A program made the position numbers and the translations under genes. The notes below the pieces were generated by a model. It searched no databases. It was not told the DNA's origin and was given only the letters and a program-made list of their open reading frames with translations. Shown in pieces: positions 1 through 51,142 of a stretch of DNA of 51,142 bases (positions within the stretch are counted from its first letter, which is position 1; every line of letters starts with the position of its first letter). Source of the DNA: Defluviitaleaceae bacterium. Lineage in GTDB: Bacteria; Bacillota; Clostridia; Lachnospirales; WQUN01. Location: contig WQSB01000001.1 in the NCBI GenBank assembly GCA_009788085.1, positions 1 through 51,142 on the forward strand. Reading direction: 5' to 3'.

Positions 1-972
1 TACGTTATCTATTGCCGCAAGTGCATTGTTCATTACGCGCATTATATTGCGGGGAACGGGTGCAATATTCCCCGTCAACACGCCCAGCCAATGGGCGCGG
101 TCGGTAATTATTCCGGCGGAGATGGCATTATCCACCGTGACTTCTTCCTCCGTCTGTTCCGGCACAGATGGGGGAGACGGGGGAGGCGTTGGTACACTCG
201 GCAGTTGAATGACTTGCCCGGCACGAATCAAATTTGGATTGGGAATATTATTTATCCGCGCAAGTTCGGCTACGGTGGTGCCATGTTGCTGTGCAATGCG
301 ACCGAGGGTGTCGCCGCTTCGGACGGTTACCGATGATGGGGCAGTGGCTACAGCCGGGGGTGTTGCAAGGGTGCCAGGGGACACACTTTGGGCGTTCGCA
401 AGTCCATCCATAATAATACCCCACTGAATATTGCCGGGGCAGTTCGGGCGATTAACAGGGTTTACTTGGTTATGGCCAATGATATGGTCGCGGTCAAATG
501 GCATTGTAAAGCCGTATATACGCTGCCTTTCGGCACGGAGATGATTCGCTAACCAAATGTACGATGCGATTTGCCTTTCGGTTAACCTCCAGCCGTTTAA
601 ATTCATATCGCCAAACCCAATGCCGATTGTGTATTGATTTGGATTGTGCGATCGCGATTGCACCGTTGGATGTGCATTGCTTCTAAACCGTGCATCATTA
701 CGAACAGCAGCGGAGATGCCGGCGTGCCATGCGGTATTTTCAATGTCCACCATTTGGAAAATATCGCCGTCCTCGTATGCGGGAACGCCACCGCGCCCCT
801 CAAAACTTGCGCCAGCGATAATGAAGGCATAAGAAACGCTATTTGCCCTGTTGTTTACCGTATTGATTGCACTTTGCGTTGTGTTTCCCGTGGTGTGCAA
901 AACGTCCATGTCGGGGATGCGCCCACCTCGTCCGACATTGTGATTTGGACTGTTCAAACGCCTAATATTCAT
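1..972 (-). CDS. Endolysin: N-acetylmuramoyl-L-alanine amidase with LysM domain (3' end cut by window)
   Basis: Probable endolysin that cleaves the amide bond between muramic acid and the stem peptide at the end of infection. The visible 324 residues start at ATG 972 behind an AAAGGAG site. An Amidase_2-type domain fills residues 20-180 and keeps the expected zinc ligands: H26 (HTTGN), H166 (IIGHNQ) and C177 (RPNCPG). A LysM cell-wall-binding repeat follows at about 215-260 (VRSGDTLGRIAQQHG, then AGQVIQLP). A proline-rich linker leads to a further C-terminal segment that runs off the window at base 1, so the true length is unknown. No signal peptide is seen, so export should depend on the holin-like gene upstream. 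It is the last gene of the lysis cassette seen here. Confidence in the family is high. Confidence 0.93.
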   Translation of the reverse strand, partial: MNIRRLNSPNHNVGRGGRIPDMDVLHTTGNTTQSAINTVNNRANSVSYAFIIAGASFEGRGGVPAYEDGDIFQMVDIENTAWHAGISAAVRNDARFRSNAHPTVQSRSHNPNQYTIGIGFGDMNLNGWRLTERQIASYIWLANHLRAERQRIYGFTMPFDRDHIIGHNQVNPVNRPNCPGNIQWGIIMDGLANAQSVSPGTLATPPAVATAPSSVTVRSGDTLGRIAQQHGTTVAELARINNIPNPNLIRAGQVIQLPSVPTPPPSPPSVPEQTEEEVTVDNAISAGIITDRAHWLGVLTGNIAPVPRNIMRVMNNALAAIDNV

Positions 973-986
973 ACATATGCTCCTTT

Positions 987-1457
987 CTAAGCACCAATAA
1001 AATATCGTGCGGCCACCAGCAGTAAAACGCCGAGCCCGCCGAGTAACATACAGATGATTTTGCCGGAAATGCCTTCCATGATGCCGTCCCAGCGTTTCGA
1101 GCCTTTAGTTTTTAACTCATCCACATCGGCCTCGACCGCATCCATACGCTTCAGCAGTTTGTCGGAAATAACGGTTTGGCGTTCAAGGGCGATGTCATGA
1201 CCGCCAAGCCGCTCTCCGTGGTCTTTCAAACTGCTATGCGTGTTTTTCACGATTTCGTCCATGCGCTCATTTGACCCTTTTACTTGAGCAATGAGGTTTT
1301 CAAAGTTAGTGGCTAACCGCTCAAGCTGTGTAGTGAGTGGCCTTATGAGGTTTTTGTTGTCCTCAATTCGCCCGTGGTCGTTTTTCTGCTTTGTTTCGAT
1401 GGTATTGACCTTTAGGCGGAGGTCTTGCATATCCTGCGCTAATTGTTCCGGGCTCAT
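987..1457 (-). CDS. Coiled-coil membrane protein, XhlA-like lysis accessory
   Basis: A 156-residue protein with a long, charged, heptad-like helical region (about residues 1-125, rich in Glu, Lys, Asp and Leu) and one C-terminal hydrophobic helix (about 132-155, ICMLLGGLGVLLLVAARYF). This layout matches haemolysin XhlA-type proteins, which in PBSX-like phages work with a holin in host lysis; family membership is inferred from architecture and position only. The start overlaps the stop of the two-helix holin-like gene by 4 nt (ATGA), indicating translational coupling, and the endolysin follows 14 nt downstream. It could also be a tail-anchored spanin-like or structural protein, but the lysis context favours an accessory holin role. 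Confidence 0.6.
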   Translation of the reverse strand: MSPEQLAQDMQDLRLKVNTIETKQKNDHGRIEDNKNLIRPLTTQLERLATNFENLIAQVKGSNERMDEIVKNTHSSLKDHGERLGGHDIALERQTVISDKLLKRMDAVEADVDELKTKGSKRWDGIMEGISGKIICMLLGGLGVLLLVAARYFIGA

Positions 1458-1732
1458 TGTCCATCACCACCTTGAATTTTTGGGCGATTTTCGTAGCCAG
1501 ATTTGAAATTGTAACTGGCGATGCCTATAAACGGAGCGATAAAAAACGTCGCTATCTCCCTCGGCCAATCGCCAGTTAAAAACCACGCTACAGTCGAAAC
1601 AATGATGAATAGTCCAACAAAAAATAAGGCCCCCAAAAGAACCTTTTTTGAAAACTCCATCTTTTGTTTCGGTGGCGGATAATTCCTCGCCATTACTTCC
1701 TCAATTACCCGTTGGACTTCATTTGCACTCAT
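1454..1732 (-). CDS. Holin-like small membrane protein
   Basis: A 92-residue protein with a short hydrophilic N-terminus and two hydrophobic segments, about residues 30-52 (VLLGALFFVGLFIIVSTVAW) and 58-74 (EIATFFIAPFIGIASY), followed by a polar tail. Size, two-helix topology and position immediately before an XhlA-like gene and an amidase fit a phage holin, which would permeabilise the cytoplasmic membrane to release the endolysin. I cannot assign it to a named holin family from sequence alone. A strong rho-independent terminator lies just upstream, so this cassette needs read-through or its own promoter. Confidence 0.6.
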   Translation of the reverse strand: MSANEVQRVIEEVMARNYPPPKQKMEFSKKVLLGALFFVGLFIIVSTVAWFLTGDWPREIATFFIAPFIGIASYNFKSGYENRPKIQGGDGQ

Positions 1733-1762
1733 GGCAGCCTCATCCTTTCCTTATTTTTTAAA

Positions 1763-1786
1763 TAAAAAAAGACAGCTCACGCCGTC
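1763..1786 (-). terminator. Rho-independent terminator after the HTH gene
   Basis: On the minus strand a 6-bp stem, GACGGC paired with GCTGTC (one G-T pair), is capped by a GTGA (GNRA) tetraloop and followed at once by seven T residues. It lies between the HTH regulator stop and the holin-like start, and would separate regulator transcription from the lysis genes. Confidence 0.8.
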
Positions 1787-1833
1787 CTTATTTTCAAATA
1801 TACAATCCCCCGAAAAGCGGTGGCACTTAGTTA

Positions 1834-2100
1834 TCAGTTGCCGGTTGCGTCGCCTCCGGTGGGCTTCGTGTTTGTTCTTTTCTTGCGGACTTTCTTGGTG
1901 TTTGGTGTGTAAACCAGCAGTTCGGATAGGTCGCACTCAAGCACATCACAAATCCGGTCGAGCTGGTCAAGGCTTACTCTGTCAGCAAAGTCATTATATA
2001 ACTCGCTGACGGTGTTGGGGCGGACATCGGCGCGCTTGGCTAAATCGGATTGATTCCAACGCTTGTCGCCCAAAAGACGGGACAGCTTTACTTCTATCAT
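1834..2100 (-). CDS. Cro/CI-type HTH transcriptional regulator
   Basis: An 88-residue DNA-binding protein with a helix-turn-helix of the HTH_26/YozG type covering residues 1-65: LSRLLGDKRWNQSDLAKRA, then VRPNTVSELY as recognition helix, then a helix ending in LECDLSELL. The C-terminal tail is basic (KKVRKKRTNTK). Start ATG 2100 is chosen because GAAAGGGGA lies eight bases upstream; an in-frame ATG at 2121 has no such site. It is monocistronic, with an extended -10 upstream and a terminator downstream. Two GATA-n-TATC palindromes sit in its upstream region, and a related palindrome lies upstream of avd, so autoregulation and control of the DGR operon are possible but unproven. It could equally regulate lysis. 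Confidence 0.85.
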   Translation of the reverse strand: MIEVKLSRLLGDKRWNQSDLAKRADVRPNTVSELYNDFADRVSLDQLDRICDVLECDLSELLVYTPNTKKVRKKRTNTKPTGGDATGN

Positions 2101-2142
2101 AGGTGTTTCCCCTTTCATCAAGCCATATCACTTTTCAGGGGA

Positions 2143-2151
2143 ATTGTACCA
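2143..2151 (-). promoter_or_regulatory. Candidate extended -10 promoter of the HTH gene
   Basis: The minus strand reads TGGTACAAT, an extended -10 element, about 43 nt upstream of the HTH start codon. No convincing -35 is seen at normal spacing, which is tolerated for extended -10 promoters. The short palindrome CGGGATTTTTCCCG lies just upstream of it. Confidence 0.45.
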
Positions 2152-2177
2152 ACTTGGAACGGGAAAAATCCCGTGTT

Positions 2178-2271
2178 TGATAGAAAATATCACTATTCAA
2201 CAGGGGTTTTGCACAGCAGATATACAGAGCCGCGCTTCTGTTATTTTACAACAATTTCCGATAGAAATATC
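2178..2271. promoter_or_regulatory. Two GATA-n-TATC palindromes upstream of the HTH gene
   Basis: TGATAGAAAATATCA (2178-2192) and GATAGAAATATC (2260-2271) are near-identical short inverted repeats 68 nt apart, between the RT stop and the HTH promoter. Paired palindromes upstream of a small HTH gene are typical repressor operators; binding is inferred. Confidence 0.35.
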
Positions 2272-3361
2272 AATTTTTATCCTCGTTGTCGTCGCGCCGC
2301 AGAACAAAATCACCAAATATACGCTGCTTGAGCCGCAGGCTGTTGCAGTGGCTTAGGATGCCCAGGTACGATTGCACGGTAGAGTCTGCTTTCTTGAAAT
2401 CAATCTCGCCACGAGCATATTGTTTTTGGATATACGCCAGCCGCTTCTTCATCTTCAACGCAGAGGACTTCCGAAGTTTTATATGCGTAGGCCATACCTT
2501 GTACCCAAGAAAATCAATGCCGAGGGTGATGGGGCGGACGCAGGTTTTCTCGTTAAGTGAAAGATGGAGCTTTTTTTCGAGAAATTCTGCAATTTTATTC
2601 TTGAGCCGGTGCAGCTCCTCCTTGTCGTAGGACAATATGACAATATCGTCCATGTAGCGGATATAGTGCCTCACACCAAGTTCGCGCTTCACATATTGAT
2701 CCAGCTCGTTTAAGTAGATGTTGGCGAACATCTGACTCGTGAGGTTTCCGATGGGCATTCCCTTGTCGAAAAGCCGCTCGTCCGTTTCATGGGCAGCATA
2801 CCCATGTGGCAAGCCAAAGGCCGTGTCCTCGGACTTAATAATTTTTTCCATCAGCCACATTACATCCGGGTCGGCAATTTTGCGCCCGATGATTTCTAAT
2901 AAAATTTCGTGGTCGATTCGGTAAAAATATTTTGATATATCCAGCTTCAAATAGTAATACTTCATAGGGGCCTTGTTTACCATGCGTAGCCAATAACGTA
3001 ATCGCGCAATGGCAGAGAGCGTTCCGCGCTTTAATATACACCCGTGGCTGTCAGCAATGTATCCTTTGGCAAATATGGGATTGAGAACGCTATATGCAGC
3101 CCATTGCACGACACGGTCGCGGAAAGGCAAAGCCATGATGAGCCGGGTCTTGGGGTCATGTACATAAAATTCATGGTATCTGCCGACCTCGTATGATTTG
3201 TAGATGAGATGGTTTTGCAGGTCAATTAGATTTTCTTCGAGATTGGCAGAGAATTTTAAGACCTCATGCTTGTATCGCTTGCTTTCTTTGGCTTGATTGT
3301 ATGCGAACAAAAGCCGCTCAAAGTCGTAAATCTTCGGGAATAAATTTTTGATTCGCTTCAT
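2270..3361 (-). CDS. DGR reverse transcriptase
   Basis: Reverse transcriptase of a diversity-generating retroelement. It copies the TR RNA into cDNA with errors opposite adenines, and the cDNA then replaces the VRs. The 363 residues carry the RVT_1 order: LKLDISKYF with catalytic D141, motif 4 GMPIGNLTSQ at 201-210 (the IGNLTSQ form typical of DGR RTs, where group II intron RTs have QG...SP), YMDD at 236-239 with D238 and D239, and FLGYKVW at 284. No maturase, endonuclease or RNase H domain is present, as expected for DGR RTs. Its start overlaps the 72-aa ORF stop by 4 nt (ATGA). TR and avd lie upstream in the same direction. The identification is secure because matching TR and VRs are present. 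Confidence 0.97.
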   Translation of the reverse strand: MKRIKNLFPKIYDFERLLFAYNQAKESKRYKHEVLKFSANLEENLIDLQNHLIYKSYEVGRYHEFYVHDPKTRLIMALPFRDRVVQWAAYSVLNPIFAKGYIADSHGCILKRGTLSAIARLRYWLRMVNKAPMKYYYLKLDISKYFYRIDHEILLEIIGRKIADPDVMWLMEKIIKSEDTAFGLPHGYAAHETDERLFDKGMPIGNLTSQMFANIYLNELDQYVKRELGVRHYIRYMDDIVILSYDKEELHRLKNKIAEFLEKKLHLSLNEKTCVRPITLGIDFLGYKVWPTHIKLRKSSALKMKKRLAYIQKQYARGEIDFKKADSTVQSYLGILSHCNSLRLKQRIFGDFVLRRDDNEDKN

Positions 3362-3576
3362 CTAAATGCCCTCCTGTTCAACCGTGCAGCGGTACGCTCG
3401 GCTTTGCGCTGCGACCTAAAAAGACCACGGCGACGCAGAGGATATTCTTCACGCTCCCCATCACCCAGCTCCCACACCAGCATGGAATTACTCACCATCA
3501 CCGGCACGGCATAAAATTTTTCCCAAAAGTCCGTGACGAGCCAGTATACTCGCCCGGCGCGAAGAAGTAGCACCAT
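3358..3576 (-). CDS. 72-aa unknown protein translationally coupled to the DGR RT
   Basis: A 72-residue ORF between the TR spacer and the RT. It has a clear ribosome site (AGAGGTG close before ATG 3576) and its stop overlaps the RT start (ATGA). The N-terminal half is hydrophobic and beta-like (VLLLRAGRVYWLVTDFW); the C-terminal half is strongly basic and helical (RRRGLFRSQRKAERTAARLN), suggesting nucleic-acid contact. I do not recognise the family. The position suggests either a leader ORF that sets RT translation or a DGR accessory protein binding template RNA; both are inference. Confidence 0.6.
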   Translation of the reverse strand: MVLLLRAGRVYWLVTDFWEKFYAVPVMVSNSMLVWELGDGEREEYPLRRRGLFRSQRKAERTAARLNRRAFR

Positions 3577-3587
3577 ATCGCACCTCT

Positions 3588-3609
3588 AAAAAAATGCCGC
3601 GCTTTGCGG
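3588..3609 (-). terminator. Weak terminator-like hairpin after the TR spacer
   Basis: On the minus strand CCGC-AAAGC-GCGG followed by CA and seven T residues lies just ahead of the 72-aa ORF ribosome site. The 4-bp stem is short, so partial termination is more likely than full. It would make a short avd-TR RNA abundant relative to RT mRNA. Confidence 0.45.
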
Positions 3610-3880
3610 GATTCGGGTCACCCCTATTACCGGCATACGCGGCTACATTGATTTTTTGCCTGCGGATTTCTCCGGGGCAAGGAAACGAATCCCTTTATCA
3701 CCAACTGTGCTGGATGCCAGCCCTTGAGCTGACAACTTCTGACTACGATGGCAAAGCGAGGCGAACGCCGACATTCGTATTCACGTTCCACGGCCAGTTG
3801 TTGCAATTGACAGCGCGGGCCCCAGCGTGAACACCATTGTTCCAGTTGCCACCGACGTTCAACGGACGACCCGTTCCCTA
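3610..3880 (-). ncRNA. DGR template RNA: TR plus structured spacer
   Basis: The non-coding stretch between the avd stop (3878-3880) and the 72-aa ORF holds the TR and about 145 nt of spacer. In BPP-1, TR plus downstream spacer form the RNA on which RT-Avd primes cDNA synthesis. Two stem-loops are visible on the minus strand. One at 3656-3680 has CGGA-GAAA-TCCG capped by a GNRA tetraloop inside an outer TTGCC/GGCAA stem. The other at 3709-3721 is GCTGG-CAT-CCAGC. The region has no ORF with a ribosome site. The exact RNA ends are not determinable. Confidence 0.65.
3754..3865 (-). repeat. DGR template repeat (TR)
   Basis: A 112-nt template. On the minus strand, in the VR reading frame, it would encode LNVGGNWNNGVHAGARAV then NCNNWPWNVNTNVGVRLA. 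It holds 22 adenines, 20 of them in ten AAY codons, which after adenine mutagenesis can give 15 amino acids and never a stop. VR1 differs at 17 positions and VR2 at 14; all 31 differences are at template adenines and no other base differs. The 3' end (GTCGGCGTTCGCCTCGCTT) is identical in all three copies and is the expected IMH-like anchor. The TR starts about 12 nt after the avd stop. Confidence 0.97.
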
Positions 3881-4243
3881 TGACCGAGCGGATTTATTCT
3901 TTTCAGAATTCATCCAGCCGCCAATCATCTTGCCAATCTCAACATTTCGCGCCGACCATTGTTCGTACTTTTTATTAGGAAGGAAGCCGAGCATGTTTGC
4001 CAGCCGGGTATAAGCCCGGAGCTTGGCCAGGGCAATGTCAAGGTTTTGCAGGGTAGTCTTTTTGTAATACTTCTTTTGCGCTTCGATGATATGCTCTAGC
4101 ATGATGTCCATGCACCGCTTGATGTCAGCCACCAGCGCGTACTTTTCCGCTTTGGGAAACTGCGCCAGTATTGGGTAGGCAAAGGTAATCATGTCGAAGG
4201 TCTTTTGCAATATAATTAAATCTTCTCCGTGTGGTTTCTCCAC
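3878..4243 (-). CDS. avd: DGR accessory protein Avd
   Basis: Avd-type accessory variability determinant, a basic four-helix-bundle protein that in known DGRs forms a pentamer, binds RT and template RNA, and is needed for retrohoming. The 121 residues show the family pattern: FDMITFAYPILAQFPKAEKY in helix 1, a long helix with MDIMLEHIIEAQKKYYKK, LRAYTRLANMLGFLPNKKY, then EIGKMIGGW near the end, with a lysine-rich surface. Start is GTG 4243, preceded by GGGGG at nine bases; no ATG offers a better start. It is the first gene of the DGR operon, about 17 nt from the predicted transcription start. The TR follows directly. Confidence 0.92.
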   Translation of the reverse strand: MEKPHGEDLIILQKTFDMITFAYPILAQFPKAEKYALVADIKRCMDIMLEHIIEAQKKYYKKTTLQNLDIALAKLRAYTRLANMLGFLPNKKYEQWSARNVEIGKMIGGWMNSEKNKSARS

Positions 4244-4266
4244 CGAAACGCGCCCCCTTCATATGA

Positions 4267-4275
4267 AGTATACCA
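4267..4275 (-). promoter_or_regulatory. Candidate extended -10 promoter of the avd-TR-RT operon
   Basis: The minus strand reads TGGTATACT, an excellent extended -10 element, 24 nt upstream of the avd GTG. No clear -35 hexamer is present. It would drive avd, TR, the 72-aa ORF and RT as one transcript independent of the tail genes. Confidence 0.55.
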
Positions 4276-4329
4276 AGTCTTTTTCGCCGCTGTGTGGCTT
4301 TGATAGAGGTTTTACATAGGCGTTATGAA

Positions 4330-4346
4330 ATATCGAAATTCGATAT
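4330..4346. promoter_or_regulatory. 17-bp palindrome upstream of the DGR promoter
   Basis: ATATCGAAATTCGATAT has two perfect 8-bp arms around a single base. It lies about 55 bp upstream of the predicted -10 and 22 bp from the VR1 hairpin. The TATCG/CGATA arms resemble the GATA-n-TATC palindromes upstream of the HTH gene, so it may be a regulator site. Confidence 0.4.
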
Positions 4347-4367
4347 AAAAATCTCAAAAAAATTTTA

Positions 4368-4391
4368 CACCCCCTGCTATCGCAGGGGGTG
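4368..4391 (-). promoter_or_regulatory. DGR target-recognition hairpin downstream of VR1
   Basis: A perfect 10-bp stem, CACCCCCTGC with GCAGGGGGTG, closed by a GATA tetraloop (GRNA type) on the coding strand. It begins 34 nt after the VR1 end. DGR hairpins or cruciforms of 7-10 bp with GRNA loops downstream of the VR are required for efficient retrohoming in BPP-1. A T-run starts five bases further on, so it may also terminate tail-fibre transcription. Confidence 0.85.
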
Positions 4392-4411
4392 ACAGTACAC
4401 AGGTGGTCAGA

Positions 4412-5521
4412 TTACAAAGATTCACAAGCGAGGCGAACGCCGACATCCGAAGCCACGCGCCACGGCCAGAGGAGGCAAATGACAGCGCGGGCCCCAGCGT
4501 GAACACCATGGCGCCAGATGCCACCGACGCCCAACGCTACCAACTGCCGCGTAGCATTCATATGGGCTTGCCCCATACCTTCGCCTAATACATCATGCCA
4601 TGACCATGTTTGTTGAGCGGCTTCTTCACCCGTTGCGAGGTAACGTGATATAAATTCGTCAATCCACTCCCACACGTTGCCCGTGGTATCACGGCAACCC
4701 AGCGAAGAAACAGCGCGGTCAACCAACCCCGTATTGCGCCGGGCAGTGTTGGTGGTCTGCGACCATGCGTTAAGATTGTCAGCAGCATTGCCCTGCGGTG
4801 CGCCCATTGCGGCCTTGAGCCATTCAGAATGCGTAAGCATCCTCTTCCCGACCACGAAGGCGCGCTCGTTAAAGGCATACCAATGAAGCCCCTCCGTGCC
4901 TGTGAGGGGGATGGCGTTCTGTACGGATTGTAAGCCACCCGCGCCATCGTCAGAGGCGAGGTAAATATCTACCCATACATTGCCGCCGAGATACACCATG
5001 CCCTCCGGGGAACACGCCGGGCGATGCTTGAGCGTCCATACACTGGCGGGGATTATCCCGGTGAAGATGTTTGTTTCCCAGCCCGCGCCGTAGGCAACAC
5101 CTGCGGTGTTAATGGGGCGCATTTGTGCATCGCTACGGCGGCCAATACCCACATGGAAGCCGCCAATGCGCCGGGAATTAAATGCCGTGAAGCCTGCGGG
5201 GGCGGTGGCATTAAGCGAGATAAGATATACCTCGTCTTGATTGCTTCCGGGGTCGCACAGGTAAATATAGTAATCCGTGCCGGCAACAAAAGCCGAGCCG
5301 ATGTCGAGGTTGGCCGCGCTTAAATTGGTGAGGCTGGTTACGAAAAACGAGCCATTAAGCGTAACAGTAACGCCGGCATCTACCGCGAGGGCATTATCGC
5401 CTGTGGTGCGGATGAAGTCGCGCCGGGGGGCGACCACATCGGCGGCGGCCGTAAAGTTTTCTACCCGTATTCTTGCGCGGGGGTCTACCTTTAAGGGGTC
5501 GTTCACCATAAATCTAGGCAT
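4412..5521 (-). CDS. DGR-diversified tail fibre-like protein (C-type lectin/FGE fold), target 1
   Basis: Probable receptor-binding fibre tip, 369 residues. The N-terminal half (about 1-165) is a beta-rich fibre-type region after MPRFMVNDPLKVDPRARI. The C-terminal half is an FGE-sulfatase/C-type-lectin-like domain: MLTHSEWLKAAMG (about 230), GCRDTTGNVWEWIDEF (about 275), and the variable GG-W...GVHAGARAV...WPW...VGVRLA segment at 329-366. The last three residues after VR1 are ESL. It lies at the end of the tail operon beside the DGR, as Mtd does in BPP-1. GGAGG is present nine bases before ATG 5521, and the start overlaps the 190-aa gene by 8 nt. Variable residues lie on the ligand face of this fold in known DGR targets. 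Confidence 0.93.
   Translation of the reverse strand: MPRFMVNDPLKVDPRARIRVENFTAAADVVAPRRDFIRTTGDNALAVDAGVTVTLNGSFFVTSLTNLSAANLDIGSAFVAGTDYYIYLCDPGSNQDEVYLISLNATAPAGFTAFNSRRIGGFHVGIGRRSDAQMRPINTAGVAYGAGWETNIFTGIIPASVWTLKHRPACSPEGMVYLGGNVWVDIYLASDDGAGGLQSVQNAIPLTGTEGLHWYAFNERAFVVGKRMLTHSEWLKAAMGAPQGNAADNLNAWSQTTNTARRNTGLVDRAVSSLGCRDTTGNVWEWIDEFISRYLATGEEAAQQTWSWHDVLGEGMGQAHMNATRQLVALGVGGIWRHGVHAGARAVICLLWPWRVASDVGVRLACESL
4426..4536 (-). repeat. DGR variable repeat 1 (VR1)
   Basis: A 111-nt copy of the TR at the 3' end of the fibre gene (residues 329-366). It has 17 substitutions, all at TR adenines (for example AAC to CTC, CGC, GGC and ATC), with all non-adenine positions preserved. This pattern shows past mutagenic retrohoming. 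Adenine-site changes alter 10 of the 10 AAY codons plus the single ACG. Confidence 0.97.
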
Positions 5522-6077
5522 TTGTCAGCACCTCCAGCATGGATTGAATTAGCGCAGGGTCGAAGCCGCTGCGTGTGAGGCGGTTATCCGTCAAATGCGC
5601 AGAAAGCGGGTCGCCGTCCGCAAGCGCACTGGACAGGGTGATTTCTGTGTATTCGTACACAGCACCCTCTGATCCTTCGCGCTCCGGGCTATCCTCTGCC
5701 GCTTCGATGTGGTCGAAGCCCAAAATGCGGTAGCCCTCCTCGGTGCGTTCGCACAGTTCAACTTCGGGGAAGTAGCGTGTTTTAATCGTTGCCCCTTTGT
5801 TTTCTACCGTGGGTACGCGGTGAAACTGCTGTGCCAGCATCCGGCGCAAGCACCCGGCCAGTTCTACTTCTGTTTCTTCTCGCCCGGCGGGAAATACATC
5901 CCTAAAGATTACGTCCGGGGTCATGGCAAGCCCGGCATCGTTTGAAAAAGATGCCATGAGGTCGGCCACCACAGGGGTCGGTTTGGTTTTCTTGGCAAAC
6001 TGTTTTCCCGCTGTCGTGAGCTGGAATAAATATTCCAAGTCTGCGGGGGTCGCTATATTGCGGGGAATTCCTTGCAT
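5514..6077 (-). CDS. Unknown tail-module protein upstream of the variable fibre
   Basis: About 187 residues, unrecognised. Start at ATG 6077 (MQGIPRNIATP) is preferred because GAGAGG lies nine bases before it; an ATG at 6086 would touch the ribosome site. The sequence is mixed alpha/beta, with AGLAMTPDVIFRDVFPAGRE, then VELAGCLRRMLAQQF and a conserved-looking YFPEVELCERTEEGYRILGF. It sits between the collar-type fibre and the diversified fibre, follows a terminator, and overlaps the VR1 gene start by 8 nt. Coupled translation suggests a fibre adaptor, chaperone or attachment protein for the variable tip, but the sequence gives no direct proof. Confidence 0.6.
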   Translation of the reverse strand: MQGIPRNIATPADLEYLFQLTTAGKQFAKKTKPTPVVADLMASFSNDAGLAMTPDVIFRDVFPAGREETEVELAGCLRRMLAQQFHRVPTVENKGATIKTRYFPEVELCERTEEGYRILGFDHIEAAEDSPEREGSEGAVYEYTEITLSSALADGDPLSAHLTDNRLTRSGFDPALIQSMLEVLTNA

Positions 6078-6097
6078 TTTATTCATCCTCTCTCATA

Positions 6098-6125
6098 ATA
6101 AAAAATGCCCCGGCATATGCCGAGG
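6098..6125 (-). terminator. Terminator after the collar-type fibre gene
   Basis: The minus-strand hairpin CCTCGGC-ATAT-GCCGGGG (one T-G pair) is followed by CATTTTTTATT. It lies between the collar-type fibre gene and the 187-aa gene and may reduce expression of the downstream variable fibre. Confidence 0.75.
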
Positions 6126-6158
6126 ATATGGGTAGATAGTGTGGTTACTGCCGTTGTG

Positions 6159-6935
6159 TTAGCCTGTCATGAATGTATCATCTGCACCCAAGAAAGCATC
6201 CGCGCCTAAATATGCGCCAATGGCATCGGGGAAGCGGTCATGCAGGAAAGCGGTTATTTCATTTAATTGCTTTTGGAGATTGGCAAACTTGTCGGCGTGA
6301 GCATTCGGGTCTGTATTGTGGACGGCAAGGTCGCCGCTGGTGGTTATAGATACCCAGCTTACGCCATCGTTTACCTGTAAAACCCCATTGAAATACCTTA
6401 TGCCGTGGGAGCCGTCTTCCGAGTGAATGCTTTGCTCAATATGTTGAGTAAGCATCTCCACCGTAGCCAACCCGGACGGGTCAATTTGGATAATAACCTC
6501 GCTTGCGTTGCCGGTTGAGAAGTAAAACTTCGGGATATACTCCCAGCCACGCTCGGTAAATGCGGGTACCCAGTTGGGATTGTCAAACTGTGATATTCGG
6601 TAAAGTATCTCGCCGTCATCCGGGTCCATTGCATAAAATCCGATTTGAGACAATGGATATCCCTCTTCTAGCGGTGATACAAAGTTGTCCGGGTCAGGGT
6701 TTCCATAGTTGGACATAAATGCCCCTATGATTGCCCGAACACCTACTTGCAAACGGCTTGTTACAAGAAACTGCTGTCTTTCGTCTACCACCGCAAGCAG
6801 ACCCAGCGGGTCGTCACTGCGTCCCGATGCCGTGACGATGCGCGTAATTTCCAGCGGGATTGTTCCTTTGCCCTGCTGGATTTTCGCATTCAACACTTGC
6901 CCGGCTTCAGTAAGCCTTAAGCTAATGTCGCTCAT
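6159..6935 (-). CDS. Tail-collar fibre protein (DUF3751-like)
   Basis: A 258-residue fibre protein. The N-terminus (SLRLTEAGQVLNAKIQQGK then IPLEITRI) and FYAMDPDDGEILYRISQF match the phage tail-collar fibre N-terminal domain of P2 gpH-like proteins, which attaches fibres to the baseplate. A motif AVHNTDPNAHADKFANLQKQ at about 203-222 starts a short coiled coil typical of trimeric fibres. It is unusually short for a full fibre, so the receptor-binding tip may be the separate variable protein downstream. It overlaps the YmfQ-like gene by 4 nt. Confidence 0.8.
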   Translation of the reverse strand: MSDISLRLTEAGQVLNAKIQQGKGTIPLEITRIVTASGRSDDPLGLLAVVDERQQFLVTSRLQVGVRAIIGAFMSNYGNPDPDNFVSPLEEGYPLSQIGFYAMDPDDGEILYRISQFDNPNWVPAFTERGWEYIPKFYFSTGNASEVIIQIDPSGLATVEMLTQHIEQSIHSEDGSHGIRYFNGVLQVNDGVSWVSITTSGDLAVHNTDPNAHADKFANLQKQLNEITAFLHDRFPDAIGAYLGADAFLGADDTFMTG

Positions 6936-7693
6936 TCCATATGCACCTCCCTTATTTGATCTATAAATGCCGACACACTGAGGTCGGTTGCTTCAGTTGG
7001 GATTTCTATTTCGTCAAAGAAATTCTCCGAAATAACATCCACAGATGCGCTTGCATGATAATCATCCGCCTCGGTTGGGATTGGGATGTCATCAAAGAAA
7101 TGTTCCACCCATACGTCCATAACAGCACCGAAATGATAGTCATCTGCGTAGTATTCGATTTCAATAACGGTGGTCATCGTAAATGAAAGATGAGAAGGCT
7201 TCATTCGGCGCAGTTGGCGCAGAGCTTGTTGGTGGTCGAAAATGTCCCCCGTGGTCGTGCCGCCATCCCATAAACTGCTCTCGTCAACATCCACCCGGAA
7301 CGTATACGGAGTCACAAATTCCGTTATATGCACAGGTGTACCCGTTAAGGCGGACAGTGCAGCCTCGATACGCGCCGGATTAATAGGTGGATGGGTAAGT
7401 CGATGAGCGAGGATGCGCCCCCGGCGGAATTCCAACGACAGGGTATCGTCCGGCACAAAGCCGTACACCCATTCCCATATGGGCAAGCTCCATGTGCATG
7501 TTTGAGGGAAGATTTCATATTTAAGCTCCCTCGACCACCGCGCCATGTCATCATACTCGCGGCCGATAACCTCCATCATCCAAAGAGCAATGCGGCTACT
7601 GTCATAAAACCCGTATGTCACCATGCGGCGCATAATTTCCGCCTCTGGGCTTTTTATGATATCCAGCACAAAATCCGCTAACAGCCTATTCAT
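6932..7693 (-). CDS. Baseplate/tail protein, YmfQ/XkdU-like (DUF2313)
   Basis: A 253-residue baseplate protein resembling Mu gp48, YmfQ and XkdU, which cap the baseplate wedge and link to fibres. Family-type features are the N-terminal helical region, PQTCTWSLPIWEWVYGF and ARIEAALSALTGTPVHITEF, and a QLRRMKPSHLSFTMTTVIEI segment before the end. An extra C-terminal extension holds tandem 26-residue repeats. It overlaps the baseplate J gene by 8 nt with a GAGGTG site. Order gpJ, gpI-like, collar fibre is standard for myoviruses. Confidence 0.82.
   Translation of the reverse strand: MNRLLADFVLDIIKSPEAEIMRRMVTYGFYDSSRIALWMMEVIGREYDDMARWSRELKYEIFPQTCTWSLPIWEWVYGFVPDDTLSLEFRRGRILAHRLTHPPINPARIEAALSALTGTPVHITEFVTPYTFRVDVDESSLWDGGTTTGDIFDHQQALRQLRRMKPSHLSFTMTTVIEIEYYADDYHFGAVMDVWVEHFFDDIPIPTEADDYHASASVDVISENFFDEIEIPTEATDLSVSAFIDQIREVHME
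6992..7147 (-). repeat. Two tandem 78-nt repeats in the YmfQ-like gene
   Basis: Residues 183-208 and 209-234 are imperfect 26-residue repeats beginning ADDYH and ending FFDDIPIPTE or FFDEIEIPTE; a partial third unit starts ATDLSVSAFIDQI. They form a C-terminal extension beyond the DUF2313 core and may give beta-strand modules for fibre docking. Confidence 0.75.
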
Positions 7694-8888
7694 AGAGGGT
7701 CACCTCGCCAGTAACCGGAAAAAAGCCCAAGCCAATAAGGACGTTATCTGTACCGCCGTTTACGGTGAAAGTGCTGTAGTCATAATCAACAACACCCGGT
7801 GTTTTCGCCAGCCTCGCACCCACTTGCACATACTTGACCCAGTTCTGCACCATGCCGGTGGAGATATTCCACAGGTCATTTTCTGTAGCGGCTTCCGTCC
7901 AGTAGGTGGACAATTGCGCTTTAAAGCGTTCTGTTACCACGTTCAAATTTTCGCCTTCTGCCAATACCACCCGAGCGGAAACATCAATGTATAAAGGCTC
8001 AGGTGCAGCCACAGTTAAAGACGCGCCGATGGGTGCCAGTCGCTCCATTCGGTTATCGGGGCTTATGATGTGTTGGTAAACAGCGTCTATGATTTGTTGA
8101 TTTGCAGGGAGTCCATTGCCATCAATCACAAAGAGGCGCACCGTGCCGGGGCCTGCCCACTCTGCTTGTGTAACCGCATCACCCACACCGGGGACTTCCT
8201 TTGCCCACCGTACATAGTCAGCATCGCACCCGGTGAAGCTCAGGCCACGCCGTATCACTTCTAATATGCGAATTTTAAGACTGTCGTCCGTTTCTTCGGG
8301 TGTCCCCCCTGTGATGGCCTCCTCGTTGGTTATCTTCACGATACCCAGGTCAAGACGCACCATTAAGATAACGCTGTCCGGGGGGACGTTCCCGATGCGG
8401 CCACCCTCAACAGCACGAACGGCCACCTGCTTTGTTACCTGTCCCAAATCGTCCGGCTCATCATCGAAGGTCACAGTTTCCATTGCTTCAAATATAACGC
8501 TGGGCGTTAAATTCGCAGGAGTGGCAAACAAGAAGCCCTGCTCAATTGTGCGCATAGGCCACGCCGTTACTGTTACATATCCGCTTGCCCGATTTGCGAC
8601 ACGCCTTGAAAGCCCCTCCATTTCGGCATGTTTTTCCAGCCATTCCCCATAAGCCCAATGAGGAAAAATGAGCTGTATTGTCTCGTTCAACTCAAATTCT
8701 ATGAACATAGCTTTTTCGTTAGCCGAAGGGCGCGTGAAATCCCAGGGTATGCTAGGCTCTGATTTATCTATGTCATTGGGGAGGGCTGCCATCATGCGCT
8801 GATGTATCGTGTCAGCCGTTTGACCTTGTAAAAATGCCGGAGGCTGGTAGGCGGGGAGTTCTCTGTAATTGCTAGGGTCATATTCCAT
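7686..8888 (-). CDS. xkdT: Baseplate J-like protein (XkdT)
   Basis: A 400-residue baseplate wedge protein of the Mu gp47/P2 gpJ/XkdT family, forming the baseplate ring around the hub. Family signals include an N-terminal helical part with FIEFELNETIQLIFPHWAYG and LEKHAEMEGLSR, then VTVTAWPMRTIEQGFLFATPAN, IGNVPPDSVILM, and EEAITGGTPEETDDSLKIRI followed by GCDADYVRWAKEVPGVGDA. ATG 8888 is chosen because GGAGGTG precedes it at normal distance; the longer reading starts at a TTG inside that site. It lies between the XkdS-like and YmfQ-like genes. Confidence 0.93.
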   Translation of the reverse strand: MEYDPSNYRELPAYQPPAFLQGQTADTIHQRMMAALPNDIDKSEPSIPWDFTRPSANEKAMFIEFELNETIQLIFPHWAYGEWLEKHAEMEGLSRRVANRASGYVTVTAWPMRTIEQGFLFATPANLTPSVIFEAMETVTFDDEPDDLGQVTKQVAVRAVEGGRIGNVPPDSVILMVRLDLGIVKITNEEAITGGTPEETDDSLKIRILEVIRRGLSFTGCDADYVRWAKEVPGVGDAVTQAEWAGPGTVRLFVIDGNGLPANQQIIDAVYQHIISPDNRMERLAPIGASLTVAAPEPLYIDVSARVVLAEGENLNVVTERFKAQLSTYWTEAATENDLWNISTGMVQNWVKYVQVGARLAKTPGVVDYDYSTFTVNGGTDNVLIGLGFFPVTGEVTLYE

Positions 8889-8907
8889 TATCTTCACCTC
8901 CAATCGT

Positions 8908-9363
8908 TTAATTTTGCAAACGTGCTTTTATTACTGCGGAATTTCCCTCTGTTCCGATTACCTCACATTCCAAAAAAAGGCTCTCTCCACCGCCCTCCCA
9001 CCTAAATTGGAAATTCCGCACTTGCGTTGTGCGTCCCATAGGGTCAGCAAGGAGGGCTTCGGTGATGGTGCGTTCAAAAACACTTTCCGCCGCCCGCTGG
9101 TTGGTTTCACGGAATGCTTGCTCAGCTTCGATGCCAGCGTTGGAGCCGTAGCCAAGATGCGCCCATCGTTGGGTTAGCACAGATTTTAAACACCACAAAA
9201 CCCATGCATCATGCCCGGAGCCGTACAACAGCTTTTTTGCCCCGTCTAAAACAAAATCCCCGCGCTCATAATCCCAAAGAGGCGCGGGGTTGTATCTTTG
9301 TATGGTTGGCGTGTCCTCGGCAAGTGCCGCCGGAACGTTAAATACAGGAAAAAGGCTCTGCAC
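8908..9363 (-). CDS. xkdS: Baseplate protein XkdS-like (DUF2634)
   Basis: A 151-residue protein of the DUF2634/XkdS family, a gp25-like baseplate wedge component of PBSX-type tails. Typical elements are an N-terminal NPAPLWDYERGDFVLDGAKK, a central WVLWCLKSVLTQRWAHLGYG with the usual A/E-rich helix after it, and a final beta part FQFRWEGGGESLFLECEVIG. It lies between the XkdR-like and baseplate J genes, the expected order. Confidence 0.85.
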   Translation of the reverse strand: MQSLFPVFNVPAALAEDTPTIQRYNPAPLWDYERGDFVLDGAKKLLYGSGHDAWVLWCLKSVLTQRWAHLGYGSNAGIEAEQAFRETNQRAAESVFERTITEALLADPMGRTTQVRNFQFRWEGGGESLFLECEVIGTEGNSAVIKARLQN

Positions 9364-9377
9364 TATGCACTCACCTC

Positions 9378-10004
9378 CTACATTTTTACAGTAGATTTCA
9401 TAACAATATCAATAATAACTGCCTCGTGGTCTTCATCTTTTGTTCCTACCCACGCAACAAGCACGCGGTCGCCCGGCTGTATGCGGTACATTTTGCGAGG
9501 CAGATAAACATCATGATAATGCTTGCCGTCGGGGTCTTCCCCGTGGTCATGCTCACCCTTGCTGTCGTGGATATGGTCTGCCCCAACTATCGGCGGGGTT
9601 TTGTGTTTTTCATCCCAATAAGGATTCCCTGTGCCGGGATTTATAAGCTCACCCCAGCGGCCTTTCCATTCGACGGGCTGATCGTTGGCAGTCCATTGTT
9701 GTGGTTGTTTGGTATGCGGGTTTGGGCCGTCGGGGTCGCCCGTTTGCCAGTCTGTGGGGGTGGCTGTTTGTTTGTTCCATCCCTCGTCTTGCCACCATGT
9801 CATGGAGAGCGGGATTTCGGGGTCATAAGAAACGGAGCGGCATATGGAATACTCACCATATGGAATAGGCACGGGAAAGTAGTTTGTTAGAAGGCTCATG
9901 TCCTCCTGTATTTCCCCAAAATCCAGCACAGGAGGATGGTCTGCACATTCCTTCATGCGCTTTTCCATCGTCCGGGCAAGAAAATTTATACCTTCGCTGG
10001 CCAT
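9378..10004 (-). CDS. xkdR: Baseplate protein XkdR-like (DUF2577-like)
   Basis: A 208-residue protein in the XkdR position. The C-terminal part (PRKMYRIQPGDRVLVAWVG, then VIIDIV) is the OB-like end seen in DUF2577/XkdR and gpV-type baseplate proteins. The middle is long, Trp/Pro/Gly-rich and carries a His cluster (HIHDSKGEHDHGEDPDGKHY) that could bind metal; many family members end with a similar His-rich stretch. At over 200 residues it is longer than typical XkdR (about 105), so the central insert is unusual. Confidence 0.72.
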   Translation of the reverse strand: MASEGINFLARTMEKRMKECADHPPVLDFGEIQEDMSLLTNYFPVPIPYGEYSICRSVSYDPEIPLSMTWWQDEGWNKQTATPTDWQTGDPDGPNPHTKQPQQWTANDQPVEWKGRWGELINPGTGNPYWDEKHKTPPIVGADHIHDSKGEHDHGEDPDGKHYHDVYLPRKMYRIQPGDRVLVAWVGTKDEDHEAVIIDIVMKSTVKM

Positions 10005-10008
10005 AATA

Positions 10009-11256
10009 TTACCCCCTTGTTATGTCGCCGGGTCTTGCCCAGCCAACCGACCCAATATGAAATGGCGCATAGCGGGAAAGCGGCGCAGTAATCGTTATTG
10101 TGCTACGGAAATTAGTAAATGTACGACCTCGGCCATTGCCGAAGCTATCTACAAATACCGGGCCGTTTAAAATTACGGCATCGCCTACTTTCAAATCACC
10201 ATCATCCACCGCATTATCTACCAGTGATGTTTGCTCTGTTTGCTGGCTTTCGCCATTGGCAGAAACGCGGGAAAGCGTCAAATTCATACTGCGGCTATCT
10301 GCCCTATGGGTGACCCCCTCCACATAAAAAAAACCGACAAGACTGCCGGCGTTCATCTCCACCATATCCCCCTTGCGAATGGGTGGCACATCGGGACCAT
10401 TCCAATTTATCCGCTCGTCCGGCTTGCCACGATTAGCGATAAGAGCATTTGCTTCAGACATGGCATCGGCTATGCTCGTGTTGCTGTCACGCATTACGAT
10501 TTCCTGCAAAACACCAAAGCGAGTGTCGCCCTCAACGATGGCCTCTACGGAAGAGCGGCCATCGTCGGTTTTTCTGCCATAGACCTTTACTTTTGTTACT
10601 AAATTATTGATGCTTAGCCTGTCAGATGTAGAAATTGTGTTGGTACGGTCAAGCAGATAAACAGTGTCATTTGTACCGTAGCCGGTTATTTCCATTTGTC
10701 CGTCTTTCCAGCGAACAATATAATCGGCTCCGGTTTTGTCGCGCACCTCTTCTAAGAGCGCAATAATCATACCCGAAACGCTTTTTTTACCTCTGAATGC
10801 CTTTTTCCCGTGGGTGATACTGTGCGGCCATTTGTACGACACGGGAATGCCCCATTGACCACAAATATCATTCACAAGGGCTTGGGTTGTCATGCCGGGT
10901 TGATAGAAATAAAATTCGCGGCTTTGCTGTAGTCGGATTAAAGGGTCGTAGGCAATTATAGTCAATTCTTTTTCGTTATTATCCGTATAATGCCAATCCC
11001 AAATTGTACCGTCGAATAATAAGCCTCCGCCGCCGTTCCAGCTACCTTTAATGCGAATGATGCAATTGATTTTCGCCAGCGCGTGTAGTCGCGTTCCATT
11101 GGCATCGGCGTTGGCTACGCGGATGGTCGCCCGCTGAGCCAATTCATTAACGCACTCTTCCCAATCTTCTGTAATCTTGGCGTTGTTTAACACATACCTT
11201 GCGCCTGTTTCGGTTATCAGCTCCGTTTCGTAACTGATGGTGCTTATGTCAATCAT
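10009..11256 (-). CDS. xkdQ: Tail hub protein XkdQ-like
   Basis: A 415-residue hub protein comparable to XkdQ and gpD of P2, lying at the baseplate centre. N-terminal features (ELITETGARYVLNNAKITED, ATIRVANADANGTRL) and the central LIRLQQSREFYFYQPGMTTQ and LINSNLVTKV-like elements (SINNLVTKVKVYGRK) fit the family. RKGDMVEMNAGSLVGFFYVE is the usual C-terminal hub motif. About 90 residues beyond it (DLKVGDAVILNGPVFVDSFG) form an extra beta domain that may bind the next baseplate ring. Position between LysM and XkdR genes agrees. Confidence 0.88.
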   Translation of the reverse strand: MIDISTISYETELITETGARYVLNNAKITEDWEECVNELAQRATIRVANADANGTRLHALAKINCIIRIKGSWNGGGGLLFDGTIWDWHYTDNNEKELTIIAYDPLIRLQQSREFYFYQPGMTTQALVNDICGQWGIPVSYKWPHSITHGKKAFRGKKSVSGMIIALLEEVRDKTGADYIVRWKDGQMEITGYGTNDTVYLLDRTNTISTSDRLSINNLVTKVKVYGRKTDDGRSSVEAIVEGDTRFGVLQEIVMRDSNTSIADAMSEANALIANRGKPDERINWNGPDVPPIRKGDMVEMNAGSLVGFFYVEGVTHRADSRSMNLTLSRVSANGESQQTEQTSLVDNAVDDGDLKVGDAVILNGPVFVDSFGNGRGRTFTNFRSTITITAPLSRYAPFHIGSVGWARPGDITRG

Positions 11257-11266
11257 GCAGCACCTC

Positions 11267-11965
11267 CTATGCCGGGATGGTTAGCACTTGCCCAGGGAAA
11301 ATGCGGTTAGGGTTTGCCCCTATGACATCCCGGTTGGCTGCGTGAATTTCCGGGTATCGTCGCCCCGCGCCAAGATACCGCTGGGCAATTCCCCAAAGAG
11401 TGTCCCCACTTACCACCGTGTGGGTTTGTGCCGGGGGTGGCTCGGGTCTAGGTTGCGGGGGCGTATTTTGTAGCGGAGGAGCTGGTTGAGGCGGAGGAGT
11501 AGAAGGCGATGCCGTTGGCGGTGGAGGGGGGACAGGCGCGGGAGGCGCACTTTGTTTAACCATCAGCGATTTTGCATTTAAGAAACTGATAGTGTAATCA
11601 TAATCACCGTACCCGCCTACATATTTCCCCTGTATCTCGCGGATATAAACATCATAATTCACTGATGTTTCCGTTGCCAGCAAGCGTAGCTTCGTACCCT
11701 TTTGCCTGTAATCTTCTAACAGACGCAATATTTCAGCAGGCTTTATCCACTCCCGTATATAAGGGTCGTATTGACGAGCCTCGCCGGGAAAGCGGGATTG
11801 CCAGAAAAATGTTTTAAGAAACTCCCCGTTCGGAAGCTGAAGCTCACCAAATTCCATAATAGTGTAATTTTGAAATTTGCCGGGGGAGCGTACACTTATT
11901 TCCTCCGGCAATTGGGGGAAGCGTATGCGGTCATTGGTTTCAAGGCAAGTCAAATAAATATCCAT
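11267..11965 (-). CDS. xkdP: Tail protein with LysM domain (XkdP-like)
   Basis: A 232-residue protein. The first 135 residues resemble the XkdP/gp53 baseplate-tube initiator domain (RFPQLPEEISVRSPGKFQNY, then ELQLPNGEFLKTFFWQS). A proline-rich linker at about 140-180 leads to a C-terminal LysM motif (VVSGDTLWGIAQRYLG ... NRIFPGQVLTIPA) that binds peptidoglycan. It lies between the tape measure and the hub, the XkdP place. The LysM is expected to sit on the tail tip or to mark cell-wall contact. Confidence 0.9.
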   Translation of the reverse strand: MDIYLTCLETNDRIRFPQLPEEISVRSPGKFQNYTIMEFGELQLPNGEFLKTFFWQSRFPGEARQYDPYIREWIKPAEILRLLEDYRQKGTKLRLLATETSVNYDVYIREIQGKYVGGYGDYDYTISFLNAKSLMVKQSAPPAPVPPPPPTASPSTPPPQPAPPLQNTPPQPRPEPPPAQTHTVVSGDTLWGIAQRYLGAGRRYPEIHAANRDVIGANPNRIFPGQVLTIPA

Positions 11966-11977
11966 TTCGCTCCCCCT

Positions 11978-14900
11978 TTATGCCGGAGAGTGTCCGGCTT
12001 CTATCGGCATGTTGCCGTATACCTTCTGCAGTGCTTGTGCGAGGCATCCCGACATTTCATCGGTCAGCCACGGCATGATATTGGACAGCACTTGTTTAAT
12101 CCCGTCTTCCGTTGCTCCTCCGCCATCGACATGCACCTCAATAGTGGGGTTGATTTCCGCATGGACGAGAGGATTGCCACCGGCAGACATGGGGGCAGAT
12201 GGCGACATGCCCATCATTTCCCCTGCTTGCTTCCACAGGGCAACACCGCGATTGCGGCGGCCGGGGGAAAGCGGAATTATTGCCTCTGCTCCAGCTTCGG
12301 CAACCATGCCTATGTGGGGGCGCGTCAATATTCCACCGTCAGCATGGCGCGGTCCAAGCCAATTATTATGATTCAAACTGCCATCAAAGGGCATGGGGCC
12401 TATGAAGTTTTCTTGCAGTGTGGGTGCGATATTTCTCGCATAATACGTCCAGTTGTCGAGGTTAACAGGAGCAGACCCCTGCGCGGAAATAAATTGCATT
12501 GTACTGGTGTCCCAGCGGCTTGCCCATGCGCTTTGCGCTGCGGCATTTTCCACCCCGCCCCAAAGAGAAGGAGCCGTCGCCGCCAGACTGTTAATCATAC
12601 GTGCCAATGCACCAGCGGCCTCCGCTTCAAGGCTGGATATTCCTAAAAAGTCATGCGCTTGTTGGAATGTCCATGTCATGGGACTAAACCCATGCTGGAT
12701 GGATGCTTGCATACCTGCGGTCAACCTCTCAGCAGAAAGTCCAAATTTTTCGCCAATCTGCTCGGACAAAAAGTCGCTCACGCGCTGGTCTACCCCGGCG
12801 AGGTCTCGAATAAATGCCTCTTCGAGCTGTGAAACCATATTGGCATCTCCGGCTAATCTTGCACCCTGAGAAGCAGTTACAAACGCCTGTGTCAGTAGGT
12901 CTCGCTGGCCTTCCGCAACTCGCTCCAGTTCAGTTTTTAATCTATTGAACGAGCTTTCATCCAGCATCCCGCCGCCAAAGCGTATGCCCAGGGCAGCGAA
13001 TTCACTGTCTATTTGTGCCGCTGTCACCCGCTGTGTGGCATCCATTATCTGCTGTTGTAATTGAGCGATGTAATCAGCATTCAGCTCACCTTCGTAGGCA
13101 AGCTGCTCCCGAAGTCGCTCCCCAAATCCATCAATTTCATATTGGATTTGGTAGAAAACAGATTGCAATCCGCTCATATCGGGGTCGCCTAATAACAGCT
13201 GAGTGGCCGCTACTATTTCAAATTGGCGATCCATAAGAAAATTCTGCGCACCTGACAAGAGTGCCTCTACACCAGCTTGATATTGCTCTCGGTTGACACC
13301 CGTTCCGGTACTGGCCATCCAGTTCATGCGGTTGAGGTCGTTTGCCGTGCGCCGGAGCTGGCTCATGGAATTTTCTGCCCTGCTCATGGCATCGGCAAAG
13401 GAATATGCCCTATCCTGCATTCCGGCAAAGACGATATTTTCCGCAATTCCTTGTATTTCTCGCATGGATAGGCGAATACTCCCGAAGCGTTGTTGCAAGT
13501 TTCGGGTTATTTCGTCGTGGAAATATGCGTTAAATCTTTCGGCTGTTATGATGTCATTGTGCAAGTCATGGACGGCTTGACGCATACGTTCTGAGCCAAA
13601 CCGAGCCTGGTCTTGTGCGATTAACAGCCGTCGCATTTCTGCTTCTTGTTCTGCAACCTCCTGCGTGTGGCTCTCCATGCGGTTATTTCCCGCACGGTTA
13701 CCAATCAATGCACCAACGCCCGCGCCAATACCGGCTCCCACAAGCGTACCGACCACAGGGATAAATGACCCAATGGCAGCACCAACAGCCGCGCCGCCCA
13801 GCGCACCGCCTACTCGCATTGCACCACTTTCGCGCAAGGCCGCCGCTTCAGCGGCATCCTCCGCATTAAAACTTCGGATTATATCTGCACCACCGCGAAA
13901 AGCTGTAACTCCTCCGTATAAACCACCGGCTAAGCCAGCCGCGCCCAACAACATGCTACCCATGCCTCCGGCACCAATTTTTGTACCCCATCCCAGCGTT
14001 CCGGCCTGTGCCATTGCCAACGCCGATTGCGTGGCCGCTCCAGCTCCAACAACACCGGCGGCTTTTTTAATTCCTAAGCCTGTCGCAATTGCGCCGAAAA
14101 GCCCGGTGCTACCGAGGGTAGTCGCAATGCCACCTACGCCCTTTACCGCTCCAATAGCTCCGCTTGCCAATCCAAGACCTTTTCCACCCAACCATAACGC
14201 GGCAAGTGTTCCGGTTACAGGATTTGAAAACACCATGCGAATTGCACCCCACAAAGCAGATTTCAACCCGTCAGCAACCTCACTCCAATCAACACCACTC
14301 ATCCCAGCACTAAATCCCTGTGCAAAAGAGCGTCCAATATTACGACCATCATCTACTGCACCACTTAGGCCATCGGTATTCATACCAAAAATCGCCCCAA
14401 TGCCCCAGCTGATGGCACTGCCCAAACCTTCACCAATGGACTGCGCCACATTTGCCATTTTGCCGCGCCCCCGGCCATCCCACCATTCCGTGAAAGGTTG
14501 CCAAATTACTTCATCCCACAGAATGCCAATTCGCCCGAAAAACCCGGCATCTTGGAAAGCATCACTGCTCATAATTCCTTGAACAGTCCGTATCAAATCT
14601 TGGCCTTTGCTTATTGCAGAATCTAAAAAATCACCCACGGCACGTTCCGCCACGGGCATTCTATCGGTAATCCAATTTATAAACCCAGTGAAATGCGGCG
14701 CAAGTCTGTCCATGATGGAAAGTTGAAAATTTTGGACGGAACTGCGTAGCCGATTAAATGACCCTTGCAGGGTGTCCATGCGCACATCAGCCATGCGCTG
14801 CGCTGCTCCCTCTGCCCCTTCGAGGGCTACAATATAGTCACCAAGTGCATCTACGCTATTAAGGACAACATCGGCAGCTCTCGCACCGTTTACCGAAAAA

Positions 14901-15943
14901 ATGGCATTGAGCTTATTTACGCGGTCATATTGTGTTGGTAGCCTATCAAGCCTATATGATAAATCCCTCATGGCTGTTTCAAAAGGACGCACTTCGCCAT
15001 AAGCATCAAACATAGAGAAGCCCAATTCATACAAAGCATTCGCCGCCGCAACGCTGGCAGGGGTCATTAAATTCTGCATCATTGCACTAAACGACGTACC
15101 CGCCTGTGAGCCGCGATATCCATTATCAGACAAGACAACGAGTAGGGCATTGGCCTCGTTCATACTCATGTTTGCATTCCGCACAGTAGAGCCCATGTAA
15201 TTCCACGAACTCATCAAATTGCTTAACGGTTGATGTGCAAGGGTGGATGCCATTGCCATTGAATCAACTGCTTGCACAACCAGTGCAGAATCGCCGTCCA
15301 ATTTATTCATGATATTATTTAAATAATAGGTGGTGCTATACAAAGCCATGCCACTTGCCGCAGAAAGGATTTTAGCTTGATTGGTTTTTGCCAGCACTTC
15401 ATCTACTGTGCTATTGATGCTGACAAAATTTTTAGCCGCCGCTGCAATCTCTGTGGCACTAAAATCCCCCGCCATAGCGCGGAAAGCCCCTTGCAGTCTG
15501 TACATATCATTGGCAAGCGCGCTGGGGATAGCCTCTATATCGGCCAATGCCTGTTCAAAGCCTGTAAAGGTGCGAATCATATCCGCCGTTCCCAGCCCGA
15601 CCCCAACAAGCCCCGCCATTTGAAATATTGGATTGCGGAGGAGATTCATAACGCCGCGCAGGGGTGCAGTAATAAAATCGGCTGCTTTCAATGTTACGCG
15701 CCAAACCGTGCCGCTCAACCGTCTGCCTAAATTGAAAATATTGTTAATGCCACGGCTGGCGTTGTCCATTAAGTGAGCGGTCAACTCAATGCGGCTCATA
15801 TTTCGCATCCGCTCGGCTGACTGCTGTACACGATTCATGGTTTCTTCCAGCCGGGAAACATTGCGTGTGGCACTGGCGGCTCCTTGTGCCGTGTTATCGG
15901 TTACTTGCGTGGTTATGTCAATTACGGTTACTTGCGGCGACAT
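11978..15943 (-). CDS. Tail tape measure protein (TP901 family-like)
   Basis: A 1321-residue tape measure, which sets tail length and is ejected through the membrane. The N-terminal 100-450 region follows the TP901 pattern: FIGFEQALADIEAIP-type start (FTGFEQALADIEAIPS), FVSINSTVDEVLAK and AAKNF, then DALGDYIVALEGAEGAAQRM and MDTLQGSFNRLRSSVQNFQL. A Gly/Ala-rich hydrophobic segment (about 575-750) is probably membrane-active. Long helical coiled-coil stretches follow. The C-terminal HADGGILTRPHIGMVAEAGA and EAIIPLSP motif is common in tape measures. AAGGAGGTG precedes ATG 15943. At roughly 1.5 angstrom per residue it implies a tail of about 200 nm. Confidence 0.95.
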   Translation of the reverse strand: MSPQVTVIDITTQVTDNTAQGAASATRNVSRLEETMNRVQQSAERMRNMSRIELTAHLMDNASRGINNIFNLGRRLSGTVWRVTLKAADFITAPLRGVMNLLRNPIFQMAGLVGVGLGTADMIRTFTGFEQALADIEAIPSALANDMYRLQGAFRAMAGDFSATEIAAAAKNFVSINSTVDEVLAKTNQAKILSAASGMALYSTTYYLNNIMNKLDGDSALVVQAVDSMAMASTLAHQPLSNLMSSWNYMGSTVRNANMSMNEANALLVVLSDNGYRGSQAGTSFSAMMQNLMTPASVAAANALYELGFSMFDAYGEVRPFETAMRDLSYRLDRLPTQYDRVNKLNAIFSVNGARAADVVLNSVDALGDYIVALEGAEGAAQRMADVRMDTLQGSFNRLRSSVQNFQLSIMDRLAPHFTGFINWITDRMPVAERAVGDFLDSAISKGQDLIRTVQGIMSSDAFQDAGFFGRIGILWDEVIWQPFTEWWDGRGRGKMANVAQSIGEGLGSAISWGIGAIFGMNTDGLSGAVDDGRNIGRSFAQGFSAGMSGVDWSEVADGLKSALWGAIRMVFSNPVTGTLAALWLGGKGLGLASGAIGAVKGVGGIATTLGSTGLFGAIATGLGIKKAAGVVGAGAATQSALAMAQAGTLGWGTKIGAGGMGSMLLGAAGLAGGLYGGVTAFRGGADIIRSFNAEDAAEAAALRESGAMRVGGALGGAAVGAAIGSFIPVVGTLVGAGIGAGVGALIGNRAGNNRMESHTQEVAEQEAEMRRLLIAQDQARFGSERMRQAVHDLHNDIITAERFNAYFHDEITRNLQQRFGSIRLSMREIQGIAENIVFAGMQDRAYSFADAMSRAENSMSQLRRTANDLNRMNWMASTGTGVNREQYQAGVEALLSGAQNFLMDRQFEIVAATQLLLGDPDMSGLQSVFYQIQYEIDGFGERLREQLAYEGELNADYIAQLQQQIMDATQRVTAAQIDSEFAALGIRFGGGMLDESSFNRLKTELERVAEGQRDLLTQAFVTASQGARLAGDANMVSQLEEAFIRDLAGVDQRVSDFLSEQIGEKFGLSAERLTAGMQASIQHGFSPMTWTFQQAHDFLGISSLEAEAAGALARMINSLAATAPSLWGGVENAAAQSAWASRWDTSTMQFISAQGSAPVNLDNWTYYARNIAPTLQENFIGPMPFDGSLNHNNWLGPRHADGGILTRPHIGMVAEAGAEAIIPLSPGRRNRGVALWKQAGEMMGMSPSAPMSAGGNPLVHAEINPTIEVHVDGGGATEDGIKQVLSNIMPWLTDEMSGCLAQALQKVYGNMPIEAGHSPA

Positions 15944-15973
15944 AGGACACCTCCTTTTTTTGCTATGTACAAC

Positions 15974-15995
15974 AAAAAAACCGCCCGTAGGCGGT
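15974..15995 (-). terminator. Terminator after the moron gene
   Basis: On the minus strand a perfect 6-bp stem ACCGCC/GGCGGT with a TACG tetraloop (C-UACG-G type, very stable) is followed by a T7 tract. It sits between the membrane-protein gene and the tape measure, which then must depend on read-through or antitermination. Confidence 0.85.
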
Positions 15996-16017
15996 CGTTA
16001 ATAATAATCTTGAAATG

Positions 16018-16527
16018 TTATATAAATGACGCTTTTAATTCGTTTTCATACTCTTTATACAGCCTTAACTCACCGCTAGTATCAAGCACTTCATCTCCAA
16101 TTTTATCCAACGCTTTGTTATTTATGCTATTGATTAAAGCGTCAACTTGGATGCCTTTTTCAGATAAATACACTGTCGCATCCTCTGCCTGAATGATGAT
16201 TTGCAATACACGCAATTCAGCTTGTGTTAGAGAGTGCTTGAACATCATCCATTTATCTGATGGGTCAATTCCCGCATTGACCAGCATATTGTATTCAATT
16301 TTAGCCAGCAACTCTATTATTTCCGAAAGCCCTATAATCAAAGCTCCTGCAACTACGCTTACAACAGCTCCAGTAAGAAATGTAGTGATTGCGATTTCAA
16401 CCCACGGCTCACCTATTGCTTGTGCAGCTTCCATTCCCAGAAAAGCTAATGCAATAGATCCAATGAGGGAAAGCACCGCAATTCCTATGCCTATATATCT
16501 TACCGCTTGCGCAATCCCGCTTCGCAC
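16018..16527 (-). CDS. Two-helix membrane protein, candidate moron
   Basis: About 169 residues, no recognised family. Two hydrophobic helices lie near the N-terminus (AVRYIGIGIAVLSLIGSIAL and IAITTFLTGAVVSVVAGALI), followed by a polar, mostly helical C-terminal domain with acidic and lysine-rich segments. GTG 16527 is the preferred start: GAGAGGGG lies nine bases upstream, while ATG 16560 has no ribosome site and would precede the predicted transcription start. It has its own extended -10 promoter and its own terminator, and breaks the conserved chaperone-tape measure order, all typical of a moron. A role in superinfection exclusion or host membrane alteration is a guess from this pattern. 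Confidence 0.65.
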   Translation of the reverse strand: MRSGIAQAVRYIGIGIAVLSLIGSIALAFLGMEAAQAIGEPWVEIAITTFLTGAVVSVVAGALIIGLSEIIELLAKIEYNMLVNAGIDPSDKWMMFKHSLTQAELRVLQIIIQAEDATVYLSEKGIQVDALINSINNKALDKIGDEVLDTSGELRLYKEYENELKASFI

Positions 16528-16555
16528 AAACCCCAACCCCTCTCGCATTTCCAAC

Positions 16556-16585
16556 ATCATACCACGAGAGGGGATTACGCACCAA
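16556..16585 (-). promoter_or_regulatory. Candidate promoter of the moron gene
   Basis: On the minus strand TTGGTG is separated by 18 bases from TATGAT, the latter preceded by TGG (extended -10). The 9-bp inverted repeat CCCCTCTCG/CGAGAGGGG (16537-16545 and 16565-16573) brackets the -10 and could be an operator that also covers the ribosome site. Confidence 0.5.
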
Positions 16586-16780
16586 CTATTTCTTGCTAAA
16601 CAACGGACACCCAAACCGCTTGGCCTCCTCCTCCATTTTAACCAGCACATACTGGTCATAGAGTATCCGTTCGCCGGGGGGCAGTTTGCGGTATTGCTCA
16701 ATAGTGCCGATGGCCGGAAACGCTGCAATGACTTCCATCATTATCCGCGTTCGCCCTCCGGCCTCGAGGAGGGCTTCCCC
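16586..16780 (-). CDS. Tail assembly chaperone C-terminal extension, reached by -1 frameshift
   Basis: A reading frame of 64 codons in the -1 frame relative to the XkdN-like gene, open from the sequence G GGG AAG at 16774-16780. After a -1 shift there the protein continues EALLEAGGRTRIMMEVIAAF, then IGTIEQYRKLPPGERILY and ends FGCPLFSKK, much more protein-like than the zero-frame end KPSSRPEGERG. The fused product would be about 230 residues. An internal ATG at 16741 overlaps the zero-frame stop (TAATG), so separate translation is the alternative. G/GT-type frameshifts before the tape measure are conserved in tailed phages. Confidence 0.65.
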   Translation of the reverse strand, partial: GEALLEAGGRTRIMMEVIAAFPAIGTIEQYRKLPPGERILYDQYVLVKMEEEAKRFGCPLFSKK

Positions 16781-17277
16781 ATCTCAATGGACTCCTCCGC
16801 AAAGCCGCTGATTTCGTCAATCAGCATAAGCACCCGTGCTTTTTCGCCGGCAAGCAGAACAAGGTCGATGAGGTCAATGCTGTCGAGAACATTCCGAGCT
16901 TGCTTAATTTTCGGGTTATCCCACACTTTTGCTTTATCCTCGTCCACGGTGGCGGCATAAATCATGTAAGACCTATACCTTGCCCCGTCGGTTTCGATGG
17001 GGATTTTAGGCTGGCCGGGCTTCGACCGGGCATACTTGGTGGCGTTACGGTGGCACTGCTGGCTTTCCTCTTCGGAAAGGGGTCGCACCCGGAACTGCAA
17101 CAGCTTTTTGCCGTTACGAGCGATTTCTACCATGCGGTAGGTGGATTCGTCATCGCTCTTTGTCATCTCCAGCAATCCAGCTAAGATTTCGTCCTCGTTC
17201 ATAAGGACTTCCTCTTGGGTCATGGGCTCGTTTTCGTGCGTGTGGTCGTAGTTTTCTACGCTTGTATTCTTAGCCAT
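16741..17277 (-). CDS. xkdN: Tail assembly chaperone, XkdN-like
   Basis: A 178-residue protein equivalent to XkdN/gpG, which binds the tape measure during tail assembly and is absent from the finished tail. It is acidic at the start (EVLMNEDEILAGLLEMTKS) and carries LLQFRVRPLSEEESQQCHRN, typical of XkdN-like chaperones, then DNPKIKQARNVLDSIDLIDL and a helical LLAGEKARVLMLIDEISGFA. GGAGG precedes ATG 17277. It follows the tube gene and carries a candidate slippery site 13 codons before its stop. Confidence 0.88.
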   Translation of the reverse strand: MAKNTSVENYDHTHENEPMTQEEVLMNEDEILAGLLEMTKSDDESTYRMVEIARNGKKLLQFRVRPLSEEESQQCHRNATKYARSKPGQPKIPIETDGARYRSYMIYAATVDEDKAKVWDNPKIKQARNVLDSIDLIDLVLLAGEKARVLMLIDEISGFAEESIEMGKPSSRPEGERG

Positions 17278-17289
17278 ATTAACCTCCGT

Positions 17290-17799
17290 TTAGTTTGTGA
17301 TATTGCGCCAGTCTTGCGCAGTGAGCCCCGGCATATCCGGGAAGAATTGCAACATCTCCGGCGTTGCATTGACACGGAAGCTCCAGTCCCGCTTTACAAT
17401 TTCGCCGGGGGTTAGATTTTGCAAGTCAATGGTGCCATCGGGTACGCAGTTGTTGTAAACTACCCGCTGGGCAAAGCCATCACGCCGCCTTAGCTTTCCC
17501 TGAAAATCGTACCCGGGAAAAAAGCCCTGCTGGAGGTCGTTAAATAACTCCGTCATCATTACATCATCACGGATTACAACCTCGGTCAGCGTGAGCGTTA
17601 CGGTATACCCGGTATTAACCGAGAATATTAACGAGCTACCCACAGGCTGGAGGTCTTGATTGGCCGGGGAAAGCTGGGCGCGGAAGGTGTCTACCTCAGC
17701 AAGGAATATATTTACACCCCTGCGCGTGGTGACAAACAACTGCCCGTCTTTACCGGAAATAACCTTTCTTACATCTAAGATGCTCTTGTCGTTTAACAT
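17290..17799 (-). CDS. xkdM: Tail tube protein, XkdM-like
   Basis: A 169-residue tail tube protein of the XkdM/DUF2001 family, polymerising as the inner tube inside the sheath. Recognisable parts are LFVTTRRGVNIFLAEVDTF near the start, PVGSSLIFSVNTGYTVTLTL (beta core), VVIRDDVMMTELFNDLQQG and FQGKLRRRDGFAQRVVYNNC, and DWSFRVNATPEMLQFF at the end. Length matches the family (about 145-170). The sheath gene lies directly upstream. Confidence 0.92.
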   Translation of the reverse strand: MLNDKSILDVRKVISGKDGQLFVTTRRGVNIFLAEVDTFRAQLSPANQDLQPVGSSLIFSVNTGYTVTLTLTEVVIRDDVMMTELFNDLQQGFFPGYDFQGKLRRRDGFAQRVVYNNCVPDGTIDLQNLTPGEIVKRDWSFRVNATPEMLQFFPDMPGLTAQDWRNITN

Positions 17800-17815
17800 C
17801 GTCTATCCTCCCTCC

Positions 17816-19255
17816 TTATAGCGGCGCAAAGCGGAAACCAAAGGCATAGTACCCTTTTTCCAGTGCGTCGATGTCGTCTACAAACACCCTAAACCATGCG
17901 CTGTCGCCCTGGGGTGCGTTGTCGGGGTCAATTTCAACATATGCGCCGGGCAGAAGTTTTCCCTCAGCCACCATTGCATTACACACGTTGTTGCCCAACT
18001 GGATGACCGTCATGCGGCCATCGTCATCATTGTTGATTCGCCCCATGAGCGGGTCAATGGTACGGACGATGCGGTCAAACAGCTCAAAGCGAACTTTGGC
18101 GCGTTTGATTTTCTTCCACCCCACATCTTGTGTGCCGCGAGGAAGGACGAGGGTATTGATGCCCTGCTCCACCCACACGGTGTTAGCCGCACTACGGGAG
18201 AACAGCAGCATCCCGCTTAATAGCGCAGATTCAATTTGGTGGTTGCGCAGGACTTCGCTCAAATCCACCGCATTGGTTACCCCGAGCCGGGTTATGGCCT
18301 CGTTGGAAGGTGTACCCGCAATCATGCCGGCAACCCGCGCCGCCGCCAAGTACCCCTGATGGGTATCGCCAGACATGTCAACAAACCCGTTACCGACATA
18401 CACCATTTGATAATCGTTGTATGCGGCGGCGTGAAGTTTGCGTGTGTCAAAGGGAACTGCGTCGTCCCCGGTCCCCGGCTCACCAATTACACCAAAGGTG
18501 AAAGCACCATTTTGGAATATCCGGTTAAGGAACATCTGCGTCATCATGTGAATGGCTGTGTCGTTGGTGTCAATGGAAAGTACGTTCCACCGCTCGGACT
18601 CTAGCACTTCATATGCCCGCGAATAGGCAGCCACATTAATAACCGGGTCAGTGCCGGGGGTGATGGGGGTTTGCGTAACTGTTGCCAATGCCCCGGTGTT
18701 GGTTGCTACTCTCACCAGCTTAAAGTAATTACTGCCACGGGCAGCCACGGCTTCCATCAGCGCATCCACTTGACCTGCGAGGTCTGTAGATGCAAAGGTA
18801 AACCGCTCAATAGCCTCCGTACCATCAGTGAGCAAGAATTCACTCAAATTGTCGGGGTCGGCCAGGGTGGGGCGTATGGTGGCAAAGAATGCGCGGCTTC
18901 CGGGGTACAGCATGACAATATTTACTGCCGAGATGTTATCATCGTCGTACAACGTCAAATTGCCTTCTGTGCCACCGCTACCCAAGCGGATGCCGATAGC
19001 CCGGCGTGTGCCGCCTCGGAATTGCTCAAAGGGGACTTCCGTTGTGCTGTTGGGTCCGCCGTCGCCATAGAATCGGGCAATATCTTCATGCCCCTCAAAT
19101 ATCATGGGTTTATCCAGCGGCCCCCAGTCAGAACGAAACACCGATGCACAAACGCCGGGGTCTGCCCCGGCTATGGGTCGTAAACCACGATTCCAATATC
19201 GCAAATAGGTGCCGGGTCGCACCTTCTGCTCACCGATAATAAAAAAGCCGGACAT
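17816..19255 (-). CDS. xkdK: Contractile tail sheath protein, XkdK-like
   Basis: A 479-residue sheath subunit, which contracts to drive the tube through the envelope. Key features are an N-terminal FFIIGEQKVRPGTYLRYWNR (the classical start of XkdK-type sheaths), FRGGTRRAIGIRLGSGGTEG, a central variable insertion domain, VAGMIAGTPSNEAITRLGVT and the conserved C-terminal half with KKIKRAKVRFELFDRIVRTI and NVCNAMVAEGKLLPGAYVEI. Its presence defines the phage as a myovirus. Full length for the family. Confidence 0.95.
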   Translation of the reverse strand: MSGFFIIGEQKVRPGTYLRYWNRGLRPIAGADPGVCASVFRSDWGPLDKPMIFEGHEDIARFYGDGGPNSTTEVPFEQFRGGTRRAIGIRLGSGGTEGNLTLYDDDNISAVNIVMLYPGSRAFFATIRPTLADPDNLSEFLLTDGTEAIERFTFASTDLAGQVDALMEAVAARGSNYFKLVRVATNTGALATVTQTPITPGTDPVINVAAYSRAYEVLESERWNVLSIDTNDTAIHMMTQMFLNRIFQNGAFTFGVIGEPGTGDDAVPFDTRKLHAAAYNDYQMVYVGNGFVDMSGDTHQGYLAAARVAGMIAGTPSNEAITRLGVTNAVDLSEVLRNHQIESALLSGMLLFSRSAANTVWVEQGINTLVLPRGTQDVGWKKIKRAKVRFELFDRIVRTIDPLMGRINNDDDGRMTVIQLGNNVCNAMVAEGKLLPGAYVEIDPDNAPQGDSAWFRVFVDDIDALEKGYYAFGFRFAPL

Positions 19256-19471
19256 TTACTTCACCTTCCTTTCCGAAAATGCTTTGACTATGGTCTTGGC
19301 CTCTGTCAAAGTGCATTTTTCTTTTTTCGCCAGCTTGAGGGCGGCCATCACCAACTCGGGGGCGAAATCAAAGTGCTGCCATGCCGCATCTGCCAATTCA
19401 CTGGCATGATAAACGGACTCCACCACAGGCGGTTTTTTATCCGCCGGGGGATTTTTCGTTGTTTCTTTCAT
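19256..19471 (-). CDS. Small unknown protein between tail terminator and sheath
   Basis: A 71-residue, mainly helical protein with a Lys/Pro-rich N-terminus and a C-terminal helical domain (LADAAWQHFDFAPELVMAAL then KCTLTEAKTIVKAFSERKVK). Small proteins of this type occur at the same place in PBSX-like tails, but no function is recognised. It starts inside the end of the tail-terminator gene (35-nt overlap) with GGAGG upstream and abuts the sheath start. Confidence 0.7.
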   Translation of the reverse strand: MKETTKNPPADKKPPVVESVYHASELADAAWQHFDFAPELVMAALKLAKKEKCTLTEAKTIVKAFSERKVK

Positions 19472-20393
19472 GTAGCGTTACCTCCATTCCGAATGATTGA
19501 TTTGCGATTTGCATGTTTCCGACAGTCAAGCCAGCCTCCAGTTTCCTATGAGATGCCAGCACCCCATATTGGCCGGACAAAACAAGTTGCCCCTCCCGCA
19601 GGGGGTCTGCGGCGTGTCGGATTTTTATTTGCTTTGCCAGCATGGGAGAGCCATCAAGCAGGACAACTTCACCCCAAAGCTGGATTAATTCAATTAATGC
19701 CTTTGTCCAGCGGTTACGCTCCGGCACACTAACTGCAATCAGATGAGCGGCAAATTCCCCCGTGTACCAATTAACTGCGAAGGACTGTCTGTCGCTTGAA
19801 GCGGCACTTTCAAACCGCCAATAGAGAGCCGGATTTTTATCCGTAGGCTTCCATAGGGGGGGTATTTCGCCGTAACCGATAACCGTTACATCCGGGAAGT
19901 TTGCTTTTGTCCACGCATTTAATCCAAGTATTGGATCGGGGTCGGTGGTTAACTGCTCCGGGAAGGATAGGAGGTCAAAGGTTACTGATATGCCGAATAC
20001 CTCGGGGGATGTGTTGCCACCCTGGGTAGAGGGCATCTCGAAGTTAAACGCCTCAGATAGATTCCATAACGCACACACCGTAGGCTGGCCTTGTGGCGTG
20101 TAAAATGTGCCGTCTATCAGCTCAATCACGCGCTTTTCAATATCCTCGGGCATTGCCACGCTTTCACTGGTTGCCCAAATATTGACCACCATAAGCCCAG
20201 AGGATTTGCGCTCCGGGTCATAGCGCATGTCGATGTTGTAATCTATTCGAGGAAAGCACGGTTTCCGCCATCCGGGGTCTGTGTCCTGCGGAGCTTTTTG
20301 AAAGAAAAAGGCGGGCTTGCCCTTGTACTCGGTCAACATGCCCGCCATTTGCGCGTCACTTCGGATTTGTTGTGCTAAAAGCCCGTCAAGCAT
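19437..20393 (-). CDS. Tail completion/terminator-type protein
   Basis: A 318-residue protein in the place of the tail terminator, between gp10-like/head proteins and the sheath. The first 160 residues have the layout of tail-terminator proteins (IDYNIDMRYDPERKSSGLMV, EDIEKRVIELIDGTFYTP, then VFGISVTFDLLSFPEQ). The second half (ALYWRFESAASSDRQSFAVN, RWTKALIELIQLWGEVVLLD) is an extra domain of unknown role, making it about twice the usual size. It overlaps the next gene by 35 nt. Function is by position and weak similarity. Confidence 0.6.
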   Translation of the reverse strand: MLDGLLAQQIRSDAQMAGMLTEYKGKPAFFFQKAPQDTDPGWRKPCFPRIDYNIDMRYDPERKSSGLMVVNIWATSESVAMPEDIEKRVIELIDGTFYTPQGQPTVCALWNLSEAFNFEMPSTQGGNTSPEVFGISVTFDLLSFPEQLTTDPDPILGLNAWTKANFPDVTVIGYGEIPPLWKPTDKNPALYWRFESAASSDRQSFAVNWYTGEFAAHLIAVSVPERNRWTKALIELIQLWGEVVLLDGSPMLAKQIKIRHAADPLREGQLVLSGQYGVLASHRKLEAGLTVGNMQIANQSFGMEVTLHERNNEKSPGG

Positions 20394-20676
20394 TACCTGC
20401 CCCGTTTGCAGCCGGATTGTAATTGATGGTTACAAGGTCGGACGACCACCATATTTCCCACACGCCGATTGCCACATCACCCGCTTCGATGGTGAAAAAG
20501 CTGGTGGCGGTGTTTTGTACGTTGCTAAACAGGATTTGCACCTGTGACGGCTCTACGCGGGTGACAATACCATTGCGAAGCACTGTTTCGTTTGCCCGGC
20601 GGATGCGGATTAAATCTCCACGCGCTATGATGTTCTTATCAAACATGGGGACAGCTTGGTTTACTACCAATGCCAT
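20386..20676 (-). CDS. Small beta-rich head-tail joining protein, unknown
   Basis: A 96-residue protein of mainly beta composition (RGDLIRIRRANETVLRNGIV, RVEPSQVQILFSNVQN, TSFFTIEAGDVAIGVWEIWW). ATG 20676 has AAAGGAG eight bases before it; the longer reading begins at a GTG within that region. It lies between a gp10-like protein and the tail completion gene and overlaps the latter by 8 nt. SH3/OB-like folds of this size occur in head-tail joining regions, but no family is recognised. Confidence 0.65.
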   Translation of the reverse strand: MALVVNQAVPMFDKNIIARGDLIRIRRANETVLRNGIVTRVEPSQVQILFSNVQNTATSFFTIEAGDVAIGVWEIWWSSDLVTINYNPAANGAGNA

Positions 20677-20691
20677 AAAAACCACTCCTTT

Positions 20692-21135
20692 CTACAGATT
20701 AAAAGGCTTGCGGAATACCCGCATTATTTCCGGCATTGCCCGGTCGCGGATGGATTGCTTGAACGGTCGCGGGGCCATTTTGCGAGTTCCGTTTTCCAAC
20801 AAGTCACCTAAAAGCCAGCGACCTACTTTCAAACTGCTAACAATAGCCGATATTGCCCTGAAGCGGCTTCCATGTTTTTCAACATGGGTTTGCGGCCTCC
20901 ATGACATTCTAAATATCCCCGTTCTTACTGCCGGAGCTTCTCCCGGAGCCGATGCCGTCCACCGTCGGCGGGTATGCGGAACGCGATATTTAATTCCACT
21001 GCGTTGTCCACGAAGCACATGGAGCGATGCGCTGCGCAAGTGGTTACTTGCCTGTGAAGAACGACTAATCACTTCGCGTTGCACGTTGGAAACCACCCCG
21101 CGTACACGGGGAGCGATTGATTGCGCTACTCCCAT
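20692..21135 (-). CDS. HK97 gp10-like tail-component protein
   Basis: A 147-residue basic protein of the gp10/minor tail type. The pattern ASAPGEAPAVRTGIFRMSW (the SxPGxxP..TG.L motif of this family) followed by LENGTRKMAPRPFKQSIRDR (the GT.kM..RPF motif) is diagnostic. Start ATG 21135 overlaps the stop of the preceding gene as TGATG. It lies between the head-closure protein and the tail terminator, as expected for a neck or tail-completion component. Confidence 0.85.
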   Translation of the reverse strand: MGVAQSIAPRVRGVVSNVQREVISRSSQASNHLRSASLHVLRGQRSGIKYRVPHTRRRWTASAPGEAPAVRTGIFRMSWRPQTHVEKHGSRFRAISAIVSSLKVGRWLLGDLLENGTRKMAPRPFKQSIRDRAMPEIMRVFRKPFNL

Positions 21136-21506
21136 CAGTTGCTCACATCCCTTCGGTCGTTGCAATAAAATATGTTCCAGTGGCTTATATCGCCCGGATC
21201 ATATGGAATTGGCGCAACATAATAACGCTGCCCTGTGTCGGTGCGTTCAAACATACAACCGGGCAAAACCGTAAACGGTGGCCGATGTTGCATGATTATT
21301 TTGTGGCTCACAGGATGATTAAGCTGCCGCCAGCGTTGGGTCTCTTCAGGCCGGGCTTGTGCCAAAATAGCCTTTATATTCCCAAGCGGTACATACTGGT
21401 TAACCAATCCCTCGCGGCCATTGTCGGTGCCACGGGTTTCCGGCGCATATACGGTAAATCCCCGCAATTCTTGCCCCGGCAACATCATGACATTTCCAGA
21501 AAACAT
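21135..21506 (-). CDS. Head closure/stopper protein
   Basis: A 123-residue beta-rich protein in the position of the SPP1 gp16-like head closure protein, which plugs the connector after packaging. Elements are VMMLPGQELRGFTVYAPETR at the start and VLPGCMFERTDTGQRYYVAP in the second half, a pattern common in phage head-tail adaptors. The gp10-like gene starts on its stop codon. Family assignment is by position and general pattern. Confidence 0.62.
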   Translation of the reverse strand: MFSGNVMMLPGQELRGFTVYAPETRGTDNGREGLVNQYVPLGNIKAILAQARPEETQRWRQLNHPVSHKIIMQHRPPFTVLPGCMFERTDTGQRYYVAPIPYDPGDISHWNIFYCNDRRDVSN

Positions 21507-21517
21507 GCCGCACCTCC

Positions 21518-21970
21518 TTAATCACCCATATTGTGGAAAGGGAACGCATTGCCTTTTTGTCCGGCAAGTTGCGCCCGGCGGTTGGGCATCATGTCCGTGT
21601 GGAAATACGGGTGTTTTCGCGCCGCGCTGTCGGCCATGGAGGGGACACATGAGTTGGCAAGCCACTCCTTGCGTAGCATCTCATATAAAGCCTTCCAATG
21701 TTCCGCTCGGTCACCCAAACCATAAGTCAGCACATCAATTTTCGTGTTGACTTGGTAGGATAGCTTGAGCAGGATAGCTTCCAAGATGTTAAGTTTGGCA
21801 CCTAGCCATGCACGTTTTCCGTGGGCAATACCCTCCAGCATTGCCGTGTATTCCTCGTCAGAGAGGGCGCAGGTTGTCGCGCCCCCTTCAACCGAGGTGT
21901 CACCCAGCTCAAATCGCATCTGGTCTTTGCCATACTTGCGGATTTGAGTGGGGTCATAAGAAAATGTCAT
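21518..21970 (-). CDS. Head-tail connector (adaptor) protein
   Basis: A 150-residue mainly helical protein in the gp6/SPP1 gp15-like adaptor slot directly after the capsid genes. MTFSYDPTQIRKYGKDQMRF and ELGDTSVEGGATTCALSDEE followed by LSDEEYTAMLEGI resemble adaptor N-termini (RY.lgDt....l.DeeI...). KLNILEAILLKLSYQVNTKI is the central helix. It should sit between portal and head-closure rings. Confidence 0.72.
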   Translation of the reverse strand: MTFSYDPTQIRKYGKDQMRFELGDTSVEGGATTCALSDEEYTAMLEGIAHGKRAWLGAKLNILEAILLKLSYQVNTKIDVLTYGLGDRAEHWKALYEMLRKEWLANSCVPSMADSAARKHPYFHTDMMPNRRAQLAGQKGNAFPFHNMGD

Positions 21971-21974
21971 AAAA

Positions 21975-22481
21975 TCACCCCTTATGGGTGTTCATGTGAG
22001 CAGTTAGTCCTCGTTGCGAAGAAAATGAGCGGTCACACTCCGGGCAGGGGAAAGGCAGGTCTTTTTTGTCGCTCCCCGGGTCATTGATGGCATCGTCCTC
22101 TTCGAGGTCGCCCTCTGAGCCGTCGTTGCCTTCGGGGTCGTCTTGTGGCGGGTTGCTTCCCTCTGCTTCGATTTTCGCAACAGTCTCCGTTAAAAACTTC
22201 ACGCGACTCATGCATTCAATCATGCGCTCGGCAAAGCTGGGTGGGTCGCCTTCGTGGGTTACCCCCAATGCACTTTCTAGTCCTTCCAAAAGCCCCGTAA
22301 ACGCTTCGATGGTTTTGTTCATGTCTGCGTCGGGGGGTGCATCAGCAGGGGCAATAGCAATGCGGCCGCTTTCAATGAGCCTTTTTGCGCTCCCGGGGGC
22401 GATTACGTCGCCGGGGATTTCCTCGCCAATCACATACGCCCTGTCGAAGGTGACAGGGCGCGTAGCTACATATTTAACCAT
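21975..22481 (-). CDS. Head-module protein with C-terminal C2H2 zinc finger
   Basis: A 168-residue protein after the capsid gene. The N-terminus (VKYVATRPVTFDRAYVIGEE then PGSAKRLIESGRIAI) resembles small YqbF-type head proteins. The middle is helical, then a very acidic linker (DDPEGNDGSEGDLEEDD). The last 25 residues form a textbook C2H2 finger: C147, C150, H163 and H167, numbered from a possible GTG at 22484, with spacing C-x2-C-x12-H-x3-H (CPECDRSFSSQRGLTAHMNT). ATG 22481 has GGGGG seven bases before. It could bind DNA, protein or capsid; zinc binding is inferred. Confidence 0.8.
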   Translation of the reverse strand: MVKYVATRPVTFDRAYVIGEEIPGDVIAPGSAKRLIESGRIAIAPADAPPDADMNKTIEAFTGLLEGLESALGVTHEGDPPSFAERMIECMSRVKFLTETVAKIEAEGSNPPQDDPEGNDGSEGDLEEDDAINDPGSDKKDLPFPCPECDRSFSSQRGLTAHMNTHKG

Positions 22482-22492
22482 CACGACACCCC

Positions 22493-23557
22493 CTATTGTC
22501 CGGGGAGGGTAATGGTGCGGTTGGCAGGGCTTACGCAGTTCTTAAGGAACACGCCCAAGTCCGGCGCGGCAATTTGGTGGTCGGTGGAAAGCAAGCCTTC
22601 CATGAAATCGGTGTGCGATGCCGGGTTGCCCTGATATTGCTGCATGGCAATATATTGCCCATTACCCAGCATATCCCATGCGAAGGTGTAACCAGCACTG
22701 GGCTCTTCGATGGCCGGGGCATTCGTGGTGTAGCACAATAGCAAGCTATTGGGGTCACACACGAATTGCAGGTCGTTGTCTTTACCCATAGGGGCCTTAT
22801 TCACAACGGACTCCGCTACCACATATTCGTCAACGCCAAACAACTGCGCCAGCACGTTTTCCGTCACGTTTGCGGGGTTGGCTTCGCTTCCCTGGTATTT
22901 AATGCGCTCTAAGATGGCCGGGTTGGTTTTCAATTTGGCATGGGCATTCATACCGATGCCAATTTTATTAGGCTTCCGCAGGCCGAACATACGCATGGCG
23001 ACCGTCAAGCTGTAGAACAGTTGCACCGGGTCGCAGTTGTCGTTGTCAAAATACCAAAACTGGTTGCCGGTGGGGGTAGTGTCCGTGCCTTCGTACACAT
23101 GGGTCCACGATGCGGGGTTGAAATATTTATTCGCCCACAGCACATCAAGGTGCAGGTTCATCTGCTCGGCAACAAAGCGCGCTTTACCACGGCGGGGGTC
23201 AATCGGACCCGGCGCGTTAGTACGCTGGAAGTTGACGGCAGAGATGCGGTCTATCCCCGTGATTACTTGGTCAACCTTGCAATCGTAGGAATGGTCGAGC
23301 TTGCCGAACACCGTCGGAGCTACATGACCGAATTCGGGCTTGCGGCCTACACCCAGCCGGGTAAGGTCGCCCTTGTCAAATTCGTAAAATTTGGCCGTGC
23401 TTAACGGCACCGGGACGATGGGGAACAGTCTGCGGGAAATAAACCCCGCCGCCGATTGGAAAAACGCCAGACACAGATTGGTAAGGTAAATGTGCGGCTG
23501 GAATATTCCCTTTTGGATGCTTTCTTGGATTTGTGCGTTTGTTAATTGCTCATTCAT
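22493..23557 (-). CDS. Major capsid protein
   Basis: A 354-residue capsid subunit of the HK97 fold, likely in the major capsid protein E group. FISRRLFPIVPVPLSTAKFY with FDKGDLTRLGVGRKPEFGHV at the start is typical; NKIGIGMNAHAKLKTNPAIL and ILERIKYQGSEANPANVTEN, then AQLFGVDEYVVAESVVNKA match the gpE-like central region. It follows the decoration and scaffold genes, the expected order. No obvious cleaved N-terminal delta domain; scaffold is supplied separately. Confidence 0.93.
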   Translation of the reverse strand: MNEQLTNAQIQESIQKGIFQPHIYLTNLCLAFFQSAAGFISRRLFPIVPVPLSTAKFYEFDKGDLTRLGVGRKPEFGHVAPTVFGKLDHSYDCKVDQVITGIDRISAVNFQRTNAPGPIDPRRGKARFVAEQMNLHLDVLWANKYFNPASWTHVYEGTDTTPTGNQFWYFDNDNCDPVQLFYSLTVAMRMFGLRKPNKIGIGMNAHAKLKTNPAILERIKYQGSEANPANVTENVLAQLFGVDEYVVAESVVNKAPMGKDNDLQFVCDPNSLLLCYTTNAPAIEEPSAGYTFAWDMLGNGQYIAMQQYQGNPASHTDFMEGLLSTDHQIAAPDLGVFLKNCVSPANRTITLPGQ

Positions 23558-23572
23558 GTCCTTTTCCCTCCT

Positions 23573-23974
23573 CTAGGCCGCGTAGCCCATAAAGTTTATT
23601 TGCACTTGGATAATTTCGCCCGGCGCACCTGCAGCGGTAAAAGCCCTGCCGAAAATACCGTCGCCGGATGTAGCCGGTACTACTACGCCGTCGGCGTTAA
23701 CCGTTAGCAGGTCACCTTTGGCGATAATCGCCCCGGCCTCCACAAGGCCGATGTTTTTTATCAGAATGGATACTTGCGCTCCAGCGGTGAGCGGCTCCAT
23801 AGTGCTACTCAGCACCACGCCAATGGCGGCATCGCCAGCGGTGGCAAGGACTACATTGCCATTCGTATCGTACATGACGGCACGGTGAGGCACATTGGTC
23901 ATGTCGGCCCCCAGCGTTTCCGCAATGGTGGGGGAGTTATTTATCATGGCGTTAAATCTTCTTACACCGGCCAT
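23573..23974 (-). CDS. Capsid decoration/cement protein (DUF2190-like)
   Basis: A 133-residue Gly/Val/Ala-rich beta protein with the layout of DUF2190 capsid cement proteins: RAVMYDTNGNVVLATAGDAA, then AGAIIAKGDLLTVNADGVVV and a C-terminal GEIIQVQINFMG. Such trimers bind the capsid surface and stabilise it. It starts one base into the scaffold stop region and precedes the major capsid gene. Confidence 0.85.
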   Translation of the reverse strand: MAGVRRFNAMINNSPTIAETLGADMTNVPHRAVMYDTNGNVVLATAGDAAIGVVLSSTMEPLTAGAQVSILIKNIGLVEAGAIIAKGDLLTVNADGVVVPATSGDGIFGRAFTAAGAPGEIIQVQINFMGYAA

Positions 23975-25110
23975 TAGTTAACCCTCCTTTGTTTCGCATA
24001 TTCCGCTTCATATTTAGCGGCCAGCTCCGGATTTTCTTCAAACGCCTTAACCAGCGCATCGGCTTCGCTCATGCCGCTGTTGGCTTTGCGAATTTCGGCG
24101 GTCTTGGCGGTCAATTCGTTGCCGGAGGCAATGCCCATCATGCTCCGCGCCGAGCCAATTTCACCGAACATACCGGATTTTTCTACGAGGGTCAGCTGCT
24201 CATCCAGCAACGCCACGTAGTCGTCGTACACAGTACCGCCGGCCTTTTTCAGCTCGTACAGCTTGGGGGCAAGCTCATCGGCTTTTTTACCCAGCACTTC
24301 ATATTTCGTGGCGAAGATGCTAAGGTCTTTTACTTCGAGGCTTTTTTGTAGTTCCTCGTTTTGAGCGGTCAACGCTTGGATATCCGCGAGGGCTTTTTTA
24401 ACCTCGGGATGCAATTCCGGGGCTGCTACGTTGTCGCCTGCAGCCGGTGTAGCTACCGGGGGCGTTTCCGCAGGGTTGCCATATTTTTTTTCTATGGCTT
24501 CCAGTGCGGCCAGTTCCTCCGGGGTCAACTTACTCTTGTCGATGTTCATGGTGTTAAATTCCTCCTCTACTTGGGTTGTTTTTTCCACCCGTGCCGGCGG
24601 CTCTCCGCCGCTTTCATCGGGGATGATTACATACTTTGCAATGAGTTCACCGAAGGCCGCATCAACGGCCGCGGATTTTTCCACCGCCACCGCTTCCTTG
24701 GCACTATTCCCGCTTGCCCAGCCAGGAATGGCATTCCGCATGGCTTCCGCAAATTCGTCAAGGCTTTGGAACATCTTTTCGCGCTTGTCATCTTCGCCCA
24801 TGTCGCTTTCGCAAATGATGGAACATAGGCTTTCGGAAAACACATAGCAGAAATTCCACGCCTCATTTGACAAATCACGTAGGCGGTCAAGCAGAGCCTT
24901 GTCGTCAAAAGTCATTGCCTCCTTTGCCACCGGTTTGCCTTTTCCGAATACGCCAGCTACGGCGGCAATCACCCTCTGCATTACCGGTTCGCCCCCTTCA
25001 TCGCCCTTTCGTTTGAATAGACGAATGTGCGCGTCCGGGTTTGCTCCGGCATCTACAAGGTCGGTGCTGGTGATTTTCAAATCCTTTAGCTTGGCTGATT
25101 TTCTTCCCAT
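23974..25110 (-). CDS. Scaffold protein with protease-type N-terminal motif
   Basis: A 378-residue mostly helical protein. The C-terminal half (about 190-378, from NIDKSKLTPEELAALEAIEK) has the coiled-coil scaffold pattern with KKALADIQALTAQNEELQKS and an internal MNIDKSK at residue 188 that could be a separate start. The N-terminus LKDLKITSTDLVDAGANPDA is the LVD.GANP motif widespread in Firmicutes prohead proteases and scaffolds. It should guide capsid assembly and leave or be cleaved afterwards, perhaps by the XkdF-like protein. Confidence 0.8.
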   Translation of the reverse strand: MGRKSAKLKDLKITSTDLVDAGANPDAHIRLFKRKGDEGGEPVMQRVIAAVAGVFGKGKPVAKEAMTFDDKALLDRLRDLSNEAWNFCYVFSESLCSIICESDMGEDDKREKMFQSLDEFAEAMRNAIPGWASGNSAKEAVAVEKSAAVDAAFGELIAKYVIIPDESGGEPPARVEKTTQVEEEFNTMNIDKSKLTPEELAALEAIEKKYGNPAETPPVATPAAGDNVAAPELHPEVKKALADIQALTAQNEELQKSLEVKDLSIFATKYEVLGKKADELAPKLYELKKAGGTVYDDYVALLDEQLTLVEKSGMFGEIGSARSMMGIASGNELTAKTAEIRKANSGMSEADALVKAFEENPELAAKYEAEYAKQRRVN

Positions 25111-25149
25111 AGGCTATTCCACTCCTTTCTGCCCTATTTTTGGGCATAT

Positions 25150-25174
25150 AAAAAACGCATCTCTGCGCTTTTTT
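25150..25174. terminator. Bidirectional terminator between ferritin-like and scaffold genes
   Basis: The minus strand reads A6-GCGCA-GAGA-TGCGT-T5: a 5-bp stem with a GNRA tetraloop, extended by the A and T tracts. It separates the small ferritin-like gene from the scaffold gene. Confidence 0.7.
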
Positions 25175-25178
25175 GTGG

Positions 25179-25451
25179 CTACGTACTGTCCATGCCGGCG
25201 GTTATGGCATCCACTGCCTTTGCCGCCCCATCTGAAGCGGGGGCAATGTCACCGTCATATTTTCGCGCCATAGCCAAGAGTATGAGCTGATGATTAAATT
25301 CGTCGCTCAGAATTTCTTGTATGGCAACGATATCTGCCGATGATAATTTTTCTTTGTATTCCGCTAAAAAATCCTCGTAGTCATACCGGGCATCCGCTTC
25401 ACTTTTTACGAGCTTGTGTATGCCGGCCGCTACATCATGTTTTGCCGCCAT
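25179..25451 (-). CDS. Small ferritin/rubrerythrin-like helical protein
   Basis: A 90-residue helical protein with LVKSEADARYDYEDFLAEYK then LSSADIVAIQEILSDEFNHQ. The E-x6-Y pattern in helix 1 and E-x2-H (DEFNH) in helix 2 resemble half of a ferritin-like di-iron four-helix bundle; a dimer would complete it. Function is unknown. It is enclosed by two terminators in the head module, between the putative head fibre and the scaffold. GGAGGCG precedes ATG 25451. A structural role or metal binding are both possible. Confidence 0.6.
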   Translation of the reverse strand: MAAKHDVAAGIHKLVKSEADARYDYEDFLAEYKEKLSSADIVAIQEILSDEFNHQLILLAMARKYDGDIAPASDGAAKAVDAITAGMDST

Positions 25452-25471
25452 TGAATCGCCTCCTTTCCCAT

Positions 25472-25493
25472 AAAAATAACGCCCTGCGGCGTT
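25472..25493 (-). terminator. Terminator after the putative head fibre gene
   Basis: The minus strand shows AACGCC-GCAG-GGCGTT, a perfect 6-bp stem, followed by A and five T residues. Confidence 0.75.
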
Positions 25494-25500
25494 TGCTTGA

Positions 25501-26769
25501 TTAATTCGTTGGGTACGCGCTTTGCTGTTCGATAATTTTCACCATGAAGCGCATATTCCCTGTGGGCGCGGCTGGCGTAGTTAGTCGGAGCGTTGGGGCA
25601 TCATCAACAGGCGTTTGCACTCGAAACAGTGTAGATGTTTGCGTTCCGTATGTCGTGGAAATCCCCGCACCGTCCACATCAAAGTTGGGGGAGCTGGAAT
25701 AAATCACCGTGGAAATCGTCGTGCCACCGAACAGCGGGAATGCGCCAACGACATTATTCAAGGGATTGGATGACATATTGTGCATTTGCCAGCGGAATTT
25801 ATAAATCGTGTTCAATAGCGCGTTTGCGTTTTGGTTTCCCGCCAGCCCATAAGCCGCGCCGTTGATTATCGCTTGCGGCATAATACCGTTGCCCACGCTT
25901 GCGCTTGACCCTGTTATGCCGCTCATGGCACTTATCACAATCTGATAATCTGCGCCATCTTTCAACACTATACCCGTGTCGATTGATACAGGTGTTCCGG
26001 GTGAGAGCTGTATTTGGTCGTTAAAGTAGACCGTCTGCGCCACGCCAACTGAGCCGCCACTGGTAGTTTTTGTCCTAAATATTGCTAGAGTTGCATCCCC
26101 CGGATCGTCGCCTGCGTAAATTGCCAGTGTCCCCTGCGCATCATTAGCCCACGAGCCACCACCAATAAGGGGAATGCTTGATGCAAGCCGCGCCTTTGGG
26201 ATTGGCGTTTCGCCGTTGATGCTGGTGGACAGGATTATGTCATTCGGTAGCGTCTGCGTAAGGTGGCCTGATAGCACGCGATTGGTTTCGGTGATTTGAC
26301 CATTGAGCTGCTGGATTTGTGTTTGACGACCATTGGCCTCTTGCGATATTGCTTGCACAATTTGCTCATTACGAGCAGTTGCTTCATTGGATATTGCTGT
26401 TTGCAAGCCCGCAAACCGCTCATCATGTGCTTCAGGACTGGTATTATGTGCTGATATAGAATTATTAACCTGCCCTATGGTTACGCCCCCGGAGCCGTCC
26501 CCAGCCAGCTCAACCACAAGGGGGTCATCGGGATATTGCTTTTGAATGCCTCCGACCGTTGTCCAGCGGAAGGACACAGCCCCATTTCCTATTTCGTCAG
26601 CGGTTACCACCACGACTTGGTGTTGCCCCCGCATCATTCGCTCCACCACGAGGATATTACCGAACACACCGACTACGGTGCCGGCAATTACTCTGGCGCG
26701 GCTTCCTGCATAGGCGATGCGCACTCCATTTCCTGCTTCGATTGTCGAAGGGTCAAAGCTCCACATCAT
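25501..26769 (-). CDS. Putative head fibre (trimeric coiled-coil plus beta domain)
   Basis: A 422-residue protein. About 1-95 is a beta domain with VIAGTVVGVFGNILVVERMM; SISAHNTSPEAHDERFAGLQ starts a coiled coil (105-170, ATARNEQIVQAISQEANGRQ); the C-terminal 170-422 is beta-rich and Gly/Ser/Thr-rich. The AHN..P.AH..RF motif also occurs in the tail-collar fibre, pointing to a shared trimerisation unit. Its place inside the head module, between protease and scaffold, suggests a capsid-attached fibre rather than a tail fibre. No enzymatic domain is recognised. Confidence 0.65.
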   Translation of the reverse strand: MMWSFDPSTIEAGNGVRIAYAGSRARVIAGTVVGVFGNILVVERMMRGQHQVVVVTADEIGNGAVSFRWTTVGGIQKQYPDDPLVVELAGDGSGGVTIGQVNNSISAHNTSPEAHDERFAGLQTAISNEATARNEQIVQAISQEANGRQTQIQQLNGQITETNRVLSGHLTQTLPNDIILSTSINGETPIPKARLASSIPLIGGGSWANDAQGTLAIYAGDDPGDATLAIFRTKTTSGGSVGVAQTVYFNDQIQLSPGTPVSIDTGIVLKDGADYQIVISAMSGITGSSASVGNGIMPQAIINGAAYGLAGNQNANALLNTIYKFRWQMHNMSSNPLNNVVGAFPLFGGTTISTVIYSSSPNFDVDGAGISTTYGTQTSTLFRVQTPVDDAPTLRLTTPAAPTGNMRFMVKIIEQQSAYPTN

Positions 26770-26771
26770 AT

Positions 26772-27488
26772 TTACACCTCCACACGCTGGGCAGAGCCTT
26801 CGATGCTAAACATCGAATACTCGCCTGTTTTTATTTTCTTCCAAACTTCATCGTCATCAATGCGATACCCCACCCACCAGCCTTCCGGTATAATGCCAAC
26901 GGGAATACCCATTGCGGCGGCTTTCTCTTTGGTGAACACAACGGACTCTACCAAGCGACCGACCCCGCCACGCTGGTGCATCTCTCCGGCTGTGCCAAAG
27001 TCGAGAGTATATTCGTAGGCGGCCTTTTCCAGCACCTCGGTTTCGATAATGTCGCGCTGATGGTCTTCTATGACTTCCCCATCCACACGCGCCGCAACGG
27101 AAGCCCAGCCAAATACCAGCCGCTGGTCGTCCTCAGATTTTAGAATAGCAAAGGCGGGGCGCATGTCTTTCATGCGTTTAGAAAGTGGCTCATCACCACG
27201 CGCCTCGCGGATGGCGTTTAGCTTGTCAGTTGCCGCTTCAAAGATGCCAGTTTCGCCATGCATGGCAGCCAGTCTACGCGCTGATGCCAAACCCTTTTCA
27301 GATACGACCCATTTCCCGTCAGCATCTTCATATTTGAATGGATAACGCCGTCCTTCCGGGTCAAGGAAGGCATGAAGCGGCATCTTATCTCGGGCTTCTG
27401 TACCCACTGCCGGCGGATTCCATTCGCTTACGTCTTTATAAATCGTTACAGACAATTTGCATATCTGTTCAAACGTTTTGGCGGCCAT
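26772..27488 (-). CDS. xkdF: Prohead protease, XkdF-like
   Basis: A 238-residue protein of the XkdF putative serine protease family. The core reads LVFGWASVAARVDGEVIEDH and HQRDIIETEVLEKAAYEYTL, then GEMHQRGGVGRLVESVVFTK and the C-terminal GWWVGYRIDDDEVWKKIKTG with YSMFSIEGSAQRV. The MH in GEMH and the S in FSIEG are the candidate catalytic His and Ser of the prohead-protease fold. ATG 27488 is chosen for its GAAGGAGG site; the longer reading runs through an upstream terminator. An N-terminal domain (about 1-105, LHAFLDPEGRRYPFKYED) precedes the protease part. Confidence 0.85.
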   Translation of the reverse strand: MAAKTFEQICKLSVTIYKDVSEWNPPAVGTEARDKMPLHAFLDPEGRRYPFKYEDADGKWVVSEKGLASARRLAAMHGETGIFEAATDKLNAIREARGDEPLSKRMKDMRPAFAILKSEDDQRLVFGWASVAARVDGEVIEDHQRDIIETEVLEKAAYEYTLDFGTAGEMHQRGGVGRLVESVVFTKEKAAAMGIPVGIIPEGWWVGYRIDDDEVWKKIKTGEYSMFSIEGSAQRVEV

Positions 27489-27507
27489 GTTTGCCTCCTT
27501 CGACAAT

Positions 27508-27533
27508 AAAAAACCGCCACAGCCTGTGACGGT
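27508..27533 (-). terminator. Terminator upstream of the protease gene
   Basis: A 9-bp stem on the minus strand, ACCGTCACA with TGTGGCGGT (one T-G pair), loop GGC, followed by T6. It separates the portal/minor head genes from the protease-capsid block. Confidence 0.85.
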
Positions 27534-27556
27534 CGATAAGTTCAATGGGGTTATGT

Positions 27557-27973
27557 TTATGCGTGTTGCAACAACTCATTGAATGTGCGGGATTTTACCA
27601 CTGATTGCGATTGGCCTTCCTGCTCGTTCCAAAAGCTATCAAATAAATCACCAAATCCGGCGCGGGTTTCGGCCATCACAAGGGGAGTGCCGCGCATTTT
27701 TGCAAGCCTCATAACCTCGCGTTGTGCCTGGGCAGTTTCAAATGGCAACCCAATATCCATCACGCTATTTACCAGCGCGGCGAATTCATTATCTGTCCCA
27801 GTGCGGAATATGACCCACGCTTCATCCGGCTGAGATTGTGCCAGTTCCTCCATCTTGGCCATAGCTTCACTAAGGCCGCCACCACAAGGGCAAGGAGCAG
27901 CGTTCATCTGCTCGTTCAACTTCACAACATCACTTACGGCTTCTCTGAGGGTCATTTCTTCACCTGCTTTCAC
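27557..27973 (-). CDS. Unknown protein directly downstream of the EndoU-fused minor head gene
   Basis: A 138-residue protein, no family recognised. The start ATG 27973 overlaps the minor head stop by 4 nt (ATGA); a second ATG at 27955 has AGGTG close upstream and may be the real start. It contains APCPCGGGLSEAMAKMEEL and a compact-looking DEAWVIFRTGTDNEFAALVN domain with acidic residues. Being translationally coupled to a gene ending in a nuclease toxin-like domain, it is placed where immunity genes usually lie, but phage structural roles are equally possible. Confidence 0.6.
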   Translation of the reverse strand: MKAGEEMTLREAVSDVVKLNEQMNAAPCPCGGGLSEAMAKMEELAQSQPDEAWVIFRTGTDNEFAALVNSVMDIGLPFETAQAQREVMRLAKMRGTPLVMAETRAGFGDLFDSFWNEQEGQSQSVVKSRTFNELLQHA

Positions 27974-29520
27974 TGGTTATAACTTGGCGCGATGGAGCTG
28001 ATAATTCCATCGGTGTATAATACGCGAACATTAACGCCTTGATACACAAATTCCTTTGCGCGACCGCTTACGCTTACACCACGGTTTGCTGTGGCAATTC
28101 CCGCTGATAAGATGGTCTGTTCTGACCACGTTTCAGGAAACCATGCTTGCAATTCCCCGACGCGCTTAAATGGCTCTTTGTGGCTTGGGATATTTCCAAA
28201 CACCACACCATTTGAGGTAGTGCGGGTCGTGTTAGCAATAATGCCGCGCCCTCGCAACCTTGCAATGGCAGTATATCCATGTGCGCCGCCGGTTATCCGC
28301 CCCACTCTGTTAAAGTCACCGTGTATGGCGTGATTCAATGCCGAACGCCCCGGTATTTCTATCCCGCGCAGGTCAATATCTCGCAATGGTCTATGAAAAT
28401 CCTCCGGCGCAAGCAGTCCTGCATCGAAGAGCGCGGCTTTTGTCTTTCCACCGAAGAATTGTATTTTCTGCTCCTCAGTGGCAGTTGAAAGCCATCCCCA
28501 AGGATTATCTGCATCAACCATGCCATCCCCACCTGCGACAATCATACCACTCGGTTGCCGTGGTTGCAAGTTAGAAGTGACTTCCACGAAGTCTACCGCG
28601 CAACGGCACTGAGGATGTGCCGGGGGCATTTTTGCCGGAGCGGGGGCTCTTCCCGCACCGTTGGCCGGGAAGGCGAAAAAAGCGTTCATGTTAATTTCCA
28701 CGCCATCCAAAGGGGCGCAAATAGGGCATACCCGCTCATCATCGGCAGTTAGCCATATTTTAATAGTGTCGCCTATATATCCCTGTTCTTGGGCGGCCTC
28801 CACCGCGCCAAAAGCCCCCTCGTTATAAGCCATCGCCAGTTCCGTCCGGGCGATATTCATGGCACGATAACGGTGCTGACGAGCGGCATAAGTGGCTGCC
28901 ATGCGGTCGGCGCGGGCTTCTGCGGCTCTTGGGGAAAGCCCCTCCTCCACGCCACCCATCCACACGGCATTCCAATAACGTAGGTTTGCCTTTGCCTGTG
29001 GCACGGTGAGGCCGATGGTAGGCCGAATGACCCGGGAAAGCACATCGGCAGTAACAGCAAATTCCGGGTGAGCGGAAAATTCTATCATGGAACGCACAGC
29101 ATTGACTTGGGTATTGGAAAGCAGTGTCACCATTTCCGCAGTGCGTTGGCGGATATATTCCCTCATGGCTGCCGTGGCCGGGTCGAAAATCAAGCCGGGA
29201 AATCTGCGCTTCAGCTCCGCCGAGGCAAAGTGCATCATCTTTTCCCATTCGGGGGCAAGCTGATTATTTACCAGCTGGGCATATTCCATCCGCCACCGGG
29301 CAAGCAAGGCACTGGAGGGATTGTGCGCTACCAGCATATGGCGTATATCGGCGTAACTTATCGCCTCCCGCTGTTCATCCCAAAAGCGGGTAAGGAAATC
29401 CATAGTGCGGGGCTCTTCTGCATCCAAGAAAGCACGGAGGCGTTGCAAGGTTTCTTCTTTTACGCCGTCGGCCTTGCATAGCGAGGTAATCCCTCCGCGT
29501 GCTTTCGTAAATTTGAACAC
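27970..29520 (-). CDS. Minor head protein (Mu F/SPP1 gp7-like) with C-terminal EndoU RNase domain
   Basis: A 516-residue protein in two parts. Residues 1-315 are the phage Mu gpF/SPP1 gp7 head-morphogenesis type, with MNIARTELAMAYNEGAFGAV and the Cys/His motif DDERVCPICAPLDGVEINM ... PPAHPQCRCAVDFVEV. After a linker, residues about 392-516 fit the bacterial EndoU fold: ALNHAIHGDFNRVGRITGGA with candidate catalytic H397 or H400 and H414, K448 or K452, WFPETWSEQTILSAG, and terminal APSYNQ supplying S513 and Y514. EndoU enzymes cut RNA. The minor head protein is injected with the DNA in SPP1-like phages, so delivery into the host is plausible. Confidence 0.82.
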   Translation of the reverse strand: MFKFTKARGGITSLCKADGVKEETLQRLRAFLDAEEPRTMDFLTRFWDEQREAISYADIRHMLVAHNPSSALLARWRMEYAQLVNNQLAPEWEKMMHFASAELKRRFPGLIFDPATAAMREYIRQRTAEMVTLLSNTQVNAVRSMIEFSAHPEFAVTADVLSRVIRPTIGLTVPQAKANLRYWNAVWMGGVEEGLSPRAAEARADRMAATYAARQHRYRAMNIARTELAMAYNEGAFGAVEAAQEQGYIGDTIKIWLTADDERVCPICAPLDGVEINMNAFFAFPANGAGRAPAPAKMPPAHPQCRCAVDFVEVTSNLQPRQPSGMIVAGGDGMVDADNPWGWLSTATEEQKIQFFGGKTKAALFDAGLLAPEDFHRPLRDIDLRGIEIPGRSALNHAIHGDFNRVGRITGGAHGYTAIARLRGRGIIANTTRTTSNGVVFGNIPSHKEPFKRVGELQAWFPETWSEQTILSAGIATANRGVSVSGRAKEFVYQGVNVRVLYTDGIISSIAPSYNQ

Positions 29521-29522
29521 AA

Positions 29523-30914
29523 TTATTCCCCCTCGGGAGCCTCCTCGCTTTCTGTTGCCACAGAGGGCGGCTTAGTTGAAACATTGCCCAGTCGGGTAAG
29601 GCTGACGGCAGGCTCACGGGTCGCGCCGTAGGTGGTGGATGGGTCGCGTTCGGGCAAATTGGCTACCATGCGAACATGATCCTCCAAGTCCTCATCCGGC
29701 GTAAGCACACCGCTTAGCACCATACTCTTTATGAAGTCCCCAAATTCTTTGAGGTTATGGGATTCGATTTCGCCGTTTATCAGCTCCGGATACGCAGTTA
29801 TGCCACGAAAGGCATCGCCGTTCATCCGAATAAGGCGCGGAATGGCTTGTTTGTTAAACACTTGGCAAATCATCTCAAGGTACGTTCCCATCGCCACGCC
29901 AAAGAGCTGTGTCTTGTCGTTGGACAGTGCGAAGCTCCCCACCTTTTCATGTCCCAGCAGAATAAAATCAGCCAGCAGGGTCATAGCGATGCGATTATCG
30001 TACCGTTGAATAATATCGTTGGTGTTGAATTGGCGATTGCCGCCACTGTTGACGAGTTCAAACGTCCAGCCGTGGGGAAGCACCAGACCCTCCCGTTCGT
30101 CACGCCTCACACTTTGCACGATGCGCTCGGCCTCCAGCAGTGCCGGTGTGGGGGTCATAGTCTCGTAATCGTATAAAGCGGTGCCTTCGGGAGGCTGGAT
30201 AAAAGGCAAACCCGCAAGGTCGCGCTCTACACCAATGCCCTCATATTCCCTCACACGCCGCTTAAAATACCAGTCCTGATAAGCATTTCGTAACAGGCTA
30301 CGGCCTTCGGGATTAGCTTTTCGGCTTCGGGTTTTGAAATGCAATGCTTTTTCCATAGGAATTGTCGTCATCTGGAAATGGGGCGGGGCCATCTGCACCA
30401 TGCCAAGCAAGGTGTCACGGTCGTCATATTGCCATTCCCAAAGAGTGTCCTGGCTTCGGATGGGGAGCTTGCGCCAGCCGATAAGCCCGTCATCGTGATT
30501 ACTGCGCGTATTGATATTTCCGGTTGCGCCCATGCGTCGCTTATATACAATTTCGTGAAGGCTCCAACCAAACACGATGAACGACAGCACTTCAGATATG
30601 AAGTCCGTCCACGCATCCTCCATGTCGTGCATACAGGAATATATAAATTCTGCGGCGGCCTTGTCAGCAGCGGTATTGCCCGCTTCCTTGACCGTCCATT
30701 CCACTTGCCGCATGAGCATTTCAATGGCAAAAAGCACCGCGCCGATGATGTCGTCATTTTCGGACATCTCTTTGTAGACCTCGACCCCGCGCCTACCGTG
30801 TAGCTCCTTTAGGAATTCCTCATAGAAAATGCCGGAGCCCATGCCGCCGGAGCCAAAGCGATACTGCCCTAAGCGTCCGATTTCGTTAAATGCACTGCTT
30901 CTTGATTTTTCCAT
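29523..30914 (-). CDS. Portal protein (Mu gp29-like, DUF935-like)
   Basis: A 463-residue portal, which forms the 12-mer DNA channel and docks the terminase. Features of the Mu gp29/DUF935 group include DDIIGAVLFAIEMLMRQVEW near residue 52, LSFIVFGWSLHEIVYKRRMG, KALHFKTRSRKANPEGRSLL (LR.AY...F.KR), and VLPHGWTFELVNSGGNRQFN. The end has VSTKPPSVATESEEAPEGE. It follows the terminase and precedes the minor head gene, the canonical order. Confidence 0.92.
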   Translation of the reverse strand: MEKSRSSAFNEIGRLGQYRFGSGGMGSGIFYEEFLKELHGRRGVEVYKEMSENDDIIGAVLFAIEMLMRQVEWTVKEAGNTAADKAAAEFIYSCMHDMEDAWTDFISEVLSFIVFGWSLHEIVYKRRMGATGNINTRSNHDDGLIGWRKLPIRSQDTLWEWQYDDRDTLLGMVQMAPPHFQMTTIPMEKALHFKTRSRKANPEGRSLLRNAYQDWYFKRRVREYEGIGVERDLAGLPFIQPPEGTALYDYETMTPTPALLEAERIVQSVRRDEREGLVLPHGWTFELVNSGGNRQFNTNDIIQRYDNRIAMTLLADFILLGHEKVGSFALSNDKTQLFGVAMGTYLEMICQVFNKQAIPRLIRMNGDAFRGITAYPELINGEIESHNLKEFGDFIKSMVLSGVLTPDEDLEDHVRMVANLPERDPSTTYGATREPAVSLTRLGNVSTKPPSVATESEEAPEGE

Positions 30915-30917
30915 GAG

Positions 30918-32336
30918 CTACCTCCACTGGCTTTCTTTTATCAAACTACTGCTGGCGTTGCCCAACTGTTGGGCGCGTTTTGTTGTATCTACATAACAGG
31001 CCAACCCCACCGCATCCGCTCTATCCGGGGACGGTAAACCGCGCTTTTTCATCGTTTTTTTATCTTCCAAGATGATTTTCCCTCTGCTGTTGAGGCTATA
31101 CTTGCGCGTTGACAACTGCGCCACCAGCTCCGTATCGTTGGGAAAAGCCAGCGCACCTTCCATAATGTCGTCCCGCATCTTTGCCCATAGCCATGTCCCC
31201 ATATTTGCGTAATTTTCTGCGGCGTTCTTATTGGGGATGCTGCCCCCAAAGTTAATGGGAATAATGTCCATGCGTCCCAGCTTCTCTTCGACCCTAACCT
31301 CGTCCAGGCGGTCAGTCACGCCACCGCCAAGCCCGGTGTCGTCGATGTTGACGGTTATGCGCCCTCGATATTCCGGCCGGGCGGCCATTGTTTCCCGATA
31401 CAGCTTCACAATGTCACCCACAGTCTGCATAAGATTTTGTCCGTGTCTAACCACAGGTATGGTGAGGGCGTTCCCCTCGCGCATTGCAATAACCGTTTTA
31501 TCATCACCATAACGGGCGACATCCACCCCGAAGGTGATGCTCCCGCTAAAGTCAATTTCCGTGTGCATTGCCATCTCTGCCATAGTCAGCGTGATAAAGG
31601 CATCTTCATCCGCTATAGGAAATTCCCCATAAACACGAACGCGCACCACATTGGACTCCTCGCCATATTTGGCGATAAGGAAATCAATATTTTCCTTATT
31701 TGTGCGGGGACTGTCGAGCGACGATACTTTATGACAGCGATACCGGGTGCAGTCAGCGTGAAAGCTGTTATAAAATGTGCCGCTGGTCTTGGTAGGATTT
31801 CCGAACATAGCCAGTTTGTTATTTGGGCCGGACAGCGTACCTTGTATGGCTTCCATAATTGCGTCTGCTACTCCGGAAGCCTCGTCAACAAGGAATAGCA
31901 TGTAATCTTCGTGAAAGCCCTGCATGTTTTCCGGCTTGGTGGCCGTCCGTGCTACAGCAAACCAGCGTTCCTCTTCCCCGACCACACTTAGCCGTGTTTT
32001 CGTCCATTTCAATATGCGTTTGAGTAGAGGGCTTTTGGATTGCCACTTCGACACCTCAGCCCAAAGCACATCACGAAGTTGCTGAAGCGTAGGAGCGGTC
32101 GCTACCACACGCGCATATTTGAAACACGCGAGAAACCATAACAACGCCACGGCCTCTATGCTCGTTTTACCAACACCCTGCCCGGAGCGGACGCTAATGC
32201 GCGGGTATTCGGCAAGGTCGCGTAATACTTGCCGTTGCCACTCGTCCGGCTGGAAATTACACACCTCTTGGGCGAACAAAACCGGGTCTTTACGCCATAT
32301 GCGGCGTTTTGCGGAAAACTTCTCACGCCTCGTCAT
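30918..32336 (-). CDS. terL: Terminase large subunit
   Basis: A 472-residue DNA-packaging motor. The N-terminal ATPase has Walker A SGQGVGKT at about residue 51-58, ATAPTLQQL (coupling region) and Walker B FLVDEAS. The C-terminal nuclease has GVDVARYGDDKTV with the first catalytic Asp, NIDDTGLGGGVTD with the second and PSPDRADAVGLAC with the third. Start ATG 32336 is chosen because it overlaps the TerS stop by 14 nt and has GGGGGG upstream; a longer reading at 32360 would overlap more. Length is normal for the family. Confidence 0.96.
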   Translation of the reverse strand: MTRREKFSAKRRIWRKDPVLFAQEVCNFQPDEWQRQVLRDLAEYPRISVRSGQGVGKTSIEAVALLWFLACFKYARVVATAPTLQQLRDVLWAEVSKWQSKSPLLKRILKWTKTRLSVVGEEERWFAVARTATKPENMQGFHEDYMLFLVDEASGVADAIMEAIQGTLSGPNNKLAMFGNPTKTSGTFYNSFHADCTRYRCHKVSSLDSPRTNKENIDFLIAKYGEESNVVRVRVYGEFPIADEDAFITLTMAEMAMHTEIDFSGSITFGVDVARYGDDKTVIAMREGNALTIPVVRHGQNLMQTVGDIVKLYRETMAARPEYRGRITVNIDDTGLGGGVTDRLDEVRVEEKLGRMDIIPINFGGSIPNKNAAENYANMGTWLWAKMRDDIMEGALAFPNDTELVAQLSTRKYSLNSRGKIILEDKKTMKKRGLPSPDRADAVGLACYVDTTKRAQQLGNASSSLIKESQWR

Positions 32337-33138
32337 CGGCAAAGCCCCCCAGCCAATCATCTACCAGCTCAGAATCTGCGTTGGTAGATTTCATTTTATG
32401 CAGCTCCGCCATTCCCTTGCGGACACCAGTCAGAACGCGAGTAAGAGAATTGTCGAAACGGTCGGCACGATTGACACCAGCATCAGCCGTGGTTTGAGTG
32501 CCGACTGGCATTTTCCCTACGCCCAGCCCTTGCACCTTTATCACATTATCAACCACCATACCGCTGGGGGCGGTTTCGGCTGCCATTACGCGCTGATTCA
32601 TTCGTCGAATACGAACGCGCTCAAACAAAAGGGTCTGCTCCATTTCGCCAACAATATCCAATGGCTCATACAGCAGGGCGCGCTCCTCGTCCGTGAGGTC
32701 GCCATACCGGAGCGTTTCATATTCCCCCGTGGTGACGGCTTTTTTGTTGCCTGGTGGCCCCCCATTGCCGCCGGAATTGCCCACGGCGTTTTTGTTTCCG
32801 GGTCGGGCTTTTGGGTGTTGCGTGTTGGTTTTCGGCACTGCCGACACAGAGGGGCGAGAGGCCGCCGCCGCGCCGTCATTTTCCGAGGCATTAGTTGTAG
32901 GATTATTTTTGATGGGCTTCCGGGTGGTTGCCCTTTTCCCTTGTGGGATTTCCGAGCGTTCGGTTATTGTTTCCGAGCGTTCGGTTACTTTTTTTTTGAC
33001 CCCCCAGCCCTGCTCTGCCTTACAGCGGCGCACGGTGCCTTCGGGTTTGCCCATTGCTTTGGCAATATCGGTCAGCTTTTCCCCGGCGTGATACCGACGT
33101 TCGGCTTCGATACTCCACTCGCTCCGTGGTCGTGGCAT
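32323..33138 (-). CDS. terS: Terminase small subunit
   Basis: A 271-residue TerS. The N-terminal HTH reads ERRYHAGEKLTDIAKAMGKP followed by EGTVRRCKAEQGW, typical of PBSX/YqaS-like terminase small subunits and used for pac recognition. A disordered Pro/Asn/Gly/Lys-rich linker (GNKNAVGNSGGNGGPPGNKK) leads to the C-terminal oligomerisation part with YGDLTDEERALLYEPLDIVG and RFDNSLTRVLTGVRKGMAEL. The gene carries a 21-nt tandem repeat near its 5' end. MM start: GTG/ATG ambiguity is only one codon. Confidence 0.92.
   Translation of the reverse strand: MPRPRSEWSIEAERRYHAGEKLTDIAKAMGKPEGTVRRCKAEQGWGVKKKVTERSETITERSEIPQGKRATTRKPIKNNPTTNASENDGAAAASRPSVSAVPKTNTQHPKARPGNKNAVGNSGGNGGPPGNKKAVTTGEYETLRYGDLTDEERALLYEPLDIVGEMEQTLLFERVRIRRMNQRVMAAETAPSGMVVDNVIKVQGLGVGKMPVGTQTTADAGVNRADRFDNSLTRVLTGVRKGMAELHKMKSTNADSELVDDWLGGFADDEA
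32952..32987. repeat. Tandem palindromic repeat inside terS
   Basis: CCGAGCGTTCGGTTA occurs twice at 21-nt spacing (32952-32966 and 32973-32987); each copy contains the near-palindrome CCGAGCGTTCGG. It encodes a repeated TERSE heptad. Tandem palindromes two helical turns apart inside terS are good candidates for the packaging (pac) site. Confidence 0.5.
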
Positions 33139-33170
33139 CACTCCTCACCCCACTTTTTATATGGCACGAG

Positions 33171-33190
33171 AAAAACCCCCTCGCGGGGGT
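33171..33190 (-). terminator. Terminator upstream of terS
   Basis: On the minus strand ACCCCC-GCGA-GGGGGT, a perfect 6-bp stem with a GCGA (GNRA) loop, is followed by T5. It separates early/middle genes from the late packaging operon, where ArpU-type control would act. Confidence 0.85.
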
Positions 33191-33211
33191 CTGCTCGGAT
33201 TGCGTTTGGTT

Positions 33212-33424
33212 TTATTTTTCGTATTCGCCGCGCTGGAAAGCCCAGTCGGTGAGTTCGGTCAATTTGCTGACCATGTATTCCGCGCTTCCTACATGACCCC
33301 AGTTTATATCTTCCGGGCTTTCTCCCATGTGGTCGTCCACGTAGTTTTTAAGTTCTGCGAGGCGTTCCGTGGCCTCGGCTATCTTATCCATAAATGCTGC
33401 CAGAGCTTGGTCGTTGTTTTTCAT
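33212..33424 (-). CDS. Small unknown protein, 70 aa
   Basis: A 70-residue acidic helical protein (NDQALAAFMDKIAEATERLA, then MGESPEDINWGHVGSAEYMV). ATG 33424 has GGAGGGC before it, so the longer reading from 33463 is not used. Common in phages as an uncharacterised regulator-size protein; no family recognised. It is the last gene before the terminator that precedes terS. Confidence 0.7.
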   Translation of the reverse strand: MKNNDQALAAFMDKIAEATERLAELKNYVDDHMGESPEDINWGHVGSAEYMVSKLTELTDWAFQRGEYEK

Positions 33425-33440
33425 TTTCGCGCCCTCCATC

Positions 33441-33713
33441 TTAATTGGCTTTCGGATTAACACCCATTTCTTTTATAAGTGCATTCATATCGGCACCGTG
33501 CGTATCCTTTAAATAAATATCAGCCTCGGAAATAAACTTGCTAACCGCTTCTTGAATTAATGCATTACGCGTGAATTTTGAATTTCCGATGGCTGAAAAA
33601 ATGCTTACCACTTTATCAATCTGTGCCAGCGTTATATCCTCCAAGTACAAGGATATTTGTTTTTTGGGGCCGTTGCGTTTGATTAGAACTTTAAAATGGT
33701 CGTAGTTTTTCAT
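33441..33713 (-). CDS. Ribbon-helix-helix-like small protein
   Basis: A 90-residue protein with KKQISLYLEDITLAQIDKVV then GNSKFTRNALIQEAVSKFIS. An N-terminal beta strand followed by two helices with a T-R-N-A-L-I turn is the layout of Arc/MetJ or CopG-type repressors. AGGAGG precedes ATG 33713. It lies in front of a shared promoter-like motif (33755-33788) and the packaging operon, suggesting a transcription regulator; DNA binding is inferred. Confidence 0.65.
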   Translation of the reverse strand: MKNYDHFKVLIKRNGPKKQISLYLEDITLAQIDKVVSIFSAIGNSKFTRNALIQEAVSKFISEADIYLKDTHGADMNALIKEMGVNPKAN

Positions 33714-33754
33714 TTTCGTGTCCTCCTAGGGGATTGTTTGTGCGTTTCCGCTGG

Positions 33755-33788
33755 CACATTAATCACTTAGAAGGGGATTATTAGCAAG
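33755..33788. promoter_or_regulatory. Shared upstream motif, copy 1
   Basis: CACATTAATCACT (33755-33767) followed by a TTATTAGCAAG block (33778-33788) recurs upstream of the 246-aa gene at 34693. On the minus strand the second block reads CTTGCTAATAA, containing an extended-10-like TGCTAATAA, and AGTGATTAATGTG lies downstream of it. It is a likely promoter/operator unit for the ribbon-helix-helix gene. Confidence 0.5.
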
Positions 33789-33860
33789 TTAATTAGGGGC
33801 AAATTCGGGCTTATTACTATACAATCTTTGGGGCGGTACCGCGCCCGATTTTGTGACATG

Positions 33861-33890
33861 AAACAAGCCGACCGTGGGAGCGGCCGGCTT
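33861..33890 (-). terminator. Terminator after the 246-aa gene
   Basis: A 9-bp minus-strand stem AAGCCGGCC with GGTCGGCTT (one G-T pair), 8-nt loop, then GTTTC. The T tract is short, so efficiency may be moderate. Confidence 0.55.
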
Positions 33891-33907
33891 GCGTGTGGTT
33901 GGTGTTT

Positions 33908-34648
33908 TTATGCGCTTATGGCTCCCGGGGTTTCGTCTTTGGGCGGGGCTCCGTTCTTCCAGCTGCTATTGCCCTCCAGCTTGGAAAGAAGCACCCGGCG
34001 CGAAACCTTATGCTCGACCCCTATGATGCCGAGGGAAAGCAGGAAGCAGCGGAAGGCGTATTTTGGTGACCCCTCTATGGGTTTCGCTTTGGCGGTGACA
34101 CGCTTCTTGGCTTTGGCGGTCGCGCAGAGGTGGCTTATGAGTGTGGCGTAGGCTTCGGCTTCCTCGGAGGTTGTTTCGTTAAACCAGGGGAAGCGCACTT
34201 TATCATCTATCACCTGTATGGGCAGCTCCTCCGTATCGAGCGCGGCCTTGAGCAGTGCCTCCTTTGCGGTTACCAGCTTGCAAAGGTTGTCGAGGGTTTC
34301 CGGGGTGAAGCCTGCGAGGGGCATTTCGATGGTGAGCTGGTCGGCATCCTCGCTGGTGACGGCTGAGGCTTCGACGGTGGCGGCCGCTGTTGCATCGGGG
34401 GCTTCATCTTCCTCCGGGGCCAGCTCGTCGTATTCTGCGCTGACCGCAGTAAACTCGCTTTCGAGGATGCCGGCAAGTGCCTCGTTATTCGGCCCGGTGA
34501 GTACGCCTGTCTTGCCGATGGTGTATTCGCCTACTTGGTAGGCAAAGGATGGGGCTCCGAGGTACTTAGCTTTGGTGTTCAGCTCTTCGCTGATGGTTGC
34601 TACTAAGTTTTTGCGCTCCGCGCCGGAAAGGTTGTAATTGATTGTCAT
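33908..34648 (-). CDS. Unknown protein of a clostridial phage/ICE type
   Basis: A 246-residue protein starting INYNLSGAERKNLVATISEE and NTKAKYLGAPSFAYQVGEYT. This N-terminal pattern is widespread in clostridial prophages and conjugative elements and is often named virulence-related protein without evidence. An acidic Ala/Glu/Asp-rich linker (80-110) and a C-terminal half with KYAFRCFLLSLGIIGVEHKV follow. AGGAGG precedes ATG 34648. A shared regulatory motif lies upstream and a terminator downstream, so it is transcribed alone. Confidence 0.75.
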   Translation of the reverse strand: MTINYNLSGAERKNLVATISEELNTKAKYLGAPSFAYQVGEYTIGKTGVLTGPNNEALAGILESEFTAVSAEYDELAPEEDEAPDATAAATVEASAVTSEDADQLTIEMPLAGFTPETLDNLCKLVTAKEALLKAALDTEELPIQVIDDKVRFPWFNETTSEEAEAYATLISHLCATAKAKKRVTAKAKPIEGSPKYAFRCFLLSLGIIGVEHKVSRRVLLSKLEGNSSWKNGAPPKDETPGAISA

Positions 34649-34692
34649 GGTATTACCTCCTGTTTTTGGGGCTCTGCGGCCCGTTTGGTGAA

Positions 34693-34726
34693 CACATTAA
34701 TCACTCGGACCGCCGATAATAGCAAG
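34693..34726. promoter_or_regulatory. Shared upstream motif, copy 2
   Basis: CACATTAATCACT (34693-34705) followed by GATAATAGCAAG (34715-34726), matching copy 1. On the minus strand it contains TTGCTATTAT, an extended -10 of good quality. It lies 45-78 nt upstream of the 246-aa gene. Confidence 0.5.
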
Positions 34727-34755
34727 CGATTTCGGGGCTTAATACCTACCAAACA

Positions 34756-36066
34756 TCAAGGAGGATTAGGGGTAGTAATTGTCGCATGTAAACAATCAAT
34801 TTCACGGTACGGGGTAGTTTGGCCTCCCCGTTGCAGGGAAACGCGGTCGGGGGTGTTCGTCAGTTCAATATACCGGCGGACAATAACGTCGCAATATTTC
34901 GGGTCAAGTTCCATCAACCGGGCATCGCGCCCGGTTTGCTCGGCGGCGATTATTGTGGTACCCGAGCCCCCAAATGGGTCCAACACCACATCGTCGTGCC
35001 GGGAGCTGTTTAACAGGGCTTTGCCGACGAGAGCCACGGGCTTCATGGTGGGGTGTTCCGGGGAAACTTTGGGGCGCGGAATTTGCCACAGGTCGGATTG
35101 CTTCCTATCCGCCAGCGGGTAGAGCCGTTTGCCTTCGCGCCAGCCGTACCATAACGGCTCATACTGCGTATGATAATCCTTCCGAGAAAGGACGAGGCTG
35201 TCTTTTGCCCATATGATTGTGCTACTCCAATGGTACCCGGCTTGGCGCATGGCGTTCATAATATTGCCCCACTCCTGCGCACTCATCACGACGTAGGTCA
35301 TACAACCGGGCTCGGAAACGGTAGCCATTGCGTTAAATGCTGCCAATAAAAAAGCACCGAAGTCGTCGGTACTCATTTTGTCGTTCATTATTTGCCGGGG
35401 CTTCCAGCTGGGGTGCTTGGCATCTGAGCCATAATCCACATTCCACGGCGGGTCGGTGAATACGCACCGGGCAATCGTGCCGTCCATGAGGGTCTTTACC
35501 TCATCGGAAGAAGTGCTGTCGCCACACATAAGACGGTGGCGGCCAAGATACCATATGTCGCCGCGCTGCGAGATAGGCGTTTCAATTTCTGCGGCGGCTG
35601 CATCTGCATCGAAGTCGTCCTCTTGGACTCCGGGGTCGCCCCCATCAGCTTCGGCAAATAACTTGTTGAGTTCGTCAACATCGAAGCCCATGAGGTCAAT
35701 ATCGAAGTCCAGGGACTTCAGCTCCTCGATTTCCAAAGCCAGCATCTGTTCATCCCAGCCGGCACTCAAGGCCAGCCGATTGTCTGCCAGCACATACGCC
35801 TTTTTCTGCGTTTCGGTAAGATGCTCCACGAAAACGCACGGCACTTCGGTCAAATTTTCGGCCCGTGCTGCGACCACCCGGCCGTGGCCAGCGATGATGT
35901 TGTAATCCCGGTCTACGAGGACGGGGTTTACGAAGCCAAATTCCCGCAAGCTGGCGCGGAGCTGGTTTATCTGCTCGTCGCTGTGCGTCCGGGCATTTCG
36001 CGCATAGGGGATTAGCCTCTCAACAGCTACCCGCTCCATGCGCCCGGTCATTTCCCTACCATTCAT
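34756..36066 (-). CDS. ParB-like domain fused to DNA methyltransferase
   Basis: A 436-residue fusion. The N-terminal ParB/sulfiredoxin-like domain has VERLIPYARNARTHSDEQIN and the GHGR box at about 60-63. The C-terminal domain is an N4/N6-type DNA methyltransferase with the catalytic DPPW at 205-208 (VFTDPPWNVDYG), then HPTMKPVALVGKALLN and AdoMet-binding DPFGGSGTTIIAAEQTG near the end. Catalytic motif before AdoMet motif indicates the beta class. No restriction partner lies nearby, so it may protect phage DNA or control genes by methylation. It follows a strong terminator. Confidence 0.92.
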   Translation of the reverse strand: MNGREMTGRMERVAVERLIPYARNARTHSDEQINQLRASLREFGFVNPVLVDRDYNIIAGHGRVVAARAENLTEVPCVFVEHLTETQKKAYVLADNRLALSAGWDEQMLALEIEELKSLDFDIDLMGFDVDELNKLFAEADGGDPGVQEDDFDADAAAAEIETPISQRGDIWYLGRHRLMCGDSTSSDEVKTLMDGTIARCVFTDPPWNVDYGSDAKHPSWKPRQIMNDKMSTDDFGAFLLAAFNAMATVSEPGCMTYVVMSAQEWGNIMNAMRQAGYHWSSTIIWAKDSLVLSRKDYHTQYEPLWYGWREGKRLYPLADRKQSDLWQIPRPKVSPEHPTMKPVALVGKALLNSSRHDDVVLDPFGGSGTTIIAAEQTGRDARLMELDPKYCDVIVRRYIELTNTPDRVSLQRGGQTTPYREIDCLHATITTPNPP

Positions 36067-36134
36067 GTAATCTGCTCCTTCTTGTAATTAGAAGGGCGAT
36101 GCAGTGGTAGGGTCTACGCCGCCTTTGTGGGAAT

Positions 36135-36162
36135 AAAAAACCCGCGACCGTAGGGGCGCGGG
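36135..36162 (-). terminator. Terminator after the ArpU-like gene
   Basis: The minus-strand stem CCCGCG/CGCGGG continues past a mismatch with CC/GG, loop CTAC, and is followed by T6. It ends the early operon upstream of the methyltransferase gene. Confidence 0.85.
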
Positions 36163-36236
36163 CAGTTCGTTAATTTTTTCACGTTATCAGTTTACCACAT
36201 TTGCTTTAGCGTGTCATTCGCATCTTTTTCGCATGG

Positions 36237-36806
36237 CTATTTTGCGGTGCGATTAAGACCGTCAATGCCGAATATTAGGGCGGTTAGGTGTTCTGCCGCC
36301 GCATCAACATCCCTGTAAATCGTGCTAGTTGTGACGTATTCATCCTCGGCAATTTCGGCATGGGTACGAGCGGTTTCCGATATAAACAGATGAAATATTA
36401 CCCGATATCGGCGCGCATCTTCTTCTTTTAGAGAAGCGTCGCAGTAGGATTTGTATAAACCTATCATGGTGTCGATATGGTCTATAATAATCCGCGTCCG
36501 CACGGTACTTTGCCGGATACTCTCTATTCGGAAGCTGGAGCCGCCACTGCCGTTTATCATGTCGATAATTTCCGCGAAGGTGTAACCGCCATCTTCTTCG
36601 AGGGTGTCGGCATTATAAATAGCCATCTCGCAGTGGTCTTTCAAGGCGCGGTAATTATTGAGCAAGCGTTTTGTGTTTGCCCTCAGTCGTTTTTGCCGAA
36701 ACTTGAAATCGGCAGTTTCTTTTTTACGCACCTCGTCCATGACCGCTGCGACGATTGTTTTCATGGATGCATCGTCTAATTTGATGGTTTTCTCTTTTTT
36801 TGACAC
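36237..36806 (-). CDS. ArpU/RinA-like late transcription regulator
   Basis: About 189 residues, mainly helical, ending in a sigma-70 region-4-like HTH: RTHAEIAEDEYVTTSTIYRD followed by VDAAAEHLTALIFG. Such ArpU/RinA proteins activate late genes just before the packaging module, which is its position here. GTG 36806 is preferred because GGGAGG lies seven bases before it; an upstream ATG would include the ribosome site. The middle (FRQKRLRANTKRLLNNYRAL) is basic and helical. Confidence 0.75.
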   Translation of the reverse strand: MSKKEKTIKLDDASMKTIVAAVMDEVRKKETADFKFRQKRLRANTKRLLNNYRALKDHCEMAIYNADTLEEDGGYTFAEIIDMINGSGGSSFRIESIRQSTVRTRIIIDHIDTMIGLYKSYCDASLKEEDARRYRVIFHLFISETARTHAEIAEDEYVTTSTIYRDVDAAAEHLTALIFGIDGLNRTAK

Positions 36807-36915
36807 GCCAATCCCTCCCGAAATCCCCACTTGCATTTTGTGGTAGGTCTGCTAAAATAAAGGTGTCGAGGCTTTACTTGTGCAGCTTCCTTTTCGGTTT
36901 CCGGGAGGGGCTGTT

Positions 36916-37290
36916 TTATTTTGCGTAAAGGTAACCGGGGTGAAGCTCCCAATAGTCACCATCAGGGCAGTCGGGCCGGCCACAGGAATTACCCTCGTCA
37001 TCTTTGGCGTTTACGCAATATTGGCACTGGCCCAGCAAGCAGAGCCGCATCCCTGCAATAATATCCAGCAAGTAAGGTACGTCTTGCCGTGCATGGGCTA
37101 TAAATTCAGCATCTGCGCTCCCTGTTGGACACCCATCCGAGAATAAAGCAATCTTACTGAATGGCTTAACTTGCGCCGAGGGTACGCCTACGTGATGTTC
37201 TTCATACTTTCGTTTATGAAAATACACCCACGGCCCCGGTGACGCGGCATCAGCTCTTGCTCGGATATCATCAATTCTCTTTTTGTCCAT
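36916..37290 (-). CDS. Unknown protein with conserved DxIRARxxAASPGPW motif
   Basis: A 124-residue protein. Its start (RIDDIRARADAASPGPWVYF) and ADAEFIAHARQDVPYLLDII form a motif pair seen in many phage small proteins of unknown role. The end has Cys residues CQYCVNAKDDEGNSCGRP that could bind metal. ATG 37290 is chosen for GGAGG at five bases. Between PP-loop and ArpU-like genes. Confidence 0.7.
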   Translation of the reverse strand: MDKKRIDDIRARADAASPGPWVYFHKRKYEEHHVGVPSAQVKPFSKIALFSDGCPTGSADAEFIAHARQDVPYLLDIIAGMRLCLLGQCQYCVNAKDDEGNSCGRPDCPDGDYWELHPGYLYAK

Positions 37291-37309
37291 TACTGCCTCC
37301 ATTCATAAA

Positions 37310-38110
37310 CTAACCGTCGTAGCATCCACAAGGGGCTCCACAAATGCACCCACCGGGGGCATCTTCAAAGTCAAACAATGTCATCTGCATATTCGTAGCT
37401 TTATAAAAATCCTCCCATGACCATTTTCTGCCCAATCCCTTGACAGTGATAAGCGTTGGCGCGGCTTTTCGCTCAATTTCGACGGCTCTGTTAAATAGTT
37501 CCGGGTATTGATGCCAAAGCTGTTTAATTTCATGTTTTTTCATGGACGGGCAAAAGAAACAACTTGATTTTCCGGGGAGCATAATCCCTTCATCCATTAT
37601 GACCTCGGCGCATTCATCCCGCGACCATCCCCAATCAAACAGCGGATAATGCACGATGTATTTTTTATTAACCTCATCATGCGGAATCGCGTGATTTACC
37701 CTCCTCGCTTCCCCGTAGTCATACCCAATGTACTTGTGGACCCTTTCGCCACTTGCCCAAATCTTTTTACATCTGATATGATTATTGCAATATTTATCCT
37801 GTGGGCTGATTTTGTGCTTGTGCGAACATTTTTTATATCCATATGCGATGGATGGCAGGGTATTAGAGCGTAAGCATTCATCTTCAAGGGTGAGACGTTT
37901 TCCGTCTTTTGTGTAATGACCAACCGGGGTTATCAACGGAAGCCCGCGCTCACAAAGCCATGAATTGAATACCTCAATAAACTCGTAGGTATAGGGCATT
38001 TCACTCCCCGTGTCTGCAAACAAGATGAGATCAATCGGAATATTTTTTTTGTACATACCAATTATCATTGCTGCGCTGTTTGTTCCTCCTCCAAATGAAA
38101 CCACATGCAC
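37310..38110 (-). CDS. PP-loop ATPase (PAPS reductase-like)
   Basis: A 266-residue protein of the adenine nucleotide alpha-hydrolase superfamily, PAPS reductase/DndC-like. The PP-loop is SFGGGTNSAAM (5-15), followed by IDLILFADTGSEMPYTYEFI. The C-terminal half has DEGIMLPGKSSCFFCPSMKK (CFFCP) and a Cys-rich tail (GGCICGAPCGCYDG) possibly binding a cluster or zinc. Family members activate substrates by adenylation for sulfur transfer, as in DNA phosphorothioation or base modification. Radical-SAM genes nearby make a nucleic-acid or cofactor modification role attractive, but the substrate cannot be read from sequence. Confidence 0.88.
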   Translation of the reverse strand: MHVVSFGGGTNSAAMIIGMYKKNIPIDLILFADTGSEMPYTYEFIEVFNSWLCERGLPLITPVGHYTKDGKRLTLEDECLRSNTLPSIAYGYKKCSHKHKISPQDKYCNNHIRCKKIWASGERVHKYIGYDYGEARRVNHAIPHDEVNKKYIVHYPLFDWGWSRDECAEVIMDEGIMLPGKSSCFFCPSMKKHEIKQLWHQYPELFNRAVEIERKAAPTLITVKGLGRKWSWEDFYKATNMQMTLFDFEDAPGGCICGAPCGCYDG

Positions 38111-38115
38111 GATAC

Positions 38116-38349
38116 CTACACCTCCTCATTCACATATTGAACGCCTAAACTTGCGAGGCGGCCACAATCCACGTCACAGATTTCTTCGCTACCATTAACT
38201 CCTTTTTTCACGCAACGCGCTCCGAAGTCGATATACCCGTCTTCGTCATCGAAATACCCGACCAGTAAAGCGCGGGCTCTATTTCTCGTTTCTGCGAATA
38301 CAAAGCAGCACCAGTCTCCATTCCGAGGATAAACACAGTAAAGGCTCAT
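38116..38349 (-). CDS. Small unknown protein, 77 aa
   Basis: A 77-residue protein (SLYCVYPRNGDWCCFVFAET then VGYFDDEDGYIDFGARCVKK). It has five Cys, an RNRARALLVGYF helix and a GARCVKKG element seen in several small clostridial phage proteins. It overlaps the Lar-like gene by 4 nt. No function recognised. Confidence 0.65.
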   Translation of the reverse strand: MSLYCVYPRNGDWCCFVFAETRNRARALLVGYFDDEDGYIDFGARCVKKGVNGSEEICDVDCGRLASLGVQYVNEEV

Positions 38350-38549
38350 TTCTTTATCCCCTTTCGTTTATTCCATGCTTCAGCCAACACGCGTCTATCG
38401 CCGTCATATTGAGAAAATATTTTGCAATCCATGCATCCACAAAACCACTTTAGTCGCCCGTGATTCCACCAACATGCTGGACCTCCACAAAAGGGGCATG
38501 GTTTTAATTTTGTACCGTTTTCCAACTTAATAACTCCAATCGGCGGCAT
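38346..38549 (-). CDS. Lar-like zinc-ribbon protein
   Basis: A 67-residue protein with LKPCPFCGGPACWW, then WFCGCMDCKIFSQYDGDRRV and AEAWNKRKG, the pattern of Lar-type restriction alleviation proteins (CPFCGG..., C-x2-C, then A..WN.R). ATG 38549 is chosen for GGAGG at eight bases. In Rac, Lar relieves type I restriction; many phage Lar-like ribbons are untested. Short family member with one zinc site. Confidence 0.82.
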   Translation of the reverse strand: MPPIGVIKLENGTKLKPCPFCGGPACWWNHGRLKWFCGCMDCKIFSQYDGDRRVLAEAWNKRKGIKK

Positions 38550-39354
38550 AACCATTCCCTCCAATAAACTCTACATAAAAACGCTCCAATGCGGCTTCTG
38601 CCCGTGGTATGCGACCGCGCACCGTGCCACCACTCTCACCCATATGGGGGATGCCTGGGCGATGGAATGCTTGGCTAAGTGCCACGGTAGCGGCCACCAC
38701 ACACACGGCATATATGAAGCACTCCACCCCGGCTTTGCCTGTTTCGGCAGTCGTTCGCCACCATTGGACGTTCTGCCCGGTCATCAGCTCATGAAGCATA
38801 AATTCCAGTTGTGCATCGATACTGAGCCAGTCGCGCCCATGTTGGTGTGCGTGATTTTGCAAATTTACAAGGCGGTCACGATTCCATTGGGCTATGCCAC
38901 GGGATGCACCCTCGTCACCAACGGCGGACGGGTTAATGTTATCGTGCGATTCGATTTGTAAATTGCCGATGATGGCGGCGGTGGCCTCCGGCGAAAATCC
39001 ATGCCCCCGAAAGAAATTCCACACGATGGCGAGGTTGTCGCTAGGCGGCACGGGGAAGTCCGAGGGTAGAGGCTCATGCTCTATTTCCGCATCAAGCGCG
39101 ACCATCGGCTCGTATGCTCCCACCGTGGCTTCCGGCACCAGCTCCTCTGCAGGAGGTGCTGGGTCATAGGCTGGGCTGGTATGTTCTGCCGTGAGGACTG
39201 CCGAGGCGGTTATTACAGGCTCACCCCCTGCGCTGGCAGTCATCCGCGCCATATGCACAAGCCCCTGCAGTGCAATCACTGCCCACACGAAAGCCATTGT
39301 CGCCACCATTGCGATAATCCAGTTGCGCGGCCACCTAAGTATTATTTCTTTCAC
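38527..39354 (-). CDS. Membrane-anchored lysozyme-like protein in the early region
   Basis: About 275 residues. A signal-anchor helix lies near the start (WIIAMVATMAFVWAVIALQG), followed by an acidic Pro/Ala linker and a phage tail lysozyme-type domain from about residue 110: VWNFFRGHGFSPEATAAIIG then NLQIESHDNINPSAVGDEGA and SRGIAQWNRDRLVNLQNHA. GNLQIES has the candidate catalytic Glu. GTG 39354 follows GGAAGGTG at the stop of the preceding gene. It is far from the lysis and tail genes and would act outside the membrane; a role in superinfection exclusion or wall remodelling is inference. The tail end (VEFIGGNGYAADWSY) overlaps the Lar gene start. Confidence 0.78.
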   Translation of the reverse strand: MKEIILRWPRNWIIAMVATMAFVWAVIALQGLVHMARMTASAGGEPVITASAVLTAEHTSPAYDPAPPAEELVPEATVGAYEPMVALDAEIEHEPLPSDFPVPPSDNLAIVWNFFRGHGFSPEATAAIIGNLQIESHDNINPSAVGDEGASRGIAQWNRDRLVNLQNHAHQHGRDWLSIDAQLEFMLHELMTGQNVQWWRTTAETGKAGVECFIYAVCVVAATVALSQAFHRPGIPHMGESGGTVRGRIPRAEAALERFYVEFIGGNGYAADWSY

Positions 39355-39355
39355 A

Positions 39356-40243
39356 TCACACCTTCCACGGGCATTGCTTGTGCGCATCTATATATTCAGC
39401 GCGTACATATTTTTGTAAGTTATCTTTTAAGAACACGGGTACCCCAGCGGCCTTGCAAGCATCTACAATGGCATATACCCATTCCGGCTTTGGAGTCGTG
39501 ATGGGGTTTCGTCCGGTTTCCGCGCCGACGATTACCCAACGTATCCCATGTGGATTGCCAAGACCGTCTAATTCGATGGGTCCGTGCAATGGCTCTAGCG
39601 ACACAAACGCATTGCATGGTTGCGCATAAAAATCAAGTCCATCAGCTTGCTTGTCGAATGAATCTTGATTGGTTGCCGATACACCAAACCACCAATTTCC
39701 GTGTTTTTTGCCCTTTGCAAGTAAATAGCTGAGGCAGTCATATCGCTGGGCATTTTTTGTAAGAAACAAATACCGATGTTGGGGAGCGGCTTCGCAAGCC
39801 CTAAACACCTGCTCGATCCATTCATCCGGCACCCAGCTTCCGAAGCCATCCGCCATGCTCCCAACAAATACATTCTGAGGGGTTTTTATTGTGGTTGGCT
39901 TGCGAAGGCGATAGCGATGGAGTGTTGGGATAAAGCCGAATGGATACGGGGCTTTCGTAATCTCACCTTTTTCTGTTTTGAAAGGTAACGGCTCTTCCAA
40001 GTCAAAAATGGGGTAATTTTTATCAGCAAGTGGGTGTATATATGCCTCATCCCCAGGTTGTAAAATTAATTCCCCCGGCCGACCGTGGGGGTTGTAACAG
40101 CACCCATTTGCGCGATGCCCCTCATGGAGGCAACCACGATAACGTCTTTGAAATTCATCTGCATAACAATACTCGCAATCGTGATAACAACCGGTGATAG
40201 GATTCCAAGTTCTGTCACACCAATCAATGTCGGTCTTATTCAT
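39356..40243 (-). CDS. Phage Gp37/Gp68 family protein (DUF5131), radical SAM-like
   Basis: A 295-residue DUF5131 protein. The N-terminus DWCDRTWNPITGC then HDCEYCYADEF carries a C-x3-C-x2-C cluster (C19, C23, C26) like radical SAM enzymes. Family-typical parts follow: TPQNVFVGSMADGFGSWVPD, RYLFLTKNAQRY, WFGVSATNQDSFDKQADGLD and PKPEWVYAIVDACKAAGVPV. ATG 40243 is used because it overlaps the preceding stop by 8 nt with AGGAGG ten bases upstream. Substrate unknown; the family is common in phages and mobile elements. Confidence 0.9.
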   Translation of the reverse strand: MNKTDIDWCDRTWNPITGCYHDCEYCYADEFQRRYRGCLHEGHRANGCCYNPHGRPGELILQPGDEAYIHPLADKNYPIFDLEEPLPFKTEKGEITKAPYPFGFIPTLHRYRLRKPTTIKTPQNVFVGSMADGFGSWVPDEWIEQVFRACEAAPQHRYLFLTKNAQRYDCLSYLLAKGKKHGNWWFGVSATNQDSFDKQADGLDFYAQPCNAFVSLEPLHGPIELDGLGNPHGIRWVIVGAETGRNPITTPKPEWVYAIVDACKAAGVPVFLKDNLQKYVRAEYIDAHKQCPWKV

Positions 40244-40490
40244 CGCACAAATACCTCCTAACAATCGCTTCCACTTTGGCGACCGTGGCCGCGCCGATGC
40301 CCTTTGTTGTTTTAAGCGAAAGGATTATTCGCTCGACGTTTTGCTCACCTGTGGGGCCGCTCGGCTTTGGGGGCGCAGTTTTTCGGTCGGCATATTCCAC
40401 CAGCTGGCGGTCAGTCATTTTGCGGAGCGTAACAGCGCGGTCATGGATGGCGCGTTCCTCCGGGGTGCGTCTACAATTTCGCTTTGCCAT
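40236..40490 (-). CDS. Small protein with helix-hairpin-helix-like end
   Basis: An 84-residue protein. Basic N-terminus (KRNCRRTPEERAIHDRAVTL), MTDRQLVEYADRK and a C-terminal TKGIGAATVAKVEAIVRRYL resembling a single HhH (GIGxxT...I) DNA-contact motif. Located between the two radical-SAM-type genes and overlapping both. Function unknown; a DNA-binding helper is possible. Confidence 0.65.
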   Translation of the reverse strand: MAKRNCRRTPEERAIHDRAVTLRKMTDRQLVEYADRKTAPPKPSGPTGEQNVERIILSLKTTKGIGAATVAKVEAIVRRYLCDE

Positions 40491-41355
40491 ATATGTCCTC
40501 CTCGAGGTAATATTGAAAATCCTTATAACTTGTTCCGCGCTTCATATGCGCCTCTATCGCTGGTGGCCGCTGCCATTGCCGCGCAAATTTATTCCAGTCT
40601 GGCTCATACCTAGTTTTTGTTTTTGTGAAATCGCGCTTCAGCATTGCAAAGGGCATCGCGCCGGCATGGTAAATTTCCTGTAGTCGCGCTTCGTTTTTGT
40701 CCATGTCGTCACCGATGAGTGCGTAGCATCGTATTTTTTCTCGGTTAAACCCAGCTTTTGTGAGCTTTTCAGCGGCGGCCTTGAAACCGGGCAGAGCATC
40801 ATCTGAATCACAGGCCAGCCAAAGTTCGTCAATCCGCAAGCTGGTTACATTGTCGATGAAATGACTATTTATCAGCTCAACCGCAAGGCCACCTTTGAAA
40901 CAAATCCCTGCTTGTGAGCGAAGCATGGCGAAAACTTTATCCTTGTGCGTTCGGCTGGCTTGCAAAAAATTGTTGTCCTGTATCACGTTTCCGGGTTGGA
41001 TGGGAAGTTCTCGTAATCGCCCCTCGATACGCGGCACACTGCAAAAGCCACAATTTTTGTTGCATCCCCTCGTGGTAAACACGATGTTGGGCTTGATATA
41101 CATGCCGGGAATAAAATCATCTGCCGGAGAGCCGTATGCCGGGGCGCCTAACTTCACAGGCTTGTTTGTGATGAGCCACCATTTGTGAGCCAGCTCCTCG
41201 CATAACGTTTTATCCCATGTGAACACGCAACAAACGTGGACTTCCCTGTGTTCCGGGATTAAATATTTTTTATCCGGCGGCGACCCGATAAAGGCATATT
41301 CATCTTCGGGGGTGTATGACGTTCTTCGGGGGAAAACGCGGATTATTCCATTCAT
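40471..41355 (-). CDS. Radical SAM protein
   Basis: A 294-residue protein with the radical SAM cluster C98-x3-C102-x2-C105 in FTTRGCNKNCGFCSVPRIEG, the same arrangement and following Pro-Arg seen in MiaB-like and B12-type radical SAM proteins. The first 90 residues (CCVFTWDKTLCEELAHKWWL) form an N-terminal domain; the rest includes IDELWLACDSDDALPGFKAA and GDDMDKNEARLQEIYHAGAM. It overlaps the HNH stop by 4 nt. Substrate unknown; clustering with DUF5131 and PP-loop genes suggests base or cofactor modification. Confidence 0.88.
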   Translation of the reverse strand: MNGIIRVFPRRTSYTPEDEYAFIGSPPDKKYLIPEHREVHVCCVFTWDKTLCEELAHKWWLITNKPVKLGAPAYGSPADDFIPGMYIKPNIVFTTRGCNKNCGFCSVPRIEGRLRELPIQPGNVIQDNNFLQASRTHKDKVFAMLRSQAGICFKGGLAVELINSHFIDNVTSLRIDELWLACDSDDALPGFKAAAEKLTKAGFNREKIRCYALIGDDMDKNEARLQEIYHAGAMPFAMLKRDFTKTKTRYEPDWNKFARQWQRPPAIEAHMKRGTSYKDFQYYLEEDIYGKAKL

Positions 41356-41999
41356 GTAGATTTTTTCACCCTCCGCTTTTTCAGCTTGTTTTTCTTCTCG
41401 CTTACCTTGCTAATCAAATCAGCTGTGAGAATGCCTATCTTGGTAAGTTCCACCGTCGCACCGATTAACTTCTGCTGGTTAAGCCGTGCCAGCTGTGCGC
41501 GGGTGACGAGGAGCAGATTATCAAGGGTGATGTTTTGCCGATTGCCATCCCCAAAGATTAAAACGTGGCCTTTGGGGACGGCACCGTTGGCCTGCTCCCA
41601 TATGTGAACGTGGAGCATTCGCCATTTTTTCGGCTCGGCAATTTTCACTTCCGTGTAACCGTCAACCGTGATGCGCGTACTCCCTACGGGCTTATGGTTG
41701 TGTGGCATATGTCCTTTTTTGAATTCAGTTTCCCGGCTGTATCGGACATATTTGCCTTTGTTATGGGAAATCTGCCCCTTTTTGAATTTCGTGTCGCGCC
41801 CTGTTTGCACTCCGTAGCGTCCGGCGAATCCTTTAACCTGCTCGGCGGAAATCGGCGGCCTGGGTGGGTCGTCACCCATTTCGGGATAACTGACACAAAA
41901 CACAGAATTGAAAAGTTGAGCAGTTGTCTCGAAGCTCCGACCGGGGATATGCGCGATTAGAAATTCACGCTCCTCGTCGCTATATTTGCGACCATACAC
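41352..41999 (-). CDS. HNH endonuclease
   Basis: A 215-residue HNH protein, homing-type. The N-terminal part (SDEEREFLIAHIPGRSFETT) resembles DNA-binding regions of intron-like endonucleases; two KKGQISHNKGKYV / KKGHMPHNHKPVG elements are short tandem motifs of the kind common in free-standing HNH enzymes. The HNH core is KKWRMLHVHIWEQANGAVPK then VLIFGDGNRQNITLDNLLLV with the His, Asn and last acidic/Asn residues. Located immediately after the 80-aa gene downstream of VR2. It could promote spread of this region. Confidence 0.88.
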   Translation of the reverse strand: MYGRKYSDEEREFLIAHIPGRSFETTAQLFNSVFCVSYPEMGDDPPRPPISAEQVKGFAGRYGVQTGRDTKFKKGQISHNKGKYVRYSRETEFKKGHMPHNHKPVGSTRITVDGYTEVKIAEPKKWRMLHVHIWEQANGAVPKGHVLIFGDGNRQNITLDNLLLVTRAQLARLNQQKLIGATVELTKIGILTADLISKVSEKKNKLKKRRVKKST

Positions 42000-42001
42000 T
42001 T

Positions 42002-42244
42002 TTAACTGCCTCCATCCACAAGACCCAGTAACGCAGGAGCTTTGACCGTGTGTCCCATTTCATGGGCGGTTTTTATCACCTTCAGCTGGAAGCTCTCGCT
42101 GGCGATTATTTGGGCGGATATATCTGCAATAGCCCGGCCGCGCTCGATTACGGCAGTCAGCTCGTCGCCGGTGATGCTTTCGTCATCCAGCCTCTCCAGC
42201 TGTGCGTAAAGATAATTTTTCAAATCGGGTATTTTATTTTTCAT
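42002..42244 (-). CDS. Small unknown protein, 80 aa
   Basis: An 80-residue helical protein (DLKNYLYAQLERLDDESITG, then VIERGRAIADISAQIIASES) of a kind common in clostridial phages. ATG 42244 has AAAGGAG about eight bases before it. A longer frame exists to 42436 but reads antiframe through VR2 and is rejected. Its ribosome site starts right after the VR2 hairpin, so hairpin folding could affect translation. Function unknown. Confidence 0.75.
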   Translation of the reverse strand: MKNKIPDLKNYLYAQLERLDDESITGDELTAVIERGRAIADISAQIIASESFQLKVIKTAHEMGHTVKAPALLGLVDGGS

Positions 42245-42263
42245 AACGCGCTCCTTTCCATTG

Positions 42264-42285
42264 CCCCTGCGCTTCCGCGCAGGGG
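42264..42285 (-). promoter_or_regulatory. DGR target-recognition hairpin downstream of VR2
   Basis: A perfect 9-bp stem CCCCTGCGC/GCGCAGGGG with a GGAA tetraloop (GRNA type) on the coding strand, 35 nt after VR2. No T tract follows, so it is not a terminator. It shares the CCCCTGC start with the VR1 hairpin and the same distance to the repeat, the signature of the DGR cruciform element. Confidence 0.87.
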
Positions 42286-42297
42286 AGCAGCACACAG

Positions 42298-43227
42298 TTA
42301 GGCAGATTTCAGTTTTACAAAAGCGAGGCGAACGCCGACAGACGTAGACACGAGCCACGGCCAGGCGTCGCAAGAGACAGCGCGGGCCCCAGCGTGAACA
42401 CCATTGTGCCAGTGGCCACCGACGCTCAACGGCCATTCGCCCTCGTTATTCAGCCAAACGTGGCCGACATTTTTATCCGATACAGGCACCATGCCAATGG
42501 CCTTCAGCCTCGACACCACCTCAGCATCGACAGCAGGGTCAACCGTGATTTCATGAAACCAGCCGCTTATGAAATCGCGCTTTACGAGGTCTGCGGGGAC
42601 GAGTACGAGCTTGCCCTCACGCGATACAAATCCTACTCCGAGGCTCACCCACCCATCGTCCGAATTTATCGCTGCATCGTTATTGGGGATGACATGGATG
42701 ATGCCGTTGACCAGCTTTAGCCCGGCGCACATTTCGAATATATTTCCGCAAAGGTCATACACGCCGTCCTCCGTGTGATCGTGTGACCATGTAACCGGGC
42801 CGGAGCCAGTGAGGATATCGCAGTCATCATAGGTAAGTCCGCGCTCGGTTTCGTCGCCGTGATATTTGCCGTTGTTGGTATTGCCGTGGGGAATGCTGCC
42901 GAGCCTTTGACAAATTAATGCCAGCAGTGCCATTTCCGCGTTTGTGGCCATGTGCCAGCCAGGGCCTTTGGCGGCGCAAGCATCGGCCGCGTCTTTGAAG
43001 GTGATTTCCGTGGTCGCCTTTTGGTAAGGCAAGCTGTAGGCGCGGTCGTTATAAATTGCGGCCGCGTATTTTCCGATGTACAGCTCCTCCACTTCTTGGC
43101 CGTTTACGAAAAAGGCATCGTGAAGCGCATCGCTGTCGGCGCATTTCAATTCGTGCAAAGTGGCCTTATTTATACGCACCATGTAATCAGTGCCGCCATG
43201 CTGGTCGTTCATTTTTACAGTGTTCAT
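42298..43227 (-). CDS. DGR-diversified C-type lectin/FGE-fold protein, remote target 2
   Basis: A 309-residue protein ending in VR2 (residues 266-303) and the tail FVKLKSA. The FGE/formylglycine-enzyme-like fold is visible: VEELYIGKYAAAIYNDRAYS, GPGWHMATNAEMALLALICQ, EDGVYDLCGNIFEMCAGLKL, and the final SVGGHWHNGVHAGARAV ... VGVRLA. Unlike target 1 it has no fibre domain, signal peptide or membrane helix; the first 50 residues are a short beta-type extension (YMVRINKATLHELKCADSDA). It lies in the early region between DUF1064/ParB genes and small genes, with TTAGGAGG before ATG 43227. Where and to what it binds is unknown. Confidence 0.93.
   Translation of the reverse strand: MNTVKMNDQHGGTDYMVRINKATLHELKCADSDALHDAFFVNGQEVEELYIGKYAAAIYNDRAYSLPYQKATTEITFKDAADACAAKGPGWHMATNAEMALLALICQRLGSIPHGNTNNGKYHGDETERGLTYDDCDILTGSGPVTWSHDHTEDGVYDLCGNIFEMCAGLKLVNGIIHVIPNNDAAINSDDGWVSLGVGFVSREGKLVLVPADLVKRDFISGWFHEITVDPAVDAEVVSRLKAIGMVPVSDKNVGHVWLNNEGEWPLSVGGHWHNGVHAGARAVSCDAWPWLVSTSVGVRLAFVKLKSA
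42321..42432 (-). repeat. DGR variable repeat 2 (VR2)
   Basis: A 112-nt copy of the TR at the 3' end of the remote target gene. It has 14 substitutions versus TR, all at template adenines, including AAT to TCT three times and AAC to CTC, GAC, GCC and CAC. Eight template adenines are retained. Homology ends match the TR at both sides, with the GCTTT end one base longer than in VR1. Confidence 0.97.
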
Positions 43228-43236
43228 AGTGTCCTC

Positions 43237-43593
43237 CTAATTTTTTATGAGCCGTAGTTCGAGCCACGGATATTGTGCCTCCCACAGCTTTTTCTTGATT
43301 TTGAATTCCTTTGTTTCCATGCCCTTCACGTCCTCGACCCACACCGTGCCGTCCATATCGCAGACCATGAAGTCGGGTCGGTAGCGGATGCCACCGGGCA
43401 GAGTAAATGACGGCTGAAGCATGAAGCCCTTGATTTCCCCGGCTTGCCGGAGCATTTTTAATTCACCATATCTCCGCGCCTCTGCCCGGCTGTCGAAATT
43501 AATGCCATCAACCTCGGTTTTTATATTTCGATACTTGGACGGCTTGGTGGCCTTCTTTACGAGCTGGCGATATTGTTCCGGCGTTACCCTCAT
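43237..43593 (-). CDS. DUF1064 nuclease-like protein
   Basis: A 118-residue DUF1064 protein, a phage restriction-endonuclease-fold or Holliday-junction-resolvase-like family. Motifs: KYRNIKTEVDGINFDSRAEA (FDS.aEA), LQPSFTLPGGIRYRPDFMVC (P.F.L..g.rYr.DF) and VWVEDVKGMETKEFKIKKKL (vEDvKG..T..f..K), giving the E-D-ExK catalytic set. It overlaps the ParB gene by 4 nt. Likely acts in phage DNA recombination or processing. Confidence 0.9.
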   Translation of the reverse strand: MRVTPEQYRQLVKKATKPSKYRNIKTEVDGINFDSRAEARRYGELKMLRQAGEIKGFMLQPSFTLPGGIRYRPDFMVCDMDGTVWVEDVKGMETKEFKIKKKLWEAQYPWLELRLIKN

Positions 43594-44921
43594 GCCGCCT
43601 CGCCTTCGGCCAGCAGAAGTTCGTGGGTACCGTTGCGCAGAGCCAGCTCCTCGTCCGACATTTCGTAACCGATGCTGATGAGGAAGTCGTAAATACGGTC
43701 AAGCTCCTCATTTTCCGTGTGGACACACTTGTAATCGTGGTAGCTCCAATCGTCATCGTCCATGCCGTTTATATAGGCGGAGATGAACATTGCCTTTTCC
43801 GGGGCTTCGGCTATTTTCCCGGCAATTAGAACGTCATCGTTTTCGGAATCGTCCTTGCTGAATATAATTCCAGTCATCAGCGCGAAGTCGTTTTTAATAT
43901 TCCACACATGCTTTTTTTGCAAAATTGAGTGTGCAATAAATGCCATGACTTGGGAGCTGTGGTTTTTGGGTGAAAATTCTTTAACAAACTTCCGGCGCAA
44001 TTCATAGGCGCGATTCGCAAGTGCATCGAGCTGGTCGCTGCGAGACCGACGACGCGCTTCCTCTTCGGCTTTTTCATTGCTGGCCGAAGTTTCTGTATCG
44101 GGGATTTCGCGGAGTAGTTTGATGTGACCTCCGTCGTCATGGAAGAAATATTTAACTGTGTCAAGGTCGGTGGGAAGGGTGCGCGCTGTATCCACATACA
44201 TCCAGCGAAGGATGCGGCAGTTGTCGCCAATATCGTCCTCGTCCTCGATTTCCACGGCAAAGGTTTTGAGCCAGTCAAGAAGCTCCACACGCTTCTCGGC
44301 ATTCTTTTCTTTGTCCGTGGCCGTCTTTAGCGTCCACTTGAAATTGGGTGTACCGATGGAATCCAGTACCTCGTTTTTCAAATCGGGGTCGTTGACTTTG
44401 TCCAGCTCGGCATAATCCGCAATGGTCGCGCCGCGCATCTCGGCGGCCTTAAATTTTTCTTTGTCGAGGGCGAGGAGTTTTACCCGGCTACGGACGGTGG
44501 TCTGTGAAAAGCCCGTCTTGTCGGATATGGTCATGATTGTTTCGCCGTAGTCCAGCAATAGCTGCATACCTTGAGCCTGTTCATACTTGGTTAGGTCGTT
44601 TCGTTGCATGTTTTCCAGCAACATGGTCGCCACCTGCGTAGACTCATCCATTACGACGACGGCACACATTACCTCAGTAAGTCCGGCTTGCCTCGCGGCT
44701 GCGGAGCGGCGATGACCAATGATGACGGTGTAATCGCCTTCGTATTTTTTCTTTTGACCGAGGCGTTTTGCGTACTGTTCCGGGTCTTTGGGTACCACGG
44801 TGAGATTTTGCAAAACCCCTGTTGCTTTGATGCTGTCGGCCAGCTCAGACAGATCCCCTAAGTCCGAGCGCGGGTTGTTGGGATGCGGAAATATCCGCTC
44901 CAATTCGATGTTCTGCAGCAT
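43590..44921 (-). CDS. ParB/Spo0J-family partition-like protein
   Basis: A 443-residue ParB. The N-terminal CTPase/ParB domain has IFPHPNNPRSDLGDLSELAD, the box GHRRSAAARQAG and LLENMQRNDLTKYEQAQGMQ, followed by the HTH (MTISDKTGFSQTTVRSRVKL). The long C-terminal region (about 200-443) is helical and acidic without known domain. No parA is next to it, so in phages it may act in replication, gene regulation or as a nuclease-like ParB rather than segregation. Overlaps DUF1064 start by 4 nt. Confidence 0.92.
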   Translation of the reverse strand: MLQNIELERIFPHPNNPRSDLGDLSELADSIKATGVLQNLTVVPKDPEQYAKRLGQKKKYEGDYTVIIGHRRSAAARQAGLTEVMCAVVVMDESTQVATMLLENMQRNDLTKYEQAQGMQLLLDYGETIMTISDKTGFSQTTVRSRVKLLALDKEKFKAAEMRGATIADYAELDKVNDPDLKNEVLDSIGTPNFKWTLKTATDKEKNAEKRVELLDWLKTFAVEIEDEDDIGDNCRILRWMYVDTARTLPTDLDTVKYFFHDDGGHIKLLREIPDTETSASNEKAEEEARRRSRSDQLDALANRAYELRRKFVKEFSPKNHSSQVMAFIAHSILQKKHVWNIKNDFALMTGIIFSKDDSENDDVLIAGKIAEAPEKAMFISAYINGMDDDDWSYHDYKCVHTENEELDRIYDFLISIGYEMSDEELALRNGTHELLLAEGEAA

Positions 44922-44923
44922 GG

Positions 44924-45478
44924 TTAATCCTCCTTGTTTCTGTAGTTATCACACTTGCGCCGAAAATATGCCGGCACCTTCGGGTTGCCGTATGCGCAGT
45001 AGAGATACTTGATTTGGATGCCACTGTGATACTTTGACTGCTCAAGCTCGGGGTGTGAATTTTCACACGTTCCGCAACACTCCTCGCCGGGGTCAAAATT
45101 GCCGAGCATTTGTTGCATATTTGCAAGGTGTAGGTCGTGGTTTTTTCGCTCAATAATAATTTTTTCAGCAAGGCCAACAATCTGCCCCGGTGAAGGAAAA
45201 AAACCTTTACGGTCGTCTTTAATAAATTTTGCGACCGCCGCATGGATTATCTCCGGCTCTATTCCCATCAGAGCCTCTGCCCATACCATTGCGGTGTTGG
45301 TGGCGGTTTCCACTGATGCGCTTTGTGATTGCACCGGGAATGCGTAGCGGAGCTTTAACAGCTCAACCGTTACGAGAGCCTCGTATTGATAAATTTGCCG
45401 TATTTTTTGCGGGTCAATTATTTCCCCGTAAAAAGCCTGTTGTGGCACCGACAAAGCGGTTATTTCAGCTGGAGGCAT
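44924..45478 (-). CDS. Probable helicase loader (SPP1 G39P-like)
   Basis: A 184-residue protein with VWAEALMGIEPEIIHAAVAK and FIKDDRKGFFPSPGQIVGLA, the WA..L.......AV..f.....ffPspg.I..l pattern of G39P-type helicase loaders. The C-terminus has a Cys-rich part (CCGTCENSHPEL ... YLYCAYGNPKVP and CDNY) that may bind zinc. ATG 45478 is chosen for GGAGG and its 14-nt overlap with the initiator gene end. Context with a DnaD-like initiator supports loading of the host replicative helicase. Confidence 0.75.
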   Translation of the reverse strand: MPPAEITALSVPQQAFYGEIIDPQKIRQIYQYEALVTVELLKLRYAFPVQSQSASVETATNTAMVWAEALMGIEPEIIHAAVAKFIKDDRKGFFPSPGQIVGLAEKIIIERKNHDLHLANMQQMLGNFDPGEECCGTCENSHPELEQSKYHSGIQIKYLYCAYGNPKVPAYFRRKCDNYRNKED

Positions 45479-46451
45479 ATTTTCTCGCCTCCTCCACGGC
45501 GCGCATGGCATTTTCGGCAAAGCCATCTACCTTTGGGGGCGGTGTGCCACTCCTCGCGCCATAGGTTTGTTTTTGCGCTTTCTTGATGCGGTGCAGTTCT
45601 TCTGCCCGAAGAAAAGCGTCCATGTTTAAAATCTTTTCCATCACGCAGCGGTCAAGGATTTTCTTGGCGTAGTTCCAATTTGCCGCACCGTTTTCGTGGC
45701 TCCGATCCATTGCGAGGCAGATAACATCCTCGGCAATTCCGCAGTTTAGGTAATCCCGAAGCTCCTCCAGCACCATTGGGCGCATAATTCCAAATAGGCG
45801 TTCGTAATGCTTCACCGGGCTCGTGGGGCTAAATCCAGTTTGTGCGGGGTTTGTGCGGGTGTTTGCGTCGGTTATTCCGTCACAAGCATTTTGTGCGGGG
45901 TTTTGCGACGGAATTTCCGGCACATTATCAGTAGTAGGAGGTAGAAGATGATTAAGTAACTCTCTCGTATCTGTGTAACTACTACTACTCTTATTACTAA
46001 TAGGCGGTTTAACCGACGCAAAACTTCCGTTTTCTTCGTTTGTGGCGTTTATTCCGTCACAAGTTGGGTTGCGCGGACTTTGTGCGGGTGCTTGTGCGGG
46101 GTTTGTGCGGGTGTTTGCGTCGGTTATTCCGTCGCTAATTATTTGTGTCGGATAAAACGACACAACGGAGTAAACTGCGGATGCCCTCCCACTTCGTTGC
46201 CGCCAAATAATGCGACCGAGCTGTTGAAGGCGGTTTCGTGCGTCGCCAATAGCGTCTTTTTTTAGTCCTGTTTTACCCTCAAGGGTTGACATGGCTACTG
46301 CAAACTCTTCCGGACATCCTGCCTTGTGCCATGTGTGCATCAAGGCAAGCCATAGGCATATACATGATGTTCCCATACAGTTTGTTTCGAGCCAGTCGTA
46401 AAAGGCTAAAATCTCAGCCGTTAGGCGTTCATTGTTAACGGTCCATTTCAA
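45465..46451 (-). CDS. DnaD-like replication initiator
   Basis: A 328-residue initiator. The N-terminal winged-helix region (1-95) has LKKDAIGDARNRLQQLGRII; a long disordered Asn/Thr/Pro/Ser linker with repeated ITDANTRTNPAQ units (107 and 190 region) follows; the C-terminal DnaB_2/DnaD-type motif is YLNCGIAEDVICLAMDRSHE then NWNYAKKILDRCVMEKILN. It would melt or recruit at the origin, which in such phages often lies within the initiator gene. The linker DNA holds the iteron-like repeats described separately. Confidence 0.85.
   Translation of the reverse strand: MKWTVNNERLTAEILAFYDWLETNCMGTSCICLWLALMHTWHKAGCPEEFAVAMSTLEGKTGLKKDAIGDARNRLQQLGRIIWRQRSGRASAVYSVVSFYPTQIISDGITDANTRTNPAQAPAQSPRNPTCDGINATNEENGSFASVKPPISNKSSSSYTDTRELLNHLLPPTTDNVPEIPSQNPAQNACDGITDANTRTNPAQTGFSPTSPVKHYERLFGIMRPMVLEELRDYLNCGIAEDVICLAMDRSHENGAANWNYAKKILDRCVMEKILNMDAFLRAEELHRIKKAQKQTYGARSGTPPPKVDGFAENAMRAVEEARKYASS
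45840..45881. repeat. 42-bp direct repeat A inside the initiator gene
   Basis: This 42-bp unit is repeated exactly at 46092-46133, 252 bp away. Each contains two TTTGTGCGGG-like decamers and TTATTCCGTC. A further TTGTGCGGGG lies at 45891-45900, and TTATTCCGTCACAAG recurs at 45872-45886 and 46049-46063. Confidence 0.85.
46092..46133. repeat. 42-bp direct repeat B inside the initiator gene
   Basis: Exact second copy of the repeat at 45840-45881. One more TTTGTGCGGG lies just before it at 46080-46089, giving at least six iteron-like decamers over 300 bp. An AT-richer tract (about 45950-46010) lies between copies. The perfect inverted repeat TTGTGTCG/CGACACAA follows at 46143-46165. Confidence 0.85.
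46143..46165. repeat. Perfect inverted repeat next to the iterons
   Basis: TTGTGTCG-gataaaa-CGACACAA: two perfect 8-bp arms around 7 bp, 10 bp from repeat B. It could form part of an origin or an initiator binding site. Confidence 0.6.
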
Positions 46452-46483
46452 TCAATCACCACCGTTCCGTTGTGGTCTGCGTT

Positions 46484-47119
46484 TTATTCGTTGTATAAAA
46501 TGCCATACACATGATATTTTTCTGCGAAGGTATCTCTGCCAATGGTGTGCGCTTCATCGTGATGTATTCGGCAAAGGCAAATCTTGCGGTGTCCACTGTC
46601 GTCATAGGTCTTGCGGTTTCTTCCCATCCCTATAACATCCCAATGGTGTTGCTCTCCTTCGAGGCCGCAGATGATACAGCGGCGGTGCTTCAGCGAGGAA
46701 TAAATAGCGGCGTTAATATCGTCTGTGCGGTTAACAAGCGGCTCGGTCAGCGGAACATCCCACCCAAGGCAGAAGTCCAGCAGAAAGGAAATATAGTGCC
46801 GCGCCGCTGTCACGCTACAGTCGGAAAGCGAGAAATACATTGCATTCTTGGCGGTCATAAATTCGTGCTTTAACCACCAGTGGTTTGTTTCCCGGTCATC
46901 GCCGTTCCAAAGGGAAATGTCGTGCAGGGTTGCCCATGCCTTTTTCCGTTGTTTTGAGCTGATGGTGCGGCCGTCATCGATGCGAAGCTCCCCGACCAGC
47001 TTCCCGTCGTCAGACAGCTTTTTCATTTCGTCGGTGAGGCTCTCCCTGGGGACGAGGACATAAAAGTGAGTGCCGTCCGGGGATTCCTTATGCACTTCTG
47101 CGGTTATTTCTCTGTACAT
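46484..47119 (-). CDS. Putative HNHc nuclease (HNHc_6 type)
   Basis: A 211-residue protein. The first 130 residues (KQRKKAWATLHDISLWNGDD and EFMTAKNAMYFSLSDCSVTA) are like NinB/recombination-associated proteins; the C-terminal HNH part has HRRCIICGLEGEQHHWDVIG and HRKICLCRIHHDEAHTIGRD, with two Cys pairs for zinc and the HH catalytic pair. ATG 47119 is chosen for GGGGGGAG upstream. Lies between MBL and initiator genes in the recombination/replication block. Confidence 0.85.
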   Translation of the reverse strand: MYREITAEVHKESPDGTHFYVLVPRESLTDEMKKLSDDGKLVGELRIDDGRTISSKQRKKAWATLHDISLWNGDDRETNHWWLKHEFMTAKNAMYFSLSDCSVTAARHYISFLLDFCLGWDVPLTEPLVNRTDDINAAIYSSLKHRRCIICGLEGEQHHWDVIGMGRNRKTYDDSGHRKICLCRIHHDEAHTIGRDTFAEKYHVYGILYNE

Positions 47120-47140
47120 AACTCCCCCCAATAAGTAGGC

Positions 47141-47845
47141 TCAGATGCAGACGTAAACCTCTGCCCCGGTGAGCCGTTGAACGCGCTCCTTGAATGCCTC
47201 GGCGTTGCTGTTCCCCTCCGATATGTGCAGGAGATAAATCTGCTGGACGCGGCTTAGGTCGTTTGCCCGAAGCATATCCAGCACGGTATCAAGGCTCATG
47301 TGGCTTTCCATGATGCGTTTTGCTAGGAATGGTTGGACTTCCCCAGTTCTTACATGGTCAATCAATATTTCGCGGTCGTAATTGCACTCGGTCATAATGT
47401 GGGTCAATCCCTCGAAGGTGTAACGCACATAATGGGTGTCCGTCACATACAGGAGCTTTTCGCGGGTGGCCAGCGAGGTTATTACGAAGCCCAGCGGCTC
47501 GGCGCAGTCATGCACAAGGTCGAAGGGCATTATGGAAAACGTGCCGATGGTGAACGCCTCCCCGTTCCTAACGGGGTGAAGCCGGTGGCCGCTCCATTTT
47601 TTTGCATCTGCCGTGCCTTGCGAGGTGTAAATATCCACGCTGCGCTTCATTAGCTCCGCGCCGGCTTTGGCATGGTCGTTATGCTCATGGGTGATTAGGC
47701 ATCCGGCGAGGCTGGTCAGCCGGAAATTGCACCCTTTTTGTATTTCCCCGAAGGGTATGCCAGCCTCCAGTAGAAGCTCGGTCGTGCCATCGGAAATGAT
47801 GTAGCAATTCCCGGCACTACTGGAAGCCAGCACTTTGACCTTCAT
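47141..47845 (-). CDS. MBL-fold metallo-hydrolase
   Basis: A 234-residue metallo-beta-lactamase-fold protein. Metal motif THEHNDH at 52-58, FDLVHDCAEPLGFVI (next His), YVTDTHYVRYTFEGLTHIMT (Asp) and YLLHISEGNSNAEAF (last His). Start KVKVLASSSAGNCYIISDG is typical of phage MBL proteins related to YycJ-like exonucleases. Between recT and HNHc genes, it probably acts as a DNase in recombination. Starts on the last base of recT. Confidence 0.9.
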   Translation of the reverse strand: MKVKVLASSSAGNCYIISDGTTELLLEAGIPFGEIQKGCNFRLTSLAGCLITHEHNDHAKAGAELMKRSVDIYTSQGTADAKKWSGHRLHPVRNGEAFTIGTFSIMPFDLVHDCAEPLGFVITSLATREKLLYVTDTHYVRYTFEGLTHIMTECNYDREILIDHVRTGEVQPFLAKRIMESHMSLDTVLDMLRANDLSRVQQIYLLHISEGNSNAEAFKERVQRLTGAEVYVCI

Positions 47846-48888
47846 CAGAAGTTAGGGGCAGCCGGTGGCGGTGGTGGAGGTGGCGGCGCATCATTGCTAC
47901 CCGGCGTGTCATCGTCATTGGGTGTCATGTCGATGGTGTTCTCGTCGGGCAGGGTGATTGTGTTGGCGTGTTCGTAGATTTCCGCTTGGGAATTCATGTC
48001 GGCCAGCTGCGCTTCGCGCATCCGCATGTATTGGTAGTTGTCGTCCACCTTCTGCGGGTCGCGGGGGATATGCTTCGCGCTGAACACCTCGCGCTTGACG
48101 GTCTTGAGGCACATTTCGGCAAACCAGCCATCCGTTTCGACCTCTACTTTTTTCTTGTTTTCCCACTTTGTGGTCTTGCCACCCCAAAACTCGGCGGCGG
48201 CGTATTCCGGCTTGCGCTTTAAGATGTCGGCGCGGGTCATCATCACCAGCTTGTTTTTGGTAGGGTCGGGGTATTCGATGTAACCAAACCCGCCGATGAT
48301 TTCGCCCCGGTCAAAGGCATTCGTAATTTCAAACTCGTATGCCTCCACCTTGTTGGTGCTGTTTTTCTTAATGGGTTTAAATTTGTCGGTGGAGTAAACC
48401 AGCTCCACGGTGACCGCCAGCGGTTTTTCGACGGCGTATTTTTCGGCAATATACTGAATGCCGTTGTATCCGGGCATGAGAGTGACATCGTATTTGCTGG
48501 TTTTTTTGTTGCGGTAGGGGATGGGGAACAGGTGGTTATCCTGCATCATATCCAGTCCCATCCGAGCGTAGTGGACGACATCCAGCGCAAGGTCAAGGGC
48601 ATTCACGTTTTCCCATGTGCAAGCCAGCGGATTGTCGTAGCTGTGGTCGCTGTTGGACTTATTTTTAGCGACGCGGTTTTCCTCGGCCATTTTCAAAGCC
48701 CGGTCTGTGGCTATGAAATAACCTTGAATGAGCTGTCGCTGGAAGTCCGTAATTTGCAGACCCCCGGCCAGCTTTCCGTTAAACTCCTTCATGACCATTG
48801 CGGTAAACCGCTCACTTTGAGTAGGCTTTACCTCTGCAGGGGGTTGTTCGGGAGGAGTGGTGGGCGGTGCTTGGTTTTGTTCAGTCAT
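47845..48888 (-). CDS. recT: RecT-family single-strand annealing protein
   Basis: A 347-residue RecT. It promotes annealing of complementary strands in phage recombination. Family features: LMPGYNGIQYIAEKYAVEKP, VELVYSTDKFKPIKKNSTNK, IIGGFGYIEYPDPTKNKLVM and WFAEMCLKTVKREVFSAKHI, with a Pro-rich tail. ATG 48888 is chosen because AAAGGTGG precedes it and it does not overlap the upstream gene; a longer reading at 48939 would. No RecE/YqaJ exonuclease is seen next to it; the SbcC-like ATPase and MBL protein may replace it. Confidence 0.94.
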   Translation of the reverse strand: MTEQNQAPPTTPPEQPPAEVKPTQSERFTAMVMKEFNGKLAGGLQITDFQRQLIQGYFIATDRALKMAEENRVAKNKSNSDHSYDNPLACTWENVNALDLALDVVHYARMGLDMMQDNHLFPIPYRNKKTSKYDVTLMPGYNGIQYIAEKYAVEKPLAVTVELVYSTDKFKPIKKNSTNKVEAYEFEITNAFDRGEIIGGFGYIEYPDPTKNKLVMMTRADILKRKPEYAAAEFWGGKTTKWENKKKVEVETDGWFAEMCLKTVKREVFSAKHIPRDPQKVDDNYQYMRMREAQLADMNSQAEIYEHANTITLPDENTIDMTPNDDDTPGSNDAPPPPPPPPAAPNF

Positions 48889-48904
48889 TGCATTTCCACC
48901 TTTC

Positions 48905-49207
48905 TTAGAATGCCGGGGCAGGGGTGGCCCCTGCCGCATCGGTTATAGTTTGCTGGCGGTCGCCACTCGGCTCCGGGTCCAGCTCCGCGAGGGAGTGGAT
49001 TGTTTTGAGCAGAGACAGGGAACATCCAACCGATTGTGGCGATACGTTCGCCTTCGTGACCTTGCCTATGCTGTAGCCATTTTTCACCGGGGCAGATACG
49101 ATGTCGCCCACCTGCAGGTCAATTTCGGCAAAGTAGCTGTACTCCCTGCCGGAAAACTCCTGCTTGTTGTTCTTGCTTTGGAATTTCACAGATACAATTT
49201 CTTTCAT
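48905..49207 (-). CDS. Small beta-barrel-like protein, unknown
   Basis: A 100-residue protein with KFQSKNNKQEFSGREYSYFA, then VGDIVSAPVKNGYSIGKVTK, a small SH3/OB-like barrel of the type seen in phage proteins related to the PriA N-terminal domain. The C-terminal third is disordered. It overlaps the ATPase stop by 4 nt and precedes recT. Function unknown; DNA or ATPase partner is possible. Confidence 0.7.
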   Translation of the reverse strand: MKEIVSVKFQSKNNKQEFSGREYSYFAEIDLQVGDIVSAPVKNGYSIGKVTKANVSPQSVGCSLSLLKTIHSLAELDPEPSGDRQQTITDAAGATPAPAF

Positions 49208-51142
49208 GCGTGTACCTCCATTCTGAGTGTGGGGTCGGCCGCGCTGACTACCAACCGGATGAGCTGGCCTTCGATGTGCTGAAGCCGGGTCACACCTTCG
49301 GCGTTATCCACGAACACCGGCACGGATATACCCCAGTGCTGGGCGAGGGCGTTAATAATTTCAAGCCCTGCATTTATCCGGGCGGCGTTGTTGGCGTAGG
49401 TGTAGGGCACCATTTTTTCTTCGCCAGGCACCATGACTTCGCAATCCTCTTTGATGCCGCCGTTGATTTGCTCAATGAAGAGCCGGAAGCGCACGGTGGC
49501 AAATTTGCCGTTAATTTTGTCGGTTAGCATGGATACCTTTGCCTTGATAAATTCTTCGCAAAGGAATACACCGCGCTGGAGGTATTCGTGTTCGGCAGAC
49601 AGCCGCTTTTCGTCGTTGGCAAGTTCATCCACGCGCTTTTGTTGCTTGGCGGCGAGGTCGAGCTTGGATTTGTCGGAATGTAAGCCCTCTAAGCGCGTCC
49701 GCAGTTCGGTAATTTGTGTATTAATGAGGTTGATTTGGTTTGTGGTTTTGGAGCTGGTTTTCGATGCGCCGCTGTTTAACTCGTTTATTTGTGCCATTGC
49801 GGAGGTATATGCCTCGGTGGTGTCAAACGGTGCCGCTTCCTTGATTTTCTTCTCGGCTTCCGCAATGTGCTGTTCATATTCTTGAAGGCGTGCTTCCATG
49901 CCGGGGATTTCCGCATCGAACGCGGCTATAGCCGCCTCTACCTCGGCAACCATTTCTGCGCTACAGGTGTTTCTGCCCTCAGCAACAATGGCCTCCATGC
50001 GATTAGACTTGTTGAGGTTGAATTCCTCTTTTGCCCGTTCGACCTCCTCCTCGGGGAGTGGCCGCTGGCAGGTGGGGCAAGTTTCGTCACCCTGCCATGC
50101 TTCGGCATTCACCTTTTGCCAAGATGTCGTGACCTTTTCACGCATGGTGTTGAGGCTGGCCAGTTCGCGCTTCTTGGCGGTGAGGTCGTTTTTCTTAGTA
50201 TTGAGGTCGTTCCGAATATCGCTGGCCTCGGTCTTGAGACGGCTAACTTCCGCAAGGGCAGCCTCATTTGCTTTGGCGTTTTCCGTGGAATAGGCGGCGC
50301 GGGCTTCAGCAATTTGCGTTTGCAGGGCAGAGACTTCCTTTCGGATATTTTCTGATGCGTTGTCGCCGGAAAGCACTTCCTGTTTCTCCCGCTCCTTTCC
50401 CTCGATTTGGCCTGTGACAAGAGCAATATTCGCGGTGATTGGGCCGATATTAAGGCCAGCCACATCGGGCTTGCCCCTATGGGCTTCGTCAATGCGCGCC
50501 GGAATGAGCTTCAGCTCCTTGTTAATTTCCGTGTGCTTTCCGGCCGCTATTTTCTTGTACTCATCCACGGTGTAACGCTTATTTACCGCGCCGGGAATGG
50601 CTAGGTATTCCAACAAGTCGGTCAGTTCCGGGTTGCCGGAAATAACATCCTCGTCCGTGACATCGCCACACATTTCGAGCAGAATTTCGCGGCGTTTTTC
50701 CCAAGGCATGGCTTCCGCGAAGTAGTCGGGCATCATCAGCATTTTGATATGTGCCTCAACACCGATTAAACCTTCGATGGCCACGGTGAAATCCTTTTCC
50801 TTTGCAGGAACACCGTCGATAAAATGGTCTGTTATATGGCCGTTAAATTCTTTCTGCGATGACCCGCGCTTGGTTTTATAATCCTCTTTGTAAACCTTGC
50901 GGAGCGTGAGGATTTGCCCGTCATCAAGCGTAAATTTACCCTCGACAGCATGGTCGAGATAATGCAAGTCGCCGTCCGGCCCCTTTGTTTTGGGGGTAAA
51001 ATTCTTGGCCCCCGTGCTTGCTTTGCCGAACAATAACCATGTGAGGGCGTTAAATAGCGTGGTCTTGCCGGTGGCGTTATCGCCAAATACATCCGCGTTC
51101 GCGCCGTTGAAATCAAACCGGGCATCGCGTATGCCTTGAAAA
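49204..51142 (-). CDS. SbcC/Rad50-like AAA ATPase (5' end outside window)
   Basis: Partial: 645 residues visible, open through the window edge. A TTG at 51033 is not the start, because Walker A GDNATGKTTL lies upstream in frame at 51053-51082, preceded by RFDFNGANADVF. Two long coiled coils flank a zinc hook with CPTC (C319-C322 counted from 51033), and the C-terminus has a Walker B/D-loop region (VPVFVDNAEGVTRL). The architecture is SbcC/Rad50, acting in DNA end processing with a nuclease. No SbcD follows; the RecT and MBL proteins may be partners. Confidence 0.92.
   Translation of the reverse strand, partial: FQGIRDARFDFNGANADVFGDNATGKTTLFNALTWLLFGKASTGAKNFTPKTKGPDGDLHYLDHAVEGKFTLDDGQILTLRKVYKEDYKTKRGSSQKEFNGHITDHFIDGVPAKEKDFTVAIEGLIGVEAHIKMLMMPDYFAEAMPWEKRREILLEMCGDVTDEDVISGNPELTDLLEYLAIPGAVNKRYTVDEYKKIAAGKHTEINKELKLIPARIDEAHRGKPDVAGLNIGPITANIALVTGQIEGKEREKQEVLSGDNASENIRKEVSALQTQIAEARAAYSTENAKANEAALAEVSRLKTEASDIRNDLNTKKNDLTAKKRELASLNTMREKVTTSWQKVNAEAWQGDETCPTCQRPLPEEEVERAKEEFNLNKSNRMEAIVAEGRNTCSAEMVAEVEAAIAAFDAEIPGMEARLQEYEQHIAEAEKKIKEAAPFDTTEAYTSAMAQINELNSGASKTSSKTTNQINLINTQITELRTRLEGLHSDKSKLDLAAKQQKRVDELANDEKRLSAEHEYLQRGVFLCEEFIKAKVSMLTDKINGKFATVRFRLFIEQINGGIKEDCEVMVPGEEKMVPYTYANNAARINAGLEIINALAQHWGISVPVFVDNAEGVTRLQHIEGQLIRLVVSAADPTLRMEVHA

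Follow-up and report, generated by a model that had tools for sequence, protein, structure and literature searches.

Hypermutation in phages is read almost wholly as tail tuning. A second, distal DGR target in Quimbyvirus was proposed to be non-structural by Benler et al. 2021 (PMC8008677). The second VR of Faecalibacterium phage Lagaffe was noted in a 2024 study of Faecalibacterium prophages (PMC11792537); both products, gp26 and gp40, were treated as receptor binders and the early location was left undiscussed (PMC5883640, PMC11792537). A 2025 Nature paper (PMC12629997) pointed out four prophages in which a second, distal VR lies near methyltransferase genes. In LM41phi3, a Clostridium clostridioforme prophage, two phrog 2889 genes, both labelled host metabolism, were reported together with Avd and RT (PMC11318856); on account of this combination, LM41phi3 is probably another unrecognised two-target case. 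The largest metagenome survey used a method that is, by its own statement, blind to targets far from the RT (PMC8144416). Given Quimbyvirus (PMC8008677), Lagaffe (PMC11792537) and the four gut prophages (PMC12629997), the term 'undescribed system', used in a first-pass annotation of the locus presented here, is too strong. The early lineage described below, its spread, the concerted evolution of TR and VR and the selection test were not found in the literature searched (subscription papers and preprints excluded).

The window, i.e. the whole stretch of 51,142 nt that was analysed, is contig 1 of a 229-contig, 2.9-Mb assembly. IMG/VR contig 3300027864_001019 (57,979 bp) contains the whole window with 0 mismatches, and its extra ~7 kb carry a repressor-like gene and an integrase on the opposite strand. 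The phage, which is contractile-tailed, is therefore temperate. Following the direction of transcription, the gene order is integrase (opposite strand), RecT, ParB, VR2 gene, terminase, portal, sheath, tape measure, baseplate J, Mtd-like VR1 gene, RT and lysis.

The window DGR is complete, with RT, Avd and an RT-14 RNA beside the TR, all on the minus strand. The reverse transcriptase (2270..3361) matches RVT_1 (2.2e-23) and phrog_1423 (9e-142), and Avd (3878..4243) matches bAvd PF22296 (3.2e-30). The RT-14 RNA (Rfam RF02921; 3597..3756; 68.3 bits, gathering 48.1) lies directly 3' of the TR (3753..3865), which was assigned to both targets by repeat alignment to VR1 and VR2. The first target (4412..5521, minus strand) is Mtd-like (mtd_2nd, 2.5e-28, plus FGE-sulfatase), stands at the end of the contractile-tail module and also matches tail protein phrog_11262 (4.8e-68). 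Its VR1 (4426..4536, minus strand, 111 nt) carries 17 mismatches, all at TR adenines.

The second target gene (42298..43227, minus strand) encodes a 309-aa protein of TaqVP-like C-type-lectin/FGE fold. It matches phrog_2889 (E 1.6e-79), a family without annotated function, and the profile covers residues 2-305, the whole length. VR2 (42320..42432, minus strand) aligned gap-free to the TR, differing at 14 of 113 nt. Every one of these differences falls at a TR adenine, 14 of the TR's 22 As being changed; with slightly longer ends, A accounts for 14 changes and other bases for 1 (p = 1.1e-9 versus TR A content). On the linear prophage map, TR and VR2 are separated by 38.4 kb. The significant BLASTP alignment between the VR1 and VR2 proteins is confined to the VR (69% over 36 residues), and the VR stretch of the VR2 protein alone also matches the Mtd-like family phrog_11262. 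This VR is 70% identical to VR1, compared with 34-35% on average and 48% at maximum for the VRs of its own family. It follows that the template of an Mtd-like system overwrote the VR of a TaqVP-like protein, and this template swap is direct evidence of past homing at the remote site. In the comparison of window VR2 itself with near-identical genomes, the sole relative found was the identical contig 3300027864_001019.

In the PDB, the closest structure to an AlphaFold model of the VR2 protein (pLDDT 94.2, pTM 0.93) was TaqVP (5vf4; Z 43.9, 32% identity and rmsd 1.6 across 300 residues). TaqVP belongs to a Thermus aquaticus prophage DGR and is described as monomeric with one domain (PMC6328139). 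TvpA (Z 14.5) and Mtd (Z 12.9) have the same fold, with TaqVP far closer. The VR2 protein has no Pfam match and lacks the second (beta-sandwich) domain of Mtd, whereas the VR1 protein has one. Neither a fibre or other structural domain nor a signal or membrane segment was found in its 309 aa, the top 19-aa hydropathy being 1.39.

Around the VR2 gene, all genes lie on the minus strand. A ParB-like gene (43590..44921) is followed by a DUF1064 / Holliday-junction-resolvase-like gene (43237..43593), which is separated by 9 nt from the VR2 gene downstream of it. Just downstream of the latter is a small Gp157-like / phrog_2044 early gene (42002..42244; start codon by eye), followed by HNH and radical SAM genes, with the terminase downstream; the ParB-like, DUF1064 and Gp157-like genes were assigned by profile matches. 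Promoter and terminator scans gave results at chance level, and the VR2 protein matched no PADLOC model. The first-pass annotation, made from the letters alone, had described a second target about 38 kb away that fits the same TR by adenine changes, with a C-type-lectin/FGE fold, without fibre, signal or membrane part, and placed in the early region. The 14/14 mismatches at A, the measured distance, the model, the hydropathy and the gene order before the terminase agree with this description in each respect.

Some further features of the window were recorded. A DUF5131-like gene (phrog_2045; 39356-40264) matches the PADLOC candidate models PDC-M41B and PDC-M30B, and relatives of this gene lie within five ORFs of the early target in 6 loci. 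A PAPS-reductase-like gene (37310-38110) matches the PADLOC SspD model (2.8e-21) and is, judged from this gene alone, a candidate of phosphorothioation type. The region 34756-36066 combines a ParB-like domain with a type II-like DNA methyltransferase. The replication-protein ORF 45465-46451 contains a direct repeat of 56 nt, its two copies (45840-45895 and 46092-46147) being 89% alike.

In 17 other phages, one TR writes both a DGR-adjacent tail target and a second, remote target located in the early/replication region. These were Lagaffe, Dulem virus 37 and 15 IMG/VR contigs; together with the window, 18 genomes were tested, partly non-independent because of the close pairs G102/G119, G121/G122 and G114/G116. 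IMG/VR scans and a search of 32 contigs showed two full copies in 17 contigs, counting that of the window, and a TR was present in 15 of the others. In both Dulem virus 37 and Lagaffe, one phrog_2889 gene lies beside Avd and RT and another is remote, before or within the early genes, that of Dulem virus 37 sitting between lysis genes and integrase. The remote copies of both fit the TR by adenine changes, with 5 other differences in Dulem virus 37. When the VRs of the 18 genomes were compared with their own TR, the near VRs showed 252 adenine and 35 other differences and the remote VRs 226 and 52, at TR-to-remote-VR distances of 4.3 to 79 kb. Non-adenine divergence from the own TR was 1.2% for near and 2.1% for early VRs, versus an average of 27% between the TRs of different phages; the remote VR thus evolves in concert with its own TR. 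Mutated states of VR1 and VR2 showed no significant association (odds ratio 1.19, p = 0.40), on which ground the VR2 protein was rejected as a matched decoy of the tail protein. At doubly mutated positions, the same base was observed in 46% versus 38% expected (p = 0.055), and there may be a weak link between VR1 and VR2 contents.

Homing in BPP-1 needs a downstream hairpin with a GC-rich stem of 7-10 bp and a GRNA loop (PMC3240598). The hairpin downstream of VR2 (42264..42285, minus strand; CCCCTGCGC-GGAA-GCGCAGGGG, loop GGAA) is a BPP-1-type target element conforming to this rule, and a BPP-1-type hairpin also lies downstream of VR1 (4368..4391, minus strand; CACCCCCTGC-GATA-GCAGGGGGTG). GC-rich stems of 7 bp or more, most of them closed by a GNNA loop, lie downstream of 30/43 near VRs, 23/44 early VRs and 3/17 TRs. 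Just after VR2, five CTG triplets with 7-8 nt spacing were read from the sequence (42280..42312, minus strand), the last one within the hairpin. Such a row sits between VR and hairpin at near and early VRs alike, including after window VR1, with a mean of 3.6-3.8 CTG triplets per 60 nt after VRs versus 1.2 after TRs. Possibly, the row is an unrecognised cis element of homing; no description of it was met in the literature, consulted without a dedicated search.

A maximum-likelihood tree of 66 proteins was built without the VR columns. A single branch parts 26 early from 36 tail copies (support 100/98); this split was recovered in 200/200 bootstrap trees and corresponds to one change versus a mean of 20 after shuffling. 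The window VR2 protein forms a long branch, yet groups within the early sets. Relocation of a tail gene in this genome alone is rejected by the tree, the early copies being one lineage. Such relocation just here, or a fibre domain fused to the protein in related phages, had been named beforehand as evidence against a non-tail role; neither was found, and the early copies constitute one old lineage. Scanning bacterial genomes brought in 50 further genes of the early lineage, nearly all in Bacillota. None of these 50 lies within 5 kb of an RT, compared with 25 of 33 tail-lineage genes within 3 kb. Both kinds were present in 21 of 23 host genomes searched, in 18 of them on the same contig (coordinates read by eye); the 2/23 without a DGR partner include G145, whose early gene has an in-frame stop.

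Early copies in 73 related loci were never found in an intact tail module. Structural-gene matches within five ORFs were obtained for 2/73 early loci versus 11/12 near loci; one of the two is a weak match, the other a deletion derivative. The derivative (L191, Gemmiger sp. An50) was rejected as a tail-module early copy: one long ORF follows, which presumably starts like a DNA cytosine methyltransferase, judged from its opening residues, and ends in a tail-gene match. At L191 12097-13623, a prophage deletion has fused the apparent early methyltransferase to a tail ORF, and the early target now lies beside the DGR. Neighbours of the early targets include SSB, ParB, ERF, DnaC, exonuclease and replication initiator genes, with ParB-like genes within five ORFs in 9/73 loci. 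MazF-like genes were noted at the same range in 14/73. One constant partner gene was rejected, the commonest neighbour cluster occurring in 16/73 loci, and no defence family was found either.

The tail copies share a short N-terminal segment (such as MANFDLSxLALKS or MxNFDDMKLAVEALSGG), which the early copies lack. In the window, G097 and the Lagaffe core, the latter begin directly with the core; others carry a divergent extension at the N-terminus, poorly modelled in IMG/VR relatives, and those of the Lagaffe group have a C-terminal extension after the VR. For the extensions at either terminus, no Pfam family scored above the cut-off, and a membrane-like segment was found in 0/68 early proteins.

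Ongoing diversification was followed in four pairs of early genes. Outside the VR, these differ at 0/819, 0/1035, 3/1287 and 3/1032 positions (0-0.3%); inside the VR, in the same order, at 16/99, 17/99, 16/99 and 19/99 (16-19%). For three early pairs with known TR (two 0%, one 2% apart), 11/16, 15/17 and 15/16 of the VR differences fall at TR adenines. The L038/L042 early genes show the reverse of the usual pattern, with identical VRs and 53 differences outside, perhaps through VR transfer or a fixed useful variant. Median dN/dS outside the VR was 0.25 for early genes (54 non-independent pairs) and 0.12 for tail genes (21 pairs). The early gene body is under purifying selection, and reading frames are intact in nearly all early copies. 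The early target is thus an old, conserved, actively hypermutated, separately evolving and probably non-virion protein of the early region.

The following course of events is proposed. RT and Avd would copy TR RNA into adenine-mutagenised cDNA, which would overwrite two 3' ends, that of the Mtd-like tail target (VR1) and that of the remote early gene (VR2), the downstream hairpin marking each VR as target. The remote gene product would be a soluble, single-domain TaqVP-like C-type-lectin protein and not a tail part. Acting inside the infected or lysogenised cell, it would bind host molecules differing from strain to strain, with defence or takeover targets as the likeliest. Early timing, cytosolic action, absence from virions and such a ligand are what we infer for the VR2 protein. 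That the DGR writes two proteins, of which the VR2 protein is a non-virion intracellular binder of variable host molecules, is given a probability of about 0.58. This reading best explains the A-specific VR2 mismatches, the TR fit in 18 phages, the lineage split, the VR-only variation and the dN/dS of 0.25, as well as the replication neighbours, the missing tail-type N-terminal and membrane segments and the unassociated VR1 and VR2. Since the second protein has been kept by dozens of related viruses as a separate old lineage and is still randomised, it probably binds something variable in the host cell. Several points were counted against a non-virion use. An early location does not prove it, the divergent N-terminal extension of many early copies could be a virion anchor, and neither a partner gene nor a defence family was found. 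To our knowledge, the known phage functions of the C-type-lectin/FGE fold are receptor binding. The position of the Dulem virus 37 remote copy would allow late or lysogenic expression.

The main rival is a second virion receptor-binding or adhesion protein encoded outside the tail module, so that the phage would have two independently diversified receptor binders, as proposed for Lagaffe. It has the fold of Mtd and TaqVP on its side; beyond the early lineage, the nearest relatives are tail genes next to the DGR, annotated as antireceptors, and doubled receptor binding was favoured for Lagaffe by the authors of PMC11792537. It is nevertheless considered unlikely, since the early copies form a lineage apart that occupies a setting of its own in all intact genomes, lack the tail-type N-terminal segment, and have no structural gene within five ORFs bar one deletion derivative and one weak match, while VR1 and VR2 are not significantly associated. 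A protein of the lysogeny or lysis stage, made from the prophage or freed at lysis, might instead block receptors (superinfection exclusion) or coat debris. The phages being temperate with integrase, and the Dulem virus 37 gene lying between lysis genes and integrase, would suit such a role, which is judged quite improbable: most copies are housed in the replication region, a signal or membrane segment occurs in 0/68 early proteins, and a matched decoy would require VR contents that follow the tail target's, which they do not. Least credible, and very improbable, is a functionless passenger, a relocated duplicate still edited by the DGR through homology. VR and cis elements do suffice for editing (PMC3240598), and the early copy of G145, a host genome without DGR partner, has its in-frame stop; purifying selection (dN/dS ~0.25), intact frames in nearly all copies and one old lineage across many hosts argue against it.

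More widely, an old lineage of binders, early, intracellular and DGR-hypermutated, may be common to temperate phages of Bacillota; written from the same template as the tail protein, these would retarget variable host factors such as defence proteins. This is advanced tentatively, at somewhat short of even odds. If such diversified early proteins are widespread, on-demand evolution in phages would extend to the inside of the cell. The question is testable in cultured lysogens (Faecalibacterium A2-165, carrying Lagaffe, Blautia sp. MSJ-19 and Desulfosporosinus acididurans M1).

Compared with known systems, the VR2 protein is structurally closest to TaqVP (5vf4, PMC6328139), sharing its monomeric single-domain FGE-type C-type-lectin fold; the TaqVP gene lies inside the DGR cassette and its product has ~18 extra N-terminal residues, whereas the VR2 gene is remote. 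Mtd of Bordetella phage BPP-1 is likewise a DGR target with a C-type-lectin fold and follows the downstream hairpin rule. The window VR1 protein is Mtd-like, but the VR2 protein lacks the Mtd second domain and is encoded far from the tail genes. The comparison with the formylglycine-generating enzyme covered the fold. Tentaclin two-target DGRs (PMC10743442) similarly serve two C-type-lectin proteins from one TR, although both targets lie in the cassette and the families are different. Quimbyvirus (PMC8008677), like the window, has one tail-side target and a distal C-type-lectin target, the latter near nucleases and methyltransferases; these differ in being Bacteroidota phages, in the opposite strand and in a frameshifted RT, and are likened to the early lineage by description. 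The gut prophages (PMC12629997), of which four induced species carry another VR at a distance from the RT and near counter-defence genes, are covered there by one sentence and maps and are likened to the window by layout. Lagaffe gp26/gp40 (PMC5883640, PMC11792537) have the same two-target layout and families, and gp40 falls within the early lineage; it differs from the window VR2 protein by its C-terminal extension.
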